From positions 1 through 64,000 of IMG/VR virus record IMGVR_UViG_3300027728_000006: a stretch of 64,000 nt of DNA; one strand, written 5' to 3'. This document shows positions 1-64,000 of the stretch, one piece after another. Below the pieces are notes generated by a model that did not search any database, was not told the DNA's origin, and worked only from the letters and a program-made list of their open reading frames with translations. The stretch is from a virus. Both the position numbers and the translations under genes were made by a program. The stretch's first letter is position 1. The number at the start of each line of letters is the position of its first letter.

Positions 1-385
1 TTTCTTTTTCTTCAAGAAGAGGATTTATCATAGTAATAATGCCTTCACGTATTCTTGCACCATATTCCTGCGCCGTTGTATTTTCGTCTCCTAACCCACA
101 ACTTAAGTAATGAGAAAGGTTAGATAAAACATCCATTGCTGCATCTCTTTGGTTGCAAATTTTATTAACTTCCAGCATATTTTCTACTGCAAGAGTATCG
201 TATTTCCGCTTTGCTTCGTCACGCTCTGCAATTAACCTGCATTCCCGTTCGCCAGAGATACCTAGCAATCTAGCCTGTTCCAATGATTCTTCTAGTGCAT
301 CGTCTCGCTCACGTTCCAAATTAATACACTTTGTAGCCCACTCTTCGACATCTAAGGCACTAACATAATGTGGTGTGTCGCTCAT
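1..385 (-). CDS. Hypothetical protein, N-terminal part (runs off the window)
   Basis: An open frame begins at ATG 383-385 on the minus strand and continues without a stop to base 1, so only about 128 N-terminal residues are visible. The protein is acidic and charged, with heptad-like runs (ERERDDALEESLEQA, then AERDEAKRKYD), suggesting a coiled coil. The start overlaps the stop of the upstream gene by four bases (ATGA), so the two are probably translationally coupled. I do not recognise the family. Confidence 0.6.
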   Translation of the reverse strand, partial: MSDTPHYVSALDVEEWATKCINLERERDDALEESLEQARLLGISGERECRLIAERDEAKRKYDTLAVENMLEVNKICNQRDAAMDVLSNLSHYLSCGLGDENTTAQEYGARIREGIITMINPLLEEKE

Positions 386-693
386 TTTAAATTTAAATTC
401 AAAAATGCTTCTTCTTTTTGTTTTGCCATTTCCATCCAAGCTTTCTGTCTCTCTTGAGACTCTTTATTTGCTTTAGGAGTATCACAAAGCTTCCAAAACG
501 CATTGTTAATTACTTGTTGTTGTTTTTTGTCGGAAAGCTCTCCGTTGCCAATTCGGTGGCTATAACTCCAATCATCAGCATTCTCAACTAACTCTGCAAT
601 ACCTCCGTGGTTACCTGAGATAATGAACATATTAATCCTGTGCAAAAAGAACTCGTATTGGTTTACCTTCTGTCTGAGTGTTGGCGTCTTCAT
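382..693 (-). CDS. Hypothetical protein
   Basis: A frame of about 103 residues starting MKTPTLRQK. I prefer this ATG to one 12 codons upstream because it clears the end of the preceding gene. The middle is polar and aromatic and the C-terminus is lysine and glutamate rich. No family is recognised. It ends in an ATGA overlap with the next gene, so it sits in a tight run of small phage genes. The sequence before its ATG closely resembles that before the small gene at 1097-1207. Confidence 0.6.
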   Translation of the reverse strand: MKTPTLRQKVNQYEFFLHRINMFIISGNHGGIAELVENADDWSYSHRIGNGELSDKKQQQVINNAFWKLCDTPKANKESQERQKAWMEMAKQKEEAFLNLNLK

Positions 694-715
694 GTAGTTA
701 ATATTAGTGGAATTG

Positions 716-1078
716 TTAGGACAGGGCAAGCTTTTTTATCAATTTTCCTGTTTCATCATACATATAATCCTCAATCATATTACCTACAACTTCTAAAGAA
801 TCAAGTTCTATATTAGAAAATAGATGATGCCAATCTACAACATAAGCACATAGATCATAGCTGTATTGTACTTCTCCCATTATTTCAATACCTAAACCAT
901 ATATGCCTTTTACTACGTCTCTCTCATAAATTTCACGCATGTTCTTATCCCGAATACCAATAAACTGGTAAAGATGTTCATAAGCAATTCTATATTCACT
1001 TGCTGTCATATTAGAAAGATCAAAGTATTCAAACTTTTTTTCTTTAGAATCCCAAACTTTAAATTTTTTATTATTCAT
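716..1078 (-). CDS. YopX-family protein
   Basis: This 120-residue protein has the YopX layout seen in many phages: an N-terminal KFKVWDSKEKKFEYFD (usual form KFRAWD..KRF), a central YQFIGIRDKNMREIYERDVV (usual form Q.TGL.DKNGKEIYEGDIV), and a C-terminal VVGNMIED (usual form V.GNIYE). The molecular role of YopX is not established. It is one of three paralogues here, with 2735-3178 and 12660-13034. Assignment rests on these motifs and the usual 110-150 residue length. Confidence 0.8.
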   Translation of the reverse strand: MNNKKFKVWDSKEKKFEYFDLSNMTASEYRIAYEHLYQFIGIRDKNMREIYERDVVKGIYGLGIEIMGEVQYSYDLCAYVVDWHHLFSNIELDSLEVVGNMIEDYMYDETGKLIKKLALS

Positions 1079-1096
1079 TTTTCTTTTTGAATTTTA

Positions 1097-1207
1097 TTAA
1101 AAAGACTTCTTCAATCCCCTTTTTCCAAGCTTCAGAAAATTTGGATGATTTTCCACTTCGGTTGCTAAATTTTTAGCACCTTTAAGTTTTTTTAGTTCTT
1201 TGCTCAT
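1097..1207 (-). CDS. Small basic protein, 36 residues
   Basis: A short frame from ATG 1205-1207 to TAA 1097-1099 encodes a lysine-rich peptide beginning MSKELKKLKGAKN. It fills an otherwise empty gap between two genes on the same strand. The bases before its ATG (CTAATATTACCTAC) nearly match those before the gene at 382-693 (CTAATATTAACTAC), which supports a real initiation region. The function is unknown. Its shortness leaves doubt. Confidence 0.45.
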   Translation of the reverse strand: MSKELKKLKGAKNLATEVENHPNFLKLGKRGLKKSF

Positions 1208-1239
1208 GTAGGTAATATTAGAGATTATTTCTGGAACTG

Positions 1240-1521
1240 TCAATCTTTATTTTCATCTTCTCCAAAAATTAATTTGTGCAATCTATCTAAACCTTCTTGA
1301 TGAACTTCCCATTCCTTTTTAAGACCCAAACAATAGCAAATCTTTTCTGCTAAAGGATAAAGAAAGTCTTGTTCGTATTTCAAGTATACATAAAGATAAT
1401 AAGGTTTTTTAGTCTTAAACAATCTCATTAACCACATGATTATATTTGCAATCAATTCAGAGAATCTAAATAAACCCCCTACTATTACATGAGATACTAT
1501 TTTTTGTTTGAGTGTCATCAT
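1240..1521 (-). CDS. Hypothetical protein with one hydrophobic segment
   Basis: A 93-residue frame starting MMTLKQK; either of the first two ATGs may be used. Residues about 8-35 are largely hydrophobic (VSHVIVGGLFRFSELIANII), compatible with a membrane-associated helix. The rest is basic and aromatic, then acidic at the end. The start overlaps the upstream stop by one base. No known family is recognised. Confidence 0.6.
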   Translation of the reverse strand: MMTLKQKIVSHVIVGGLFRFSELIANIIMWLMRLFKTKKPYYLYVYLKYEQDFLYPLAEKICYCLGLKKEWEVHQEGLDRLHKLIFGEDENKD

Positions 1522-1751
1522 TACATTAATTCTTTTGGTGGAAAATCATCTTCTAATTCAATCCAGCCTTGAAATTCATCTGGATTTTCATTGTAATATT
1601 CTGTGTTACAAATTTGCCATTTCGGAATATATGTATTTGATTCACAATAATTCTCATCCTTCCAAAGAGCAAGAACTACATTTGTGTAACCATTTACTTC
1701 TCTAATTTCTGGAAGTCTATCGGTAATAATATCTGATCGTTTAATTTTCAT
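1521..1751 (-). CDS. Hypothetical protein
   Basis: A 76-residue acidic protein rich in tryptophan and tyrosine, with no membrane segment. The ATG follows an A/T-rich stretch and no Shine-Dalgarno box. It is packed between genes 1753-2061 and 1240-1521 with 1-base spacing or overlap, so it very likely shares their transcript. No family is recognised. Confidence 0.6.
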   Translation of the reverse strand: MKIKRSDIITDRLPEIREVNGYTNVVLALWKDENYCESNTYIPKWQICNTEYYNENPDEFQGWIELEDDFPPKELM

Positions 1752-1752
1752 A

Positions 1753-2061
1753 TTAAGGACTAGTCGTAATTGGATATGGATAATTCTTCGGCCAATCTAT
1801 TTTTTCTTTATTACGAAACTTAGAAGGTTCAAATGATGTAGGAAGTAATGGTGAGCTATTTTTCTCGTCCAGCAAATTCAAACCATCCACAATTCTTTTG
1901 AGGTTGGAAAGCGTATACATATTAATCGATCCTTCAGAAGCAATTTTTCCTTCACCCAAAGTATAAGGATGTACTTCAGAAGACCAACCAAATTTTGGAA
2001 CACTAAAATTAAGTTCTGCTCTCAAACAAAGTTTCCATCGTTCTCCGTTATAGATTTCCAA
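1753..2061 (-). CDS. Hypothetical protein with a non-ATG start
   Basis: An open frame of at least 102 residues. The first conventional initiator is TTG at 2059-2061 (LEIYNGERWKLC). The frame stays open upstream through codons reading IHCKNRPTYF with no ATG, up to the overlap with the preceding gene's stop at 2091. The true start is therefore uncertain: TTG, a rare ATT, or a start lost by a sequence error. The body is soluble and proline rich near the end. No family is recognised. Confidence 0.5.
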   Translation of the reverse strand: MEIYNGERWKLCLRAELNFSVPKFGWSSEVHPYTLGEGKIASEGSINMYTLSNLKRIVDGLNLLDEKNSSPLLPTSFEPSKFRNKEKIDWPKNYPYPITTSP

Positions 2062-2090
2062 GAAGTATGTTGGTCTATTTTTGCAATGAA

Positions 2091-2528
2091 TTACGTCAGA
2101 AGGATAAATTCCACTTTGTTTGGTTTTGGTTTTTCTTCTTTAAATTCTGATTTATTATGATATTCTCCAAAAGAATTCCAATCTTCTTCTGTCATTTTTT
2201 GATCAACTTCATCGTAGAAGATCATTTTGTCTTTTGTAATTTCGTACTCTTCGCATTCCTTTTCTATTGCATCTGCTTCTTGTTGCTCATATGATACTTC
2301 GTCAACTGGAGTTTGTTTATTTTTTAAAGTGTCTAATACGATAATATCTGCTACCTTGTACCAATCGTTTGTTTTATTAGAAGAATGTTCAAGACAGACA
2401 TATTCACCTGAATCAGAAAATTCTGAAATAATTGCTTCCCATTGAAGAGTTTGACGGCATTTATGACAGTATAAAATTCTTGTATTTTCTTTGTAATCTT
2501 TAATGTTTTTTGATCCTGTTGTTTTCAT
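2091..2528 (-). CDS. Hypothetical protein with a CxxC motif
   Basis: A 145-residue acidic protein. Near the N-terminus it has LYCHKCRQTLQW (a CxxC pair, about residues 20-23) and then YVCLEHSS, which could form a Cys/His metal site. The C-terminal half is dominated by Glu, Asp and Lys and is probably extended. The start is ATG 2526-2528. No family is recognised; a small zinc-binding role is inference only. Confidence 0.6.
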   Translation of the reverse strand: MKTTGSKNIKDYKENTRILYCHKCRQTLQWEAIISEFSDSGEYVCLEHSSNKTNDWYKVADIIVLDTLKNKQTPVDEVSYEQQEADAIEKECEEYEITKDKMIFYDEVDQKMTEEDWNSFGEYHNKSEFKEEKPKPNKVEFILLT

Positions 2529-2566
2529 AATTTATTTCAAAAAGTATAACACACTAAAATATATTG

Positions 2567-2731
2567 TCACACAAAAGGAATACCAGCAAAGAAACATAAA
2601 AACGATGCTATTGCTAAGATTGGATTGCCAAAAGTTCCTTCTTTAGATCCCTTGGCACACATTAAGCCAAAGATAAAAACTAAAATTGTTGCAACAATAG
2701 GAAACCAAATTGCTGAGAATGTAATAGTCAT
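2567..2731 (-). CDS. Small membrane protein, 54 residues
   Basis: A frame from ATG 2729-2731 to TGA 2567-2569 reads MTITFSAIWFPIVATILVFI, then a short loop with CAKGSKEG, then a second hydrophobic stretch AIASFLCFFAGIPFV. That gives two predicted membrane helices. It fills the gap between the YopX gene and the CxxC gene on the same strand. A holin or a superinfection protein would fit the size, but nothing in the sequence decides. Confidence 0.55.
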   Translation of the reverse strand: MTITFSAIWFPIVATILVFIFGLMCAKGSKEGTFGNPILAIASFLCFFAGIPFV

Positions 2732-2734
2732 GAA

Positions 2735-3178
2735 TTATTTTTTAAAGGGACAATCACTCAACCAACAATCACAAACCAAACATTCTCCATTATGATCTGG
2801 ATTGCATGGTAATTGAAATATATTACCAACAACTTCAAAGTAATATTTCATATAGTCCATTAAGATTTTAGTTTCAAAAATATTCTTACCTTTGACTCCA
2901 AATGATGCTTTGTCTTCAAGCCATATAACTTCCCCAAATAAGTCTTCGGTTTTAGTATAGCCAAAGCGTACTCTGTCACCTTCATATATGTCTTTTCCAT
3001 TTCGATCAATAAATCCAGTCCATTGTTGTACAACATATTCATCCCCCCCAGAACCATTCTGAAGGTTTTGAAATTGTCCATTCAAATAAAGAACATAATG
3101 TCCTTGATATCCTTTGTCTGGATAGAAGAATCGTTTTTCTAGTTTATCCCAAGCTCGGAATTTTAGTTGTCTTTGCAT
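2735..3178 (-). CDS. YopX-family protein with a cysteine-rich tail
   Basis: A 147-residue protein with near-consensus YopX motifs: LKFRAWDKLEKRFFYPD at the start, QQWTGFIDRNGKDIYEGDRV in the middle, and FEVVGNIFQ near residue 117. After the domain it carries a tail with CNPDHNGECLVCDCW and a further Cys, which may bind metal and is not part of the ordinary YopX fold. The role of YopX is unknown. The start is ATG 3176-3178. Confidence 0.85.
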   Translation of the reverse strand: MQRQLKFRAWDKLEKRFFYPDKGYQGHYVLYLNGQFQNLQNGSGGDEYVVQQWTGFIDRNGKDIYEGDRVRFGYTKTEDLFGEVIWLEDKASFGVKGKNIFETKILMDYMKYYFEVVGNIFQLPCNPDHNGECLVCDCWLSDCPFKK

Positions 3179-3240
3179 ATTTTTTTCTCTTTACACTAAC
3201 TTATTTTTTTTCCAGGTCAAGCTTTTAATTTATGTTGGCA

Positions 3241-4071
3241 TTACTGTATAAAATGGTTATATAATTTCTGATCCCAATATTTCCGTTCTTTGAATTTTAC
3301 CTGAGCCTCTGCTGAGAGTTCTTCAAATTTTATTTTTTTATATGTATTTTCATTTTTTTTGTTTGCAAGCGCTTCTTTATCAAAAGAGTCCGAGTTAAAG
3401 CATTCTAACAATATTTTTTTAATTGCTTTTTCCGTATCCTTGCTATCGTATATATTGAGTGACTTAAGAAACTCACAGGCTTTATCGAAGTCTTCTTTTG
3501 TTAATTCCCTTCCCCGTGGCGGGATATCTAATGAATTTCTAATCAACCAGCTATCTTGTAATTGCAATGACATTACGTGTTCTTCAAAAGAAGATGATTT
3601 AAATATTCCATGAGTGCGTTCATGCTTTGATTTTTCGGAAGTAAGGTAATGATAAAGGGATTGCTCTCTAGAAAATGGATCTCTTAATATTATGAATTTA
3701 TACAAATTAGATTTATTCAAAACGTTGAAAAGGGGCTTTAGCAATGTATCAGTAAGCCTAAAGCCATCTGGTTTAATAAATACTGAATGTATAGATAATT
3801 TTTGTAAAATATCTTCTGTTAAATCATCGATGCTCAGATTCCAAATTATTTTGCCATCGTTTAAAGACGTAAATTTATCACACTGATTTAAAAAATTCAA
3901 ATCATCAAATGCAATAAATTTTGCAATATGCCTTTTTGATTCTGACAAAACTCTAATTATACGAGTTTTATTTTGACTTAATTTTCTGGCTTCATTGAGA
4001 AAACATTGAAACACGTAGGTTCCGGAATTTTTCGGAATGTGATAAAATACTGGGATGGTATTGATTTTCAT
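3241..4071 (-). CDS. Sulfotransferase-family protein
   Basis: This 276-residue protein begins with FYHIPKNSGTYV, the loop that binds the 5'-phosphosulfate end of PAPS in sulfotransferases. Near residue 128 it has ILRDPFSREQSLYHY, matching the 3'-phosphate motif (RDP..R..S). The expected reaction is transfer of sulfate from PAPS to a sugar or other hydroxyl, probably in the host cytoplasm. It is a clear paralogue of 10204-11052 (shared FYHIPKN.GTYV, RDPFSR.QSLY.Y, DSWLIRN, KKIKFEELS), and the two sit at opposite ends of the glycan island. The acceptor cannot be told. Confidence 0.82.
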   Translation of the reverse strand: MKINTIPVFYHIPKNSGTYVFQCFLNEARKLSQNKTRIIRVLSESKRHIAKFIAFDDLNFLNQCDKFTSLNDGKIIWNLSIDDLTEDILQKLSIHSVFIKPDGFRLTDTLLKPLFNVLNKSNLYKFIILRDPFSREQSLYHYLTSEKSKHERTHGIFKSSSFEEHVMSLQLQDSWLIRNSLDIPPRGRELTKEDFDKACEFLKSLNIYDSKDTEKAIKKILLECFNSDSFDKEALANKKNENTYKKIKFEELSAEAQVKFKERKYWDQKLYNHFIQ

Positions 4072-4095
4072 AATTTAAATTTAATATAGCGCTAT

Positions 4096-4377
4096 CTATT
4101 CTAGTTGTTTTTGTATTAAAATGGTGATTTTTCTACAATTACCGTAACTATCGTAAAGAAACATGGAGGAATCGGAAACCTTTACTGTTTTGTTGTCCTT
4201 TTCAAAAAAATGAATAGTTTCTACCATTCTGGTTTCATCTAGTGATAAATACATGAATTCTTGATCCGGATATCCTAAGTCATAAAGTTCTGGATACATT
4301 AGGGTTCCGCTGTTCAGTTGAACGGCTGAAGCTTCCTGTATAAGCTCAAAAGCCTCTTCAATAGATACAGTTTTCAT
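4096..4377 (-). CDS. Hypothetical protein
   Basis: A 93-residue acidic protein from ATG 4375-4377, ending in TAG. It has no membrane segment and no motif I recognise. It lies alone between a sulfotransferase and a glycosyltransferase and could be a small island gene or an unrelated phage gene. Confidence 0.6.
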   Translation of the reverse strand: MKTVSIEEAFELIQEASAVQLNSGTLMYPELYDLGYPDQEFMYLSLDETRMVETIHFFEKDNKTVKVSDSSMFLYDSYGNCRKITILIQKQLE

Positions 4378-4437
4378 AAATTTTTATCAAGTTCTTGATA
4401 TTTTAAGTGAAAACTTTAACACAAACTTGTAATGTTG

Positions 4438-5349
4438 TCAATAGTTTTTATCTCCAGTTAATAAACTTCGAAAGTTCCCCACTAGAAACTTGGATTTTTC
4501 TTTTTGCCAATCTACATGTTTATACTTGTTCTTGTATGCTTCGTTTAAGAAGTCTTCCGTTAAGTCGTCCCACTTATCTACTATTAAAAGCGGTAAATTG
4601 TAAATGTCTCTTAGTTCTCTGTGCGCGATATAATTAGTTACTACGGGTACTGTTTCGGATAGAATAGACTCGCATATCTTAGGAGTCTGAATTCCATTCC
4701 CTAATGGGCATGCAAAGAATTTATAATCACTCAGCTTTTCAAAATAATCTAACGGATCACAAAACATATTATCCATGAATTGAGAGCTACGCGTGAACTC
4801 TGCTAGCAATCCTCTGTCTTGAACTGTTTTGGTTACTGAAGGCCATCTACTACCAAAAGCAGAACCAATTAGTCTGGTTTTAGTTTTTGGTTTGTTTATT
4901 TGGTGTAGTATTTGATCTCCTCCACATCTTAACATATAAGCCATAATCGTACCCATAGGTATGGTGGTTACCCAATCACATTCTATGTCTTTTGCTTCAT
5001 AATAAATATGTTTAAATAGATGTTTAACTTCTTTTAAATATTCAATATTTTTACTTAAATGTATATCATCTCCAGCGCACACAAGACTATCAAATTCGCC
5101 TGGATGATTCGTAAGAATGGTTTTTATCCTACGGAGTCGGGCAACATCACAATAAACATTATTTGTCGTAAAGTCAGTATTAACATTTATTTGTTGATGA
5201 ATTATACTAATATTAAAGTTTTTAAACACGAGCGGTATTATTAATAAGTGTTTTTCAATTTCTTGCTGTGATAATAAATTTGACTTAAACCATGTTAAAA
5301 AACGCGGATCATATCTAAAGTTAAGAATATCGTGAATAGAATTAATCAT
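4438..5349 (-). CDS. Exostosin-like glycosyltransferase (GT47-type)
   Basis: A 303-residue protein. Residues about 212-240 (YKFFACPLGNGIQTPKICES, then ILSETVPVV) match the nucleotide-sugar binding region of exostosin/GT47-like GT-B enzymes, whose usual form is F.LCPRG....RL.EAL..G.IPVV. The N-terminal half (with FDSLVCAGDDIHLS) would be the acceptor domain. Likely role: adding a sugar to a polysaccharide or virion glycan in the same island as the sulfotransferases. The exact sugar cannot be inferred. Confidence 0.7.
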   Translation of the reverse strand: MINSIHDILNFRYDPRFLTWFKSNLLSQQEIEKHLLIIPLVFKNFNISIIHQQINVNTDFTTNNVYCDVARLRRIKTILTNHPGEFDSLVCAGDDIHLSKNIEYLKEVKHLFKHIYYEAKDIECDWVTTIPMGTIMAYMLRCGGDQILHQINKPKTKTRLIGSAFGSRWPSVTKTVQDRGLLAEFTRSSQFMDNMFCDPLDYFEKLSDYKFFACPLGNGIQTPKICESILSETVPVVTNYIAHRELRDIYNLPLLIVDKWDDLTEDFLNEAYKNKYKHVDWQKEKSKFLVGNFRSLLTGDKNY

Positions 5350-5412
5350 TATTTATTACTTGTATGTTTTTCTTTGTATGGTTTAGCAATTCTAAATTTA
5401 TACTAACGTTTT

Positions 5413-6150
5413 TTATATAAATTGATTTAAAACCTCAAGCATTTTTTCTACTTTTTTATCTGCTATGCCTTCAGATCTGTAACATCCAGCAATATGAACT
5501 ATAGAAGACTCCTCCAGATTTATTAAATTTATTTCACTCCACATATTTCGCCGTTGTATTCCATATAAATGCACATATTTTGACAAAGTCGGAGTTAATA
5601 AATTTTTATCACACGCTAAAAACTCATTAAAGAAAGGTTGCTCGGATGATTTTATACCTTTAAATCTTTTAAATCTTTCTATATATTTTAGTAAATCTTC
5701 TAATGCTAATTTTTGATTTTTATTGAAACCGAATGTGCCAGCGTTAAACGCGGGTCCTTCCACGCATTGTTTTTCAAAAAGTCTAAAAAATTTAGGCATG
5801 ATTCTATCTTTCTCATTGATGCTGAATCTCTCTCTTACTCCGTGAATAACATCTTTATTACTATTAATAGTATCAAAAATATTACTTAACGGCTTTATTG
5901 CGAATGCGTCCGAGTCTAAATATAAAAAATTATCATAATGGTGAAACGACTTCCACTTCACTATGCTATATTTAGCTGTATAAAATGGGTCGAATTCTGG
6001 ACAAATAAATGACTCTACATCAAGACCAAAATCCACTGGCGTTATGCAGCAAACGTGTATTTCGGGGTTATATTTTCTCAAAAGTTTCAAATTATGCTTA
6101 AAGCATTCTAAATAAGACTCATCGAATGCGTAATATACAAGGTTTTTCAT
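5413..6150 (-). CDS. Glycosyltransferase, GT8-like
   Basis: A 245-residue GT-A protein. FLYLDSDAFAIKPL (about residues 76-89) is the metal-binding DxD motif. GPAFNAGTFGFN (about 132-143) and SSIVHIAG near the end match GT8-type positions (FNAG, and a late H..G). Expected activity is transfer from a nucleotide sugar to an acceptor with Mn or Mg. Start at ATG 6148-6150. The sugar and acceptor are unknown. Confidence 0.75.
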   Translation of the reverse strand: MKNLVYYAFDESYLECFKHNLKLLRKYNPEIHVCCITPVDFGLDVESFICPEFDPFYTAKYSIVKWKSFHHYDNFLYLDSDAFAIKPLSNIFDTINSNKDVIHGVRERFSINEKDRIMPKFFRLFEKQCVEGPAFNAGTFGFNKNQKLALEDLLKYIERFKRFKGIKSSEQPFFNEFLACDKNLLTPTLSKYVHLYGIQRRNMWSEINLINLEESSIVHIAGCYRSEGIADKKVEKMLEVLNQFI

Positions 6151-6199
6151 AAGATCATATAATTTCCTTTTAATTCAGTTGTTAATTCATTCTTCATAT

Positions 6200-6817
6200 T
6201 TATTCCTTACTGTAATTATACGTCAAAAAATCTTTATCATAAAGTTTGTTTACAAGAATTTTAGCTTCTAAACTCAAAGAATGCCCATGTGGGCTATGAC
6301 CAAATTTTCCCAACTTTTTTTCTCTCAATCCGAGCGTATTGCATATATTTTTAAAATCTTCTTCTAACGTTTCAAATTTTCCAATATAATCAATTGGTTC
6401 GTCTAGTATGCTTCCATATACGCAATTTTCTCTGTGTGTTTCATTCTCGACTTCTTCCCTTTTATAAAATCGGCAATCATGCTCTATTAAAATAGGGGTT
6501 CCGAATAATTTTTTATACTCATTTATATGTTGATCCGTAATTATACCAGCGAACGGAACGGCATCGCCATAGTAAATTTTACGCATTTTATCAAAAGTGG
6601 TCATGCTCAGCATTCTTGAATATGGATCGCGGACAAATGAAAATTTAAAATAGTCGTTCCAATATTCAGAATAAAGTTTCTTAGCTTGACTAGCAATCAA
6701 ATGCTTTGTTTTCCTGTCAACATTCCACCAGTCGTCCCCAATTAATGCTCGCTCAATACTGGACCCTGCTGTTCGAGGGATATGAATAAATATGCATTTT
6801 AGTTCGTGCGAGATCAT
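6200..6817 (-). CDS. Sulfotransferase-family protein
   Basis: About 205 residues from MISHELKCIFIHIPRTAGSS. HIPRTAGSS is the 5'-phosphosulfate loop and SFVRDPYSRMLSM (about residue 61) is the 3'-phosphate motif, as in the Sulfotransfer_2 group that modifies carbohydrates. I chose the ATG at 6815-6817 because it puts the PAPS loop at the usual distance from the N-terminus and avoids overlap with the upstream gene. The acceptor is unknown; the neighbours suggest a glycan. Confidence 0.8.
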   Translation of the reverse strand: MISHELKCIFIHIPRTAGSSIERALIGDDWWNVDRKTKHLIASQAKKLYSEYWNDYFKFSFVRDPYSRMLSMTTFDKMRKIYYGDAVPFAGIITDQHINEYKKLFGTPILIEHDCRFYKREEVENETHRENCVYGSILDEPIDYIGKFETLEEDFKNICNTLGLREKKLGKFGHSPHGHSLSLEAKILVNKLYDKDFLTYNYSKE

Positions 6818-6824
6818 AATATTA

Positions 6825-7523
6825 TTAAAATTCAATTGGCGTCCACTCGTCAAACACAAATATATCTCCGTGCCATCGGGGTCCGCCTTTAGGATAAAAA
6901 ACGCTTTTTGAATGACTTAAAAAACCCATCCACCAACTAAACGTTCCCTTACTTAGAACTAAATTACCAAAATCTTTTGCAAAATTTATAGTTTCTACTG
7001 GCTCATTTTCATACAAGGTTAAATTGAATTTATTAATCAAGTGCGTTATGATTTCGTTAGAAGGGTCGTCGCTACTAATATATCCTTTTTTGAATTTAGA
7101 TTGTTCGATAGCTTGAACATAATAAGCAAGACTGGGAACTCTATTGTTTGGGACGCAATCTCCCAATCTAACATGAATAAATAAATCATCTTTGTGTTGT
7201 TGATCATATTGTAAATCGAATTGATTTAACATTTCTTGTTTGTATTGTAAAATAAAGTTTTTGTTTTGACAGCTATAATTTAAATACAAACCATGATCAA
7301 TACTTTGTTTACTTAAGATTTTGTTAAAGTTTATTCCAGTAACTGTAACTGTGTTTTCAAATATTTGAGTTCCTTGCTCGTAAAATCTGGGCTGTAATAT
7401 TTGCATTTTTTCAAGTTTTGCATATTTTTCAACTTTAATGTCGAACTTTTTTGACATTATGCTGGCCGCACAATTTCTAAACATTGCATTTCCTAACCTG
7501 CCTTGGTCTTTAATTGTAATCAT
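6825..7523 (-). CDS. GT11-like alpha-1,2-fucosyltransferase
   Basis: A 232-residue protein with the three regions of family GT11: GRLGNAMFRNCAAS at residues about 8-21 (usual GLGNQMFQYA), LFIHVRLGDC at about 114-123 (the HxRxGD GDP-fucose motif), and LSKGTFSWWMGFLS near 190 (usual S.STFSWW). Expected reaction: fucose from GDP-fucose to a hydroxyl. It is somewhat shorter than typical members (about 280-300). A GDP-mannose 4,6-dehydratase, which makes the GDP-fucose precursor, lies at 47752-48885. Confidence 0.8.
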   Translation of the reverse strand: MITIKDQGRLGNAMFRNCAASIMSKKFDIKVEKYAKLEKMQILQPRFYEQGTQIFENTVTVTGINFNKILSKQSIDHGLYLNYSCQNKNFILQYKQEMLNQFDLQYDQQHKDDLFIHVRLGDCVPNNRVPSLAYYVQAIEQSKFKKGYISSDDPSNEIITHLINKFNLTLYENEPVETINFAKDFGNLVLSKGTFSWWMGFLSHSKSVFYPKGGPRWHGDIFVFDEWTPIEF

Positions 7524-8452
7524 TTTAATTTTAAAATCTCCCTGAGTCTACACAAGTCTACACTTGATTCTCTTCGGTTTATTAGTTTTATAATTTGGGA
7601 TTCTATTGTTTCATTAGATATCCACGCCAAATCAGATGCTAATTTTTGAGTTATCCAGTTAGCTTTTAAATATTGATACACATTTTCCGCATTACCTCTG
7701 TAAAGAACAGCCCAAAGACCACAATTTCCGGAGTAGGTTATTATATGTTTAGTTTTTGACATAATAATAATAGCAGCTAAAAAATAACAAGCGTGTTGTT
7801 TCCTTTCATGTCTTGGCAGAGAATGATGAACAGATGACTTCGGATCATGATTTATCATAGACAATTCATCAAACCAAAAACTATTTGGAAACCTCTGTTT
7901 AAATGCTTCTGCAAATTCAAGCTCGTCTGTTTGTATTAAGAATTTTATATGTGGATTCTTTTGTAGGATTTCTTCAGTCTTATTAAAGAATTGTTCATAC
8001 TCGGCTAATCCGGTTTCACTTGCTTTGTCATTTCCTCTATAATAAACGGAACATATATTATCGTAATCTAGTTTATATTTTTTTTCTAGTGTTTCTATAA
8101 TATTTCTTATTGTAATGCTAGGGGAAAAAAATGCTTTTATTAATGGCACAACGTTTTTAAAATCAATATTTTTGTATTTTTGATATTGCCGAGGAAGGAA
8201 ATAATTAATTTTCTCTACTGTTGATGCAATAGCTGTTTGCTCAAAAAAATATTTTGTTAAGTCGTCTACTGTATCGTCAACTTCTTCTTTGTAATTTCTA
8301 AATTGCGCTGAAGAATCTACGGTTCGAGGCAACTCGTTATTTTTATTAATAAAATTAATAATTTGTTTCAGTCTAACCGAGCAATTAGAAAAAAAACCAG
8401 CTGTTTTACAATGGCTTGTTTTTAATATTAAGTTTTTATTATCAAAAATCAT
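7520..8452 (-). CDS. Fucosyltransferase-like glycosyltransferase
   Basis: A 310-residue protein. YYRGNDK (about residue 138) resembles the HxRxGD-type GDP-fucose pocket, and HIITYSGNCGLWAVLYRGN (about 237-255) matches the C-terminal S.xS..W region of GT-B fucosyltransferases. The N-terminal FFSNCSVRLKQIINFIN is a compact Rossmann-like start. It overlaps the next gene by four bases. Fucosyl transfer is inferred from motif resemblance only; another deoxyhexose is possible. Confidence 0.55.
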   Translation of the reverse strand: MIFDNKNLILKTSHCKTAGFFSNCSVRLKQIINFINKNNELPRTVDSSAQFRNYKEEVDDTVDDLTKYFFEQTAIASTVEKINYFLPRQYQKYKNIDFKNVVPLIKAFFSPSITIRNIIETLEKKYKLDYDNICSVYYRGNDKASETGLAEYEQFFNKTEEILQKNPHIKFLIQTDELEFAEAFKQRFPNSFWFDELSMINHDPKSSVHHSLPRHERKQHACYFLAAIIIMSKTKHIITYSGNCGLWAVLYRGNAENVYQYLKANWITQKLASDLAWISNETIESQIIKLINRRESSVDLCRLREILKLK

Positions 8453-8457
8453 TAAAT

Positions 8458-9498
8458 TTATTTTAATGGCAATATCTTTTTTAATTCCGCTACATCAATA
8501 GTGCAATCGATTTTTTTCAGCATATGTATTGTTTTTTTAGTTTTTTCCTGAAGATCAGGCTCATCAGCAATTTCTTTTAGCACTTCTGTAGGCAGAATGC
8601 AAGGAATTATATAATATTCAGCAAAAACTTCGATTGCTCCTGCAAAAAGTCTGCTAAAGGTCTTTTTTTTAGTGGGGCAAAACTCTATAACTTTTGGTTT
8701 TTTCGCGGGATCTAAAAAAATTAAATTACTCATAACTCCTCCGTGTAGACCTACTAGAATCTCGACATTGCTGAAAATTTCATATTGTTTAGAAATGGGA
8801 ACACTGCTTCCGTCGCACTCTTCTCCGTTAAAAAAATAAAATTCCAGATTATTTTCTTCTGCATATTCTTTCAAATACTCTATAATATTATTTTCGTTTT
8901 GTTGGGTTATATTTCTACCATGACGAGCAGAGGTGCTACTTCTAGAGCAAAATAGCAAAAAATTTTTTGGCTTGTTTACTATAGGATTTTGCTTGTGAAA
9001 AATTGACTTCAAATTAGCAACATTGTTTAATTTATTAATATAAGATGTGGGGCAATGATTCACTATCTCTAATTTATCAAAATTCAACAAATATTTTTCT
9101 TCCGAAGTTGAACTGATAAATTTAATTCTATCCGATAATTTTAAGTTGAAAGTTTCTATTACTTTTTCCATTAAGGGCGTCTTGGTTATTAAAATGCAGT
9201 CATATTCGGGGTAAGTGTCGTCAACTGAAAAAATTTCTGAAAAAACTTCTGAGTATATGTGTCCATACTGATTAGAATGATTTAAATTTAAAATCATCAT
9301 ATTCTTTGCATTTATGACGGTTTCTTTTATTTGTTTTATAAGCCTACTTCGAAATAAATTAGACCAAGATGGTTTTACCATCACTTCAATAAGTGAGTCT
9401 GCAACGTATGCGTAAACTGAGTCTGAAGAGGTAAAGCCTCTAAGATTTTTTTGCTCGATTTTTCTTTTTAGAATAAAATTATTAGTATTTTTTTCCAT
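8458..9498 (-). CDS. GT61-like glycosyltransferase
   Basis: About 346 residues from MEKNTNNF. The C-terminal half has LLFCSRSSTSARHGRN, then NIIEYLKEYAEENNLEF, and IFSNVEILVGLHGGVMSNLIFL, the hallmark order of GT61 (R....R.N..E..., then ...L.G.HGA...N..F). An upstream TTG extends the frame by four codons, but the ATG at 9496-9498 is the better start. GT61 enzymes add xylose, GlcNAc or arabinose in other systems; the specificity here is unknown. Confidence 0.75.
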   Translation of the reverse strand: MEKNTNNFILKRKIEQKNLRGFTSSDSVYAYVADSLIEVMVKPSWSNLFRSRLIKQIKETVINAKNMMILNLNHSNQYGHIYSEVFSEIFSVDDTYPEYDCILITKTPLMEKVIETFNLKLSDRIKFISSTSEEKYLLNFDKLEIVNHCPTSYINKLNNVANLKSIFHKQNPIVNKPKNFLLFCSRSSTSARHGRNITQQNENNIIEYLKEYAEENNLEFYFFNGEECDGSSVPISKQYEIFSNVEILVGLHGGVMSNLIFLDPAKKPKVIEFCPTKKKTFSRLFAGAIEVFAEYYIIPCILPTEVLKEIADEPDLQEKTKKTIHMLKKIDCTIDVAELKKILPLK

Positions 9499-9506
9499 AA
9501 CATTTT

Positions 9507-10142
9507 TCAAAATTCATATTTAAAATTACTTATGTCCCATTCGAATAATTTTCCTATAGTATTTTTTGTTTCCTCGTCGTAATAATCTGCGTAAGGGATT
9601 CTTGTTGTAAATTTTTCTATATTATTTACTTGGGGTATGCCGCAACTTAAATCAAGTTGTAATTTGTCTTTTATATTAAGAATGTCTTTTTCGATATGCT
9701 CTAATCTAATTACGTAATCTAAAAAAAACTTATTTTGAAAAAACATATATGGTATAGTAGCCACTTGAGAATTAAAATCGTTTTTATAATATTTATAAAC
9801 ATACTCTTTAAATGACATAATATTCGAATCTTGAACATATCTTGGCATTTCTTTGTCGGGTCTTTTGACTGTGTAGTAATCGTATTCTTTATACCTGGTA
9901 TGATTATAGAATGATACCGCCCTATCCCAAGGGTTTCTTATTATAGAAAACTTGAAAAAGTCTTTGATTTGAAGATTTTTTTCTGTTAATTTGTCTACAT
10001 GGATCTTTAAAGAAGCATGTTTAAAAGCGTGAATATTTGGATATTCATTTCTCAATTTAAGAAAACCTATGAGGTTTTCTATAGAGGTTCCCCCACATTT
10101 AGGTGGATGAGTGAATATAAATTTTTTATTTAAATCGTACAT
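9507..10142 (-). CDS. Sulfotransferase-family protein
   Basis: A 211-residue protein. FIFTHPPKCGGTSIE (about residues 8-22) is the PAPS 5'-phosphosulfate loop (usual h.PK.GGTS) and FSIIRNPWDRAVSFYNH (about 65-81) the 3'-phosphate motif (R.P..R..S). It lies between a GT61-like enzyme and another sulfotransferase. The fold assignment is firm; the acceptor is not, though sulfation of a carbohydrate fits the setting. Confidence 0.82.
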   Translation of the reverse strand: MYDLNKKFIFTHPPKCGGTSIENLIGFLKLRNEYPNIHAFKHASLKIHVDKLTEKNLQIKDFFKFSIIRNPWDRAVSFYNHTRYKEYDYYTVKRPDKEMPRYVQDSNIMSFKEYVYKYYKNDFNSQVATIPYMFFQNKFFLDYVIRLEHIEKDILNIKDKLQLDLSCGIPQVNNIEKFTTRIPYADYYDEETKNTIGKLFEWDISNFKYEF

Positions 10143-10203
10143 GATTAAGCTTAAAAATTGATAAATTTATTATATCATGTTTTTTTTAAATACTCCATAA
10201 TAA

Positions 10204-11052
10204 TCAACAGGATTCTTTATGCAACTTGTCATCCAAGTGAGTTCTTATTTTAAAGATTTTTTGAGCATTTGGAGACAATTCTTCAAATTTTATTTTTTTA
10301 AAATTTGTTTTGTTCTTTGTTAGGGTGTCCCAAGGTTTGAGTTCGATGGTTCTTACGTCGAAATTATAACAAATCTTGAAAGCTTCCAGAATTGCTTCGT
10401 CTGTATTTTTTATATTAAAAATATTAAAAGATTTTAAAACGTCAATGGTTTCATCGTAGTGAGATTCGCTTAATTGTATGTCGTCGCTTACGTTTGCAAT
10501 ATTTCTGATCAGCCAACTGTCTTCCGCTTGCTCCGATAATAAATACTCTTCAAGGGTGTTGAATTCAATTGAGTGGTGAGTTTTTTCATGGATTGAAGAA
10601 TCCGACGTAATATAATTATAAAGCGATTGAGCCCTTGAAAAAGGATCTCTTGATATTATAAACTGGTACAAGTCATAATTCGAAAGTAAGTCTAGTATGC
10701 TTTTAGCGCATTTAAAGCCGCGAGATTTAATAATAACTCCAAATAAAAAAACATTTTCGAATAAATCTTTTGGTAGATTATTAATATCTATATCCCATTC
10801 TACGGTGGAATGTTTTTTATCAAACACTGTAAGAGATTCGCAATAATAATTTGGGTCTCCAACTAACAGTTGTGCTATCGTAAAGCCTGCCTTAGTAATG
10901 TATAAGCACTTTATAGTGTCCTGTCCTGGGAGGCGAATTTTAAGCCAATTTGTATATTTTCGCCTATAATAACGAAATGCAATCAACATCCAATCTGATA
11001 CATAAGTGCCGGCGTTTTTTGGTATGTGATAAAAAACTGGAATTTTATTCAT
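10204..11052 (-). CDS. Sulfotransferase-family protein, paralogue of 3241-4071
   Basis: A 282-residue protein with FYHIPKNAGTYV at residues about 7-18 and IISRDPFSRAQSLYNYI near 133, the two PAPS-binding motifs. It shares further blocks with 3241-4071 (EDSWLIRN, KKIKFEELS), so the pair arose by duplication. Its ATG lies inside the end of a 30-codon upstream frame, suggesting translational coupling. It is the first gene of the island in the direction of transcription. Confidence 0.82.
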   Translation of the reverse strand: MNKIPVFYHIPKNAGTYVSDWMLIAFRYYRRKYTNWLKIRLPGQDTIKCLYITKAGFTIAQLLVGDPNYYCESLTVFDKKHSTVEWDIDINNLPKDLFENVFLFGVIIKSRGFKCAKSILDLLSNYDLYQFIISRDPFSRAQSLYNYITSDSSIHEKTHHSIEFNTLEEYLLSEQAEDSWLIRNIANVSDDIQLSESHYDETIDVLKSFNIFNIKNTDEAILEAFKICYNFDVRTIELKPWDTLTKNKTNFKKIKFEELSPNAQKIFKIRTHLDDKLHKESC

Positions 11053-11137
11053 ATTTTTTTCTCTCTATTCTAACTTCTTTTATAAAAGAAGTAACGTTCG
11101 AGTTTTTATCGCTTTTTAATTTATAAAGGCTTTTCAT
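11045..11137 (-). CDS. Small basic protein, 30 residues
   Basis: A short frame from ATG 11135-11137 to TAA 11045-11047 reads MKSLYKLKSDKNSNV and ends RIERKKYE. It overlaps the upstream gene's stop by four bases (ATGA) and the next gene's start by eight, the pattern of coupled phage genes. It could instead serve only to deliver ribosomes to the sulfotransferase start. A 20-base perfect palindrome lies inside it. Confidence 0.35.
   Translation of the reverse strand: MKSLYKLKSDKNSNVTSFIKEVRIERKKYE
11073..11092. repeat. Perfect 20-bp inverted repeat
   Basis: The sequence ACTTCTTTTATAAAAGAAGT is its own reverse complement. It lies about 20 bases upstream of the sulfotransferase start at 11052. 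On the minus-strand transcript it could form a hairpin ahead of that gene, or it may be a protein-binding dyad. No T-run follows closely, so it is not a convincing terminator. Confidence 0.5.
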
Positions 11138-11364
11138 CTTTCTCCCTTTGCTTTTTTCATTTTGTGTATGTTTTTATAATCTGCAGTACCGATAGTATCT
11201 GAATACTCAAACATTTGAACAACATAAGCATAAGCATCATAAAGACCTTCCGAATATCTCCTGTAATATTCGTCTCTCAGCATATCATTTTTCAGACCCT
11301 CATTTAAATCTTTATGATGGAGAGCCATATAATAAATGTTGTTTAAATGTTTTTTGTTAGTCAT
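11134..11364 (-). CDS. Hypothetical protein
   Basis: A 76-residue protein, charged and rich in Tyr, Lys and Asp, with no membrane segment. It starts at ATG 11362-11364 and is followed with an ATGA overlap by the 30-codon frame. No family is recognised. It begins the run of small minus-strand genes between the glycan island and 14.4 kb. Confidence 0.6.
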   Translation of the reverse strand: MTNKKHLNNIYYMALHHKDLNEGLKNDMLRDEYYRRYSEGLYDAYAYVVQMFEYSDTIGTADYKNIHKMKKAKGER

Positions 11365-11382
11365 GGAGATTTTTTATCATTT

Positions 11383-11583
11383 TTAAAGTTTAAATTGCTT
11401 ATCGTTTCCAAAATGTATTGAACAAAGAATATCTACACAACCATGAATTTCTCTCATTAAATCTGGATGTGGGTTACTATAGAAACTTTCTGGATAATCT
11501 GAACTTGTAGAAATAGAACGAACTGGTTCCAATGTTTCAGAGTCTTTTATCGTAATTTCAACAAAATATCTTTTTTCTTTCAT
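11383..11583 (-). CDS. Hypothetical protein
   Basis: A 66-residue protein starting MKEKRYFVEITIKDSET, beta-rich in its first half (alternating hydrophobics) with HGCVDILCSIHFG near the end. Start at ATG 11581-11583. The family and role are not recognised. Confidence 0.6.
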   Translation of the reverse strand: MKEKRYFVEITIKDSETLEPVRSISTSSDYPESFYSNPHPDLMREIHGCVDILCSIHFGNDKQFKL

Positions 11584-11598
11584 GTAACCAATATAGAG

Positions 11599-11934
11599 TT
11601 ATTCGAAGGACAAGTCAAGCCAATTCGTATCTTCTGGTATTATTTCTACATTTACTCCAGCTTCTTTGGATTTGTTAATAATGTTTTGCAATACTCCACG
11701 TCCATACATATTAAATCCATAGGTATCTTTGTGGCACTTATAAACACTACCAGAATAACCTTCAAACAAATAGAAATCTTCTTCTTTTGTTACTTTTTTG
11801 ATTCCAGAATTCATTTTCCATGAATCGCCATTTAAATAACCTCCATACCAACAAGCAAATACTTTATAGGTCAAAGGAAATTCTCCTCCTTCGATTTTAA
11901 CTACTACCCATTTATCAGGTGTATATTTGTTCAT
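11599..11934 (-). CDS. Hypothetical protein
   Basis: A 111-residue protein rich in Gly, Tyr and Trp (KVFACWYGGYLNGDSWKMNS), with a likely beta-sheet core and a C-terminal alpha segment NIINKSKEAGVNVEI. It resembles other small phage proteins that carry a short beta domain with a conserved Trp, but I cannot name a family. Single gene, 15-base gap to the next. Confidence 0.6.
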   Translation of the reverse strand: MNKYTPDKWVVVKIEGGEFPLTYKVFACWYGGYLNGDSWKMNSGIKKVTKEEDFYLFEGYSGSVYKCHKDTYGFNMYGRGVLQNIINKSKEAGVNVEIIPEDTNWLDLSFE

Positions 11935-11958
11935 AATTAAAAATAGTCTGGAATATTT

Positions 11959-12396
11959 CTAATAGCTTGATAAAGTACCCTCCACAAGCATTTTAATATC
12001 CTGCCCCCCAGCAATTTGTAATAGTACACCTAATTTCTCCGACAATTCTTGCAAACCTTCGACCACTTTGGCATTGGTTTTGAAATCGTAATCGCTGTAT
12101 TTTGGTTTTAAGTCATACAGCGCGGCATATTGCTCAGCCTCCTCTATTGTCTTCCAGGTGCCTTTTATCCTGCTTCCGGTTGCCCATACCTGAACTTCTT
12201 GATCGGGGTTTAAGGCTTGCAGATGAGCGCGGATTTGTAAATAAATTTGTTTTGTTTCCTCTTCAAGCTCTTTGAATGAGTTTGCCTTTGGTTTTTCGGA
12301 AAAATTAAATGGGAGAGAAATTTGATTGATCCAAGCTTCCTCGCCAATCAATTTTCTGACCTCTTTCGCGGAATATGCCTTGCCTACTTTTAACAT
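11959..12396 (-). CDS. Possible nucleotidyltransferase-fold protein
   Basis: A 145-residue protein. VQVWATGSRIKGTW (about residues 68-81) followed by KYSDYDFKTN (about 98-107) looks like the G-S-R...S-D-x-D core of pol-beta-type nucleotidyltransferases, here with an unusually long spacer. The rest is helical. Codon use is visibly richer in G and C than in its neighbours, hinting at later acquisition. If the motif is real it could modify RNA or protein, like minimal nucleotidyltransferases of toxin systems; without structural comparison this stays tentative. Confidence 0.4.
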   Translation of the reverse strand: MLKVGKAYSAKEVRKLIGEEAWINQISLPFNFSEKPKANSFKELEEETKQIYLQIRAHLQALNPDQEVQVWATGSRIKGTWKTIEEAEQYAALYDLKPKYSDYDFKTNAKVVEGLQELSEKLGVLLQIAGGQDIKMLVEGTLSSY

Positions 12397-12426
12397 TATT
12401 TTATAGAATTGAAATTATTCTCTATT

Positions 12427-12663
12427 TTAATCTAAATTAATAGTGTCAAACCAAGTTAGTTCTACTTCCTCGTCCGTTTCTTCAAGTATAACACCAGTCG
12501 AAGATGAGGCAACACTAATTTTCTTTACGGTATAAACTTGTCCAGATACTAGCTTCTTTGCATTCTCAATTCTATTTGTAAACCAATGGGGTCCAGCTTT
12601 TCTGAACTCAATCTTATCTCCAACTTTGGTGTTTTGGTATGTTGCGTAGTTTTTAGGCGTCAT
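12427..12663 (-). CDS. Hypothetical small beta-rich protein
   Basis: A 78-residue protein. The section VGDKIEFRKAG, then SGQVYTVKKISVASSSTGVI, then ETDEEVELTWFDTI looks like an SH3-like beta barrel common in small phage proteins. Its ATG overlaps the stop of the upstream YopX gene by four bases. The role is unknown. Confidence 0.6.
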   Translation of the reverse strand: MTPKNYATYQNTKVGDKIEFRKAGPHWFTNRIENAKKLVSGQVYTVKKISVASSSTGVILEETDEEVELTWFDTINLD

Positions 12664-13034
12664 AGAAGTTTAGGGTGTTCGAATTTATTTCCAATTACTT
12701 TTATCTTCCAAGTATAAATAGAATCAGAAAGATCATGTAATAAACTATGTGTAAGTGTTCCTTCAGTGTCTTTAGTCTTAATCAAATAAGCCGCATCCTC
12801 ATAGTATATAATTGCAGTGTATTTTTTAGAATTTTTCTTTGTTAAAGGTCTTTCAAATTCGATAATATCCCCTTCCCAAATCTCTTTACCATTACAATCT
12901 TTTATGTCTGTATATTGAGAAGGAATAAGCATATCATCTCGTTCAAACAACTCATCGACATACCCGCTATATTTGTATTGTTCTACAAATGCTTTGCCTG
13001 GCGGATTCCAGAAACGAAACTTTATGGTTCTCAT
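12660..13034 (-). CDS. YopX-family protein
   Basis: A 124-residue protein: IKFRFWNPPGKAFVE at the N-terminus, SQYTDIKDCNGKEIWEGDII in the middle and KVIGNKFEHPKLL at the end match the three YopX landmarks, more diverged than the copy at 2735-3178. Start at ATG 13032-13034. The function of the family is unknown. Confidence 0.8.
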   Translation of the reverse strand: MRTIKFRFWNPPGKAFVEQYKYSGYVDELFERDDMLIPSQYTDIKDCNGKEIWEGDIIEFERPLTKKNSKKYTAIIYYEDAAYLIKTKDTEGTLTHSLLHDLSDSIYTWKIKVIGNKFEHPKLL

Positions 13035-13046
13035 CTTTTTTATATA

Positions 13047-13310
13047 TTAATCTCCAATAAACACTCTACTCAAAGTTCTTAAAATATCTTTTTTAACTAC
13101 GGCTTTAGGGTTATAATAATCAATTATTTCAACTCTATCTGTTTTAGGCGTAGTATAGTCATCTAAAAAATCTTTTGCTCCGTTCAAACTTTCAAAATAA
13201 AAATCATAATGCACATTAGACCACCCAAACAATACTTTTTTTTGAGGATAATATTGCTCTTTATCGATTCTTTTTATTTTTTTTATCCTGTACATTCTTT
13301 TATTTTTCAT
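13047..13310 (-). CDS. Hypothetical protein
   Basis: An 87-residue basic, tyrosine-rich protein starting MKNKRMYRIKKIKRIDKEQ. No membrane helix or known motif is visible. It overlaps the end of the upstream single-helix membrane protein by four bases, so the two are probably co-translated. Confidence 0.6.
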   Translation of the reverse strand: MKNKRMYRIKKIKRIDKEQYYPQKKVLFGWSNVHYDFYFESLNGAKDFLDDYTTPKTDRVEIIDYYNPKAVVKKDILRTLSRVFIGD

Positions 13311-13492
13311 CTTGCTTCTATAAGAACTTTAATTTGTTCAGGTGTCCAGTTTTTTTCAATTGCTTCTTTAATAAGTTCTGCTCTTTTGTTTTTGTCTTCT
13401 CTTTCTAATTTAGACATATAGCAAAGAGTAAGCATAATACAACTAAACATAATTGCCATGAATACCAACGTTGGGTCAATTTTTTCTTTCAT
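13307..13492 (-). CDS. Small single-helix membrane protein
   Basis: A 61-residue protein. Residues about 8-26 (LVFMAIMFSCIMLTLCYM) form one membrane helix, followed by a charged cytoplasmic-type tail (KLEREDKNKRAELIKEAIEK). A short one-helix phage protein; a spanin, holin partner or envelope modifier would all fit, and nothing decides. Confidence 0.6.
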   Translation of the reverse strand: MKEKIDPTLVFMAIMFSCIMLTLCYMSKLEREDKNKRAELIKEAIEKNWTPEQIKVLIEAR

Positions 13493-13493
13493 G

Positions 13494-13760
13494 CTATTTA
13501 TTAATCAACTCTTCGTAGTTTTTATTCAAGGTTTCTAGATAATGCCCGAAATCATCGATTTTTTGATCATCGTTGCTCACATTATAAATGTAGTCAAAAA
13601 GAAAATCTTTCCCCTCTTCGGTGAGGTTTAATCCTTTTGACAGTCTTTCAAAGTAGTCATCTTGAACGTCTTTAAGCTTATCAAAGAAGCTCTTGACTTC
13701 GTGTATTGCATCTTCTGGATGTTTGCCTTCCGGCGTATATGGTTTTGTATAATCACTCAT
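13494..13760 (-). CDS. Hypothetical acidic protein
   Basis: An 88-residue acidic, mostly helical protein (FFDKLKDVQDDYFERLSKGL). Start at ATG 13758-13760, overlapping the upstream stop by four bases. No family is recognised. Confidence 0.6.
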   Translation of the reverse strand: MSDYTKPYTPEGKHPEDAIHEVKSFFDKLKDVQDDYFERLSKGLNLTEEGKDFLFDYIYNVSNDDQKIDDFGHYLETLNKNYEELINK

Positions 13761-14035
13761 TTCTCTATTGTATAGGTTGTTTTTATTTTTACAAGCTCAA
13801 ATTCTAAAAAATTTTCATTTCCATAATTTGGAGTATTGTTGAAAGCGCTTGTTCTTAAAAACATTTCCAGATACCCCTTGCTATCACTAACAAGACAATC
13901 TTTAAAATCTACTAAGATAATACAAGAAACTATAACTTCAATTTCATCATTTCCAAACCATACCCATTTTTGAGTAGGTTTATGATAAACTGCATATTTA
14001 TATTCTGTGAATGTTTCGTTATTTTTCTTTTTCAT
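13757..14035 (-). CDS. Hypothetical protein
   Basis: About 92 residues from MKKKNNETFTEY. I prefer the ATG at 14033-14035 to a TTG seven codons upstream. Beta-rich, with YHKPTQKWVWFGNDEIEV. The ATG lies inside the end of the small 28-codon frame upstream, again suggesting coupling. The function is unknown. Confidence 0.6.
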   Translation of the reverse strand: MKKKNNETFTEYKYAVYHKPTQKWVWFGNDEIEVIVSCIILVDFKDCLVSDSKGYLEMFLRTSAFNNTPNYGNENFLEFELVKIKTTYTIEK

Positions 14036-14105
14036 TAAAGTAACAATAAGTTGCAAACAAAATACTCAATATAACCAAAACCCATGTTAAAATTAGCACA
14101 AACAT
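14019..14105 (-). CDS. Tiny hydrophobic protein, 28 residues
   Basis: A frame from ATG 14103-14105 to TAA 14019-14021 reads MFVLILTWVLVILSILFATYC and then a charged end (YFNEKEK). It is a single membrane helix with a positive/negative tail, filling the gap between two genes on the same strand and overlapping the next start. Small phage membrane peptides of this kind are common; its role is unknown. Confidence 0.45.
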   Translation of the reverse strand: MFVLILTWVLVILSILFATYCYFNEKEK

Positions 14106-14106
14106 A

Positions 14107-14364
14107 TTATTGCTTTTCCTTCCATCCCCATTTAAGATTAAACCAAACGTGTTCTTTTTCCATCATTTGTTTTGTAAATTTAAGATCCTTCTTTCCCTCG
14201 GCAACAAGCCATTTTTTAAACTCCTCTGATTGATCTTTTGTCCAGGTTTTTTTAGAGTACCAGTCCTCCTGCTCCGCAAGGTTTTTATCAAATTTTTCAA
14301 GCCCAACCATCTGAAACATTTTATCTAGCGCTTTTTTAAGAAATTTGTCGTATTTTTTATTCAT
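14107..14364 (-). CDS. Hypothetical protein
   Basis: An 85-residue charged, helical, tryptophan-rich protein (KTWTKDQSEEFKKWLVAEGK, then VWFNLKWGWKEKQ). The pattern of a Trp/Lys-rich C-terminal tail is seen in small phage proteins of unknown role. Start at ATG 14362-14364. Confidence 0.6.
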   Translation of the reverse strand: MNKKYDKFLKKALDKMFQMVGLEKFDKNLAEQEDWYSKKTWTKDQSEEFKKWLVAEGKKDLKFTKQMMEKEHVWFNLKWGWKEKQ

Positions 14365-14434
14365 ATTGTTTTAATTTGTCGGGTTATTGAGTTAGGGTGA
14401 CTTAAGCATAGTTCTGGATTGTTTCTACGTTTTT

Positions 14435-15139
14435 TTAAGTGTAATATGTTTTATTTTTAGTATGTATTATTACGGCTTTTGGCTTCAAATTATGGTGAGT
14501 TAGTTCCATATCGTGAATATTACTGGAAATATTTAATATATACGGACAGTCTATATACTTATCTATCATTCCGAATGAAAATGAATACTGATGCATGGCA
14601 AAATCATAATTAGTTAGCTGTTGTTCTATTTCATTGGAAATAAAAATATAATTAATAAAATCAATAAAATCTTTGGTTCTATTATATAGCGCAACTCCGT
14701 TCATGTGAGCTTTCCTTTCTAGCTCATGTTCAGGGTCATTCATCCAGGGCATAAGCCCATAATACGCAGAGCCTATGATATACCAAGTTTTTCCAAGGTT
14801 AGATTCGAATTTTTTTATTTCTTCATCAAAATTTTTTAATAGAAAGCAATCGCATTCCAAAAGCAGAATTTTGTTAAATTCAGTTTTTTTATAGTTAATT
14901 AGAAAATGGAAAATTCTGGAAGTTGGATTGGCTGAATCCTCCTCGTCTATATGAACTATATCAATATTTGCTCCAGTTGGAGTCTGAAGCGTTTTAACTA
15001 TGTCAATTGATTGAAAATTGAGAAAAATAACAATTTTAGTATCTTTTTGTTTAAGATTGTCATAAATTCTAATTAGAAGTTTTTCGAGTTGTTTGTTTTC
15101 TATTTCATTGTGAAATGATTGAATGAAAATTGCGTCCAT
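14435..15139 (-). CDS. Glycosyltransferase-like protein (GT-A fold)
   Basis: About 234 residues from MDAIFIQSFHNEIEN. KILLLECDCFLLKNF (about residues 90-104) sits where GT-A enzymes carry the DxD metal motif, here E-C-D, followed by AHMNGVALYNRT, which fits the acceptor-side FNAG/NG region. The chosen ATG (15137-15139) follows the upstream stop by one base; an earlier ATG would overlap that gene. Probably acts with the upstream protein in a small glycan patch. The specificity is unknown. Confidence 0.55.
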   Translation of the reverse strand: MDAIFIQSFHNEIENKQLEKLLIRIYDNLKQKDTKIVIFLNFQSIDIVKTLQTPTGANIDIVHIDEEDSANPTSRIFHFLINYKKTEFNKILLLECDCFLLKNFDEEIKKFESNLGKTWYIIGSAYYGLMPWMNDPEHELERKAHMNGVALYNRTKDFIDFINYIFISNEIEQQLTNYDFAMHQYSFSFGMIDKYIDCPYILNISSNIHDMELTHHNLKPKAVIIHTKNKTYYT

Positions 15140-15140
15140 A

Positions 15141-16109
15141 TTACATACCTTCAACATAGGGGATGAGGTGCCTGCGATTGCAGGATTCGGATTTTATAGA
15201 TAAAAACTTTGTTACAGATTTTTCTTCACTAGAAATCAAAGAATCAATTTTTTCATTCAATGCTTCTAGTATATCTATAGATTCAGGGCTTAAATCTTTA
15301 AGCGTAGGCGTAGCTTTTAACTTGTATTTATCTGAAACTTCTTTTATAAGGAAAATTTCTTTTATTAAGTTTATATTTTCATTTTGTTCTGAGTTAATCT
15401 TTGATTTTAAATAGTCCATAAAAAGGGGATTTATTTGATCTGAAGTAGGCTGGAAAATATTCCCTATAGGGAAATTGATGCCAATTTTTTCACAAAGTAA
15501 ATTAAAAAAATCCTTTTCTAATGCTTTTTCGTAATATAGAAACGATATATTCTCCTTTCCGAAAACCTCTGTCAAGATTTCTGCGCCGTTGATAAAGTTT
15601 TCAATTTTAGTTTTAAAAAAATTTTGGAAAAAAGCTTCGGCTTTCGTAAATCTGAAATTTAATGGAATTTGATAAAAGCTGTTCATAAAGTCCTTCATGA
15701 GCAAAGATAATAAATTTTCTATTATTAGAGTAAACTTAAAAGTAAAGCCGGAAGATTCAAAAATTTCTTTAATTATAGAGGCATCTTTTCTGTTTAAGTT
15801 TTCTAGGAAACAAGACGTTAATAAGATATTTTTTTTATCTCCATTTCTCTTCAAAAGAGAATAAACAAATGATTCAAAATCTACCTCAGAGCTTTCTCCT
15901 TCTTTAACATTTCCAAATTTAATTAGTGGTTGTATATGTTTATTATATTTGTCTTTTGAAAAGAAAACACCCAATTTAGGTTTAGAAAAATTAAATAAAT
16001 TAATAAAATCTAATTGAGGATAATCCTCTTGAAGTTTTAATTCTGATTTTTTTAAAATAGAAAAAGTATTGTCAAATAAAGAGTAATTTGAAAATATTAC
16101 AAATTTAAT
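15141..16109 (-). CDS. Possible sulfotransferase-like protein lacking an ATG start
   Basis: The frame is open from the stop at 15141 up past 16109 with no ATG in its 5' part. The first TTG (15972-15974) would remove a segment that looks authentic: EIKFVIFSNYSLFDNTF, then LDFINLFNFSKPKLGVFFS. I set the start at ATT 16107-16109, but the same frame would also be entered by a -1 slip at A-AAA-AAG (16112-16118) in the preceding gene. The body has LLTSCFLENLNRKDAS and FLYYEKALEKDFFNLL near residue 185, like the late helices of PAPS sulfotransferases (the E after FL.YE). A sulfotransferase or a related glycan enzyme is likely, not certain. Confidence 0.5.
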   Translation of the reverse strand: MKFVIFSNYSLFDNTFSILKKSELKLQEDYPQLDFINLFNFSKPKLGVFFSKDKYNKHIQPLIKFGNVKEGESSEVDFESFVYSLLKRNGDKKNILLTSCFLENLNRKDASIIKEIFESSGFTFKFTLIIENLLSLLMKDFMNSFYQIPLNFRFTKAEAFFQNFFKTKIENFINGAEILTEVFGKENISFLYYEKALEKDFFNLLCEKIGINFPIGNIFQPTSDQINPLFMDYLKSKINSEQNENINLIKEIFLIKEVSDKYKLKATPTLKDLSPESIDILEALNEKIDSLISSEEKSVTKFLSIKSESCNRRHLIPYVEGM

Positions 16110-16339
16110 TTCTTTTTTTTTATTGATTTTGTTTTGTCCATTAATAAGTTTACTAGCATTCTTTCTACGTCAGAAAATAAAATTGCATTTTCTTTAATTT
16201 CTTCTTTTACCTTAAGAAAAAGGTAATCTAAAATTTTGTCAATTTCTTCATTAAACTGAGCTGAGGTCGGCTTCTCACTTGCTGGGATACTAAATCCAAC
16301 GGGTTTTGGAGCTTTATATTCTGCATTGTTGCTAATCAT
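16097..16339 (-). CDS. Hypothetical protein, possible frameshift donor
   Basis: An 80-residue protein. Its segment DKILDYLFLKVKEEIKENAILFSDVERML is paralogous to DEMLSYLFVKVKEGINRQTILLEDVVKLF in the next upstream gene 16386-16655. It ends IKKKKLNL across a run of nine A followed by G. A -1 shift there would carry translation into the downstream frame that lacks an ATG. The family is unknown. Start at ATG 16337-16339. Confidence 0.65.
   Translation of the reverse strand: MISNNAEYKAPKPVGFSIPASEKPTSAQFNEEIDKILDYLFLKVKEEIKENAILFSDVERMLVNLLMDKTKSIKKKKLNL
16112..16121 (-). other. Candidate -1 frameshift (slippery) site
   Basis: On the minus strand nine A then G contain A-AAA-AAG in the reading phase of gene 16097-16339, the heptamer used by the dnaX gene of Escherichia coli for -1 frameshifting. 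After the shift the next codon is GAA in the frame of 15141-16109. I saw no obvious strong stimulatory stem downstream. A homopolymer sequencing error or transcript slippage could produce the same picture. Confidence 0.35.
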
Positions 16340-16385
16340 AATGATATTATTATATATACATGTATATCAAAAGCAATAAAAATTT

Positions 16386-16655
16386 TTAAATATTCCAAGA
16401 TATAGTAGTGATAGAATCACCACATTGCTCACAAATATCTGGATCGTGTTCATAATCATCAGGTTGAAACAGTTTCACAACATCTTCAAGAAGAATTGTT
16501 TGACGGTTAATACCTTCCTTTACTTTAACAAAAAGATAACTTAACATTTCATCGTATTCTTGTTCAGAAACTTCGGAAAATTGTTTGTCATTCACTGTAA
16601 AATTAAATGCAGTACACCCTGTAGTTTCTATAAATTTGTATTTAGTAGTTTCCAT
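16386..16655 (-). CDS. Hypothetical protein, paralogue of 16097-16339
   Basis: An 89-residue protein with the shared YLFVKVKEGIN block near residue 40, then a C-terminal CEQCGDS (CxxC), perhaps for a metal ion, absent from its paralogue. It overlaps the upstream lipoprotein-like gene by 14 bases. The tandem pair points to local duplication. The role is unknown. Confidence 0.6.
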   Translation of the reverse strand: METTKYKFIETTGCTAFNFTVNDKQFSEVSEQEYDEMLSYLFVKVKEGINRQTILLEDVVKLFQPDDYEHDPDICEQCGDSITTISWNI

Positions 16656-16815
16656 GTTTTTCTAGTATTTCTTTTTCTACAATTTCTTCAAGTTCTTTCA
16701 TATCCAAATGACTTTGTTTTCCAATATAATAACTGGAAACACAAGCAGATAGTATTAATAGAAGAATAACTGATAATAATAAAATTTTTTCAAGAATTTG
16801 CGTTATAATCTTCAT
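16642..16815 (-). CDS. Small membrane or lipoprotein
   Basis: About 57 residues from MKIITQILEK. A strongly hydrophobic stretch LLLSVILLLILSACVSS (about residues 11-27) ends in LSAC, which fits a lipobox, so this may be exported and lipidated; otherwise it is a one-helix membrane protein. An acidic helix follows (LDMKELEEIVEKEILEKHG). I prefer this ATG to one five codons upstream. Confidence 0.5.
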   Translation of the reverse strand: MKIITQILEKILLLSVILLLILSACVSSYYIGKQSHLDMKELEEIVEKEILEKHGNY

Positions 16816-17149
16816 ACATTTTAATAGCATCTACTGTTTCGTTATATAGACTCTCTCCTACTATCGTGATTGGTTTGTCTTGTGTCACTGCATTTACATG
16901 TAGAACAACAGCGTAAAGTCTTCTTGCAATCTCTTCTAGTTTTTGGTTTAAAATTCCAACTGGTTCACAACAATAACAACACCCCTGAAAACCGTTTACA
17001 AAATTCTCTTTTTGTTTTTCTACAAGAATTTTACCGTATCTTTCAATTGCCTCGATTGTATAAGAATCTAATTTTTGTAAGCATCCATCAGCAGATAGAC
17101 CGCTTTCATAAAATGCATATTCTTCAATTTGTTTCTGATTCATCATCAT
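16790..17149 (-). CDS. Hypothetical protein with clustered cysteines
   Basis: About 119 residues starting MMMNQKQIEEYAFYE; any of three successive ATGs could serve, and longer starts would run deep into the upstream gene. GFQGCCYCCEPVG (about residues 54-66) packs four Cys into a likely metal site. The C-terminal VGESLYNETVDAIKMYEDYNA is helical. No family is recognised. Confidence 0.55.
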   Translation of the reverse strand: MMMNQKQIEEYAFYESGLSADGCLQKLDSYTIEAIERYGKILVEKQKENFVNGFQGCCYCCEPVGILNQKLEEIARRLYAVVLHVNAVTQDKPITIVGESLYNETVDAIKMYEDYNANS

Positions 17150-17630
17150 CGTTTTTTTCTCCTTTAGCGTCTTTCTCTTTCCAATATGCTTCGGTTGATT
17201 CATTACAAGCTACATAGCCATCTTTCCTAGCTTGTTCATAGGAAAGAGTTCTATACCAACCACCTCGCTTACAAACTGTTCCGTCTTTGCCTGTAACTTC
17301 ACATGTATGAGCAGACCTTATTTCAGCTTCTGTGATAATATCATCAATAATAGCACTTTCAATACTATTTGCACCATAAGTACTTGTATAGAATGAAAGC
17401 GTTCCAAACTTCTCTTTGATGGTAGTAGCAATAACCTGCACTTCTCTATCGTCTGTTGAACAGAGGTCGCAGAAATATTGCAATTTCTCCATGCATTTAT
17501 CGAGAAGATTGTACCAGCCCGACTCTGTATCTATGCCCCACGCCATGCAAGTTTGCATCATATCGCCCTTATAATCCTTGAGAATTTTTGGATATTTTTC
17601 TACTAGCTTTAGCTCTAGTTCATGTTTCAT
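17124..17630 (-). CDS. Conserved phage-type hypothetical protein
   Basis: About 168 residues from MKHELELKLVEKYPK. The central part has VIATTIKEKFGTLSFYTS and IIDDIITEAEIRSAHTCEVTG, then GGWYRTLSYEQARKDGY. I know this combination (IKEKFG.L.FY, then I..AE..S..TCE..G) from hypothetical proteins of many phages, but no function is established. CDLCS and TCEVTGKDGTVCKRG could hold a metal. The tail is acidic. The long upstream frame before this ATG is probably not translated. Confidence 0.65.
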   Translation of the reverse strand: MKHELELKLVEKYPKILKDYKGDMMQTCMAWGIDTESGWYNLLDKCMEKLQYFCDLCSTDDREVQVIATTIKEKFGTLSFYTSTYGANSIESAIIDDIITEAEIRSAHTCEVTGKDGTVCKRGGWYRTLSYEQARKDGYVACNESTEAYWKEKDAKGEKNDDDESETN

Positions 17631-17667
17631 ATATCTAATAATAATGTATTTTAAAGGAATGTCAAGA

Positions 17668-17943
17668 CTATTCTTCCCAACACCAATTTTTATAATCCCA
17701 GTGCCGAGAATCATAAATTCTCAGCCCTGCTTCAAACCCTAAAAAATTTAAATTTACACTCAAACCACCATGATCTTTTCCAATTGGACAAAAATCTAAT
17801 TCAAATTGAAAAATGTTATACCCTGAATAAAATGTTTCAAATTCTAAGTTTTTATATTTAGAAAGTTGTTTGTAAAAAGAAAAATATTTTTCAAAATCTT
17901 TTCTTGGTTTGCAAAAATTTCTTAATGATAAATTAAAATACAT
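17668..17943 (-). CDS. Hypothetical protein
   Basis: A 91-residue, aromatic-rich protein ending YDSRHWDYKNWCWEE, starting at ATG 17941-17943. It is beta-rich in the middle (FQFELDFCPIG, then GLSVNLNFLGFEAGL). It lies just downstream of a terminator and so probably begins a transcription unit. No family is recognised. Confidence 0.6.
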   Translation of the reverse strand: MYFNLSLRNFCKPRKDFEKYFSFYKQLSKYKNLEFETFYSGYNIFQFELDFCPIGKDHGGLSVNLNFLGFEAGLRIYDSRHWDYKNWCWEE

Positions 17944-17978
17944 TCATCTATATTAGCTTATTTTATGAATATGTCAAT

Positions 17979-18016
17979 AAAAAAACCCTATCTGAAGGCT
18001 TGAACTCCAGATAGGG
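17979..18016 (-). terminator. Rho-independent terminator
   Basis: The arms CCCTATCTG (17986-17994) and CAGATAGGG (18008-18016) form a perfect 9-bp stem with a 13-base loop. On the minus strand the stem is followed by seven U (17979-17985). It ends transcripts coming from the 18.1-23.6 kb block. The plus side has no T-run, so it acts in one direction. Confidence 0.8.
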
Positions 18017-18122
18017 AATATTATATTACCAGAGAATATTTTAGACGTTTACAAGTCTATCTTCAAATTGCTTAAAGTCAGGAAGATCTAGAACTACTTC
18101 GTCCAAAGTGAAGGTTTTGAGA

Positions 18123-18506
18123 TTATTTTAAAAATTCTGCGAAATAAACATCTCTATCTTCCGATCTAACTCTGACTGCCTCTTTTGCAATCTGTAGAGG
18201 ATTGTCTTTAAATGCACGAACTCTATAACTGCCCCAAAAATCATATGTCCAGAGTTTATTTTGTCCTTTTGGGTACATATAAGCAACTATTGCGTGACCC
18301 TTTGGTTTCTTAGTCTTCACATCAATCCATTCATACCTCAGAACTTCTGACCAAACGTCGTATTTTTGCAAGCCTTCTCGGAAAGCAATTGCTGTTGGAA
18401 GACAGGCATTTCGTTTGGTTTCCATCCAAGATTCTGTGTTCGTTGGAGTATTCACACAGGATGTAAAAATAATACAAGTTATTAACGATAAAAATGTTTT
18501 TTTCAT
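18123..18506 (-). CDS. Lipoprotein resembling a transglutaminase-like cysteine protease
   Basis: A 127-residue protein with a lipoprotein signal (KKTFLSLITCIIFTSCVN; lipobox about residue 17). After it come RNACLPTAIAFREGL (a Cys at the head of a helix), GHAIVAYMYP (His on a strand) and LWTYDFWGS (Asp on the next strand), the Cys-His-Asp order of papain/transglutaminase-like enzymes. An exported, lipid-anchored hydrolase could act on cell wall or surface proteins, for example in exclusion of other phages. The catalytic reading is from motif order only. The next feature downstream is a terminator. Confidence 0.55.
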   Translation of the reverse strand: MKKTFLSLITCIIFTSCVNTPTNTESWMETKRNACLPTAIAFREGLQKYDVWSEVLRYEWIDVKTKKPKGHAIVAYMYPKGQNKLWTYDFWGSYRVRAFKDNPLQIAKEAVRVRSEDRDVYFAEFLK

Positions 18507-18515
18507 ATTAGTTAC

Positions 18516-18728
18516 TTATCGATAAATTAACAATACTTTAGTTTTAAATAATTCTGCTTCTCTGCAATCGTCATACTCTCCGTAATACCATTCTCTCTTA
18601 AATGGACCACATACTTCTATTTGCTTTGTTCCTACTGGTAATGCATAACCCCCTTCGTATCCGTTAACAAGGATAAGGGTTTCTGGATCTAGTTTTTCTA
18701 GAATTTCAATTAGTTCTTTAGCTTTCAT
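18516..18728 (-). CDS. Hypothetical protein
   Basis: A 70-residue protein starting MKAKELIEILEKLDPET, followed by LILVNGYEGGYALPVG. This start is common in small phage proteins (a helix, then NP/DPET and a short beta domain), for which no function is known. Its ATG overlaps the end of the RNA ligase gene by 11 bases. Confidence 0.65.
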   Translation of the reverse strand: MKAKELIEILEKLDPETLILVNGYEGGYALPVGTKQIEVCGPFKREWYYGEYDDCREAELFKTKVLLIYR

Positions 18729-19803
18729 ATTTTTGATTTATTAGTTTGGTCCATTGTTCTTTGTTGATTATTTTACCATCTAAAACGGAAAATACAAATG
18801 AAGAATTTTCCTTAAAGTTTCTTTTGATCATTATTGCTTGGTCTTTTCTTGTTTCCACTTTTCTTATATCATGCACTACTTCTAGGATATGGTCAATATA
18901 TTTTTTTGCTTTTTCTCCTGCTTCACAAATTTTTTCTAGTTCGTCCTTTAATTGAACCGCTATCTCATAATCAAATTCAGTTTCAATTATTTTGTAAAAA
19001 ACATTATAACAAGGCATCTCTTTTTCGATATAAAATTCTATTAAATTTTTAGTAGAACTGAGTTGCGACTTAACTCGATGACAAAATAAATACCAATCCG
19101 ACTTCAACTTGATTCTATTCTGTCCATTATTGTAAGAAATCACAATGCCTTCTTCGCCTTTCCAATTCTTAATGTATTCGGATATTTTAGATAGATCCCC
19201 GATGTCATTAAACACATAAGTTTTTGGAGTGGGTATGTTCCCTATCTCTCTCCAGATCTCTGTTAAATCTCCAGAAGAAACAATAGTCATGTCGTTTTTG
19301 TTTATCGCCCCGAGTAGATAAAATTCTACATCTTTTGGTCTAATGACTATTACATTATTGGGAGTAACAATTTCAAACAACAAGCTGAGATGTTGGTTTT
19401 CTTTTAAGAAATCTGCTGCCTTTGGATATTTTTGAGGAAGCAATTCGAAATCTTTTGCGTTTTTCTGAGTTGAATAAGAAACCGCTCCTCTGGTTCTCAT
19501 TGAGAATTGGCTATTTACATGGTCACAAATAATCAAAGAGCCGTCTTTTTTCTCATCGCATTTCCAATCGCTAAAATTTTCTGGATTAGGATAGCAGTTT
19601 ATTTTTTCACCATGATTGAAAAACTTAGGCCAACCTGAAGACAACACGTTTCTATCTTTATCAGTAATGAGAGAACGATAGAATAAATTGTTACTATTCC
19701 ACTTCGCGTCAATTTTTGGAGTTATCAAATAACAATCTAAATCACAAAATTTATTTTCAACGATATTGAAATATTCCTCTTCTGCTGGAAGACTTACCTT
19801 CAT
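18718..19803 (-). CDS. rnlA: RNA ligase, T4 Rnl1-like
   Basis: A 361-residue member of the covalent nucleotidyltransferases. CDEKKDGSLIICDH (about residues 82-95) contains motif I (KxDG), so the nucleotidylated lysine is probably K85. LLFEIVTPNNVIVI (about 141-154) is motif III/IIIa, GEEGIVISY (about 215-223) motif IV and RIKLKSDWY (about 229-237) motif V. The helical C-terminal third matches the Rnl1 specificity domain. Rnl1 joins 3'-OH and 5'-PO4 RNA ends and repairs cleaved tRNAs. It is followed by a small gene and preceded by a phosphoesterase. Confidence 0.85.
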   Translation of the reverse strand: MKVSLPAEEEYFNIVENKFCDLDCYLITPKIDAKWNSNNLFYRSLITDKDRNVLSSGWPKFFNHGEKINCYPNPENFSDWKCDEKKDGSLIICDHVNSQFSMRTRGAVSYSTQKNAKDFELLPQKYPKAADFLKENQHLSLLFEIVTPNNVIVIRPKDVEFYLLGAINKNDMTIVSSGDLTEIWREIGNIPTPKTYVFNDIGDLSKISEYIKNWKGEEGIVISYNNGQNRIKLKSDWYLFCHRVKSQLSSTKNLIEFYIEKEMPCYNVFYKIIETEFDYEIAVQLKDELEKICEAGEKAKKYIDHILEVVHDIRKVETRKDQAIMIKRNFKENSSFVFSVLDGKIINKEQWTKLINQKYES

Positions 19804-19809
19804 ATTATA

Positions 19810-20520
19810 TTATGATTCTATATTGCTCCAAATTTCGTTAATGTCTAAAAGTTTATGCACGCAACCATTAACTCTTTCGGTCCAAGAACTATGAAAATGT
19901 CCATAAAGATGGAGTTTCGGCTTGCAGAGTTTACAAATTTCATCCATAATTGCCCTTTCCTCTGTAAGATCCTCTATTAGATAAGCATCTTCTCTTGCCC
20001 AACCATAAACCATTTCGTTAAACTGCTGCGGAAAGCACCAGGTTGGAGCAGTATGGGTTACGAGAATATCTACTTCCTGGCATTTTTCCCTATCAAATTT
20101 AACCGCTTCATCTTCCCAATATGAAATGCCTTCTTTTCTGGCGGCTCTGTCAATAGAAACAGCGCCGCCAATAAATTGAATTTTTTTACCATTATATTCC
20201 ATGATGGTATAATCTTCTATCAATTCAAAATTACTTAAAGAAACTCTGTTGACACCTTTAAAATAATCAGGGCCGTCATGATTTCCGCGAATAGACATGA
20301 AGGAGATATTTCTATCTTTAAACTCCATATTAAACCATTTATTATTTTTTTCTTGAGTTTTATTATCGGTAAATCCAATGCCCGAATCCCCAACGCTAAT
20401 CAAATAACAATCACTTATTTTTTTAGCATCTATAATATCAAAAAGATAAGACCATTCGCCATGGTGATCTCCTAAGAATAAAATTGGCTTACTGCCATCC
20501 AGAGTCTTCATCGTTGTCAT
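19810..20520 (-). CDS. Calcineurin-like metallophosphoesterase
   Basis: A 236-residue protein. It has ILFLGDHHGEW (GDxHG, about residues 13-23), LISVGDSG (GD), SIRGNHDGP (GNHD), VTHTAP (T/H), and LYGHFHSSW (GHxH), the complete two-metal site of the calcineurin-like family in order. Start at ATG 20518-20520 or the ATG three codons later. Such enzymes cleave phosphomono- or diesters. Next to two RNA ligases, healing RNA ends for sealing is a reasonable inference; phage regulation of dinucleotides is another option. Confidence 0.85.
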   Translation of the reverse strand: MTTMKTLDGSKPILFLGDHHGEWSYLFDIIDAKKISDCYLISVGDSGIGFTDNKTQEKNNKWFNMEFKDRNISFMSIRGNHDGPDYFKGVNRVSLSNFELIEDYTIMEYNGKKIQFIGGAVSIDRAARKEGISYWEDEAVKFDREKCQEVDILVTHTAPTWCFPQQFNEMVYGWAREDAYLIEDLTEERAIMDEICKLCKPKLHLYGHFHSSWTERVNGCVHKLLDINEIWSNIES

Positions 20521-20779
20521 TATTATATAATCTATATTCTTTTATTTCTTTTGTCAATACTTCTTTCAGTTTAAACAATGCCTCATCATGAGAATTGCAT
20601 TCCTCTACGATATCACCTAAAATATATCCCCAATGTTGCACATTATATTTTGGGGATTGACCATAACTCCATTTTGTTTCGACGTACCAATGGAAATCCC
20701 TATCTTTGCAATGATCTTTTCCCGTTAGAGATCTCCATTCTTCTGTCAATTTTGTAATTTCTTCTACAATTTCTTTCAT
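20489..20779 (-). CDS. Hypothetical protein
   Basis: A 96-residue acidic helical protein with aromatic middle (DFHWYVETKWSYGQSPKYNV), ending NNDNDEDSGWQ. It overlaps both neighbours, so it is read from the same transcript as the phosphoesterase. No family is recognised. Confidence 0.6.
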   Translation of the reverse strand: MKEIVEEITKLTEEWRSLTGKDHCKDRDFHWYVETKWSYGQSPKYNVQHWGYILGDIVEECNSHDEALFKLKEVLTKEIKEYRLYNNDNDEDSGWQ

Positions 20780-21417
20780 TCTGGTTCTGTCTTGTAAGGT
20801 TCTTCTATTATGACGAAATAAAATCCAGCAATTTTTTCAATTTTGCTTTTGCTTCCTTTAGGGAGCGGTTTGTTTTTAAATGATTTATCGGCAATTTCCC
20901 ATGCTTTTGTAAAATCTTTTGACTTTGCTGCTTTATCCATAGCTTCTTGATATCTTTGTGGAATTTTAAATTCCTTTCGCGGCTTCCAGTATCCATTAAC
21001 TGCATCAATAATTTTAGGAATCGGAACATCAGAATATTGCATTGGTCCATTACCAGAAACGTTCATAATGGTTCTATAGCCATCATTTTGCTGATAATGG
21101 AGATATTGTTCAATTACTTTTTTAATTTCCCAAGCGGCAGTTCCGTCTTTCATTTGCTCGCAACCGACTCCGTAATACGAATTCGGATTTGTGCAAATAT
21201 CTTCATTTCTAAATGCCAATGTCCTAACAACGCTTTCAATTACATGAGTGTCAATATAATTTAAGCAATCCTTGTCAATAAAGGCGGTGGACATAGCCAT
21301 TGCAATTTGACCAGATCGTAGGCGGCTATAAACTTCAAGCGCCGTTACTAGAGTGGCGAGATGTTTTTCATCAAACTCTATTAATACTTTTTTAGATTCT
21401 GTTTTTTTCTTTTTCAT
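20776..21417 (-). CDS. Hypothetical protein
   Basis: A 213-residue protein starting with a lysine-rich leader, then VLIEFDEKHLATLVTALEVYSRLRSGQ. The N-terminal domain looks helical, and the last part has KIEKIAGFYFVIIEEPYK. Unknown function. The spacing with the next gene (an overlap) ties it to the RNA-repair block. Confidence 0.6.
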   Translation of the reverse strand: MKKKKTESKKVLIEFDEKHLATLVTALEVYSRLRSGQIAMAMSTAFIDKDCLNYIDTHVIESVVRTLAFRNEDICTNPNSYYGVGCEQMKDGTAAWEIKKVIEQYLHYQQNDGYRTIMNVSGNGPMQYSDVPIPKIIDAVNGYWKPRKEFKIPQRYQEAMDKAAKSKDFTKAWEIADKSFKNKPLPKGSKSKIEKIAGFYFVIIEEPYKTEPE

Positions 21418-21419
21418 TT

Positions 21420-21779
21420 TTAATCTTTTGTTGAATATGAGAAGTTGAATCCTCCATACCTTGAATATTTTTCGTCTACTTGTCCGGATTCAAACCAAAC
21501 ATCTGCATATTTTTGCGCGGAATTATCAAATTCTTTCATTTCCACGTCGAAGCCAAGTTTTTCCAATTCCAATGCGCAATCAGAATCTAAATCCCAAGGT
21601 GGACCATCATAAAGATTAAATTCTGAAATATATTTCACAAATTCCTCTTCACTATTGCCTGTATATGGATTTTCCTCTAAATTTTTGAAGTCGTCGTCGT
21701 CTAGTTCTACCGCCTCACTTGCTAAGTACAGCGTCACGTTTTCTCTTTTTCGAATAGTATATTTCATATCAGTGAGCAT
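21420..21779 (-). CDS. Hypothetical acidic protein
   Basis: A 119-residue protein, acidic (EAVELDDDDFKNLEE), beta at the end (GGFNFSYSTKD). Two ATGs four codons apart are possible. It ends two bases before the next gene and begins just downstream of the tmRNA 3' end. No family is recognised. Confidence 0.6.
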   Translation of the reverse strand: MLTDMKYTIRKRENVTLYLASEAVELDDDDFKNLEENPYTGNSEEEFVKYISEFNLYDGPPWDLDSDCALELEKLGFDVEMKEFDNSAQKYADVWFESGQVDEKYSRYGGFNFSYSTKD

Positions 21780-21821
21780 ATTGATTTATTTTTTAGTAAA
21801 TGTCAATATGATTTAAAAAAC

Positions 21822-22260
21822 TGGAGGCGAGAGGGGTCGAACCTCTGTCTTTATAATATCATCTAAAAGGTGCTACATGCTTTAATGAATTTGACATTTT
21901 TTGACTAAAGGCTGTCTTGGCTCATTCGCCATCTTTTAAAGTCTGCCTACACGAGCGCAAGGTCTCGTATTACCTCTGTATAAGTTTTTCTATGATCTCT
22001 AACAGTTCATCAAAACCTCTGCAATTCAAAACGGATTTAGAGGATTACCGTTAGGCTCTTAGGCGGCGAGAGCGTAGGACTCTTCTTCAAAGCCGGCGAG
22101 AAACTCGTCGGCATTGTTGAATATGTATTCAGCTTCGGCTAAAAGATCAGAAGTATTGTCTTCTGCATTTAGTTTTTTAATCGATTTTTAAAGAGGCCAT
22201 CGATTAACCTCTACATGCACTTTTAAATCTCAATTATAAATCGAGAACCTGTACACCCCC
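21822..22260 (-). ncRNA. ssrA: tmRNA (transfer-messenger RNA)
   Basis: tmRNA rescues stalled ribosomes and tags the unfinished protein. The 5' end (GGGGGUG, from 22260) pairs with 3' CGCCUCC (21823-21829) in a 7-bp acceptor with two wobbles; the discriminator is A at 21822 and CCA is not encoded. The T arm is AGAGG-UUCGACC-CCUCU. Near the 5' end are GGUUCUCGA and AAGUGCAUGUAGAGG. Pseudoknot PK1 is formed by AGAGG/CCUCU (22208-22212 with 22192-22196) and UUAAUCGAU/AUCGAUUAA (22199-22207 with 22177-22185). The tag frame starts at GCA (22164-22166), is 35 codons (AEDNTSDL... to ...EEESYALAA) and stops at TAA (22059-22061). The ALAA end is the usual proteolysis signal. The tag is far longer than the 10 residues of Escherichia coli. 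Confidence 0.93.
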
Positions 22261-22374
22261 ATAATTTCAAAGAACAATTGCTAGAAAGTTTTTCATTGGC
22301 TACCGTGTTTTTAACACGCTGGACGAATTTTACTTTTAAACTCTGCCTAATCGAGTCTAGCATAAATATATACA
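22261..22374. other. Leader region of the tmRNA, no gene seen
   Basis: About 114 bases upstream of the tmRNA, with no protein frame. It contains a small hairpin (CGTGTT/AACACG). The tmRNA promoter should lie here or slightly upstream. On the minus strand TTTG lies about eight bases before position +1, resembling part of the TAnnTTTG box of Bacteroidota promoters, but the match is weak. Confidence 0.35.
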
Positions 22375-22560
22375 CTATATTAGTGATTTAAAGTCTTTAA
22401 TCAATTTATTAGCATCATCTTCAAGATCGCTTAGCCCGATCATAAGCTTCTTTGCCCTGCTTGTGTCTTCATGATAATGATCTAGCGTCCTATCCTTCAT
22501 TAGTTTTATTTGATCAATTATTTCAGAAACCTCAACCATTTGTGAATATGTGTCGTTCAT
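22375..22560 (-). CDS. Hypothetical helical protein
   Basis: A 61-residue protein, almost wholly helical by composition (SEIIDQIKLMKDRTLDHYHE, then LSDLEDDANKLIKDFK), compatible with a short coiled coil. Start at ATG 22558-22560, overlapping the RNA ligase stop by one base. The role is unknown. Confidence 0.6.
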   Translation of the reverse strand: MNDTYSQMVEVSEIIDQIKLMKDRTLDHYHEDTSRAKKLMIGLSDLEDDANKLIKDFKSLI

Positions 22561-23570
22561 TAATCTTTGTAGTTTCTATTAATTAATTTAAATCCAAGCG
22601 GGCGACGAGAAGAATATCCGCGAGGATAAGAGGACGGTCTTACCACTATTCCTTCTCCCTCTAATCCGCTTTGATATTTTTGTTTATCTGCCAGTTCTTG
22701 AAGTTTTTGCAATGGATTTACCCAAAGTTTTATATTGGAGTCAAGTCCTAATTTGCACACGAGCGGAACAACATCACAATGTAAAGAATTTTCGCAAAAA
22801 TCCTTCATCTCTTCATAAGTCATATACTTTTTATTTTCACTAATTTGAAATACAAAAATCTTAACATCTTCCAGTTTAAGCTGATTGCGCTGGATTCCAT
22901 TACCACAAAGTTCGCCCTGGATTGTTCCCGTCCAATTTTCTGGAATTGTAAGTTTTTTTGCCGCTTTCCAGAAGGTATTATTTTCAGTTTCTTTTTTGGA
23001 AAGATTTCTCGTACAAACTTGTGTAAGAGCGCCGTCTTCAATAATTAAAGTTACAGAGCTTCCATCCAGCTTTTGCGTGACTGTAATGTGAGAATCGTGA
23101 TTAAGAACCTTTTCTACTAGACTTGGATCATTCAGCCCATTATCTTCATCTGTTTTAGATATGATGTTTGTTGGAAAATCTCCCAATGTTTCTCCAGACA
23201 AATTAGCGGGAATTTCTTTTATATATTTTGTAACGCCGAGCAATTCCGTTAAATCATATCCTTCTTCATATTCTTTGAAATTATCCGGAAATTCGCTCAG
23301 GGGAATAATTAAACCGCTGGAAAATTCTCCACGGAGTTTAATGTTTTTGATTCTAATTACTTTGTCTGGATTTTTTTGATCAACCAAGAACTCGGACCAA
23401 TTATAACGTGGGACAATGGTATCGATAGTAATAAAAACTACTTTATCACCATCTTTGTGAATTCCTTTTTTAACAATGGTTTGCCAACCTAAAATCTCTG
23501 AAATTTGTAAAGAGTCGGCGTTGAGATGGTCTTTGATATTTTTTATGATTTCAATTGATGCTAATTTCAT
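22560..23570 (-). CDS. RNA ligase, DRB0094-type (Rnl5)
   Basis: A 336-residue protein. The N-terminal 110 residues form an OB-like domain (LQISEILGWQTIVKKGIHKD, then GDKVVFITIDTIVP), found only in this subgroup, first described in Deinococcus. The ligase domain follows: TQKLDGSSVTL (about 165-175, motif I, nucleotidylated K167), TGTIQGELCGNG (motif III), LEGEGIVVRPSSYP (motif IV, about 305), and LGFKLINRNYKD (motif V) at the C-terminus. Such ligases seal nicked RNA, including 3'-OH RNA on hybrid templates. It is the second RNA ligase in 5 kb. Confidence 0.88.
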   Translation of the reverse strand: MKLASIEIIKNIKDHLNADSLQISEILGWQTIVKKGIHKDGDKVVFITIDTIVPRYNWSEFLVDQKNPDKVIRIKNIKLRGEFSSGLIIPLSEFPDNFKEYEEGYDLTELLGVTKYIKEIPANLSGETLGDFPTNIISKTDEDNGLNDPSLVEKVLNHDSHITVTQKLDGSSVTLIIEDGALTQVCTRNLSKKETENNTFWKAAKKLTIPENWTGTIQGELCGNGIQRNQLKLEDVKIFVFQISENKKYMTYEEMKDFCENSLHCDVVPLVCKLGLDSNIKLWVNPLQKLQELADKQKYQSGLEGEGIVVRPSSYPRGYSSRRPLGFKLINRNYKD

Positions 23571-23615
23571 ACTTTTGTATAGTATGAGCTATTTTCAATT
23601 TAGTCAAGAAGAATA

Positions 23616-24215
23616 TTAACTTCTTACCACGCTTTTTTCTGAATTGAATCCATTGGTCCAAACGGCTTGCCATGGGTATGGTGCATTTCCGGTTCCACTT
23701 GACAGTATACCATATCCGGTATTATTATATTCCCAATTCGAGCCGTTCCACAGTACGGTTTCATCTCCGTAAGTGTAAGCTGGTCTGCCGTTTGATAAAG
23801 ATGTTGGATTTAAAATTCTCCAAGATTGTCCGCCAACTGGAACTCCGCCAATATACCAACCATCCATTTTCACGCCAGCTTCATTATCTGGTAAATCAGC
23901 GAGAGGATCGGCTGGATTAAAATCTGGCAAATTTGTAATCAATTCCCAGCAATGGGCATATTGTTGTGAGTATGGCGAGGATCCAATTGCGCATGTTATA
24001 TTTTTAAATACATAAAGAGCGCGAGAATTCATATTGGTTTCAAAATTTCTGCCGAGTGTCACTACGGCATCATTCAGACTGTATTGTATTCCAGTAAAGT
24101 CGCCTCTAAAATTGTAATTTACAACTGGCTCTGGCGCGCTATAGTTTAAAACTTTAAGTTTACCATCAGCTTTAAGTTTACCATTAACCTTTAATATTAA
24201 ATTTTCTGTCGGCAT
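23616..24215 (-). CDS. Hypothetical protein, possible virion or surface protein
   Basis: A 199-residue protein. It starts with a repeated basic motif (LKVNGKLKADGKLKVLN) and then a Gly/Asn/aromatic-rich beta body (MDGWYIGGVPVGGQSWRIL, WNGSNWEYNNTGYG). The repetitive start and beta composition are like tail-fibre accessory or decoration proteins, but it is on the minus strand away from the structural block. No family is recognised. Confidence 0.55.
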   Translation of the reverse strand: MPTENLILKVNGKLKADGKLKVLNYSAPEPVVNYNFRGDFTGIQYSLNDAVVTLGRNFETNMNSRALYVFKNITCAIGSSPYSQQYAHCWELITNLPDFNPADPLADLPDNEAGVKMDGWYIGGVPVGGQSWRILNPTSLSNGRPAYTYGDETVLWNGSNWEYNNTGYGILSSGTGNAPYPWQAVWTNGFNSEKSVVRS

Positions 24216-24246
24216 GATATTTAATACACTTATTGTTTGATTTTAT

Positions 24247-24753
24247 TTAAGTATTTTTTGGCTTACACCATGAGTTGAAGTAATTTTGACCCCACCAAAC
24301 CAATATTTCCTCGCCCTCATCAATATCTTTTTCGGCTGTAAAAATTACTAAATCTAAATTTGGATATATTTTAAAAGAGGCGTTTTTTGTTTCGTCTGAA
24401 TCCGCTGAGTTATATACTGACCCATTGCCAAATAAGATCATTCCAGTATTACCATGAGTTTGGCAGTCTTTACATTGGCAATTATTCCAATAAGCAAACT
24501 TGATAATAGAAGAATCGTGAATGTATTTTCTTTTCCAGCTCATTGTTAGAGCATGACAATACTCTATTACTTCATTTTTTATAATTTTTTTATTCGCAAA
24601 TACGCCAAGTCCCTTCCCGAAAGATTCTCTTACACGTAAATGATCATTTGTAAATCCCTCTGCTCTTACTTTTATCCAATTTTCTTGGATACTTTTCAGA
24701 TCCGACTCGCTGTTATTTTTTTCGCTATTTTGATTGTCTTGATTTTTTTCCAT
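24247..24753 (-). CDS. SET-domain protein (possible lysine methyltransferase)
   Basis: About 168 residues from MEKNQDNQN. LRVRESFGKGLGVFANKKI (about residues 40-58) is the SET N-motif (G.G.FA), NCQCKDCQTHG is a cysteine patch, YNSADSDETKNASF replaces the usual NH..pN, and ITAEKDIDEGEEILVWWGQNYF-like positions (AEKDIDEGEEILVWWG) form the C-motif around the SAM and lysine channels. SET enzymes move a methyl group from SAM to lysine. The substrate is unknown; a host chromatin or ribosomal target, or a virion protein, is possible. The acidic N-terminal 30 residues are extra. Confidence 0.75.
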   Translation of the reverse strand: MEKNQDNQNSEKNNSESDLKSIQENWIKVRAEGFTNDHLRVRESFGKGLGVFANKKIIKNEVIEYCHALTMSWKRKYIHDSSIIKFAYWNNCQCKDCQTHGNTGMILFGNGSVYNSADSDETKNASFKIYPNLDLVIFTAEKDIDEGEEILVWWGQNYFNSWCKPKNT

Positions 24754-24761
24754 ATTTCTTA

Positions 24762-25151
24762 TTATTCCCAACAAAAAATTACATTGTTAAATTTTTCTAG
24801 TCTTCTGATTAAATTGTGTTGTATTAGTTTTTCCCATATCCTGTATTTATTAGCTAATCCAGCGCCCAACTGAGATATATAAAATGTAATATTTGGCGAA
24901 TTTTTAATTATTTTTTCCAACTTGTCCAATTCTTCAAAAAATACAGAAGAATACTCCTCCGGTTTATAGAATGACCCATCACAGTTATCTGGAAATTTTT
25001 TTGTGATAAAACCTATTGCTCTTTTGTGAAATCTTAATTTTGCCGCTCCGCCAGTTCCTCGTCTTTCCAAGTTGTCTCCAAATACAAAATACGCGTTAGA
25101 ATTAGCATCTAAAAAAGATTCTGTTACAATCAATGAACTGTACGTTGCCAT
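24762..25151 (-). CDS. Conserved protein with FGDNxxRxGxGGAA motif
   Basis: A 129-residue protein. AYFVFGDNLERRGTGGAAKLR (about residues 20-40), then AIGFITKK, is a recurring signature (FGDN..R.G.GGQA..R...GIPTK) in phage and bacterial proteins of unknown function that look related to the macro/ADP-ribose fold. The remaining half includes NITFYISQLGAGLANKY. I cannot assign a reaction. Start at ATG 25149-25151. Confidence 0.6.
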   Translation of the reverse strand: MATYSSLIVTESFLDANSNAYFVFGDNLERRGTGGAAKLRFHKRAIGFITKKFPDNCDGSFYKPEEYSSVFFEELDKLEKIIKNSPNITFYISQLGAGLANKYRIWEKLIQHNLIRRLEKFNNVIFCWE

Positions 25152-25168
25152 TTTTAGAATATCTTGAA

Positions 25169-25399
25169 TTAATCTTCTTCGCTTTCCCGAAAATTTTTAC
25201 TGCTTTTCTGCTGCCTCATCTTTTTTATTTGTTGTTTTTGGTCTTCAGACACAATCCCGAGTATGTCTTCGCGCCATGTTCTATTTGCCTCTTTATTTGA
25301 AATTGGAGGCTCGCCTTTTTTTGGCTTTTTCTTTAACGCTTCCCTTATCTCTGCCATCACAGGAGAAGATTTTAACGATAGCCATGTTGCAGTATTCAT
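25169..25399 (-). CDS. Hypothetical basic protein
   Basis: A 76-residue basic protein with a proline-lysine stretch (ALKKKPKKGEPPISNKEANR) and an acidic end (FRESEED). No membrane segment or family. It lies 17 bases upstream of the FGDN protein in the same direction. Confidence 0.55.
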   Translation of the reverse strand: MNTATWLSLKSSPVMAEIREALKKKPKKGEPPISNKEANRTWREDILGIVSEDQKQQIKKMRQQKSSKNFRESEED

Positions 25400-25465
25400 A
25401 TTTTTATTTAATAGTTGTAATTTTTAATTTATTGTATGTTTTTAAAGATTGTCAAGTTTAATTAT

Positions 25466-26167
25466 TCAATAAAAGTAAACCCAGATTTTATCATTTGGTT
25501 TTTGAAGAATATTCAAGCCCCTATAAAACTCTCCACCAAGTCTAAGGTTTTTTATTAAATTTCCATAAGCTTCTGGGGTGTCTTCAATTTCTATTACATT
25601 CCCCTCTAGATAATTTGAGCTAAATTTGTCGTTTGATTCCGGTTGTTTTCCGGCTTCTTCGTATTCAGATCCTGTATTGTTAAAATGTTTAAGATTTATA
25701 TCATTTTTTGAAAATTCTTCCTTTTTTTTGTTATTTTTAAACTCTATCTGAAAATGTTCGAACATCACCTCCTGCTTTTCAAGCCCTGTTTTTAAAAAGT
25801 CTTTTTGGTTTTCAGTAATTTGATAAATAATTCGTCTGTAACTATCTAAGGATGAATCTTTATTCTCCGCGATAAATGTAGTAAACCTTCCTCTGCAGGA
25901 ACAATTCTGATTTTCAAGAGAGCTTACTACGTCTGCATAGATTTCATCTTGATTTTCATATTCTTCTACTACGCTCCTCCTAAATTCTTCTGAAAAATGT
26001 GAAAGATCTCCATAAAGATTTACCATCATACTTGGAGCAATCCTATTATTTTGTAAATTTTCTTCGCTTGAAAAGTAAGAATAAATATTTTCTATCGCTT
26101 TGAATTTTAATTCCTCTAGATTTAAGTTTTCCATGTTTTTTACGTTTTTTATTTTTTTATTTGACAT
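25466..26167 (-). CDS. Hypothetical protein
   Basis: A 233-residue acidic protein; an ATG eleven codons later (MENLNLEEL) is an equally good start. It is rich in Glu, Asn and Lys, with CSCRGRF near residue 89 and a C-terminal beta segment (GGEFYRGLNILQKPNDKIWV). No family is recognised. Confidence 0.6.
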   Translation of the reverse strand: MSNKKIKNVKNMENLNLEELKFKAIENIYSYFSSEENLQNNRIAPSMMVNLYGDLSHFSEEFRRSVVEEYENQDEIYADVVSSLENQNCSCRGRFTTFIAENKDSSLDSYRRIIYQITENQKDFLKTGLEKQEVMFEHFQIEFKNNKKKEEFSKNDINLKHFNNTGSEYEEAGKQPESNDKFSSNYLEGNVIEIEDTPEAYGNLIKNLRLGGEFYRGLNILQKPNDKIWVYFY

Positions 26168-26182
26168 CTGTATATATATTTT

Positions 26183-26485
26183 TTAAAGTATGTTATTTTT
26201 ATTTGCTATTTTTATAATTAAAAGAGTGCTTGCCCCCCCGCAAATTCCCGAAAGAATTAAACTTATCAATTTTCCATCATTTAATTGCAAAATAGCTGGG
26301 AAAAATACAAAATTGCACAATAATCCAATCCAAAAAGACGAGCACTCCATGCATAGCAACATTTTTCTAAAAAATTTTGGGGCTCTTTTTGCCACAAAAT
26401 TTCTAACTGGCATAAAAAGTTCTGAAAGGGACCATATTATACTTATCCCACAAGAAACAAAAAGGAAACATATTAAATTGTTCAT
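26183..26485 (-). CDS. Membrane protein with a CxxC motif
   Basis: A 100-residue protein with three hydrophobic segments (residues about 3-22, 45-66, and 74-92) and, between the first two, MPVRNFVAKRAPKFFRKMLLCMECSSFW, a basic loop and CxxC. The same pattern (MECSSFW) occurs in phage membrane proteins of unknown role. It is the last-read gene start before the divergent switch to the plus-strand structural block. Confidence 0.65.
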   Translation of the reverse strand: MNNLICFLFVSCGISIIWSLSELFMPVRNFVAKRAPKFFRKMLLCMECSSFWIGLLCNFVFFPAILQLNDGKLISLILSGICGGASTLLIIKIANKNNIL

Positions 26486-26527
26486 ATTTTATTATATAGC
26501 AAGTTTTCTTTTTTTAAAAAAGTGTAT
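26486..26527. promoter_or_regulatory. Divergent intergenic region between two transcription blocks
   Basis: This short gap separates the minus-strand membrane gene from the plus-strand structural block, so promoters for both should be here or overlap the gene ends. It holds CTTTTTTTAAAAAAGTGTATATG, where AAGTGTATA also occurs just upstream of the first prohead-type gene at 60157. That shared word could be a late promoter element; the evidence is thin. Confidence 0.3.
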
Positions 26528-29500
26528 ATGTTTTATATAGAAATGCGTGAAAAAATCAAAAGGATAAAGGTTAAAATTAAAGGTTTTGGCTCTAAAATGG
26601 ACAACAAGGCTAATGGCGGTGAAGGTTTAGTCGATTGTGAGTTTTTGTCTGTTGGTCCAACTTACTCATTGGCAATAGATTCCGAATCTAAATTATTCGG
26701 CTGGGGTGAAAATTTTTCTGGCATTTTGGATTTTGAGCAAAATGGCGTAAGTCAAAAAAAGTTTAAAAATGTTTCGGCTGGATATAATCATGCAGTTGGG
26801 GTTTGCCTGTCGGGAAGCGGTGTTAACTCAAGTTTTAAACGGTATGATTTAAACTACGCGAGCGCAAATTCTCAATTTGACTTTTCTCTTTCTTATACTG
26901 GCAACTGGAGTTCTCCATTTTGGATTCCAAAATCTAGCCTTGACCCATACTCTGGATTTAATAAAAGAGTTATATTGACTGGAATTTTTGATGCTGGACT
27001 GATTATAAAAAAATATCCATCTGATGAGAGTATTTTGCAAGAAAAATATACTGAGCCTACTTTTTTTTCTGGTAATTTTGACTTGAAGAATGATGAGTCT
27101 TTTTCATTGCGCGTTTATCCAAAACCCAGATTGTTGTTACCTGGTTCTACGAATCCTTGGTCTTGCACATCAGTAGTGAAAGTTTTTCAAAATATCGAAG
27201 ACACGTACGTAGTAACGGGGTGGGGATCGAATGATTCTGGTAAGCTTAATTTTGTAAATTATCAAAAAAATTTAATTAATCCTAAGTTTGCATTGGCTTC
27301 CAATGACTTTTCTTTAATTTTACTTCAAAATGGAAAGGTTAGTGGATTTGGATCGAATGCCTATGGTCAAATAAGCAATTTAAATGCTTTAAATAACATT
27401 GTGGATGTTTCCGCAGGATATGATCATTCTTTATTTCTAGATAGCAATGGTTCAATTTATTCTAGGGGTTCAAATGATTTTGGTCAACTTGATTTTCCTG
27501 GCATCAACAATGTTTATCAAATTGCTGCAGGAGGAAATACTTCTGCAGTTTTATATAAGCAAAATATAGATTCAACTGATTATAGCATTTTTGCAGTCGG
27601 TGACACAGAAAGTTTTAATTTTACACAGATCAATGCTGTAGAGGATGCCGTTTACTTGAATGTTTCAGCTGCTGCAATTATTGTAGTTTTAAAAAATGGA
27701 AGCGTATTGAGGTTTAGTAATGATCAAACTTGCGTTAGCGGAGTGGGCGATTTAAAAGACTGTATTTATGGATTAGATGGTTGGAATTTTTCTCAATTTA
27801 TTATTTCTGACGGAGCTAAAGATGTAAATTTTTTAGAGGTTGGTGCGGACTTTTCATTTGCTGGTAAGTCGGATCAAGTTATAGAGAATATAAATATTGA
27901 TACGGCTATAAGAAAACAAATAGAAAATATAGATGGTAAAAATTATATAAGAATGGATTCATCTTTATTTAATATAAATTTTCAATCAGGATCATATCAA
28001 AATTCATTATCTGATTCTTTCCTAAAGATTTCTGGAGCTTCTTTGTCAAACAAAAGGGTGAGTGGGGAAACTTTTACTTATTCATATTTGGACGATCCAA
28101 TCATAGAAGCAAATAACGGTTTAAATTCATATCTGGTTGATGATTGGGCTTCAGATTTAGCGCTTGCTGACCAAGATTATAAAAATGAAATAATAAACTC
28201 TGGGTTTATAGACCCATTGTCGTTCTCCGGAGCGGATCCATTTTTAAGAGTTAAAAGAAGTTTGGGTGACATTAAAACTAAAAATTACAGTTTAAAAATT
28301 TCAGATAAGAAAAATCAAAGAAATTTATTGACCGATTTGAATGAAGAACCAAATAGATTCGTTTTTTCTTGGAAAAATTTGCCTGTTCAAAATTCTCCAT
28401 CTGAAGACTTAATTTCAGATGATAGGGCTTTTATTATTTATGATAACAGAACTGGAACAAGCTCTAAAAATGTATTCGCTTATGCTTTTGAATTCGAAAA
28501 AGGTATATTTTCAAAAGAAGTTAAATTTGCACAAGATGATTACAAGAGGTATTTCTATAATCCTATTTTAAAAATTGAGCCAAAAATTATTAGTGGCTGG
28601 CATTCTTTCACTTCATCTTTCCAGTCTATATGTGTTCAGAAAGAGGGGTGTGGACCTGGGCTGCCACCTCCGCCAAAAGAGATATGTATTGATGGGGCTA
28701 GTGGAGAATATTCTTTTCCTGCTGGGGGTACTGGCAGGACTCAATTGCCTCCAACTGGCACTGGCTATGACATTTGGTTGTCAAAAATAAAATCTGATTT
28801 TTTAAAACCCCCAACTACTTCTTTGCCATCTAATTCTTATTTGTATGAGCGGGGAATTTCCACAGGCGCCTTGAAAACAGAAATGATTTTTAGCGGGTCT
28901 AGTGGTATTATATTGTTTGGGGACTTCTTCTCTGGAGACTCGCTAACTTTTAAGCCGTATAATATTGACGCATTGGGCGGTTATAGCGGATTATATAAAT
29001 CGCTATACCTTGAATCTCCACCATATTCAGAAGTTCCTGGTTTTACTTTAAAATTTAAAACTGATTTTGACACTCCGTCAGAATTGTTGAGTTCTCTTAA
29101 TGACAATTTTGCTAATTATAACTTAAATCCTGGTAGAGATGATCGTTTATGGTATTGGGGAATGGGATGCGCGACTGGACTGGGCGCTACTGGCGTTTTC
29201 GAAAAAATAACTAGACCGCTTGCTGACGCTTTTTATGTTGAGCCAGGGAATTTTTTTAGCGGAGTCAGTGAAGAAACTCTAAAACATTGGAGTGGTAGAA
29301 TAATTGGATTTAAGGCAAATTATTATCATCAAAGTGGATTTAGATTCAGCTTGCAAAAAAATTCTAGAAAAATAGAAGCTTCTTCAGCGCAATTGGGTGG
29401 ATATAAATTTGTCCTGCCTAACAAGATTTCTTTATTTGGATCGAATGATCGTATTAACTGGAAGCTTTTAGATACTCGTTCTGAAATTGTTTGGTCTGGG

Positions 29501-31495
29501 TTAGAGCCAACTCAAAAAAAGGTTGATATTAGTTATTTTAATTCTGACTTGACTATGTTAAAAGAACTTAATCATATATCTGGATATGACAAAAATTCTA
29601 TGGATGAAAGTATTATCAAAGCCCAATCTGAGGTAGATATTACTTCTTTTTCTTTTTCTCAGCCGGTAACAGATCCTCATTATCAGTTTAGACAGTTACT
29701 TGATATGTCTAAAACTTATCTCAGACAGGAAAAACCGTTTTGTCAAGCAGAGATTGTGGAGGAAAATGTTCCTGTGTTTTATATTGGATCTGGAAATAGG
29801 TGTGGGGAGAAAGAAAGTGGAGCAAAAGAGAGTGGCGAAAAGGAAACTGAAGAAAGTGGTTCTACTGCTGATCCGTTAATAATGGAATCGGTTAGGACTG
29901 GATGGACAATTGACTATAAAAAACTTTCGATGACGGAAGCTGATTTATTTAATCTGAATTTTGATTATCTCAAGGTTGACTTTGAAAATTTTAAATCTTC
30001 TACGGAATTAAATGAATTGAGTCCGCTTAATTTTTTCCACGTTAATAAAATTAACTTTTTTTCTCTTGAAGGTGTTTCTCCTGAATTGCAAACTACTATT
30101 GATTGTTGGGATAATGGAATTTATGAAATTACACCAAGTGGAGATGTTCCAGTTAATATAAGTGGTTTTTTTACAGCTGATGTTAGAGCGCAAGATAGTG
30201 GGGTTAGGAAGTTTACTTCCGCGTTAATAAGCGGCAAATTAGTGGATAAAGCTTATGGAGACTATATAAAGATGAATAGGCTTAGTGGGATCATAACCTC
30301 AGATTCTGGATACGCTATTTATTCTGGTCCGCTATATGCAACTGGAGAATTTTGTACTGGAATATCTGATTGGTTTTACAACTCTGATACTAAAATAGTT
30401 GATTTAAAAAAAGATTTTTGTTCTACTTTCAATTCTGGATCTGGAGCCTTTTCTGGTTCTTATTTGAGAATAAAACCTGAAATTGTTAATAGAGATTTAG
30501 CTGCTGGAAGGTTTCTAAATCCTTCGTACGAAGTAAATTTTGAAACTGGAATTTTCTATAGTGGATTTTTTTATGCAAAAGAATATGTTTCTGGATATAC
30601 TGGCTATTTAAAAGTTCCATATTCTATTACTGGCTATTCTACATCTGGCTTTATTGACTTTGCTAATAATTTAAATGGGTCTTCTTTTGGATCTCAAATC
30701 AAGGTGATTGAAAATCCTTCGAGTTATGACCAAGCTTCCGGCTGGTTTAGAATAAATGAAAATTTATTGGTAACTGGTGATTTTTTAAAATTGAATCAAA
30801 ATTTTATTTTTTACAATCCTGATTCTGGAAATGCAATGGCTCCAACAAACTTTAGTAACTTTAATTCGCTATGCGATATTTTAACTGGTGATCTATATTC
30901 TGAATTATTTAATTCTAAATTTGAAATTTATGAGGACAAAACTATTTTAATAAAAGCTTTGCCATTGGGGGATTCTGGAAATTATATTGATTTTAATTTT
31001 CAATCTACTTCTGGAGGTATAAGTGGAGCAAATGGATATTATTATAATGGCTTGTTTTTGAGTGGCGGCAAAACAGTTTACCAAAAAATTTCTGGAACTG
31101 GCGGCTACTCTTATGCTATAAATATTAGTGGATATCCTGTAACTGGTTTTTATTATTCCACTAGTGGCTCTGGTTTGATTTCTGGGCCAGTTAATTCATA
31201 CCAAGGAGAGAGAGAGTTTACTGGCGCTTGGGCTTTGGCAACTGGAACATCTACTCTTTTGCAAAATTTAAGTTTAGTTGAAATTACTGGCGGGCGTTAT
31301 TCTGGAAAATATTTAGAGGAAGATCTTGGACTTTATCCTGGGAAGCTTAATATTGCAGTTGGCTATAAGGATATATTTAGTATTGGAGGTAGAGATGCTG
31401 CTTTGTTAACAATTCGTGATGAGAATTATATTTATGTTAATAATAACGAATTGATAACTGGTTCTGGGATTAGTATAATAATTAAAAATTATTAA
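26528..31495 (+). CDS. Giant structural-type protein with RCC1-like repeats
   Basis: About 1,655 residues. Residues about 45-110 and 230-400 carry RCC1-type propeller blades: KLFGWGENFSGIL, TGWGSNDSGKLNF, GFGSNAYGQISNL, then VSAGYDHSLFLDSNGSIYSR, and GSNDFGQLDFPG, VYQIAAGGNTSAV. A proline hinge (GPGLPPPPKE) lies near 710. A charged linker (EKESGAKESGEKE) lies near 1,095. The last 400 residues are saturated with SG and TG dipeptides (YSGFF, SGYTGYL, ATGTS), as in phage fibres and adhesins. No signal peptide is seen. Downstream are two further structural-type genes. Role: probably a tail or decoration protein; binding to a receptor or sugar is inference. Start ATG 26528 or 26543. Confidence 0.7.
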   Translation: MFYIEMREKIKRIKVKIKGFGSKMDNKANGGEGLVDCEFLSVGPTYSLAIDSESKLFGWGENFSGILDFEQNGVSQKKFKNVSAGYNHAVGVCLSGSGVNSSFKRYDLNYASANSQFDFSLSYTGNWSSPFWIPKSSLDPYSGFNKRVILTGIFDAGLIIKKYPSDESILQEKYTEPTFFSGNFDLKNDESFSLRVYPKPRLLLPGSTNPWSCTSVVKVFQNIEDTYVVTGWGSNDSGKLNFVNYQKNLINPKFALASNDFSLILLQNGKVSGFGSNAYGQISNLNALNNIVDVSAGYDHSLFLDSNGSIYSRGSNDFGQLDFPGINNVYQIAAGGNTSAVLYKQNIDSTDYSIFAVGDTESFNFTQINAVEDAVYLNVSAAAIIVVLKNGSVLRFSNDQTCVSGVGDLKDCIYGLDGWNFSQFIISDGAKDVNFLEVGADFSFAGKSDQVIENINIDTAIRKQIENIDGKNYIRMDSSLFNINFQSGSYQNSLSDSFLKISGASLSNKRVSGETFTYSYLDDPIIEANNGLNSYLVDDWASDLALADQDYKNEIINSGFIDPLSFSGADPFLRVKRSLGDIKTKNYSLKISDKKNQRNLLTDLNEEPNRFVFSWKNLPVQNSPSEDLISDDRAFIIYDNRTGTSSKNVFAYAFEFEKGIFSKEVKFAQDDYKRYFYNPILKIEPKIISGWHSFTSSFQSICVQKEGCGPGLPPPPKEICIDGASGEYSFPAGGTGRTQLPPTGTGYDIWLSKIKSDFLKPPTTSLPSNSYLYERGISTGALKTEMIFSGSSGIILFGDFFSGDSLTFKPYNIDALGGYSGLYKSLYLESPPYSEVPGFTLKFKTDFDTPSELLSSLNDNFANYNLNPGRDDRLWYWGMGCATGLGATGVFEKITRPLADAFYVEPGNFFSGVSEETLKHWSGRIIGFKANYYHQSGFRFSLQKNSRKIEASSAQLGGYKFVLPNKISLFGSNDRINWKLLDTRSEIVWSGLEPTQKKVDISYFNSDLTMLKELNHISGYDKNSMDESIIKAQSEVDITSFSFSQPVTDPHYQFRQLLDMSKTYLRQEKPFCQAEIVEENVPVFYIGSGNRCGEKESGAKESGEKETEESGSTADPLIMESVRTGWTIDYKKLSMTEADLFNLNFDYLKVDFENFKSSTELNELSPLNFFHVNKINFFSLEGVSPELQTTIDCWDNGIYEITPSGDVPVNISGFFTADVRAQDSGVRKFTSALISGKLVDKAYGDYIKMNRLSGIITSDSGYAIYSGPLYATGEFCTGISDWFYNSDTKIVDLKKDFCSTFNSGSGAFSGSYLRIKPEIVNRDLAAGRFLNPSYEVNFETGIFYSGFFYAKEYVSGYTGYLKVPYSITGYSTSGFIDFANNLNGSSFGSQIKVIENPSSYDQASGWFRINENLLVTGDFLKLNQNFIFYNPDSGNAMAPTNFSNFNSLCDILTGDLYSELFNSKFEIYEDKTILIKALPLGDSGNYIDFNFQSTSGGISGANGYYYNGLFLSGGKTVYQKISGTGGYSYAINISGYPVTGFYYSTSGSGLISGPVNSYQGEREFTGAWALATGTSTLLQNLSLVEITGGRYSGKYLEEDLGLYPGKLNIAVGYKDIFSIGGRDAALLTIRDENYIYVNNNELITGSGISIIIKNY

Positions 31496-31498
31496 ATT

Positions 31499-32200
31499 AT
31501 GGCTGGACAAAATTCTAAAACTTATAGAACTTTAGCTCTTCCTACTAAGAGTAGCGCTAACTTGGCGTACCCATTTCAAATTACCGAATATGACGCTTCC
31601 TTGGGTGGAACAAAGCCTGATGGATACGATGATGTGGGTGGTGATAAAACTTTTCATATGGTTCGAACTGGAGATTGTTTTAGAACTTTTTCCTATGATC
31701 CAAAGCATCTTATAAACATAAGGGGGATAAATTCTGGCTTTGAATGGGTAGAGGATGGGAAGGTTTTTATTGATTTTACAATTTTAGGTAATCTCCAGCC
31801 ATCTGGAGATGCATTTGTAAGATGTGAAAAAGTAGGAAAAGATTCGGCTGGTAAAGGGGGAAAGGATATTATTGATCCAGGTGGATGGGTTGATTATCCT
31901 TCTATGTTCAGATTAATTCCAGAGGATGAATTGGATGATAAAGGATATATATCTAAAGTTGCGGACTATCAGGTTCAAACAAAGTGTTATTTATTACTTG
32001 GCTTGAGGTCAGATGATTCTCAACTTGTTAGCCCTAATGCTACAAAAACGTCTGGTGAATTTTCTATACTTCAAAAAGCCAACTCTAATTTGATTATGAT
32101 GGCTAGCCAGCATAGAGGCACTCCTGTTTGTTTTCCAATGCCTTGGCATGGCGGAGCTAATATTTCTGGAGTCGTAATTGGATCCAGTCAGTCTTCTTAA
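31499..32200 (+). CDS. Structural-type protein of unknown function
   Basis: A 233-residue soluble protein from ATG 31499, starting four bases after the giant protein's stop, so they share a transcript. It is beta-rich with many Gly/Asp turns (VGGDKTFHMVRTGDCFRTF, GGWVDYPSMFRLIPEDE). No signal peptide or repeats. A virion component is likely from its place; a specific role is not visible. Confidence 0.7.
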   Translation: MAGQNSKTYRTLALPTKSSANLAYPFQITEYDASLGGTKPDGYDDVGGDKTFHMVRTGDCFRTFSYDPKHLINIRGINSGFEWVEDGKVFIDFTILGNLQPSGDAFVRCEKVGKDSAGKGGKDIIDPGGWVDYPSMFRLIPEDELDDKGYISKVADYQVQTKCYLLLGLRSDDSQLVSPNATKTSGEFSILQKANSNLIMMASQHRGTPVCFPMPWHGGANISGVVIGSSQSS

Positions 32201-32206
32201 TTTTGT

Positions 32207-33265
32207 ATGATTGAGCCAAATAGTCCAATTTTTGTAAATTACCTGGGGGAAATACCAATAAATCCAGATGATTTACCATTACCAGACAATCAGTATCGCA
32301 GAAGACTTTTTGTTGGAACCGGTTCAGATAGACCAATTGGATTTACATTTAGAGAAATGGCTCTTTTGTATTGGAAGGTTAGATCTTTTAAATTTAGTGT
32401 AAATGGAATATTACCGCCAAGAGATGCTCTTACTGATTTTCTAATGGCTGGCGGGGCTTCTGGAGGGGTTGCTCAAGCCTCTGGAGGATTAGAAGTAGTT
32501 GCCGCGCTTGGCAACTCATTACCGAATTCATTTAATGCATCTGGATCAACTAAGGTATCAACAGCATCAAGAGTTAGAAACAGAATAAAGGATAGAAATA
32601 TAGAAGAAGCTTCTCTTGAGGATTTAAATAATCTTAATTTGGCTCAAAAGTCCAATAAGGATAGAAAAATATTCGGTGATGATAATGGTCCTTACGCCGC
32701 TAAGGTTCTACATACTCGTAGAAATAGAGATAATAAAAAAACCGGAAATGATTACAGAGCCGTAAATGTAAACGAGGGAAGCTTGCCTGCAGCTGGTCCG
32801 GTGCATAAATTTTCCAATAATGGATGCAGTCTTGTGATAGATTTCTCGTACATAATAAAGAAAAAATTTCTTTATTATCCTAGGATCATTGTGACAACTC
32901 CATGGGGAAATTCATGGGTCAGCTTTTCTTCGGAAACAGAAACAGAATATGGCTTAAAGACAAATTTTAACACGTCTTATTCAAGCGCGTCAAGCATTTA
33001 TGCAAATGTTTTTTTCAAAAATGGAGGACTTATTCCTATATATTATTTTTCAGAACTTCAAGTAGGACAAACTGGCATGAGAGGTCTTATGGGTCCAATA
33101 ATAAATGGAGATATTTCTATCATGAGCCAGGGATCCTCGAGTGGATCAGCTAGCACAACTAGCTGCTGCTCTAGATTTTATTATGATGACTCTGACAAAT
33201 ACAGACTTGAAAATGCTAAGGAATGTAAAAATTGTGAGCAACTTGGAGTTGGATTAAAACTTTAA
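32207..33265 (+). CDS. Structural-type protein of unknown function
   Basis: A 352-residue protein following the previous gene by six bases. The N-terminal 85 residues (FVGTGSDRPIGFTFREMALL) form one domain, the middle is Ala/Ser/Gly-rich and low in complexity, and the end has SCCSRF and KECKNCEQLG, a possible metal-binding CxxC pair. It ends by overlapping the convergent gene 33262-34077 by four bases. Confidence 0.65.
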   Translation: MIEPNSPIFVNYLGEIPINPDDLPLPDNQYRRRLFVGTGSDRPIGFTFREMALLYWKVRSFKFSVNGILPPRDALTDFLMAGGASGGVAQASGGLEVVAALGNSLPNSFNASGSTKVSTASRVRNRIKDRNIEEASLEDLNNLNLAQKSNKDRKIFGDDNGPYAAKVLHTRRNRDNKKTGNDYRAVNVNEGSLPAAGPVHKFSNNGCSLVIDFSYIIKKKFLYYPRIIVTTPWGNSWVSFSSETETEYGLKTNFNTSYSSASSIYANVFFKNGGLIPIYYFSELQVGQTGMRGLMGPIINGDISIMSQGSSSGSASTTSCCSRFYYDDSDKYRLENAKECKNCEQLGVGLKL

Positions 33266-34077
33266 ACTTTCTTCTTAAGCCTTTGAATAAGTTCGAAAAT
33301 AACCTTGTTCGGCACATTACTTGGCTCATTCCAATCTTCCGCTTCTACCTTTCCTTCTTTTTTCAAGGTTTCTTTTACTTTTTCAAAAGTAATATTTGTT
33401 TTTTTCATTAGGTCTATCAGAACATTTACAGGATGAGTCGATGAAACTGCTGAGTGATCACTTGAATCTTGCGGCGGCTGCCCTTTGTTTGAATCTCCAA
33501 CTTCATCGCTTCCAACGATATTTATTCTTAAAAAATTTCTTACGGCTCTAACAAACGCTCTGTTTTCAGCAATAGCCATCAAGTAATCTTTGGCAAAACT
33601 TTTTGTGTTTTCAATATGGGCGTCGGCTAGCGATGAGAATAAGACTGGCTCCATCTCTGTTTCAAAATTAGGGATCCATTCTATTGTGCATTTAACAGCC
33701 ACATAGCTGCTACTGGCTTGAACTACGTCATACGCCACGCTTCTAAAGCCTCTAGTTTGCGCGAGGTCTTTAATGCCAGCTAAAAGAATCAAAAGTTGGT
33801 TATCGGGAAGGCTTGATATATCAACGTCCTTGCCTTGGTTTTTTAAGGCATCCCTGTTAGCAACTAGATATTCTCTACCTATCATCGCTCTCCAGTTAAT
33901 GGTTCCGTTGACATTAAATTCATATTTTACGCTAGGTAAAAGCCCGCGTTCGTCTCTTTTGAAGAGAGTTAGTTCTTTTTCTAAAGAAGAGGACTCGCCC
34001 TCATCGCCTACATCTGGCAGGTTAACGGTTTCAATTGTTTCGATTTCTTCGCTTGTATTTTTTGTATTTTTTTTCAT
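33262..34077 (-). CDS. Possible ssDNA-annealing (Rad52/Sak-like) protein
   Basis: A 271-residue protein. The stretch KSFAKDYLMAIAENRAFVRAVRNFLRINIVGSDEV (about residues 160-194; only parts quoted as landmarks) resembles the A.E.RA..RA.R segment that marks the Rad52-like or related annealing proteins of many phages. Before it lies a beta segment (VQASSSYVAVKCTIEWIPNFE) as in their nucleic-acid-binding domain. The N-terminus is acidic and Ser-rich and the C-terminal end helical. Together with the adjacent replication genes this suggests recombination. Not decisive without structural comparison. Confidence 0.45.
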   Translation of the reverse strand: MKKNTKNTSEEIETIETVNLPDVGDEGESSSLEKELTLFKRDERGLLPSVKYEFNVNGTINWRAMIGREYLVANRDALKNQGKDVDISSLPDNQLLILLAGIKDLAQTRGFRSVAYDVVQASSSYVAVKCTIEWIPNFETEMEPVLFSSLADAHIENTKSFAKDYLMAIAENRAFVRAVRNFLRINIVGSDEVGDSNKGQPPQDSSDHSAVSSTHPVNVLIDLMKKTNITFEKVKETLKKEGKVEAEDWNEPSNVPNKVIFELIQRLKKKV

Positions 34078-35307
34078 CTATTTTTTGAAAATGTAAATAT
34101 TATCGTAATCTTTTTGTAAAAGAAGGTCAAGATTTTTTATTTCTTTGAGGTCTTGATAAAACGACCTAGTTAAAGCTTTTTCTTTCAAAGCCGCCTCGCT
34201 GATATATGTTGACCCATCTGAATAGATTATTCTATAGCTTTTATAGAAGCTTGAGCCCTTGATTTTTTTTAATAATTCCTGCTGCTTTTCTTTAGTGTCC
34301 CTTTTTTCTATTTTATATACTTCGCATACATCCAATAGGTTTAATTTTAAATTATTAATTTCTTTTTCATTGTCCATTATAGATTCGTCGAATAGAAATT
34401 TGCAATTTAATCCTAGCTTTATCAGTTCTTTAATGAAGAGTTTAGTGCTCTCTGATGAATCTTTTACGTAAAAGGTGAATTCTTCTAGATTTTTTTTAAT
34501 TTCGATATTTTTTAAAAACTCCACGTCGAATTTTTTATCAGAAAAAATCCTGCACTTTCTCTTGGATAGATTTGTTAAAATGTATTTTATATTATTTCCA
34601 TCAATTACATTCGAATTCAAAAGATCAAGTCTTAGATTGAGTGTTTTATCGGGAGCTTGCTGTACATAGAAATCAAAATTAGGAACTAATTCTATTTTAA
34701 GATTAGAAAAATCTTCTCCAAGGTGAAGAGATTGTATGTCCAGATTATTTTTAATTTTAAGAAATTTTAAAACTTCTTTAGACGCTTCTTCCGGCTTAAT
34801 AAGATTAATTGTTTTCGGTTTTTCTTCACTAGAGAAAGATGGCTTGTTGCCATTCCTGTGAGACTCTATCATCTTGTAATCTTCTTTTTTACTCCAGTAT
34901 GGGTAAATATTTTCGGCGTAAATTACTGTAGATAGGCAAACTATCTTTTTTTGGAAATAGGAGGCGAAATGTAGGCTCATCGTATCACTTCCAAGGTAAA
35001 GTTCGCTATTCTTGATTAAATGAGCAGTTTGCCTCTTTGTGCAGCCGAGAGCGCTGTAGCAATTATTTATTAGTTTTTCTTTTTCGGCTCCCACCTGAAC
35101 GATTTTAATATTTTCTTTTTCTAAAAAGGGTAGCATGAAATCAATCACCTCGTTATAATAATCGTAATTTTTAGACTCCATGCCGCTTCCAGCATTGAGG
35201 CAAATATATTTACTATTACCAAATGGCAATGGAAAATATTGAGTGATTATTTTAGGTAATCCAATTTTTGCGCCGCAGTTCACTGCGTATTGTTCTAATA
35301 TGTGCAT
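34078..35307 (-). CDS. GT9-like transferase, C-terminal half
   Basis: A 409-residue protein. Residues about 33-130 (YICLNAGSGMESKNYDYYNE, then VQVGAEKEKLI, then LIKNSELYLGSDTMSLHFAS) match the donor-binding half of GT9 heptosyltransferase-like enzymes (LNAGSG....K.W, G....., L...D.G..H.A). The matching N-terminal half of the domain is at the end of the upstream gene (35318-37327). The rest (about 150-409) is a helical and beta extension I do not recognise. Start at ATG 35305-35307. Confidence 0.65.
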   Translation of the reverse strand: MHILEQYAVNCGAKIGLPKIITQYFPLPFGNSKYICLNAGSGMESKNYDYYNEVIDFMLPFLEKENIKIVQVGAEKEKLINNCYSALGCTKRQTAHLIKNSELYLGSDTMSLHFASYFQKKIVCLSTVIYAENIYPYWSKKEDYKMIESHRNGNKPSFSSEEKPKTINLIKPEEASKEVLKFLKIKNNLDIQSLHLGEDFSNLKIELVPNFDFYVQQAPDKTLNLRLDLLNSNVIDGNNIKYILTNLSKRKCRIFSDKKFDVEFLKNIEIKKNLEEFTFYVKDSSESTKLFIKELIKLGLNCKFLFDESIMDNEKEINNLKLNLLDVCEVYKIEKRDTKEKQQELLKKIKGSSFYKSYRIIYSDGSTYISEAALKEKALTRSFYQDLKEIKNLDLLLQKDYDNIYIFKK

Positions 35308-35317
35308 ATTTTATAAA

Positions 35318-37327
35318 TTAGAAATTTTTTATGTCAAAAGCAAGCTTATCTTTGCCGTTGTGTATATAGTTTAAAATTCTTTGCGTTCCTATGTGTGGAA
35401 GAAAAGTTATTTCAAAGTATCCTTTATTTCCCCCTTGCCCCTCTGACCACAATAAATTGTCCATAATTGGATAATAATCTATGACCTTGTGAATAAATTC
35501 ATTTCCATCTAGGATGTCTGCATATTGTTTTTTTGTAGCAAAGTATATATTATAATCAGGATAAGTTTCTTTTATTGATGGTAGAAGCGACGTACACCAG
35601 AAAACATCTCCAGCGCTTTGAGGCATAACGAAAAGTAATCTTTTTCCTTCGTCATTTTTGTCTAGAATGTCTTTAAAGTCAATTTTTTCTTTTTTTTGAA
35701 TTTCTTCTGAAGCTACTTTTCTAAAGTAATTTTCTATAGTTGCTCTTTCTGTATTTTTTCCAAGCTCTGTACACCAGTATTGAAAACCTTCATTTGATTC
35801 TTCTATCTCCATGTCGAGAATACTTTTGTATAAAACTTTTATCCATTCTTTATCCATTAAATTGGATGGAATAATTGCTTCTGGGTTTTGCTTTCTAACC
35901 TCTTTTGATTCAAATGAGCTTTCATCTTCATCATTTATAAATGGAGTATTGTCTAAATAGTCTTCTATTTCTCTTGAAACATTTGATATTCCGAATTTTT
36001 TAACCGTCCATTCTCTTGCTTTTTTGCCCCAGTCTTTTTTTTCCTCTTTACTTAATGAGATGAACTTGTCCAATTGTTGCTTGATTGAAGCTGGGTAGGT
36101 TGATGCTTTTATAAATTCAGTTCCATGTTCTAAATATTTTGCCCAATCTAGAGGTAATGAATATGCTTCCGGCTCGCAACATTCCTCTCCGCATGAGTAA
36201 TTTGTGACTAGCGTAATAAGTTCAGTAAGCTTAGCTTCTTGAATAGGAATTTCTTGCCCCCCACTAGTGAATGGATGGACATATACATCCATTAAATTGT
36301 AAATCTCATTAAGCTCCTCTTCCGAGATTCCAAATCCAACACCTGTAGTAATTTGAGATCCGCGTGCTCTGCAGCAATTGCAATTTTTATTTTGAGCATC
36401 CAGAGGCTCTTCCGTTTTTTGTCCAAACTCATCCAATACGAAATTGTCATTATCTTTTTTAAATTTTTCTAATCTATCGTCAAATGACTTAACTTCGTAC
36501 TGTCTGCAAGATCTGCAAATATAAGTTGTTAATATTTCTTTTGTATCAACCCCATATTGATCCGCTTGCGCTTTTATATTCCAACCTTCTGAAAAGTTCG
36601 TATGCAAAAGTAAATAAGCATTTTTTATCTCTGGATGTGAATCTCTCCACATTTTGTAGCCCTCCATTAAGTTGGGTACAAGTTTTCTAAGTTGGTTTCT
36701 GAATACGAAACCTATAATAATGGCATCTTCTGGTAGATTGTTTTTTACCCTTAGCTCTTTTCTTTTTTCATCATTGAGTCTGTAAAATTTCGAGTCATCA
36801 ATTGGTCCATGTATAGTTTTTACATGTTCATGACCAAGCCTATGAAGTTCTTTTTCGGCAAAATTGCTCCAAACCCAGTAATTTTTAATGTCTTTAGCTT
36901 TTTTAACTGCAAGTGGCAATATTGGTAAAGAGTCTAGCGTGATCCAGAGGCAGCTATTGATTTTCTTGAACCAAGTTTTATCGATATTATAGTCCACCCC
37001 CCAAAAATCTTGAGTTCCGATATAAATATCTGGTTTAATATTTTTAATATGTTCGTCGATTGTATGCGCACCATACCCAAGTGTTCTTGCTTGATTTGGA
37101 TCTTTTACTATTTCTTGGATTTTTGATTGGTCGGATGGCACGCTTCCATAACTTTTCCATGGAGTAGCTTGTAACTCTGGGGATCCCTCGTTAACGCTAC
37201 AACATACATGATGAATATCATATTTTTCAGTCTTATAAAGACTCGAAAGAAGAGTCTTCATTACTCTACCGAAACCTGTTTTAGCTAATGCGAAATCAGA
37301 GTGAAATAAAACCTTTTTTTTTCTCAT
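35318..37327 (-). CDS. GT4-like transferase with zinc ribbon and N-terminal GT9 half
   Basis: A 669-residue fusion. Residues 1-440 look like a GT4 enzyme: FHSDFALAKTGFGRVM at the start, IIGFVFRNQLRKLVPNLMEG near 205, and GISEEELNEIYNLMDVYVHPFTSGGQEIPIQEAKLTE (landmarks YVHP.....E.....E). Inside it (about 265-330) are CRSCR and CNCCRAR, a likely zinc ribbon. The last 100 residues (LLFVMPQSAGDVFWCTSLLP, then YPDYNIYFATKKQY) are the acceptor half of a GT9 domain whose other half is in the next gene. Probably builds a glycan with its neighbour. Confidence 0.65.
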   Translation of the reverse strand: MRKKKVLFHSDFALAKTGFGRVMKTLLSSLYKTEKYDIHHVCCSVNEGSPELQATPWKSYGSVPSDQSKIQEIVKDPNQARTLGYGAHTIDEHIKNIKPDIYIGTQDFWGVDYNIDKTWFKKINSCLWITLDSLPILPLAVKKAKDIKNYWVWSNFAEKELHRLGHEHVKTIHGPIDDSKFYRLNDEKRKELRVKNNLPEDAIIIGFVFRNQLRKLVPNLMEGYKMWRDSHPEIKNAYLLLHTNFSEGWNIKAQADQYGVDTKEILTTYICRSCRQYEVKSFDDRLEKFKKDNDNFVLDEFGQKTEEPLDAQNKNCNCCRARGSQITTGVGFGISEEELNEIYNLMDVYVHPFTSGGQEIPIQEAKLTELITLVTNYSCGEECCEPEAYSLPLDWAKYLEHGTEFIKASTYPASIKQQLDKFISLSKEEKKDWGKKAREWTVKKFGISNVSREIEDYLDNTPFINDEDESSFESKEVRKQNPEAIIPSNLMDKEWIKVLYKSILDMEIEESNEGFQYWCTELGKNTERATIENYFRKVASEEIQKKEKIDFKDILDKNDEGKRLLFVMPQSAGDVFWCTSLLPSIKETYPDYNIYFATKKQYADILDGNEFIHKVIDYYPIMDNLLWSEGQGGNKGYFEITFLPHIGTQRILNYIHNGKDKLAFDIKNF

Positions 37328-37328
37328 T

Positions 37329-37814
37329 TTAATCTTCTTGACTTACTGTATTGCTGGAGGAAACACTGAAGGATGCTTCGAGGCTAAGTTTCAGCCATTC
37401 TCTTAGTTTAATTGATTCATCATTCGTAAAGCCAACTGAAAAAATATTTTCTTTGTCTTTTGTGTCAGAAACCCTTAATCCAAATCCTGACATTACTCCT
37501 TCTTTAAGATATGGCGAAAAAGAAATTGAAACTCCAGAATCATTATTAAATTTATGAAAAGTTGACCACTTTTCTTCTTTTTCAATTGCTCGAATAATAC
37601 CAGAAACTTCAACATCATTGAATTTGATATTTTTTTTGGCGCTCAAATTGTCTTTATTACCCTTGAATGAGCCAATTTTTTTCTCAGCATTCCATGAGAA
37701 TTGTTTTATAAAAGAAACGTAAATCCCACCATCTGCTTCGTTAAAAGCGATGGAAACGGCTACTCCCTTGTTGCTTGCATTTGGTTTGTAAAATTGAATA
37801 TTGTTTATAGTCAT
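37329..37814 (-). CDS. Hypothetical beta-rich protein, possible nucleic-acid-binding
   Basis: About 161 residues from MTINNIQFYKPNASNKG (the track's earlier codon is TTG). Two similar halves of strand-rich sequence: IQFYKPNASNKGVAVSIAFN...FIKQFSWN and VSISFSPYLKEG...IFSVGFTN, each with aromatic-rich strands. This symmetry and the following helix resemble PUR/Whirly-like or SSB-like proteins, but the resemblance is loose. Its neighbour is the DNA polymerase. Start at ATG 37812-37814. Confidence 0.5.
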   Translation of the reverse strand: MTINNIQFYKPNASNKGVAVSIAFNEADGGIYVSFIKQFSWNAEKKIGSFKGNKDNLSAKKNIKFNDVEVSGIIRAIEKEEKWSTFHKFNNDSGVSISFSPYLKEGVMSGFGLRVSDTKDKENIFSVGFTNDESIKLREWLKLSLEASFSVSSSNTVSQED

Positions 37815-37831
37815 ACGCAAATATTATATAT

Positions 37832-40432
37832 CTATTCTATCTCTTCATCTATTAATTCTTCATCTTTTATATCTCTGAGAGCCATGTATATTTTTGCAGT
37901 CTGAATCCCTAATTTATCCACATAACAAGCGTTCCCATCCTTCTTGGTTCCTTTTATAACTAACACGTCGCCTTCCTTCGGAAGATTTCCATCATTATCT
38001 TTTTTACATTCCTCAAGCTTATCCCATTTTTTAGATGAAAAAATAAAGCAGTCAACGGATCCAGTTTCGTCAGAGACTGAATACTTTACATATGGGTTCC
38101 CATTCTTTGATGTTCTTTTTACGATTTCATTCACCACTCCTACGAAAAATAGACTGCTTTTGTCACTCAATGAGTTGCAATATTTAATATCTTTAATATT
38201 TTCATTCTTCTTGCCGAAGATGGAGGAAAGACTTTCGCTGTAAGACATACCAAGAAGAGCTCTTTCGTAAAAAAAATTTGCCAATTCTTCATTTCTACTA
38301 TTCAACAAGTAAATAGTTTTAAATTTGTCATAATCCCTTTTAATTGTAGAAAACCTAGAACTCTTAATGATTGAACCACCTTTTTCATCTTTTATGGTTT
38401 CGTTCAAGGCTTTTACGCAATTAAGAACATCATCAAATTTTCCAGATTCAATTAATTGTTTTGTTAAAATTTTCTCTCTATCTTTTAGAAGATTCCACGT
38501 TTGCGCTTCTAAAACCAATCTGCTCCTAGATTTATTGTTTATACTTTGAAGAGCACCGGCTTGAATGAGCGCTGAAAGAACGCCTATTGATATCTTGGCT
38601 TGCTTTGCGGCGATGAATAAGTCAATTTTTGAATTATATTCGCCTCTAAAATTGATCATTTTTTCAATCACTTTTTTACTAATACCTTTGATTGCAGATA
38701 ATCCATATCTAATATTTGCGCCCTCTATCTCAAAGTCTTCGCCACTTTTCGCTAGGTCTGGAGGCAAAAGCTTAATTCCAAAATCCTTCATTTCTATACT
38801 GATAATATTAATTTCATTTAAACTATCCTGCTCGTTCTTTGCCATCCTCAGAAGAGCTAGGAAGAATTCTTTAGTGTGATTAAATTTAAAATATATAGTC
38901 AATGCTGCCATTGCGCTATAGGCTGCGCTATGAGAAAAGTTAAATTGATAGCCAGCACTGTCTTCACATACTTTCCAAATAGCGTCAGCTGTTTCTTTTT
39001 TTATATTTGAAGATTTGCACTTCTCATAAATCTTTGGCTTCCATTTCGCAATTTCTTCTGGGAGTTTTTTTCCGATAGCTCTTCTAATCTCTTCTGAATC
39101 AGAAAGAGAAAACCCAATTTTATTAAACATAGCCATTACCTGCTCCTGGTAAAGGCAAATGTTTCCGGTTTTTTCCAATACTGATTCGATAATTGGATCA
39201 ATTTCTGGCTTAACCCCAGTATTTGCATATGTTGCATATTGATCTGCGTAATCTAATGCTCCTGGTCTTGCAAGCGCAACTACAGCGCTGAGTTGTTCTA
39301 AATTTTTTGGCTTGACTTTTTGACAAACCTTATAATTTGTATCCGCTTCAATTTGAAATAAACCTCTTGGATTTTTTAAATCTTGAAGATGCGCATATAT
39401 AAGTTCATAATCTTCTAGATCAATTTTTTTATAATTTATACCCACTAACTTTGAGACTTCATGAATTACCGACACACTCTTTAAGCCAAGAAGGTCTAGT
39501 TTAATATTAATTTTTGTTGCCCAGTCCATTGTGAACGAGCTTACGGATTCTTTATCAGATGTTAATTCCGTTGGAGTAGTTTTATTTAGCAAATCGTGAC
39601 TAACCACAATTCCAGAAGCGTGAACTCCCTTATTTCTAATTAAATTTTTAAGTTTTAAAGCAATTTGATATACTTGCTTATTTTCATCGCACCAATTTTT
39701 AAATTCTTCGTTTGTCTCATAAATCTCCTCTGGCTCAGCTACTTTTCCAAATTTAGAAGTAAACAAAGGGGTAATTTTATTCATCTCTACTTCATCTTTT
39801 TCACCGATGATTTTTCCGCAATCTTTAATTAGAGCCTTACCAGAAAGGGTGGATACTGTAAGCATCTTGCTTGTTCTTTGAGGATACTTTTCTTCAAGAT
39901 ATTTTATGACTTCTTTTCTTCTATAATAGCAGATGTCGCTGTCAATATCTGCGATCATTTTTCCGTCAAGATATGTCACTCCATTTATAACTTGCTTTTT
40001 AGCTCTGGCTTCTGATACAAATCTTTGAAAAAATAATCCGTATTTTACTGGATCTACCCCAGTTACGCCAAGTAAATAAAGAACAAGGCTTCCGGCCGCT
40101 GACCCCCTACCAAGTCCAGTTGGAATATCGTTTTTATTACAAAAATTAAAAACATCCCAAACTATCAAAATATAATCTACAAAATCAAGTTTATAAAGAC
40201 TTTCAACTTCTTCAGTGACTCTTTCTTTGTACTTTGATATATCAAATCCTTGAGCCTTCCATTCTGGCATCTTTTCTTTAAAGCCTCTATTGCATAGAGA
40301 TTTTAAAATTTCTAAACTATTCGCATTTTCTGGAATAGCAAACTCGATGCGATCTTTTTTTTCGACTTCTACTTTTGGGCACCGAACACCATAAAATGGA
40401 AGGTTAAGTTTTGAAAAATTTTCTAAAAACAT
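37832..40432 (-). CDS. dnaE: DNA polymerase III alpha-like, polymerase part
   Basis: An 866-residue C-family polymerase without its N-terminal PHP region. TGLGRGSAAGSLVLYLLG (about residues 105-122) and IADIDSDICYYRR (about 160-172, the metal-binding acidic pair) are palm motifs; INIKLDLLGLKSVSVIHEV near 305-323 carries the third acidic residue. Fingers follow, with RPGALDYADQYA and LYQEQVMAMF, and thumb/HhH-type helices (YNSKIDLFIAAKQAKI). An OB-fold (FFVGVVNEIVKRTSKNGNPY, then GDVLVIKGTKKDG) lies at about 745-835. It replicates the phage genome with the exonuclease and PHP proteins coded just upstream. Confidence 0.9.
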   Translation of the reverse strand: MFLENFSKLNLPFYGVRCPKVEVEKKDRIEFAIPENANSLEILKSLCNRGFKEKMPEWKAQGFDISKYKERVTEEVESLYKLDFVDYILIVWDVFNFCNKNDIPTGLGRGSAAGSLVLYLLGVTGVDPVKYGLFFQRFVSEARAKKQVINGVTYLDGKMIADIDSDICYYRRKEVIKYLEEKYPQRTSKMLTVSTLSGKALIKDCGKIIGEKDEVEMNKITPLFTSKFGKVAEPEEIYETNEEFKNWCDENKQVYQIALKLKNLIRNKGVHASGIVVSHDLLNKTTPTELTSDKESVSSFTMDWATKINIKLDLLGLKSVSVIHEVSKLVGINYKKIDLEDYELIYAHLQDLKNPRGLFQIEADTNYKVCQKVKPKNLEQLSAVVALARPGALDYADQYATYANTGVKPEIDPIIESVLEKTGNICLYQEQVMAMFNKIGFSLSDSEEIRRAIGKKLPEEIAKWKPKIYEKCKSSNIKKETADAIWKVCEDSAGYQFNFSHSAAYSAMAALTIYFKFNHTKEFFLALLRMAKNEQDSLNEINIISIEMKDFGIKLLPPDLAKSGEDFEIEGANIRYGLSAIKGISKKVIEKMINFRGEYNSKIDLFIAAKQAKISIGVLSALIQAGALQSINNKSRSRLVLEAQTWNLLKDREKILTKQLIESGKFDDVLNCVKALNETIKDEKGGSIIKSSRFSTIKRDYDKFKTIYLLNSRNEELANFFYERALLGMSYSESLSSIFGKKNENIKDIKYCNSLSDKSSLFFVGVVNEIVKRTSKNGNPYVKYSVSDETGSVDCFIFSSKKWDKLEECKKDNDGNLPKEGDVLVIKGTKKDGNACYVDKLGIQTAKIYMALRDIKDEELIDEEIE

Positions 40433-40470
40433 ATTCTATGTTAGATATTTAAACGTTTTTGAGTTAGTTG

Positions 40471-41124
40471 TCAAATTTCAATTTGATATTTTAATTTGTT
40501 CCAGACTTGAATATTTATATTTAAATCATAAAGAGCGTCGTGCAGCTTACTTTCGTCAAGTTCTATAGATAAATTTTGAGCTACCTTGCTTAATGAGTTT
40601 TTAGAACCCTTGACTATATACCTGAGCATTTTGTACTGATAAAACATAAAATTCTCAGATTTTTGATATGGAATTCCGTTATTTATACCCTTTGCTATTG
40701 ATAGCGTATCAAACACTTGTTTCTTCGCAAGGATATCTGGACACTTTCTACCCATTCGCTCATAGATGGCTTTAATGAGGTAAATATCAAATCCGAGAAT
40801 ATTGTGACCAGCTATCGCATCACAGTCTTTCAAGTGATCGGAGAGTATATTGAAAGCATCAATTGGTTTAACGCCATCCTTATTCATTCGGTCCTCAGAG
40901 TAAGAATGAGCCATTTGCCTTGCGCCTTTTGAAAATTTAAAATCATCTCCCCAGTTTATTAGTATGTCTAATTCGGAATTTTTGCAAATTTCTCCCCCAA
41001 CTGTTTTAATCAAAGCCATCTGCCATGGAAGATTAAATCTATAATTAAGGCAAAGATTGGCGGTTTCAAAATCAATAAAAAGAATTTTAATTTTCTTATT
41101 AAATCTAACGAGGTCTTCTTGCAT
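40471..41124 (-). CDS. DnaQ-like 3'-5' proofreading exonuclease
   Basis: A 217-residue DEDDh exonuclease: ILFIDFETANL (about residues 14-24, D18 and E20), CDAIAGHNILGFDIYLI (about 105-121) and LHDALYDLNINIQ (near 195, with HxAxxD). It is coded between the two parts of the polymerase (PHP part upstream, catalytic part downstream), mirroring where PolC carries its exonuclease inside one chain. It should remove mismatched 3' ends during replication. Confidence 0.88.
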   Translation of the reverse strand: MQEDLVRFNKKIKILFIDFETANLCLNYRFNLPWQMALIKTVGGEICKNSELDILINWGDDFKFSKGARQMAHSYSEDRMNKDGVKPIDAFNILSDHLKDCDAIAGHNILGFDIYLIKAIYERMGRKCPDILAKKQVFDTLSIAKGINNGIPYQKSENFMFYQYKMLRYIVKGSKNSLSKVAQNLSIELDESKLHDALYDLNINIQVWNKLKYQIEI

Positions 41125-41125
41125 T

Positions 41126-41902
41126 TTATTTATTTTCTAGAAAGGATTCGAGACAAAAAGAATCACTGCACATGTGATCAAGATTAGGTTTTTGCAACTC
41201 ACTTTTCTTGCCCAAGCATCTAATCGTCAAATAAGCTAAAAAGTCTTCCCTATTTTCGTAATAGATAGATTGTATTTTTATTAACTCTGAGGCTGGAAAG
41301 TTTGATTTTACGAATGAAAAAAGTTTTTCCTTATAAATTGAATCAAACGGTAATTCATTTTCCTCCCAAAAAAATGTTGGGGTTGTCCAAAATTCAGAAG
41401 GGGCGCAAGAACTCATCCTAAAATGATTATTAAAAAGATAAGAATCGTAAAATGGAACGCCAAGTGAAAGAGAGGGGCACCAATATTTTTTCAAATTTTC
41501 AAAATCAATTCTAGGAACGTAATAAAACCCGTCTTTGGCGGCAGTAGAAAAGATTGAACTTAAATTTTCATAGCCGTCGGCATCATTTAAAAAGATAATA
41601 TATTTAGATTCAGTTTTTATTGACGCTTCATTTTTTTCAGCAATATTATTGCAAACAGTAATTCTTAATCCAAAATTTACATTTACATCGAGGTCTTTAG
41701 AATTAAAGTAAAGCTCCAATAAGCCGGACATATTATCATCAACCAAAAAAGCATTCTTGATATTATTATCTTTAACCAATTTCAAAATTGACCTTGGTCC
41801 GACTTCACCTTCATGATTTTTTTCCAGCGTTAGGATGGATCGATTCATTGAATAATGAGACTTGAAAAATGGTATAGTGTCGTCCATTTTTTGATCATAC
41901 AT
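41126..41902 (-). CDS. PHP-type N-terminal part of the split DNA polymerase III alpha
   Basis: A 258-residue protein. FFKSHYSMNRSILTL at residues 12-26 replaces the usual FVHLHVHSDYSLLDG, FGLRITVCNN and YIIFLNDADGYENLSSIFS match the next PHP blocks, and PSLSLGVPFYDSYLFNNHF fits the DnaE region before the polymerase. The HxH metal ligands are missing, so it is probably not an active phosphoesterase but a structural part that may contact the exonuclease. It is two bases from the exonuclease gene. Start at ATG 41900-41902 or five codons later. Confidence 0.7.
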   Translation of the reverse strand: MYDQKMDDTIPFFKSHYSMNRSILTLEKNHEGEVGPRSILKLVKDNNIKNAFLVDDNMSGLLELYFNSKDLDVNVNFGLRITVCNNIAEKNEASIKTESKYIIFLNDADGYENLSSIFSTAAKDGFYYVPRIDFENLKKYWCPSLSLGVPFYDSYLFNNHFRMSSCAPSEFWTTPTFFWEENELPFDSIYKEKLFSFVKSNFPASELIKIQSIYYENREDFLAYLTIRCLGKKSELQKPNLDHMCSDSFCLESFLENK

Positions 41903-41924
41903 GTTCTTTAAGACATGTCAAACG

Positions 41925-42929
41925 TTATTTGAACGCTGGGCAACCAGAGTAATCAATTACTTCGATTTCCCATTCTTGTTCTTTTTTATTTTTTTCAATT
42001 TTTTCCAATGCTTCCTGATACTCTATATGTGAAGAGACTCCTTTGGCGGTTCTTTTGGATTCATCTTTTTCAATAATTTTATAAAAAGTCATTGGATTTT
42101 TGTAGGGACATGTCCATTTTCCCATTTGGCATAGCCAACTCTTTTTTCTATCAAAGTAAGCCATGTTGTTCGTGGCAGACTTTTCATCTATTTTTTCTAT
42201 AACAGATGTTATGTATTCTAAATAATGCTCCAATCCGTCGATTTCATTCTCAGAAAAATTACTGTCCTGGTACGGGCTGTCTGGGAATCTCATAAAAAAG
42301 AAACTAGCCTTGTAGTTTTTATAATTTTTCCATATTTTTCTAGCGACGAGGGAATACATCATAGCTTGAATGTTGGCGTCCTCATCGTCTCCTTTAAATT
42401 TTTTAGAAGAACTCTTGTAGTCTAAAATCTTAATATCATCGCCATCTATCTCTACTCTATCAATAAAACCCCTAATTGCATACCTTGGTGACTCATTGAC
42501 TATGTTAAACTCATATTCAGAATCTATAATTTTAGAAAAGTCCTTGTCTATGAATTCGAATTTCATAGTTGTCATCACCATGTCGCAAACAGTTTCCCAA
42601 TTATCTTTAGTTGGAAGCTTCGCTTTGATCGGTTTGACGGGCTCCTCTTTTGAGATTTTTTCTTTTAAGAATTGATTTTCTAAAAATCTTTTAATGGCGG
42701 GAATTTTTTCTGGAGATCCAGCATTCCATATTTTTTTAATATAATGTTGGTGCTTGGCTTTAGAAATCAATTCAAAAAGATTGTGAACAACCGTCCCCCT
42801 GCTGGCACCGCTATTTCCCTTTTGCGGAATGCCTAACTCATAGGAGGCATAATATTGCCAAGAGCAAGAATCGAGGGTTTTTATTTTAGAAGCTGATAGG
42901 TATGTGGGTTTTTTTAATTGTTGTTCCAT
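41925..42929 (-). CDS. PD-(D/E)XK nuclease, Cas4/RecB-like
   Basis: A 334-residue protein. YAIRGFIDRVEIDGDDIKILDYKSSSKKF (about residues 150-178; D in GFID, D-Y-K at ILDYKS) is the catalytic core of RecB/Cas4-type nucleases, with a later Q.MMY (QAMMYSLVAR). CSWQYYASYE near residue 22 and CQMGKWTCPYKNP near 262 can supply the cysteines of a [4Fe-4S] cluster, as in Cas4 and AddB. Role: end processing in replication or recombination. It overlaps the primase gene by 16 bases. Confidence 0.75.
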   Translation of the reverse strand: MEQQLKKPTYLSASKIKTLDSCSWQYYASYELGIPQKGNSGASRGTVVHNLFELISKAKHQHYIKKIWNAGSPEKIPAIKRFLENQFLKEKISKEEPVKPIKAKLPTKDNWETVCDMVMTTMKFEFIDKDFSKIIDSEYEFNIVNESPRYAIRGFIDRVEIDGDDIKILDYKSSSKKFKGDDEDANIQAMMYSLVARKIWKNYKNYKASFFFMRFPDSPYQDSNFSENEIDGLEHYLEYITSVIEKIDEKSATNNMAYFDRKKSWLCQMGKWTCPYKNPMTFYKIIEKDESKRTAKGVSSHIEYQEALEKIEKNKKEQEWEIEVIDYSGCPAFK

Positions 42930-43861
42930 TCTTGAATTTCTTTCTCTGACATTTCTCCAAAATCATTTTTCGGAGGTAGTTTTATTATTACTTGATTTTT
43001 ATCAAAATAATCAAGGAATTTCTTTTTTGCAGTTTGTGCTGCTAGATTTCCAGCATTGCTTTTTTTATCATTAACTGAGTCATTATTGAACGATATTATA
43101 ATTTTCTCAGGATCTAGTGAGACAAGCGTGTAACACAATTCGTCTAAGCCTGTTAAGCCAAATGTGATAACAAAATTTCTAATACCAGACTGCCAAAGTT
43201 TTAATCCATCGCCAATGCTTTCAATAACAATGCAGGTTCTAGAATCTAGGATATAATCTTTAGTCAAAAATAATGGGTATCTCCATTCGTTCTTTCTTCC
43301 GATATGTTTCCATTTTGGTGGATATTTATCATTCATGCCTCTCCCAGAGAAACCTAAAATATTCTTTTTCTCGTCATAAATTGGAAAAACATATCTCCCT
43401 AGCATTTTTCCACTGTAACAAAGTCCTCCCTCGAAAAGATCTAAAGTTTCCTTTATTATTCCCCTTCCAGACCAATAAGAGTAATCGCTTTTGAGTTTTG
43501 AAAGAAGAGATTTGTCATAAAATTTAATATAATCAAGTTCCATATTTTCAGTTTGTGAGCTTTCTTGAATGTGATTCGAGAAATTTAAATTCAATTTTTT
43601 AAGCCAACTTTTTGCATAGCCTTTTGGCTTGCTCAGGCTAAGTTCTATCAAATCTTCAAGTGAGCCGCAGTAGTTTCGAGCAAAATCTATCCATCGTCCA
43701 TCGTCTTTCCTGATACAAAGAACACTATCATTGCCAGAGTCTCTGTAAATTGGCTTGGTTCTCCAGTCTCTTCCGTTGTCAGAAAGCTTATAGCCAAGAT
43801 TTTCTAAAACGTTTCTGATTGATTCTGAATTACAAGAGTTCATCTTTACTATTGCCACCAT
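42914..43861 (-). CDS. DnaG-like primase
   Basis: A 315-residue protein. The N-terminal section (VLCIRKDDGRWIDFARNYCG, then SLEDLIELS) resembles the zinc-binding domain, though Zn ligands are poor. YWSGRGIIKETLDLF and YVFPIYDEKKNILGFSGRGM (about 145-165) mark the RNA polymerase domain. The Toprim part is CIVIESIGDGLKLW (E near 216) and IIISFNNDSVNDKKSN (N-N-D instead of D-x-D). It should make RNA primers with the neighbouring DnaB-like helicase. Start at ATG 43859-43861 or 43843. Confidence 0.82.
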   Translation of the reverse strand: MVAIVKMNSCNSESIRNVLENLGYKLSDNGRDWRTKPIYRDSGNDSVLCIRKDDGRWIDFARNYCGSLEDLIELSLSKPKGYAKSWLKKLNLNFSNHIQESSQTENMELDYIKFYDKSLLSKLKSDYSYWSGRGIIKETLDLFEGGLCYSGKMLGRYVFPIYDEKKNILGFSGRGMNDKYPPKWKHIGRKNEWRYPLFLTKDYILDSRTCIVIESIGDGLKLWQSGIRNFVITFGLTGLDELCYTLVSLDPEKIIISFNNDSVNDKKSNAGNLAAQTAKKKFLDYFDKNQVIIKLPPKNDFGEMSEKEIQEWNNN

Positions 43862-45335
43862 CTACGGGGCGTCCCTCCTTATCGAAAATTTGAAATTGAA
43901 GACCGTTTTTCTTAACAAGTTGATCAAGGCTTCCCTTTTCCTCTACGTTGAAATTCTTAACATCGAAAGATATATAATTGCTTACATATTTTCTTTCTCC
44001 GTTGACAATTCTTTCAACCAAGTCAACGTGACCGCTGGCTTCTTTTCCTTGGAAGCGGCTGGCAGTTGTTACCAATTTATGAGAACCGCATTCTTCCCCA
44101 TCTTCTTCAATTTCATCAATCGTTTTTCTTCTAAAGATGCCAACATAAGATGCGAACCATTGGAGGCGGTCAGATAGAGCGATAGCGGAAGAGTCATCAG
44201 TGAATCCTCCTGCTTTTCTATTCTGACTTTCTCCGCTTCTATTCATTTGAGTGGAAGTCAATACTACACAATTCAATTCTTCACCAAGCTTCTTGAGTTT
44301 ATCGGTCTTGTCTCCGATTACTTGATATTCCTTCCAGGATTCAGAAACTCCTTCTCCTGTCATTTTAAGATAATCATATGTGATAATAGCGTTTTCTCCG
44401 CGACCAACCTTGGAATAATACCATCTGCGAGCTATTGACATGATTTCACTCGTACTTTTATTTCCAACTTTCAAATGATGAAATTTGAAATTTTTAATTT
44501 TTGTCCAAGTGGCTCTAACTTTTTGAACCATTTCTGGATTTTTTCTCCAATTTCCAGTATCTATGTACCAAAATGGCACGCCAGAAATTGACGCGATCAG
44601 TCTTTTTTGAACATCAAGCGTTTCCATTTCAGTATCCAGGTACAAGCACGACACTTTGCCATTGTAAGTCTCATTGCATATCTTATAATTTAGATCGCAA
44701 AGCATCGTGGTCTTTCCAGATTTTGGACGAGCAACAAAAGCATACAAATTTTTTGGTCGAAGACCTCCATATAGGCGATTAAAATCTTTAAATGGAGTGA
44801 GAAATCCCGAATCATCAACTGGATTGTTTCCAATTTCTTCAATTTGCTCCATAGCATCTTCGAAAATATTTACAGGCTCTTCAAATAAGTCATAAACGCT
44901 AATTTTTTCATTATAAATTGCATCTGCAGCAGCAATAATCTGATCTGCTGACATTTCCTCTTTGGCGATCATCTTCTGCTTTAACTTCTCTGCAGTTTCA
45001 TGAATTTCCCTTTTGATTGTAAGGGTTTTAAGTTTTTTAGCAGATTCAATAAACGCTTTTTCAGATAAGTTTATTAGGCTTAAGCTCTCAAGATAATCAA
45101 ATATGTTTGTGGAGTTTTTAAATGTTATACCAAGATTGTTAATTTTTTGGCTAATCAGAACATTATCAACACTTTCATTCTGAGCAATTGTATTTTTAAT
45201 GACGCTGAAGATTACAGAGTGGATATTATGGTAAAAATCTTTCTCATTTACAAATGAATCAATTTCATAAAATGATTTTGGATATTTTAAGCATCCTGTG
45301 ATTACGTGTTTTTCTACTGGCAGAGAATAAATCAT
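43830..45335 (-). CDS. dnaB: DnaB-like replicative helicase
   Basis: A 501-residue RecA-fold hexameric helicase. The N-terminal 150 residues match the DnaB N-domain (VITGCLKYPKSF, then KKLKTLTIKREIHE). The Walker A is FVARPKSGKTTML (about 200-212), Walker B-like strands include LYLDTEME (near 230) and ENAIITYDYLKMTG (near 325), and VVLTSTQMNRSG (near 355) is the H3/arginine-finger region. It unwinds DNA ahead of the phage polymerase. The C-terminal tail is short and acidic. It overlaps the primase gene by 32 bases. Confidence 0.88.
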   Translation of the reverse strand: MIYSLPVEKHVITGCLKYPKSFYEIDSFVNEKDFYHNIHSVIFSVIKNTIAQNESVDNVLISQKINNLGITFKNSTNIFDYLESLSLINLSEKAFIESAKKLKTLTIKREIHETAEKLKQKMIAKEEMSADQIIAAADAIYNEKISVYDLFEEPVNIFEDAMEQIEEIGNNPVDDSGFLTPFKDFNRLYGGLRPKNLYAFVARPKSGKTTMLCDLNYKICNETYNGKVSCLYLDTEMETLDVQKRLIASISGVPFWYIDTGNWRKNPEMVQKVRATWTKIKNFKFHHLKVGNKSTSEIMSIARRWYYSKVGRGENAIITYDYLKMTGEGVSESWKEYQVIGDKTDKLKKLGEELNCVVLTSTQMNRSGESQNRKAGGFTDDSSAIALSDRLQWFASYVGIFRRKTIDEIEEDGEECGSHKLVTTASRFQGKEASGHVDLVERIVNGERKYVSNYISFDVKNFNVEEKGSLDQLVKKNGLQFQIFDKEGRPVDGGNSKDELL

Positions 45336-45390
45336 ACTTGTATTATTAGCATCTTTTTTAATCTAGTCAAACTAATACGGGGCCTTGTTT

Positions 45391-45645
45391 TCAATCCCCC
45401 TCATCGTCCTCATATGAATTCATAATGTCTTTTTTCATTCTTTCAAGTCTGCACTGCTTGTCAGCTTCTAGCCACTCCATTGAAAAATTTTTAATTTGAG
45501 ATTCGTGAAGCGCGCTATCATAGCTTTCGTAGATGTTTGGCAAACCGTCAGATCCTAAAACTATCATCATATATGCTCCACCACTCATTTCTTCAAGCTG
45601 CAATAAAATTGATTCTGGCAAGAGAAAATCATTGTCGTGTTCCAT
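45391..45645 (-). CDS. Hypothetical acidic protein
   Basis: An 84-residue acidic protein (MKKDIMNSYEDDEGD at the end) with an amphipathic middle (AYMMIVLGSDGLPNIYE). It lies between the helicase and the nuclease-like gene; a small accessory replication role is possible but nothing shows it. Confidence 0.6.
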   Translation of the reverse strand: MEHDNDFLLPESILLQLEEMSGGAYMMIVLGSDGLPNIYESYDSALHESQIKNFSMEWLEADKQCRLERMKKDIMNSYEDDEGD

Positions 45646-45649
45646 TATT

Positions 45650-46063
45650 TTATAAAATTAAATTAAATTTTTCTGCCATTAGTTCTGCTGATAAATCTTT
45701 AGTTTCAAAATCGTATATCTCTAGAAATACAAAACCATTGGATTCTATCCAATTTATTTTTTCAAAATCTCTCTTTATGGATTTCAAGAAGCCAACTCTA
45801 TTTTTATGAAAAAACTTTACAAACTTCTCATGCTGTCTTCCAGACGTCTCTATTGCTATTTTTTTTGTAAAATTTATTAGATCTATCCTAAGCTTGCTGC
45901 CTGGAATTTTAAATTCTTCGCAGACCACGTCTGCTATCCAGTATTTTTTAAAAAATTGTTTTGTAGCAAATTGAGGCGCACTTTTAGATGGATGATCCCA
46001 TTCTATTGAATATTTCGTATGGCTTACCTTGGTCGGTCTGCCTTTCATGTTGGAAATAATCAT
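45650..46063 (-). CDS. Possible PD-(D/E)XK endonuclease (Vsr/DUF559-like)
   Basis: A 137-residue protein. KLRIDLINFTKKIAIETSGRQHEKFVKFFH (about residues 57-86; landmarks D of IDL, E-T-S-G-R-Q-H) and, later, DFEKINWIESNGFVFLEIYD fit the Vsr-type core: an acidic strand, then E-x-x-G-x-Q-H, then a D...K...W...G segment. Such nucleases cut mismatches or junctions. It starts one base before the stop of the RecA-like gene, so junction resolution is attractive, not shown. Confidence 0.5.
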   Translation of the reverse strand: MIISNMKGRPTKVSHTKYSIEWDHPSKSAPQFATKQFFKKYWIADVVCEEFKIPGSKLRIDLINFTKKIAIETSGRQHEKFVKFFHKNRVGFLKSIKRDFEKINWIESNGFVFLEIYDFETKDLSAELMAEKFNLIL

Positions 46064-47145
46064 TAATTTAAACAGATTTCTTTAAATTTATTAAAAAGAT
46101 ATTCGGACGCTTCTTTATTATTGGCTAAGGCTAGTCTTAAGTTTTCAATGCCTTGTATAGTTTCTGGAAAAGAGATATTTTTATTTTTTAATTCCTCTAT
46201 TAGGGATGGGTCTATTTTGATCCAGGCTCCTGCTTTTTTAGCCATTTCCCAAGTCAACATGAGGTCTGCAATTTCATAATCGATCCAAACTGAATTTCCA
46301 TTTACTTGATTGTGCCTTATTGGGTATTTTATTTCTTTTCCATCTTTTTCATTTGGAGATTTTCTAAATAAAATTTTAGCCCAGTGACCAATATTTTCTT
46401 CTTTTCCATTTGTAGTAGAAGTTATGTAGTCAGCCTTGTATCTCGGAGCAAATTCAAAAATCCAATCTGAATAGTGAAGCAGTGCGGATCCTCCAGATGC
46501 ATTTGTCAACCTTGGATCCGTTTTGGCATATTGATTTATTTTTACCTCGCTTCTAACTTGGGAAATCATTGCGCAAATATGACCACCCACAGAAAAGGGT
46601 AAAGCCATCTTCCTTAAGAAGTGAGAAGAAATTACAGCTCCTCCACTAACTTTCACCGCATCTTCGAAGGATTTGTCTTTGTCACCTTTGGGTATAAGAG
46701 CGTCCATACTGTCAATAATGAAAAAGTAATTTGTACTTTCTTCGTTTGTTTGAACAAGTTGATGAATTAAATTAGCTACAGTTTCATATATATTACTTTT
46801 AAATATAAAGCAGGTTCCTTCCTTCCAGTCTTCTGCATTTTCTACAAAATTTACTCCAGATCTTTCTATCATGTTTTTGGAAAGTCTTCCTTCGGCTTTT
46901 ATGTAAAGAGCTTTTCTATTTTTGGAATTAGAAAGAAAACTTTTCATTATTGAAAGAGCGCAACTGGTTTTTCCTCCTCCGGAAACGCCACAAAACCTCA
47001 TAATTGAGGGATGGATTCCTCCTCCCAACTCCACGTCGAATATGAGACTTCCGGTAGAAATCGTATAATCCACATTCTCGGAAAAATTAAAGTGATCTTC
47101 TTTGTTACTTTTTAGATAGCTTGCTAATAGGTCTTGCGATTTCAT
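46063..47145 (-). CDS. recA: RecA/UvsX-like recombinase
   Basis: A 360-residue protein. FCGVSGGGKTSCALS (about residues 51-65) is the Walker A, NYFFIIDSMDALIP (about 139-152) Walker B, ICAMISQVRSEVKINQ (about 208-222) the L1 region, NASGGSALLHYSDWIFEF (about 235-250) the loop L2, as in UvsX/RecA proteins. It promotes strand exchange and recombination-dependent replication. It has no host-type C-terminal extension. Confidence 0.88.
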   Translation of the reverse strand: MKSQDLLASYLKSNKEDHFNFSENVDYTISTGSLIFDVELGGGIHPSIMRFCGVSGGGKTSCALSIMKSFLSNSKNRKALYIKAEGRLSKNMIERSGVNFVENAEDWKEGTCFIFKSNIYETVANLIHQLVQTNEESTNYFFIIDSMDALIPKGDKDKSFEDAVKVSGGAVISSHFLRKMALPFSVGGHICAMISQVRSEVKINQYAKTDPRLTNASGGSALLHYSDWIFEFAPRYKADYITSTTNGKEENIGHWAKILFRKSPNEKDGKEIKYPIRHNQVNGNSVWIDYEIADLMLTWEMAKKAGAWIKIDPSLIEELKNKNISFPETIQGIENLRLALANNKEASEYLFNKFKEICLN

Positions 47146-47531
47146 TTTTTATTGTTTAAAAAGTCTTTTAAAGTTTTTATTTTTTTAGAGTTTTCTTTTT
47201 CTACTAAATCTTCGCCATGCTTTTCGGACGAAAGTATTTCAGTGTTGTGTTCTTTTTCTAAGGTTTTTATTTTAGAAAAAAATCTTTTGTGTTTTTCATT
47301 TAGAAACGACCTACCCTTTGGGGTGAGGAACCAAGCAAGTGATGGAATTTCAAATTCTGGTATAGCATGCCTCCAGAAGGCAGGATCGTCGCATTTTTTT
47401 ACTAGATCCTGCATTAGTTTCATCTCCTTTGGCCAAGAGATGGTTTTTTCTTGGCTTTTAGGTAGTTTTAAGCAGTTTAAAATAAATTCAGTTTTAAATC
47501 TATTTAATTTGAAATCTTTTTTACTTTTCAA
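47142..47531 (-). CDS. Hypothetical protein (non-ATG start)
   Basis: A 129-residue basic protein; the first initiator available is TTG 47529-47531, and the frame is open upstream without an ATG. It has a central KKCDDPAFWRHAIPEFEIPS, LAWFLTPKGRSF, a helix-rich end with many Lys and Glu. The proximity to recA (four bases overlap) suggests a recombination accessory protein, but no family is recognised. Confidence 0.5.
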   Translation of the reverse strand: MKSKKDFKLNRFKTEFILNCLKLPKSQEKTISWPKEMKLMQDLVKKCDDPAFWRHAIPEFEIPSLAWFLTPKGRSFLNEKHKRFFSKIKTLEKEHNTEILSSEKHGEDLVEKENSKKIKTLKDFLNNKK

Positions 47532-47566
47532 GATAAAAAGTAGTATCCTTTTTTTTTAAAGAAAGA

Positions 47567-47755
47567 TCAAGCTTTTTTTTCAAACACTGGACAAACCGCA
47601 CAGAAGGCGGAGTTTATTTCTGGAATTTTTCTTAAAGTGCATTCGTAAACAGTTTTTTTCTGCTTATTACAGGGGCATCCTATAAAGACTTCTTTGGGGG
47701 CACCTCTATGAGCACATAAGTCCATTTTTTCTTGCCCATCTAAAACCGGTTTCAT
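47567..47755 (-). CDS. Small cysteine-rich protein
   Basis: A 62-residue protein with Cys at CAHRGAP, GCPCNKQ, VYECTLR, and FCAVCPVF, at least seven in all, likely binding zinc or an Fe-S cluster. Similar small Cys-rich proteins occur next to glycosyltransferases in environmental phage genomes. Its stop overlaps the next gene's start by four bases, so it probably works with the sugar genes below. Confidence 0.55.
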   Translation of the reverse strand: MKPVLDGQEKMDLCAHRGAPKEVFIGCPCNKQKKTVYECTLRKIPEINSAFCAVCPVFEKKA

Positions 47756-48885
47756 ATATTTATATTACACAATTTTAAATCATTTTCTACCATTTTTTTT
47801 ACCAATTCGTCAAATGAAATTTTTGGAATCCAGTTTAGCTCTTTTCTTGCTAGAGTCGAGTCACCTAATAGAATGTCCACTTCAGCGGGTCTATAGAATT
47901 TTTTATTAATTTGCATCAAAACTATACTTGGTTTATTTTCCAATACGTATTTCTCATTAATTCCTTCTCCAACCCATAAGCCGTCAATTCCTGCGAATTT
48001 AAATGCTTTTTCAACAAATTCTCTTACAGTATGTGTTTCATTTGATGATAATACATAATCTTTTGCATTTTCTTGGTTAAGCATAAGCCATATGCCTTTA
48101 ACAAAATCTATAGCATGGCTCCAGTCTCTTTTTGCATCAATGTTTCCCAATTCTAATGGAGAAAAATAAGATCCCGATCTCATATGACTTCTTATTCTGG
48201 CAACATTTGTTGTAATTTTTCTTGTTACAAATTCAATGCCCCTTCTTTCAGATTCATGATTAAATAGCCACCCTTGAATAGCATATAGATCGTATGAATC
48301 TTTATATACTTTTACTAATTGTCTAGCTGCTGCCTTGCTTGCTCCATATGGGCTTCTTGGCTTCAATGGGTGTTTTTCATCCTGTGGAACGTATGAAACG
48401 TTTCCAAATTCTTCACTGGATCCAGCTTGATAGAATCTGCAGGTTGGCTTGTGCAGTCTGATAGCCTCTAATATATCCAAAACAGAAGTTGAATTAGCTT
48501 GCCATGTCTGCCTTGCGAAATCCCAACTGCTGGCTACGAAACTTTGAGCTGCTAGATTTATAAAATAATCCGGCTGAAGCTTTTCGATAATTCTTAAAAT
48601 TGAATGTGAATCAGTTAAGTCAAAATTTAACAATAAAAATCTAGGGTTATTGATATGGCTGATATTGATATGATTGTAAACGCTCAATCTTCTAACTCCA
48701 CCTACGATAAATAAATCAGTATTCTCAAGAAGATGTTCTACCATATAACTCCCATCTTGACCAGTAACACCAGTCACGATGCAGACCTTTTTGCCCAAAA
48801 GGATTTTGTGCGCATCATCTATATTTAGAATGTTCGCATTGTCTATTTTTTTACCGATATATGCCTCTTGTAAATTTTTATTCAT
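47752..48885 (-). CDS. gmd: GDP-mannose 4,6-dehydratase
   Basis: A 377-residue short-chain dehydrogenase. After a 30-residue leader comes the NAD(P) motif IVTGVTGQDGSYMVEHLL (about residues 36-54). The catalytic SSE is QAGSSEEFGNV (near 155) and the YxxxK is SPYGASKAAA (Y180, K184). GWLFNHESERRGIEFVTRKI (near 207) is the family's hallmark. It makes GDP-4-keto-6-deoxymannose, the precursor of GDP-fucose, rhamnose, perosamine and others. It could supply the GT11-like enzyme at 6.8 kb and the methyltransferases downstream. Confidence 0.92.
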   Translation of the reverse strand: MNKNLQEAYIGKKIDNANILNIDDAHKILLGKKVCIVTGVTGQDGSYMVEHLLENTDLFIVGGVRRLSVYNHINISHINNPRFLLLNFDLTDSHSILRIIEKLQPDYFINLAAQSFVASSWDFARQTWQANSTSVLDILEAIRLHKPTCRFYQAGSSEEFGNVSYVPQDEKHPLKPRSPYGASKAAARQLVKVYKDSYDLYAIQGWLFNHESERRGIEFVTRKITTNVARIRSHMRSGSYFSPLELGNIDAKRDWSHAIDFVKGIWLMLNQENAKDYVLSSNETHTVREFVEKAFKFAGIDGLWVGEGINEKYVLENKPSIVLMQINKKFYRPAEVDILLGDSTLARKELNWIPKISFDELVKKMVENDLKLCNINI

Positions 48886-48894
48886 TTAAATATT

Positions 48895-49461
48895 CTATTT
48901 TCTTACAATGAACATCATATCGTCATATCTGCCAATATCAGCCCTAAGGTCTACATGTTGAATATTTTTTTTGAATTCTTCTGGAACAAACTGATCAAGT
49001 ATTGAAAAATGTTCGTATCTTTGGATATCTTCTATAACTAAAACTCCGCCATTGTTAAGTTTCGGCAAATATAATTTGATAAAATCGATTTGGCTTTCTA
49101 GCGAATGTGGCCCATCGTCTATCATGATGTCAAAATTTGGTAATTTGCTGGCTACGTCTTGACTATATGCGTTTGCAAATAGCTGATTGACATTTTCTAT
49201 ACTTCTATATCTGTCTAAGATCGCTTGATCTGTAATGTCAAGTCCATAAATATTTGCATTTTCAAAATACTTCTCCCACAAGAACAGAGAGCCACCGTGG
49301 CATATTCCTATTTCCAGAAGATTTATTTCCTTGTCTTGAAATTTTAAAAATTCATTTTCATAAAATCCCTTAACATAGTTATGGATTGTATTTTTATCTG
49401 TCCCTGTGTCGATATTGTCAAGAACGGGATCTTCGCTTAAGATTTCTATTAATTTTTTCAT
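48895..49461 (-). CDS. SAM-dependent methyltransferase
   Basis: A 188-residue class I methyltransferase: NLLEIGICHGGSLFLWEKYF (about residues 47-66) is the SAM-binding motif I, NIYGLDITDQA motif II, and FDIMIDDGPHSLESQIDF (near 110) the catalytic loop D-D-G. This layout is like rhamnosyl O-methyltransferases/cephalosporin hydroxylase-type enzymes, which methylate sugars. It fits a methylated deoxy-sugar pathway with gmd. The target is unknown. Confidence 0.75.
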   Translation of the reverse strand: MKKLIEILSEDPVLDNIDTGTDKNTIHNYVKGFYENEFLKFQDKEINLLEIGICHGGSLFLWEKYFENANIYGLDITDQAILDRYRSIENVNQLFANAYSQDVASKLPNFDIMIDDGPHSLESQIDFIKLYLPKLNNGGVLVIEDIQRYEHFSILDQFVPEEFKKNIQHVDLRADIGRYDDMMFIVRK

Positions 49462-49462
49462 T

Positions 49463-50599
49463 TTATATTTCTTCTATTTCTGGGATCATTACAAATAACC
49501 TGCCTGTATAGCCGTAATCTCTAAGAGACTTGGCTATGTAATCTTTAAAGTTATGCGCAAGTATAATAATATTATCTGGACAATATTCGGTTTTTATAAT
49601 TTCCCTTGAGCAAATTTTAATACCAGTGCCAGGACTGAATTTGTTTTGCTTTTGAATTGTGTCGTCAATTATAAAATTAATATCTTCGTCTATTAATTTA
49701 AGGGAGTTCAAATAAATGCATCCCTTTGCTGCAGCGCCAAAGCAATAAGTTTTTCCGGTTAATTTTTTAATAAAAAGCTTATCTTCAATTAGTTTGTTTT
49801 TAATTACGCCTTGCCAATTTTTAAAATCAAAATCGTTTTCCTCTTTTAGGAAGGTATTTATCAAGTTTGTATTTTCAATGTCCGATTTAACGTTAGATGA
49901 GACTATTCTTAGCGAGCCACCATGAATCTCTTGTCGAGATATGTCTATTATTTTTAAACCATATTTTTTAAATAATGAATATAAGGGTGTCAACAACCAG
50001 TAGAATACATGCTCATGATATATTTGATCAAATTGATTTGTTTTTACTGTATCTAGAAAATAAGGAAATTCTAGTATCCATCTGCCATTTAAATTTTTTT
50101 GAATTCCATCTAGGAATTTTTCATAAAATGGATTGTGTTGAAAAACATTTGTGGATGTGATCAGGTCAAACTTATTTTCGAAAACCACATCTCCCCAGTA
50201 ATTATTATAATAATTTATTCCACTTTTTTCATTATCCTCTTTAAAAGATTTGCTTGCGTCTACGTTGTGCAGGTTTAGTTTTTTATTGCTTTTTGATTGA
50301 AAGGCTTTAAGCAATGCCCCATCATTTCCACCTATGTCTACTATATTCTGTGGATCAAATTGTTTTGCATATTCCCACATAGCTTCACAATGTTTTATAT
50401 ATGGAACATTTATAGATGATCTGTATAAGTATTCTTCAAACATCTCTCCAGATGGAATTTCAACATCTAGCTTCATTAATAAATTATCTTCTTCGATAAT
50501 TTTCAATCCGAACGTCTTTGTGCTCAGGCTTTCCTGTTTTGTTTTACAAAGGTTATTTACTAGCGGTAGATTTCCAAGATTTATGATTTCTTTTTCCAT
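49463..50599 (-). CDS. Sugar C-methyltransferase-like protein
   Basis: A 378-residue protein. The N-terminal NLGNLPLVNNLCKTKQES is the start of NovU/TylCIII-type methyltransferases, though the following Cys-rich zinc part is nearly absent. NIVDIGGNDGALLKAF (about 85-100) is SAM motif I. QIYHEHVFYWLLTPL, then FKKYGLKIIDISRQEIHGGSL (about 189-223) contains the catalytic HEH and HGGSLR landmarks. It would add a carbon-bound methyl to a keto-deoxysugar, such as the gmd product. Confidence 0.8.
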   Translation of the reverse strand: MEKEIINLGNLPLVNNLCKTKQESLSTKTFGLKIIEEDNLLMKLDVEIPSGEMFEEYLYRSSINVPYIKHCEAMWEYAKQFDPQNIVDIGGNDGALLKAFQSKSNKKLNLHNVDASKSFKEDNEKSGINYYNNYWGDVVFENKFDLITSTNVFQHNPFYEKFLDGIQKNLNGRWILEFPYFLDTVKTNQFDQIYHEHVFYWLLTPLYSLFKKYGLKIIDISRQEIHGGSLRIVSSNVKSDIENTNLINTFLKEENDFDFKNWQGVIKNKLIEDKLFIKKLTGKTYCFGAAAKGCIYLNSLKLIDEDINFIIDDTIQKQNKFSPGTGIKICSREIIKTEYCPDNIIILAHNFKDYIAKSLRDYGYTGRLFVMIPEIEEI

Positions 50600-50600
50600 A

Positions 50601-51455
50601 TTACCATTTCCAGTTTTTCAAACACCAATCTATTGATTCATTTACTTCAGACATCTTTATGCCGGTCGAAAGTAATTTGCTATTATTTGTAATGCAATTC
50701 GAGCGAGGCATGGAGCTTATATGTTTATAAAAATTATCTATTGTTAGAAAATTTGCTTTCTTGTTTGGAGTAATCGTATTTACCAACTTTTTGACTATCT
50801 CTATTGATGAAATGTGACCACTGTTAGTTATGTTATATGTGCCAAATGGTATTTCTAATTTTATTGAATCTATGCAGGCTTTTACAAACTCAACCTTGTT
50901 TGAAAGTGAATTATTTTCTGACACAAGTGTATCGTAGTTAATTATTTTTGAAATGTAATTTCTATTATTATATTTATTTTCAAAAGGCAGTCTTATTCTC
51001 CATATGTAGCTTTTTTCATATGACGAAATATATTTTTCCGCTATGATTTTTGTGCCAGTATAGAAACTGCAATTATTAAATTTAAAGCTAAAGTTTGGCT
51101 CGTCTGCCTCTTGCCACCCATTTGCATTTGGAGCTTCTCCATTATATAAACAACCGGTGGAAATATGGCAATATGCTATTTCAAGTTCTTGGCTTATTTC
51201 TTTTAATAAAATTGGTAAAACTACATTGCCGCTTATTGTTTCATCTTTTTGATTTTCGCATGCTTCTATATTTGGTTTACCAACAAATGCGGCGCAATTG
51301 ATTATATATTGAAAATTATGGGCTCTATGTATTTCAATTATATTTTTTTTATTGGCTTCTTGATGCTGAAGCGTTCTATAGGGAATTGAGTTTTCTTCAA
51401 ATTGTTTTTTAAATTCCGTACCTATGTACCCCGTAGAGCCTACTAGCAAAATCAT
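50601..51455 (-). CDS. RmlD-like NAD(P)-dependent sugar reductase
   Basis: A 284-residue SDR protein: ILLVGSTGYIGTEF (about residues 2-15, dinucleotide loop), IINCAAFVGKPNIE (near 50, RmlD's N.AA.T.VD type loop), CHISTGCLYNGE (near 95; S and Y region), and SFYTGTKIIAEKY (near 131; YxxxK). RmlD-type enzymes reduce the 4-keto group of a nucleotide deoxy-sugar. Here it would follow dehydration and methylation. Confidence 0.75.
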   Translation of the reverse strand: MILLVGSTGYIGTEFKKQFEENSIPYRTLQHQEANKKNIIEIHRAHNFQYIINCAAFVGKPNIEACENQKDETISGNVVLPILLKEISQELEIAYCHISTGCLYNGEAPNANGWQEADEPNFSFKFNNCSFYTGTKIIAEKYISSYEKSYIWRIRLPFENKYNNRNYISKIINYDTLVSENNSLSNKVEFVKACIDSIKLEIPFGTYNITNSGHISSIEIVKKLVNTITPNKKANFLTIDNFYKHISSMPRSNCITNNSKLLSTGIKMSEVNESIDWCLKNWKW

Positions 51456-52159
51456 ATCTTATATATGTGACTCCATGTATATTTATCTAAAATATTTGGT
51501 AGATCGTTAGGAAGGCAGGGTTCTATACTGTATGCGTCTGATGATTTTAAATGCGTGGCAAGGTAACCTTCCAAACCATGCACGTCAGCATAAAATGTTT
51601 GCCAATTTTTTGAAAAAATTGATTTATTTTTAAACCAGAAAAATGCGCCGCTATAATGCCATGGAACGAACGACAACGCTGAATAGGGTCTATCTAATTT
51701 AAAAGTACCACAGCATTCATAATTTTCAAGTATATTGGAAATGTATTCGAAGTCATCCAAGTTTTTTGTATACATTGTATGAGGCCATAAGATGGATATT
51801 ACTGACTCTCTTGCAGAATTATAGTGTGTGACCGATTTCGTGTGACCATAAAAGGTATACTCACTATCATCTAATGAATAAACAGATGGCATTAATTTTG
51901 TAATGAATGGATGAAGCTCATACCAGTTATTTGTTTCGGAATTTTTGGTAAAAAAGAACTTTATATCTGGAAAATCTTTGAAATATTCAGTTACAAATTT
52001 TTCTGCAAAATCCTGATCTTGATCAAAGTTTACATTTATTACCTTTTTTCCATTAAATTTAACAAGATATTTTTTTAAATTAGATAGATTAAAGTATAGA
52101 ATGGGATTTATATTCGTTAAACATAAGTGATATATCAAATTGTATTTAATATTTTTCAT
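51452..52159 (-). CDS. Glycan-biosynthesis protein of unknown family
   Basis: About 235 residues from MKNIKYNLIYHLCLTN. SEYTFYGHTKSVTHYN and FVPWHYSGAFFWFKNKSIF (near 178) are aromatic segments typical of small polysaccharide-modifying or glycosyltransferase-like proteins, which I cannot name. I chose ATG 52157-52159, just after the upstream stop; two earlier ATGs overlap it. Neighbours on both sides handle sugars. Confidence 0.5.
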   Translation of the reverse strand: MKNIKYNLIYHLCLTNINPILYFNLSNLKKYLVKFNGKKVINVNFDQDQDFAEKFVTEYFKDFPDIKFFFTKNSETNNWYELHPFITKLMPSVYSLDDSEYTFYGHTKSVTHYNSARESVISILWPHTMYTKNLDDFEYISNILENYECCGTFKLDRPYSALSFVPWHYSGAFFWFKNKSIFSKNWQTFYADVHGLEGYLATHLKSSDAYSIEPCLPNDLPNILDKYTWSHIYKI

Positions 52160-52161
52160 TT

Positions 52162-52827
52162 TTATATTTTCCATTCTGTTAAAAATTGAGAGCAATAATC
52201 TACATTTTTAGGTGGGGCGTCTAAATACTCTCCATACCTATCTCCAATAAATTCATTCTGTACGCTGGTAAATGGTAATATTGTTTCTATTGCGAGCCCT
52301 CTGTATTCGTCATATCCTTTTTCGCAAAAATTGTAAAAATTATCTAATTGATCTTCGCATATGATTTGTATCCCAGATTCCGGAAAGCCATGTCTTCTAC
52401 ATGGAAATGAAGTCCATCCGCTTGTGAGGCTGTTTATATAATTTACAATTTTATCCGACATTAAGAATATGTCGGATTCTATATGTATGATTTTTTTATA
52501 ATTAAATTTTTTCGCATATTCCGCAGCAAATGAAAAGCTTCTAAACCAACCTGGATAATCTAGTATACCTTTTCTTCCAAAATTGTTCTGGAAATAAAGT
52601 ATAGAATTTTTGAAATCATCTGACTCTTTATTCGTATCTTGACAGGGAATTGCTTCAACGGATTTAATATTGGGAATGATTGGGCTTCCGTCATCTATCA
52701 TTAATATTTTGTCAGTGTTTAAACTTATAGAGTTGTAAAATTTTAACCATTTTATATATCTATTATCCCAAAGATATTCGCTGTCAGAAAAACTAGTGCA
52801 AAATAATAAAGTTTTTAAATTATTCAT
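52162..52827 (-). CDS. Glycosyltransferase-like protein (GT-A fold)
   Basis: About 221 residues from MNNLKTLLFC. FNYKKIIHIESDIFLMSDKI (near residue 110) places an E-S-D metal motif after a hydrophobic strand, the DxD site of GT-A enzymes; ILMIDDGSPIIP is an upstream strand. It overlaps the previous gene by eight bases. The sugar is unknown. Confidence 0.6.
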   Translation of the reverse strand: MNNLKTLLFCTSFSDSEYLWDNRYIKWLKFYNSISLNTDKILMIDDGSPIIPNIKSVEAIPCQDTNKESDDFKNSILYFQNNFGRKGILDYPGWFRSFSFAAEYAKKFNYKKIIHIESDIFLMSDKIVNYINSLTSGWTSFPCRRHGFPESGIQIICEDQLDNFYNFCEKGYDEYRGLAIETILPFTSVQNEFIGDRYGEYLDAPPKNVDYCSQFLTEWKI

Positions 52828-53053
52828 ACTCCTCAAAATTAAGAAGCAATGGATTTGATTTTCTTGTGCTTTTCAGCGCAATTTTATTATTTAGTTCTGC
52901 TTCTGTTAGAACTACAATTTTTTCAGAGCCTCCAAAGAGAATATTTAAATCATCTTTGTCAAGAACTTGATCTAGCAGGATATTAAAATCTACTTCTGAA
53001 TTTATCTTATTACTTAAAGAAAGTGAAAATTTTTGAACATGTCCTTTTACCAT
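52820..53053 (-). CDS. Hypothetical protein
   Basis: A 77-residue protein starting MVKGHVQKFSLSLSNKINSE, with mixed strand-helix composition (INILLDQVLDKDDLNILFGG). No family is recognised. It lies at the upstream edge of the sugar island. Confidence 0.55.
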   Translation of the reverse strand: MVKGHVQKFSLSLSNKINSEVDFNILLDQVLDKDDLNILFGGSEKIVVLTEAELNNKIALKSTRKSNPLLLNFEEYE

Positions 53054-53091
53054 TAATTATTATGGTAATGTAATGTTTTTTTTAAAATTTT

Positions 53092-53556
53092 TTAATCAAT
53101 ATTTTTAGTATATATATCAGAAACAAATTTAATAGCTTTATTGTAAATATCTTGATAATCTTCTGTGGATGGCATTGAGTAATTAGAGATGGCGTTCAAA
53201 TAGTTCATTTTTTCATCTTTAAGTTTTTTATTTATTTCAAGCACTTCTACTTTTATTTGCTTATTGATATTTTTTTTCCAATTTTTTAAAAAAAAATCAC
53301 TCATCGATTCATCTAAAGCTTCATTCCTTCGATCAGAACAAAATGCATTGAACATAAAAAATACCATATTTGAAATAATGTCCTGAGAAAATCTTGCTTT
53401 TAATTGTTCTAAAACGGCGTTATTTGAAATTTTTATATTTTCAACAAGATTATTAACATTAATGTCTTCTAATATCTCGCTTGGAAGGACTGATGGATCT
53501 TTTTTTTCGTTTTTATTTTTTTTCATATCTCGTTGAGTATATGACATATTACACAT
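53092..53556 (-). CDS. Hypothetical helical protein
   Basis: About 154 residues from MCNMSYTQRDM; other starts (53547, 53526) are possible. After a lysine-rich leader it is helical (NNLVENIKISNNAVLEQLKAR, FFLKNWKKNINKQIKVEVLE). It sits immediately downstream of the RNR large subunit gene. No family is recognised. Confidence 0.5.
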   Translation of the reverse strand: MCNMSYTQRDMKKNKNEKKDPSVLPSEILEDINVNNLVENIKISNNAVLEQLKARFSQDIISNMVFFMFNAFCSDRRNEALDESMSDFFLKNWKKNINKQIKVEVLEINKKLKDEKMNYLNAISNYSMPSTEDYQDIYNKAIKFVSDIYTKNID

Positions 53557-53578
53557 TGAAATGTTGAAGTAAAGCGGA

Positions 53579-55234
53579 TTACGCCTCACAACTTTTACAA
53601 GCCAAGATATTTCTCGACAGTTCCTGACTTGGAGACGCTGATCTTTGATAATAAAACGTTTTAATACCCATTTTCCAACCTTCTATTAGTAAGGTGCTAA
53701 CATCTTTAGCTGGGGTTGATGGTGGGATCATTATATTTAATGATTGACTTTGGTCAATATATTTTTGTCTTTGAGCAGCTTGAATAACAATTTCTTTCTG
53801 CGAAATTTCACCAAAAGTTTTAAACACGTCTCTTTCTTCTTGAGAGAGAAAATCTAAATGCTGAACACTTCCTCCTTTTACCAAAATTGACTTCCACGTT
53901 TGGCTGTCGTCTTTGCCCTTTTGTGTTAAAAGTTTTTTAAGATATGGATTTTTATATGTAAAATTTCCTTTTGCAAGTTTATTAACAAAATAATTACTAT
54001 TAAGAGGCTCAATTGATGGAGAAACTTGACCTAGTATAAAACTAGAAGAAGTCGTTGGGGCGATGGCTAGGGTAGTTACATTTCTACGCCCATATCCTTT
54101 CAATAGTTCCGGCTCGCCAAATATTACGGCAAGATCCTGTGTAGCCTTATCGGATTTCTCTTTGATAGTCTTCCATATTTGATTATTTAGGATTTTAGAT
54201 TCTAGTGATTCGAATGATATCATCTTATCTTGAAGTAAGGAGTGCCAACCTAATACTCCCATACCCAACGCTCTTTGGTTCTTTGCAAACAAATGTGCAG
54301 TTTCCATAAATTTTATGGATTTTGATTTATATATAAATTCTTCGTTAACTGAATCTAAAAAATAAATTAAAGTTTCAATTGCGTCAGTTTCTTTGATTTT
54401 ATCCCAATGAAGTAAATTGAGCGAAGAAAGAACGCAAACAAATGACTCCTCTTCCGAATTAGAAAGTTGAATTTCAGAGCAAAGGTTGCTGTGACTTATT
54501 TTCAGTCCCTTATCCTTATAAACACTTGGAGCATTATTATTAACGGTATCAGTGAATTGAATGTACGGGTAGCCAGTTTCAAACCTTTTTTTAATAATAT
54601 TTGCCCAGGTTTTTCTTTTATCTTTATCTCCATCAACCATTTCTTGCATCCACTTGTCAGTAATAGTGATACCAATGCTCATATTTTGAATCGAATGACC
54701 AATGGATCTAATCTGCAAAAATTCTTCAATATCGGGATGTTCAACTGGAAGGTATGCGGCAAATGACCCTCTTCGAGCAGAACCTTGAGAAATTACATCT
54801 GAAATAGTGCTGAACAGCTCCATGAAATGAACTGGACCGCTTGATTCTCCACCAACGCTTATTTTTGTACCTCTTGATCTAAGATTTCCAAAAAAACCAG
54901 AAGTACCGCCGCCTAGTTTTGACATCATTCCAACTTCAGAAACTTTTGAAAGAATCGATTCCATTTTGTCAGATAAAAAAGAACCAAAGCAACTTACCGG
55001 TAACCCTCTACTGTTTCCAAAATTAGTCCAGACCGGAGTTGCTAAAGAATAAAAACCCATAGACATGTAGTTTTTAAATTTTTCAGCAAATCCATCGATT
55101 CCTAAAATTTTTTCTGCATTATGTGCAATTTGATCTACTCTTTGCTCAGGTGTAGTTTCGCCTTCGAGATAACCGCCTTTGAGAAATTGAACTGAATCTT
55201 CATTTAGCCAGTAATATTTTTGATTTGTATCCAT
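53579..55234 (-). CDS. nrdA: Ribonucleotide reductase large subunit, class Ia
   Basis: A 551-residue protein without an ATP-cone. LPVSCFGSF (C82) and FVCVLSSLN (C267) are the reducing pair; SNLCSEIQL (N250, C252, E254) holds the thiyl radical site. KTFYYQRS near 530 has the two Tyr of the radical path. The C-terminal ACKSCEA (C546, C549) is the thiol shuttle. It turns ribonucleotides into deoxyribonucleotides for phage DNA. Loss of the ATP cone suggests weaker allosteric off-control. The partner nrdB lies 66 bases upstream. Confidence 0.92.
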   Translation of the reverse strand: MDTNQKYYWLNEDSVQFLKGGYLEGETTPEQRVDQIAHNAEKILGIDGFAEKFKNYMSMGFYSLATPVWTNFGNSRGLPVSCFGSFLSDKMESILSKVSEVGMMSKLGGGTSGFFGNLRSRGTKISVGGESSGPVHFMELFSTISDVISQGSARRGSFAAYLPVEHPDIEEFLQIRSIGHSIQNMSIGITITDKWMQEMVDGDKDKRKTWANIIKKRFETGYPYIQFTDTVNNNAPSVYKDKGLKISHSNLCSEIQLSNSEEESFVCVLSSLNLLHWDKIKETDAIETLIYFLDSVNEEFIYKSKSIKFMETAHLFAKNQRALGMGVLGWHSLLQDKMISFESLESKILNNQIWKTIKEKSDKATQDLAVIFGEPELLKGYGRRNVTTLAIAPTTSSSFILGQVSPSIEPLNSNYFVNKLAKGNFTYKNPYLKKLLTQKGKDDSQTWKSILVKGGSVQHLDFLSQEERDVFKTFGEISQKEIVIQAAQRQKYIDQSQSLNIMIPPSTPAKDVSTLLIEGWKMGIKTFYYQRSASPSQELSRNILACKSCEA

Positions 55235-55300
55235 ATATAAAAATTTTATACTTTAGAATAACAGAATTTTTACTGTTATCAAGCAAATAAAATTTAATTT

Positions 55301-56290
55301 TTAAAAAAGATCGTCTTCAGAAAACGACTGGGAGTTTTTTGAATATTCGGTCGGACGAGAATTGAAAAAATCAGTTTTGCCGTTGCCCAAAAGCTGCTCA
55401 TCAAACCACATTGTTTTATGAATAGCATCTTTATCTACTTCAAATAATTTTGCAAATCCGATTTCAGACAATGCGTGGTTCATTCTGTTTTTAATAAACT
55501 CTTTTAAGAGGGGAGAGTTGAAAGTATCGTGATCGTATCCATTTACAATCCATTCTATAATTTGACATTCATGCTCTATTGCTTCTTCAGCTTCTGAGCG
55601 AATTTTCTCTACAAGTTCTTCATCGAACAACTCTGGATATTCAGATCTAATTGTATTGATGATTTTAATCCCTATTTTAGCGTGCAAATCTTCCTCTCTT
55701 GAGGTATATTCAACTTGTTTGTTTGTATCTTTTAATACGTTTTTAAATTTTCCAAACCAATTGATTGTATAAAATTGAGAAAAAAGAGCAATATTTTCTA
55801 CAAACAGAGTAAAAAGAATAATGGAGTAAACGAATTGTTTTTTATTGTCTTCATGAAATCTACGAAGATACTTTTTAAGATAATTTACCCGCCCTTTGAT
55901 AATCTTCTCTTTTAAGATCATGTCGAAAGAGTCTTCAATTCCAAGAACTTCAAGAAGCCTTGAATATGCATGACCGTGAATAACCTCTATATTAGCCATA
56001 ACGTACCCAAGATCATTTAGGCTTGGGTGAGGCAAGTTGTCTCCAAGTTTAGCCCAAAACTTTTTAACAGAAATTTCTAATTGACCTATCGTTGACAAAG
56101 ATCTGACAATAATTTCTTTCTCTCTTTCTGATAACTTGACTTTAAAATCTTGGATGTCAGACTGAAAATTGAATTCTATATCTGTCCAAAATCCATTATG
56201 CATCGCTAAAATAAAATCTTTAGACCATGGATAAAAATCTGGTTTCAAGGGGATAACTTCGTCAAATATTTTTACAGTTTTATTTTCCAT
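55301..56290 (-). CDS. nrdB: Ribonucleotide reductase small subunit, class Ia
   Basis: A 329-residue protein. The metal ligands appear in order: E72 (QLEIS), E102 and H105 (NIEVIHGHAYS), E165 (FVENIAL), and E200 and H203 (REEDLHAKIG). Y109, seven residues after E102, is the tyrosyl radical position. The C-terminal SFSEDDLF is the docking tail for the large subunit. It uses a di-iron or Mn/Fe centre to start the radical. Start at ATG 56288-56290. Confidence 0.92.
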   Translation of the reverse strand: MENKTVKIFDEVIPLKPDFYPWSKDFILAMHNGFWTDIEFNFQSDIQDFKVKLSEREKEIIVRSLSTIGQLEISVKKFWAKLGDNLPHPSLNDLGYVMANIEVIHGHAYSRLLEVLGIEDSFDMILKEKIIKGRVNYLKKYLRRFHEDNKKQFVYSIILFTLFVENIALFSQFYTINWFGKFKNVLKDTNKQVEYTSREEDLHAKIGIKIINTIRSEYPELFDEELVEKIRSEAEEAIEHECQIIEWIVNGYDHDTFNSPLLKEFIKNRMNHALSEIGFAKLFEVDKDAIHKTMWFDEQLLGNGKTDFFNSRPTEYSKNSQSFSEDDLF

Positions 56291-56381
56291 ATTGTTTTAG
56301 TAATGGAAAATTACACGTTTTTTAGAACGATGTCAATAAGCGAAGAGATATTGAAATAATAAACCAAATCAAGTGTATCTT

Positions 56382-56777
56382 TTAGTTTTCTATTGAAATT
56401 CCGAATTTTTTAAGCTTTTGGTTTGCTTTTGAGGTTTTTTGGTCTGCTAATTGAGCAGAATGCTTGACGCCATTTTCTTTTTCGTAATTTTTATAAAATT
56501 GTTTTTTAACAGGATCAGACATTTCTCCACCACGCTTTTCAGAAAGCTCTTTGCTTTCTTTTAATAAGTCTCCGATTGTTCCTTTTTTGTTCCTACTTTT
56601 TTCTACAAAGCTTTTCGAGTTGTATGGGTCAATTCTAGAATCTATAGAAATATTAGGAGCAGAATAAATTCTTTCAAATTGAACTCCATCTTTTGAAAAT
56701 TTATGCACTTCATTTACACTTTGAAATATTTCTACTAACTCGTCAGTTTCTGGATGCTTGTATAAATAAATGGGCAT
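56382..56777 (-). CDS. FmdB-like protein without its zinc ribbon
   Basis: A 131-residue protein starting MPIYLYKHPETDELVEIFQS, matching the first strands of the FmdB regulatory/zinc-ribbon family, which normally continues with two CxxC pairs. No Cys remain here; the next part (FERIYSAPNISIDSRID) fits the family's FER..S.P. The rest is charged and helical. The role is unknown; versions are common in phage genomes. Confidence 0.55.
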   Translation of the reverse strand: MPIYLYKHPETDELVEIFQSVNEVHKFSKDGVQFERIYSAPNISIDSRIDPYNSKSFVEKSRNKKGTIGDLLKESKELSEKRGGEMSDPVKKQFYKNYEKENGVKHSAQLADQKTSKANQKLKKFGISIEN

Positions 56778-56778
56778 T

Positions 56779-57867
56779 TTATGACTCTACGATTTTAAGA
56801 ATATGATCTAGCGAATTTGACCAAGTTAATTTCTTGGACATCTTTAATCCATTTTCATTAACTGGATTAGACAAGAATCTTTTCTCCGCCTCTTCGCATG
56901 CTGAAATGAAATCATCTGGATTCCAATCAAAATAACTCCCTTGATTAAAGTCGAGTCCTTTTTTGAAGAAGACTCCGTCGTAGGCTTCTATTTTTCCACT
57001 TGGCTGGACCATAACTGCATTTTCATTATTAGCCCAATCTTTATAAGCATGAGCATTTAATACAACAGCATGTTTTCCAAGGCATACACTTTGGAATTCT
57101 GGAAGCCCCCACCCCTCTCCAGAGGACATTCCTATTGCAATGTCAGAATGATTTAAAAAATCATTGTATAGAGAATTTGTAGGCATGAAACTAAGAAAAT
57201 TAATATTAAAATAATTTACATTGCCTAGTATATTAGAAATAGCTTGATTCTGCTGATTTTGATCAAGAAATGGATTTTGAATGGCGCAATTTAATTCATA
57301 CTTACTATTATTGCCATATTTCTTAGCCCAACTTTGTAACAGCTTGTGATGTTGCTTTCTTTTTTCCAACTTTCCGAAAAGAGCAAAACTGATCTTATCG
57401 TCTCTTGTTTTTTCACTTCTTGAAAAATGAAGGTTATCGAATCCAAGTGGTGCAAAATGAACGTTATTTAGCCCAACTGATTCAAATATGGCTTTTGTGT
57501 AATTAGAAGAAACTATTACGTTCTTTTGATTTCTTAAAATGTTTATTTCTGTTTCGGTTGGGGAATCAAGCTCATAAAATGTAAAAAGCGTTTGATTCTT
57601 TGAAACAGAAGACATTGATCCGTTTATATGCCAAAGTTTAATAGTGGAATTATCCCTAGAGTGCCTAGCTTCGGACTTTGTTGAATTTTTTTGAAGCCAA
57701 TTGAAAAATTCTGTATCTAACTTATCAAATGATGACAGGTCGGCTCGCTCTCCCATTGGGAAGAGGACGGGGTCAATGCTTCTTTGCTTTAAGGCATTAA
57801 GGATTCCGATTGCACAATTTCCAAAGGAAAGCCCGTTTATAGGAAGCTCTAAGGATAGATTCGGCAT
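56779..57867 (-). CDS. Glycosyltransferase family 4-like
   Basis: About 362 residues from MPNLSLELPINGLSFGN. DDKISFALFGKLEKRKQHH (near residue 160; the G.. .KGK region) and GMSSGEGWGLPEFQSVCLGKH (near 255; E....G...E.. motif) define a GT-B, GT4-type enzyme. MPNLSLELPINGLSFGN is a typical N-terminal loop. It shares its ATG with the SSB-tailed gene's stop (TAATATG). The donor and acceptor are unknown. Confidence 0.72.
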   Translation of the reverse strand: MPNLSLELPINGLSFGNCAIGILNALKQRSIDPVLFPMGERADLSSFDKLDTEFFNWLQKNSTKSEARHSRDNSTIKLWHINGSMSSVSKNQTLFTFYELDSPTETEINILRNQKNVIVSSNYTKAIFESVGLNNVHFAPLGFDNLHFSRSEKTRDDKISFALFGKLEKRKQHHKLLQSWAKKYGNNSKYELNCAIQNPFLDQNQQNQAISNILGNVNYFNINFLSFMPTNSLYNDFLNHSDIAIGMSSGEGWGLPEFQSVCLGKHAVVLNAHAYKDWANNENAVMVQPSGKIEAYDGVFFKKGLDFNQGSYFDWNPDDFISACEEAEKRFLSNPVNENGLKMSKKLTWSNSLDHILKIVES

Positions 57868-57868
57868 A

Positions 57869-58159
57869 TTAAAATGGAATTTCGTCGGTGTCTTCTTGAG
57901 AGGGGATCTCAAGAACCTTTGAGGTTGATTGCTGAGAAGAATTTTTCGTTTCTTGAGCAGCGGCTTTTTGTTCGGAAAGGTAAATCCTAAAATTAGGTGT
58001 GTTGTCTCCAGCCTTCTTGTATTGGTTAGAAAAAACCACGACTTCTACCCTTTCTCCGTTTTCAAGTTGGACGTAACCAGTTTTGAACTTATTGCCAGCC
58101 TTAGAGGTTTTTTCCCAAAGGGCTCCAATTTCTTTGTTTTCTTTATTTTTATTTTCCAT
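57869..58159 (-). CDS. DUF736-like protein with an SSB-type C-terminal tip
   Basis: A 96-residue protein. EIGALWEKTSKAGNKFKTGYV, then RVEVVVFSNQYKKAGDNTPNF, and RIYLSEQ are small beta-strand patterns as in the DUF736 group (I.GAFWK...G..Y..G..., ..I.VF.N..K......P.Y.I). The last residues, EDTDEIPF, match the acidic tip (DDDIPF) by which bacterial SSB recruits partners. I infer a phage ssDNA-binding protein; there is no canonical SSB in the window. The next gene downstream is a GT4 enzyme. Confidence 0.6.
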   Translation of the reverse strand: MENKNKENKEIGALWEKTSKAGNKFKTGYVQLENGERVEVVVFSNQYKKAGDNTPNFRIYLSEQKAAAQETKNSSQQSTSKVLEIPSQEDTDEIPF

Positions 58160-58184
58160 ATGAAATCCTATTCTGATATATTTT

Positions 58185-58784
58185 TTATTTCAAGTCAATG
58201 TATTTTATATTATTTTTTGCAAATTTTATAAATTTATTATGCCAGTTTATCACAGTTTGTATAGTTACCCCCATATCTTTTGCAATGTCCGTATACGTTG
58301 TATTTTTATTTGATAGATATTTTTTTTCAATTACTTTTTTTATTTTTTCGTTCCCAAATGATTTTATCAGGGTTTTGATTTTATCAATGTTTTCAGCATT
58401 TAACTCTTCGGTTTGTTTATTTTCACCAGTTCCAAAAATTTCATTCTCTTCCCCAGATTTATTTTCTATGAAGAAGTCAGCTTGAGATGGTATATTTTTT
58501 TTATTTTTATTTATACAATTCAAACAATAATATCTAGCTTGATTAGCCAACCAGGTTGAAAACTTGCTTCCGTAAGATGGATCGTATGATCTAATCGAGT
58601 TGAAGATCACAAAGTTTTTACTCGATAAAATATCGTCTTTTACAAAAGAGGGGCACGCTAAGCTGTACGTATATTTTTTAAATACATCTATGCATATGCC
58701 GCTATGCATTTCTATTAGTTTTTCTGCAGAAAAACTATCTCCGTTTTTTGCCGCCTCTATTAAATTTTGCTCTAAGGTTTTCAT
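58185..58784 (-). CDS. Sigma-70-family RNA polymerase sigma factor
   Basis: A 199-residue protein. NSIRSYDPSYGSKFSTWLAN and QARYYCLN (about residues 63-91) form region 2 (recognition of -10 and core). A variable linker follows, with an acidic stretch. LIKSFGNEKIKKVIEKKYLS and TYTDIAKDMGVTIQTVINW (near 160-180) form region 4, the HTH that reads the -35 box. It likely directs a phage promoter class, perhaps the late plus-strand genes. Start ATG 58782-58784. Confidence 0.82.
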   Translation of the reverse strand: MKTLEQNLIEAAKNGDSFSAEKLIEMHSGICIDVFKKYTYSLACPSFVKDDILSSKNFVIFNSIRSYDPSYGSKFSTWLANQARYYCLNCINKNKKNIPSQADFFIENKSGEENEIFGTGENKQTEELNAENIDKIKTLIKSFGNEKIKKVIEKKYLSNKNTTYTDIAKDMGVTIQTVINWHNKFIKFAKNNIKYIDLK

Positions 58785-59453
58785 TTAAAAAATATTTTTA
58801 ATTTTACTGTTTATCAGGTTTATTGCTGGAATAGACTCAAAAATTATTGAGTTCTGCTCTTTCGAGCAAGTTTTCCACGTTAGGTTTAAATCTGCAATTG
58901 AAGCAATTTGAGGGAGATTTTTACTTTCTGATTCGTGGGCTGGCGGGATGCTGCTGCCATCATCGATGGTTCTATTTAATGTTATTATAATAGAATTCAT
59001 ATAAGATCTGATAAAGTCAGTTTCGTCCAATTCGAATTCTTTAAATCTAAGATCCGAAACTATTGCAATATTACCGCCAGACGTAAAAAATGAATTTATC
59101 TCTGGCATCAGTTTTTTCCACCAATATGTCCCGTCGCTTAGCGATCTTTGAGACTGACCATAAGCAATCAAAATACTTCTTATCTTATTTTTGTCTTCGG
59201 TATCCTCTGTGAAAGCTGAGATACCAAATTTTTCTTTACAAAATGAATTGAGATCTTGCCTGAGAGCATAGGCAAAAGAAAATATCTTTGAGTTTAAACC
59301 CAGATGATTGGAGTACTCTGATAATACTTCGGACAAGGTATTCTTACCGCATCTAGCAAATCCAGAAACCCCAATTATCAGTCCTGAGTCAAAATTTCTA
59401 TTTTGAATCAGAAGCTCCGATAGGAGCTTTTTTTTGCTTTCTTTATCTGGCAT
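58785..59453 (-). CDS. Deoxynucleoside monophosphate kinase (T4 gp1-like)
   Basis: A 222-residue P-loop kinase. LIIGVSGFARCGKNTLSEVLS (residues about 25-45) contains the Walker A GFARCGKNT. IAIVSDLRFKEFELDE (near 129) resembles the D-R-(F/Y) loop of T4 gene 1, and YGQSQRSLSDGTYW (near 98) the lid. These enzymes phosphorylate dGMP, dTMP and modified dNMPs, feeding dNTP supply with nrdAB. It is the first gene of the minus-strand block, next to the divergent region. Confidence 0.85.
   Translation of the reverse strand: MPDKESKKKLLSELLIQNRNFDSGLIIGVSGFARCGKNTLSEVLSEYSNHLGLNSKIFSFAYALRQDLNSFCKEKFGISAFTEDTEDKNKIRSILIAYGQSQRSLSDGTYWWKKLMPEINSFFTSGGNIAIVSDLRFKEFELDETDFIRSYMNSIIITLNRTIDDGSSIPPAHESESKNLPQIASIADLNLTWKTCSKEQNSIIFESIPAINLINSKIKNIF
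59412..59435 (+). terminator. Terminator-like hairpin inside the dNMP kinase start
   Basis: AAGCTCC (59412-59418), loop GATA, GGAGCTT (59423-59429), then a T-run to 59435 form a perfect 7-bp stem and tail on the plus strand. Nothing is known to end there; it would stop plus-strand (antisense) transcripts before the divergent region. It also codes KKKLLSEL, so it could be a coincidence of coding sequence. Confidence 0.4.
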
Positions 59454-59752
59454 GGTGATACCATAGTATTAATTTTAATAATAGTCAAGATTTATTCTCG
59501 GCCATACTAGCGCAGGTAATCATTTTTCGTAGTTCGTATTTTGAAGGGAGCGAAACGCCAGAAACAGGCAGAACGCAAAATCCGAGACTCGCAAGCTCTT
59601 CTGTTTATTTTTTGCATTTAATATAAAACGTAACCTGTCGGAGATATTCGACGCAATAGAATTTATTCTATCATATTTTTATCTGTAATACAAGCTTTTT
59701 TTTTACAAAAAAACAAAATTTGAAAATTATAGCGGAGTCGCCATGATAAATA
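59454..59752. other. Divergent noncoding region; candidate structured RNA
   Basis: No credible gene is seen in about 300 bases between the minus-strand and plus-strand blocks. Bases about 59490-59660 are clearly richer in G and C than the rest. TCTCGG (59496-59501) can pair with CCGAGA (59582-59587), and inside it ATTTTG (59538-59543) with CAAAAT (59576-59581), which stacks directly on the first stem. GTCG/CGAC lies further on. This could be a small noncoding RNA, an untranslated leader or an origin-like site. Promoters for both blocks are expected here. Confidence 0.35.
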
Positions 59753-60139
59753 ATGCCGGACTTTATACATTTAGGAATATCAATAGGAAGTATTGTTTTT
59801 CTCATACAGCAAACTGACTTTGTGTACGAGTATTTTAGCCTTTTCACGCGAATCACTAAAAATAAAAAGCTTGAAGAATTTTTAAAATTCGACTATTACC
59901 AGAATTCAAATGGATATTCCAGCTATGTAGAATTTATCTGCTCAAGAGATTGGTCTGAAAACTTTATCATGTCATTTTTATCAAAATTGATATCTTGTTT
60001 TTTTTGCTTAAGTTGCTTTTTGAGTACAGCTTGCGCAATCGTGTTATGTTCAAAATTCTTATTTGGATATTTCTTGATATCCGTATTGACGTTCTATATA
60101 CTTTTTAAAATAAAAAACGCCATTTTTAATAAAAAATAA
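59753..60139 (+). CDS. Membrane protein with two predicted helices
   Basis: A 128-residue protein from ATG 59753. After a polar N-terminal half (LIQQTDFVYEYFSLFTRITK, then YSSYVEFICSRDWSENF) come two hydrophobic segments about residues 80-100 (LISCFFCLSCFLSTACAIVL) and 104-120 (FGYFLISVLTFYILFK), and a lysine-rich end. A holin-like or lysis-associated role suits the size and position before prohead-like genes; not shown. A second ATG at 59743 is in another frame. Confidence 0.5.
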   Translation: MPDFIHLGISIGSIVFLIQQTDFVYEYFSLFTRITKNKKLEEFLKFDYYQNSNGYSSYVEFICSRDWSENFIMSFLSKLISCFFCLSCFLSTACAIVLCSKFLFGYFLISVLTFYILFKIKNAIFNKK

Positions 60140-60142
60140 GTG

Positions 60143-60148
60143 TATAAT
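60143..60148 (+). promoter_or_regulatory. TATAAT box ahead of the prohead-type genes
   Basis: TATAAT lies eight bases before ATG 60157 in AAGTGTATAATAAAATATT. It may be a -10-like or late-promoter element, though it is so close to the ATG that transcription would start at or within the codon. AAGTGTATA also occurs at the left plus-strand block start. Confidence 0.25.
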
Positions 60149-60156
60149 AAAATATT

Positions 60157-60774
60157 ATGCCCCTTCCGAAGCCAAAAAATAAAGAAAAGAAAACAGAGTT
60201 TGTATCTCGTTGCGTTGGCGACGATCAAGCTGGAAAAGATTTTCCCGATCAAAAACAAAGAATTGCAGTTTGTTATTCGCAGTGGGATAAGGCAAAAAAA
60301 GAGGCTTCAGCATCTGTTGAGCTAAACGACGATGAGTTTTTGTTTTTTGTTGAATCAGATTGTTTGGAGTGCGACGGCGCAATTTCCGCATCTGAGGAAG
60401 AACTTACGCTAGAAAATTTATATATTCCAACCGAAAAAGAATATCTTAGCTCTGAAGAAATTGATCTTGATGAAGCAGAATTTGTCGAACTCAATATGGA
60501 TGAATTTTTAAAAACTAAATCTGTAAATGCTTCAGAATATCAAGGTAGAAAAGTCACACTAAATAAACCATTTAGAACTCCAGGCGGTCCTAAAAAATCT
60601 GCTGTGTATGTAAAAAATCAAAGCGGAAAAGTAGTTATCGTAAGATTTGGCGACCCGAACATGTCTATCAAGAAAAACATCCCAGCAAGAAGAAAAAGTT
60701 TTCGCGCCAGACATAAGTGCGATCAAGCAAAAGACAAAACTACACCAAGATACTGGGCTTGTAAAAGCTGGTAA
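60157..60774 (+). CDS. Prohead-associated-type protein
   Basis: A 205-residue protein. The start (MPLPKPKNKEKKTEFVSRCV, then FPDQKQRIAVCYSQWDKAKK) is a signature met at the N-terminus of phage prohead core or protease proteins (M.LPKP....F.SRC..........PD..QR.AVCYS.W). The middle is very acidic. The end (YQGRKVTLNKPFRTPGGPKK, VRFGDPNMSIKKN, RHKCDQAKDKTTPRYWACKSW) is a second domain known from the same phage proteins. Role in head assembly is inferred from that association. Confidence 0.65.
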   Translation: MPLPKPKNKEKKTEFVSRCVGDDQAGKDFPDQKQRIAVCYSQWDKAKKEASASVELNDDEFLFFVESDCLECDGAISASEEELTLENLYIPTEKEYLSSEEIDLDEAEFVELNMDEFLKTKSVNASEYQGRKVTLNKPFRTPGGPKKSAVYVKNQSGKVVIVRFGDPNMSIKKNIPARRKSFRARHKCDQAKDKTTPRYWACKSW

Positions 60775-60794
60775 AACTAAAAGATAATAAAATT

Positions 60795-61268
60795 ATGAGC
60801 AATAACTTCTCGAAAACTAAAGAAAACGGAATTGACACATTTATAGTATCTTTTAATAAAAAAGAAAATTTTGTCAAATCATCAGAATATGAATCTCCAG
60901 AACAAGAATTAATGGATCTTAAAGAAGATTTATCTGAAATGGTGATTGGATCATTAGGAGCAGTCAAGTCACTTTCTGAAAATATATTGAACAATCTTTC
61001 AAATGAGCCTGTGATGGAAAACTTGTCAGAACCATTCCTGCAGCAAATGGCATCTTTAGCGGAAGATTATATTACAACTATTCATAATTATTGCATGTTC
61101 AGTCAAGATCCTTCGGAGGAAATGGAAGAAGCTGAAGCGGCAAAAAGAAGAGGATTGTGGGACAATATAAGGGACAAAAAGAAAAGAATGGGTAAAAATT
61201 ATAAACCCGCCAAGCCAGGTTCGCCAGACAGACCTTCTCAAAACTCTTGGAAAAAAGCTCAAAAATAA
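60795..61268 (+). CDS. Scaffold-like structural protein
   Basis: A 157-residue protein, 20 bases after the previous gene. The middle is acidic and helical (LMDLKEDLSEMVIGSLGAVK). The C-terminal KRRGLWDNIRDKKKRMGKNY and KPGSPDRPSQNSWKKAQ is a basic tail common to phage head-assembly proteins (GLWDNI..K......KPG....P....WK). Probably a scaffold or prohead component, by position and tail. Not proven. Confidence 0.55.
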   Translation: MSNNFSKTKENGIDTFIVSFNKKENFVKSSEYESPEQELMDLKEDLSEMVIGSLGAVKSLSENILNNLSNEPVMENLSEPFLQQMASLAEDYITTIHNYCMFSQDPSEEMEEAEAAKRRGLWDNIRDKKKRMGKNYKPAKPGSPDRPSQNSWKKAQK

Positions 61269-61271
61269 ATC

Positions 61272-64000
61272 ATGAATATCTTTAATGTTAATAATATCAA
61301 ATCAATTTTACCATTTTTCTTACCTAGCTCTGGCGGAATTCTAAAAGCCAATGTGAGTGAAGCTGATCAAATTTCTGAAATTACAATAGATGGCGAATTA
61401 ATTGAATTCGAATCAACGTCCTCCTCTGAAATTTCTTTAAAAATTCCAAGTTTAACAAGCGGAATTAAAAGCATTAAATTTAAAACTCAAGGCTATACAA
61501 CTGAAAAACCTAATGCTTTTACAATTATTCCTCCTGCGACAATCAATCAAGTAAAAAATAACGACTCCATAACGGAAAAAACAATCTTAAAAAGGAATGA
61601 AAAATTAAAAATTCCCAAAAGCGGAGGATCCTTTAAGATAGTAGGTTCCGGCTTTGAGTTTGTAAATTTTATAAAAATTGATAAAATAAATATAATTGAT
61701 TTTAAGATATTATCTAGTTCTGAAATCGCAGTAACCATACCCCTTACACTCTCCGGCAGAAAAGAAAAAATTTATATAAAAAACCTTGCTGGAGAAGAGA
61801 GCGCATTTGTTTTAAATTTAAATATAGATAACGAATTACCAACCATCACTTCTATTTCTCCAGATTATAAAAAAATAAGTGAATTGCCTCTAGAGATAAC
61901 AATCATTGGATCCAACTTTGATTCTGACTTTTTAGAGGTAAAAGTCGATGAAGAAATTCAAAATATAAAATTTTCAGATTCCTCTATTGTTAAATTTGAT
62001 TATTTAAATAATTCACCTGGACTTAAAAATATTTCGATCGAAACAAGTTCTGGAAAAACAATTCGCAAAAATTCATTTTTTAACTTTGCCTCCCCAAATA
62101 TCAGTAATATCTCTCCACACAGTATTTCTCAATTTGGCGGAACTTCCATAACAATAACTGGATCGGATCTTGATATTTTTGAAAATGTTCAACTTGGTGA
62201 AACAAATTGCGCCATTCTAGAAAAAACGTACAATTCTTTAATTTTTACTTCTCCTGCTTTTGAAGATGATGGGCACAAAAATTTAACATTAAGTGGACCA
62301 TTTCAAACAATAGTAGAAACAAATATTATCGAAGTAATTTCTGAACCAGAAATCTCTTCGTTTTTCCCCAATATTTTAAATCCGACAAAAGTAGAAAGCG
62401 TAAAGGTTTTTGGAAAAAATCTTTTAAATTTAAAAAACCTGCTAAATTCTTCAGATGAATCAAACATAGAGTTCTTAGCATATAATAATTTTTCAGGAGA
62501 AGCTAATATATATCCAAATTTGTCAGGGCAAGGCAATCAGACGATCCAATCGGAATCATCAATTGGAACAGTATTAGATACTCAAAACATTTATTCATAC
62601 AATACGCCAAACCCAGTAATTTTAAAAATTGAGCCCTCTGTCTTACCAAGTTACAGTTTATCTATAAATGAATCTGGACAAATTTACAAATCTGATTCTT
62701 CTGGAATAATTTATGGAAATTATTTTTTGCCACCCCTTTCCGTAAAGATAGGAGGACAAAATGTAAAAATTATCACAGGGTCAAGCTTAAATACAAATAG
62801 TTCAATACCAGTAATACTCCCCACTGGGCTAATTGGATATTCCGATATTGAAATTACAAGCAATGGAAGAACGTCTACTTTAAACAGCGGTACCAATTTT
62901 TCTAATCTTCCAATTTTTGAAAAAGTATATCCTGACTATTCGTGGTCCGGAGGCGGACAAATGATAACCATAGAGGGTCAAAACTTACTCGGAAGTGAAA
63001 TCTTTATAGAACAAGGAACTAATTTAAACCCAACATTTGCTAAAATAGAAAATACAAAAATTAATTCAGATCAAAAGCTATCATTTTTTACAATTCCTGG
63101 ATCCGGAGGTTGTCGAGGTCAATATATGGGAACCTGCTTGGATCCAAAAGGACAAGACGGACCTAGAATTATAAAAATATCAGGACGCGGCGGAGATTTT
63201 CTTTATTCTGGTTTAAATTATGTAAACGAACCAAAAATAATAAGCGCCTATCAAACAGGATTCGACACTATCTGGGGCGCACTCCCATCTAATACAATAT
63301 TTTTAAACGGAAAAATAAATGTAAATTACGACCCAAGCACATGGAATAGCTTTAACGGAAAGAGTGTTAAATTTTATCCAGGCAATTCAGGAGCTTTTTC
63401 ACAATCAGTAAGCCCAAAAATAAACGGAGTAAAGTTACAAATTTTAACAGATCAAAGCTCCGCCACTGGACTAGCTTGTAAGATTCCTTATTTAAAATAT
63501 TCGCTTTCGGGCAGTAATAAGACAGTATTAGGCTTTTCTGGGAACACCCAAATAACAGTTTCTTCCGGATTGTCTGCAGAATTACTAAATAAATCTTCTT
63601 TTATAGATTCCTTGGAAGATTTTAATTCAAGCCAAGTGTTTGTGGACAAATATCTTGCCTATAAAATATGGTACCATAATGGAGTTTCTGAAAAAGACCA
63701 CTCGATTGACGACTGGTACGATACAAGCTACAGTTTTGACGGCTGGAATAAATACGGACAAGGAAATCCAACACCGCAACCCGCTCAATTAAAAAAAATT
63801 AAACCATTAGAATATGTAAAAAAAGCAAAAGTTAGACTTGACAATGGAACCAATTATCAAGTAGGGCCAGGCTATTTGGCTGGAATATCAACGCCCAACG
63901 TATTATCATTCAGCTTGCCGTCAAATGCAAAAATTGGAACTCTCATACGAGTAGAAATAGGGCAGCTTGGATACAATTGCACAACTACAATTCCAGGATT
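61272..64000 (+). CDS. IPT/TIG-repeat structural-type protein (runs off the window)
   Basis: An open frame from ATG 61272 to the window edge, at least 909 residues, with no stop. It contains several IPT/TIG beta-sandwich repeats: TITSISPDYKKISELPLEIT, then IIGSNFDSDFLEVKVD; ISNISPHSISQFGGTSITITG; EISSFFPNILNP; and PIFEKVYPDYSWSGGGQMIT. These domains are common in phage baseplate, fibre and adhesin proteins. No signal peptide. It follows the scaffold-like gene by three bases, so it probably belongs to the late virion set. Confidence 0.75.
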   Translation, partial: MNIFNVNNIKSILPFFLPSSGGILKANVSEADQISEITIDGELIEFESTSSSEISLKIPSLTSGIKSIKFKTQGYTTEKPNAFTIIPPATINQVKNNDSITEKTILKRNEKLKIPKSGGSFKIVGSGFEFVNFIKIDKINIIDFKILSSSEIAVTIPLTLSGRKEKIYIKNLAGEESAFVLNLNIDNELPTITSISPDYKKISELPLEITIIGSNFDSDFLEVKVDEEIQNIKFSDSSIVKFDYLNNSPGLKNISIETSSGKTIRKNSFFNFASPNISNISPHSISQFGGTSITITGSDLDIFENVQLGETNCAILEKTYNSLIFTSPAFEDDGHKNLTLSGPFQTIVETNIIEVISEPEISSFFPNILNPTKVESVKVFGKNLLNLKNLLNSSDESNIEFLAYNNFSGEANIYPNLSGQGNQTIQSESSIGTVLDTQNIYSYNTPNPVILKIEPSVLPSYSLSINESGQIYKSDSSGIIYGNYFLPPLSVKIGGQNVKIITGSSLNTNSSIPVILPTGLIGYSDIEITSNGRTSTLNSGTNFSNLPIFEKVYPDYSWSGGGQMITIEGQNLLGSEIFIEQGTNLNPTFAKIENTKINSDQKLSFFTIPGSGGCRGQYMGTCLDPKGQDGPRIIKISGRGGDFLYSGLNYVNEPKIISAYQTGFDTIWGALPSNTIFLNGKINVNYDPSTWNSFNGKSVKFYPGNSGAFSQSVSPKINGVKLQILTDQSSATGLACKIPYLKYSLSGSNKTVLGFSGNTQITVSSGLSAELLNKSSFIDSLEDFNSSQVFVDKYLAYKIWYHNGVSEKDHSIDDWYDTSYSFDGWNKYGQGNPTPQPAQLKKIKPLEYVKKAKVRLDNGTNYQVGPGYLAGISTPNVLSFSLPSNAKIGTLIRVEIGQLGYNCTTTIPG

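Follow-up and report, generated by a model that had tools for sequence, protein, structure and literature searches.

A phage tmRNA family with long, conserved tags that probably carry a second signal besides the degradation ending

Tags added by tmRNA are normally about 10 residues long, with their known information near both ends; that of E. coli SsrA is AANDENYALAA. A viral tmRNA gene that appears to encode 35 residues raises two questions: whether so long a tag is really read, and what the additional residues would be for. The gene lies in IMG/VR record IMGVR_UViG_3300027728_000006, where it is the single tmRNA in 104,351 bases. We analysed the first 64,000 nucleotides of that record (the window), to which coordinates refer unless another contig is named, and compared the gene with relatives in other viral contigs. 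Its RNA features are as follows.

21822..22260, minus strand: one-piece phage tmRNA gene (ssrA-like), from ARAGORN and Rfam RF00023.
21830..21846, minus strand: T-arm of the tRNA-like domain, AGAGG UUCGACC CCUCU, from the sequence and the Rfam alignment.
22177..22212, minus strand: pseudoknot PK1, from the sequence and covariation.
22212-22208 with 22196-22192, minus strand: 5-bp stem of PK1, AGAGG / CCUCU.
22207-22199 with 22185-22177, minus strand: 9-bp stem of PK1, UUAAUCGAU / AUCGAUUAA.

ARAGORN calls a tmRNA at exactly 21822-22260 on the minus strand, and an Rfam covariance search matches the full RF00023 model to 22260-21819 of the same strand at 92.8 bits, above the gathering score of 47 bits. 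The tRNA-like domain can be read directly, with a 7-bp acceptor stem containing G3:U70, the T-arm and the GCAUGUAG region. G3:U70 is the alanine identity pair. Folding of the tmRNA strand beats all of 100 dinucleotide shuffles (z -2.9). Among 27 relatives 98.7% of PK1 cells are paired and 10 of the 11 PK1 pairs show two-sided compensatory changes, a covariation equalled by none of 500 shuffles and far better than in any slid register. The tmRNA scores above the Rfam cut-off in 24 of 26 virus records tested. Covariation in PK1 and the Rfam matches in relatives speak strongly for a working tmRNA. The initial annotation had proposed a phage-type tmRNA with acceptor, T-arm and a PK1 of 5 and 9 bp, to be checked by covariance search and folding, and both analyses agree with it.

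No SmpB gene was found in the 26 phage records tested, which may be fragments, so that host SmpB must be assumed. No SspB gene was found in the phage records tested either, and our searches returned no named phage with a relative of the tmRNA. Compared by DNA polymerase, ribonucleotide reductase and ligases, the nearest named phages are mixed.

The tRNA-like domain of the family looks modular in examples read directly from sequence. Each of three T-loops, the canonical UUCGANN (that of the window), UAUCGUAN with 8 nt, and GGCAGAA, comes with its own 5′ D-region (contigs L003, L007, L016, L022, L023 and L025; L021 and L039), and the non-canonical T-loops may merit study. In contig L034 an insertion of about 90 nt separates the tag stop codon from the P5 region.

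The reading frame of the tag was placed as follows.

22164..22166, minus strand: resume codon GCA, from the Rfam alignment, the relatives and the rule in PMC2481249.
22062..22166, minus strand: 35-codon tag frame, AEDNTSDLLAEAEYIFNNADEFLAGFEEESYALAA, from conservation.
22059..22061, minus strand: tag stop codon TAA.

Read from GCA, the predicted tag begins A-AEDNTSDLLAEAEYIFNNADEFL..., has a net charge of -10 and ends in ALAA before TAA. The RNA just 5′ of the codon is AAAAAACUAAAU, so that UAAAU directly precedes GCA, and GCA lies 12 nt past the paired bases of PK1. The E. coli resume codon is at the same 12-nt distance from PK1, and its frame is set by the A four bases 5′ of it, inside UAGUC (PMC2481249); UAAAU of the window has U and A at the same positions, -5 and -4. 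ARAGORN reports a tag of 25 residues, EAEYIFNNADEFLAGFEEESYALAA, consisting of the last 25 codons only, while the Rfam alignment sets the resume codon ten codons before the ARAGORN start. An open frame of 35 codons is unremarkable in one gene (about a 10% chance from composition), so the length had to be decided by relatives.

Relatives were collected independently of the tag in two ways, by looking next to the RNA ligase in viral contigs and by searching viral contigs for a general tmRNA 3′ pattern; a tmRNA-gene profile search yielded 36 family genes. All 25 distinct tag genes of the tag-independent collection begin at the same GCA. Their tags have 33, 34, 35 or 45 residues and their insertions and deletions are of whole codons only; across the whole family tags run from 32 to 45 residues. 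Within the first 23 codons of these 25 genes, 6, 4 and 19 columns vary at codon positions 1, 2 and 3, respectively, and pN/pS is 0.16. The other two frames are open in 4 and 0 of 61 distinct tag genes. This codon-position pattern, the low pN/pS, the whole-codon changes and the closed alternative frames together indicate that the stretch is kept for its encoded peptide, and the tag is conserved as protein along its whole length. The end segment can vary in length by one to twelve codons, and the C-terminus is LAA or a close variant in nearly all relatives. A further tag-independent pattern, for the P5 region, found 42 viral contigs, every one with a long tag (42/42); one of them, L502, has a drifted core, AESNSDILAEAESIVNNADEILASFGCEVLAA. 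No second copy of the tag exists elsewhere in the virus record, and tblastn against 50,697 phage records gave no match.

Two simpler accounts of the long frame can be judged here. The real tag might be short, ARAGORN's 25 residues or fewer, with the upstream part untranslated. Beyond the ARAGORN call itself the evidence runs the other way: the resume context, the PK1 spacing and the Rfam alignment all point to the upstream GCA, and the first ten codons are conserved as protein in the same frame. A short tag is thus contradicted by the comparison with relatives, and we consider it very unlikely. The insert might instead be kept as RNA structure rather than as a coding sequence. The strand does fold better than its shuffles, as expected of any tmRNA, but third-position variation and the rest of the codon pattern given above contradict this idea, and we regard it as extremely improbable. 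Support for a length of 35 residues comes from the Rfam alignment, from the 12 nt between PK1 and GCA, from UA at -5/-4 and from the start common to all relatives. By this comparison of sequences, the initial annotation (a GCA resume codon and an acidic frame of 35 codons ending ALAA-stop) is right on tag length where ARAGORN was wrong; the conserved alignments do not move the resume point further downstream, the outcome it had named as contrary, and in relatives the tag frame stays long and keeps its coding bias, as it had proposed to check. Among 17 family members placed by Rfam, ARAGORN missed 9, truncated 7 and called 1 correctly. Collections relying on ARAGORN will therefore under-report long tags, and the family exposes an annotation gap.

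The gene resembles E. coli SsrA and RF00023 in its tRNA-like domain, PK1, spacing and context of the resume codon and ALAA end, and differs from them in the length of the family tag (32-45 versus about 10 residues) and in an internal conserved core. The commonest tmRNA tag length is 10 residues (PMC11915505). Outside the family, 11 of 49 distinct tags in viral contigs, among the matches listed, have at least 20 residues, against 2 of 68 in prokaryote genomes, again among the matches listed, both of which look like miscalls; this comparison used one common tmRNA pattern and lengths from ARAGORN, which errs on long tags. The two 45-residue tags of the family, in L023 and L024, exceed any that we found reported, in a comparison spanning less than the full tmRNA database.

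Long tags as such were already known, from mycobacteriophages (25 residues) and Mesoplasma (27); the RNA family is known, and it is the kind of tag that is unusual. The mycobacteriophage tmRNA (Bixzunavirus, e.g. Maby2021) is likewise phage-encoded, in one piece and beside tRNA genes, with a long acidic tag, ATDTDATVTDAEIEAFFAEEAAALV. That tag has a loosely similar AExExFF stretch, although no sequence similarity above shuffles to the core of the window tag was found, and unlike the window tag it has 25 residues and ends in ALV. The Mesoplasma florum tag, AANKNEENTNEVPTFMLNAGQANYAFA, of 27 residues, is read by Lon (PMC9097571; Ge and Karzai 2009, as cited in PMC3985003). Like the family tags it is extended, clearly beyond 10-15 residues, with protease information spread along it, and so it is a precedent for an extended tag whose protease signals are spread out. 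It differs in being bacterial, from species without ClpXP, and in its AFA end; the window tag is unrelated in sequence and keeps LAA, and the AFA end of Lon-type tags was not found in the family. Phage Melnitz, as described in an excerpt of its report (PMC9004378), is also an aquatic phage carrying ssrA, and differs in having a two-piece tmRNA; the excerpt makes no mention of long tags.

Two related groups of phage tmRNAs have tags of 30-31 residues with a similar core, AKSEFDFAPSVAEADAFLKAAGFVDAELLAA (four members) and ANDQSFAMTVAEADALLNSFEFEAAEALAA (three members). Members of both score 58-84 bits in the tmRNA-gene profile search, and differences within each group are mostly at third positions. 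The stretch [AE]EA[DE]x[FIL][FL] is common to both groups and to the core of the window tag.

Other long tags were noticed along the way. L091:2422-2822 (minus strand) is a phage tmRNA whose tag of 29 residues has an internal near-repeat, ANKVVAEYSVSFETVAEYDYSFEDAVAEV; ARAGORN gives it 14 residues. Synechococcus phages S-CAM1 and S-CAM3 and two viral contigs have tags called at 21-31 residues with NNIVAFSR (L077, L127, L530 and L532), a different long-tag type on permuted tmRNAs.

What, then, might the long tag do? Its most constrained part is the following.

22098..22145, minus strand: conserved tag core, residues 8-23, LLAEAEYIFNNADEFL, predicted acidic amphipathic helix, from conservation, a helix model and the hydrophobic moment.

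A DNA pattern for EAEYI[FIY]N[NH]A matched 74 viral contigs, every match being a tmRNA tag, and gave zero matches in 84,980 prokaryote species genomes; loosening the core pattern brought in further tags together with some unrelated proteins. In an alignment of 49 distinct tags E11, A12, Y14, I15, N17 and A19 are invariant, which is partly imposed by the search pattern, since it fixed several of these residues; the unbiased estimate is therefore that from the 25-gene set. The hydrophobic moment marks residues 6-23 as an acidic amphipathic helix (p 0.04 relative to shuffles), and AlphaFold predicts a helix at residues 5-17 with pLDDT near 90, which is only suggestive for so short a peptide; as evidence for a docking role the helix prediction is weak. 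BepA protease, which came up in a search of solved structures (E 0.05 with the single sequence, 3.4 with a profile), was judged a chance match.

The central stretch hardly varies among the many related phages, and the tag therefore probably has a second signal in addition to its degradation ending. ALAA is the usual signal for ClpXP-type proteases. The LAA end of known tags is read by ClpX and ClpA (PMC3985003). Together the predicted helix and the retained LAA end favour a two-part tag, and we lean towards a functional phage tmRNA that works through host SmpB and adds a docking helix followed by an ALAA degron. In outline, the tmRNA would be charged with alanine, be bound by host SmpB and enter ribosomes stalled on broken mRNA during infection; translation would resume at GCA and add the 35-residue tag; the acidic amphipathic helix (about residues 5-23) would dock on a second partner that recognises it, a host protease or protease adaptor being the most likely candidate; and the acidic linker ending in ALAA would serve as the signal for ClpXP-type proteases.

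An ordinary degradation tag that merely happens to be long, its flexible acidic stretch aiding the grip of a ClpXP-like protease with no specific second partner, would explain the retained LAA, the acidity throughout and an end segment so tolerant of length changes. A passive linker would have no need, however, of strict E11, A12, I15, N17 and A19, and changes in the core are far rarer than silent ones; we think this account rather unlikely. Alternatively, tagged proteins, or the peptide itself, could assist takeover of the host by binding a host factor. The core is virus-specific and about as strictly conserved as the C-terminal LAA, as such a role would suggest, but a retained degron fits rapid removal of tagged proteins better, and we rate this role as unlikely. 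The initial annotation had suggested that the tag may be more than a degradation tag; the strictness of the core and its absence from the prokaryote genomes searched support this up to that point.

One specific partner could be examined. By eye, DLLAEAEYIF-NNADEFL resembles Pup (DLLDEIDDVLEENAEDFV), so that the helix might mimic Pup and send tagged proteins to the Mpa/ARC proteasome of an actinobacterial host. The likeness, noticed post hoc, consists of an acidic helix with loosely similar spacing of hydrophobic residues; it has a shuffle p of about 0.01 against M. tuberculosis Pup, and one of the 49 tags matches Pfam Pup at E 0.078. Shuffled tags, though, match other Pfam families equally well (0.06-0.12), no WhiB or Pup was found in the phages, the closest ribonucleotide reductases belong to phages of alphaproteobacteria, and the mycobacteriophage tag is unlike Pup. 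Pup is absent from all 149 genomes in the group of the genome behind L428. We found no support for Pup as a relative or mimic, the likeness not being above shuffled controls, and hold such mimicry to be highly improbable.

Among the genes around the tmRNA, two RNA ligases lie nearby.

22560..23570, minus strand: RNA ligase related to Deinococcus DRB0094 (TIGR02306 below cut-off; PF09414 and the PF21189 OB fold; phrog_968).
18718..19803, minus strand: T4 Rnl1/RnlA-like RNA ligase (phrog_562; TIGR02308 below cut-off).

The DRB0094-type ligase is the upstream same-strand neighbour, with 300 nt between its 3′ end and the tmRNA, and the Rnl1-like ligase lies about 2 kb beyond the tmRNA 3′ end. The tmRNA thus has a ligase on each side, as first described, but the two do not both adjoin it directly. 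Wherever tmRNA and ligase were both seen (29 relatives), they are on the same strand, the tmRNA mostly 0.1-4 kb downstream of the ligase, whereas 22 of 51 ligase-bearing loci have no tmRNA nearby, the contig ending at some of them. The proposed phage set for translation upkeep and RNA repair is plausible given the constant strand, but the ligase loci with no tmRNA nearby and the 26 records in which no SmpB was found weigh against it. It is a reasonable inference that the tmRNA and ligases may keep translation going after RNA cleavage, and this agrees with the proposal that the Melnitz tmRNA supports or exploits host translation (PMC9004378).

Some other genes deserve mention. In two related records (L601:1414-2082, minus strand, and L602) a ClpP-type protease subunit is encoded about 5 kb away from the tmRNA; it may act as the partner protease or be a prohead protease. 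Positions 3241-11052 of the window hold a run of genes for glycosyltransferase-like and sulfotransferase-like P-loop proteins, unusually numerous for a phage, as judged by reading the sequence, and positions 24247-24774 encode a SET-domain protein (PF00856).

The long-core tag group has been seen only in viral contigs, and its internal core is under strong protein selection. More broadly, a large group of phages may have evolved conserved docking-helix tags that direct rescued proteins to a specific partner beyond the LAA-reading protease, be it a protease, an adaptor or a takeover target; we offer this as a tentative idea. If it is true, the similarity of the core across three related groups of phage tmRNAs would make this a recurrent viral device. 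The family makes it a testable question whether a phage tmRNA only clears ribosomes or also redirects the products that it rescues.
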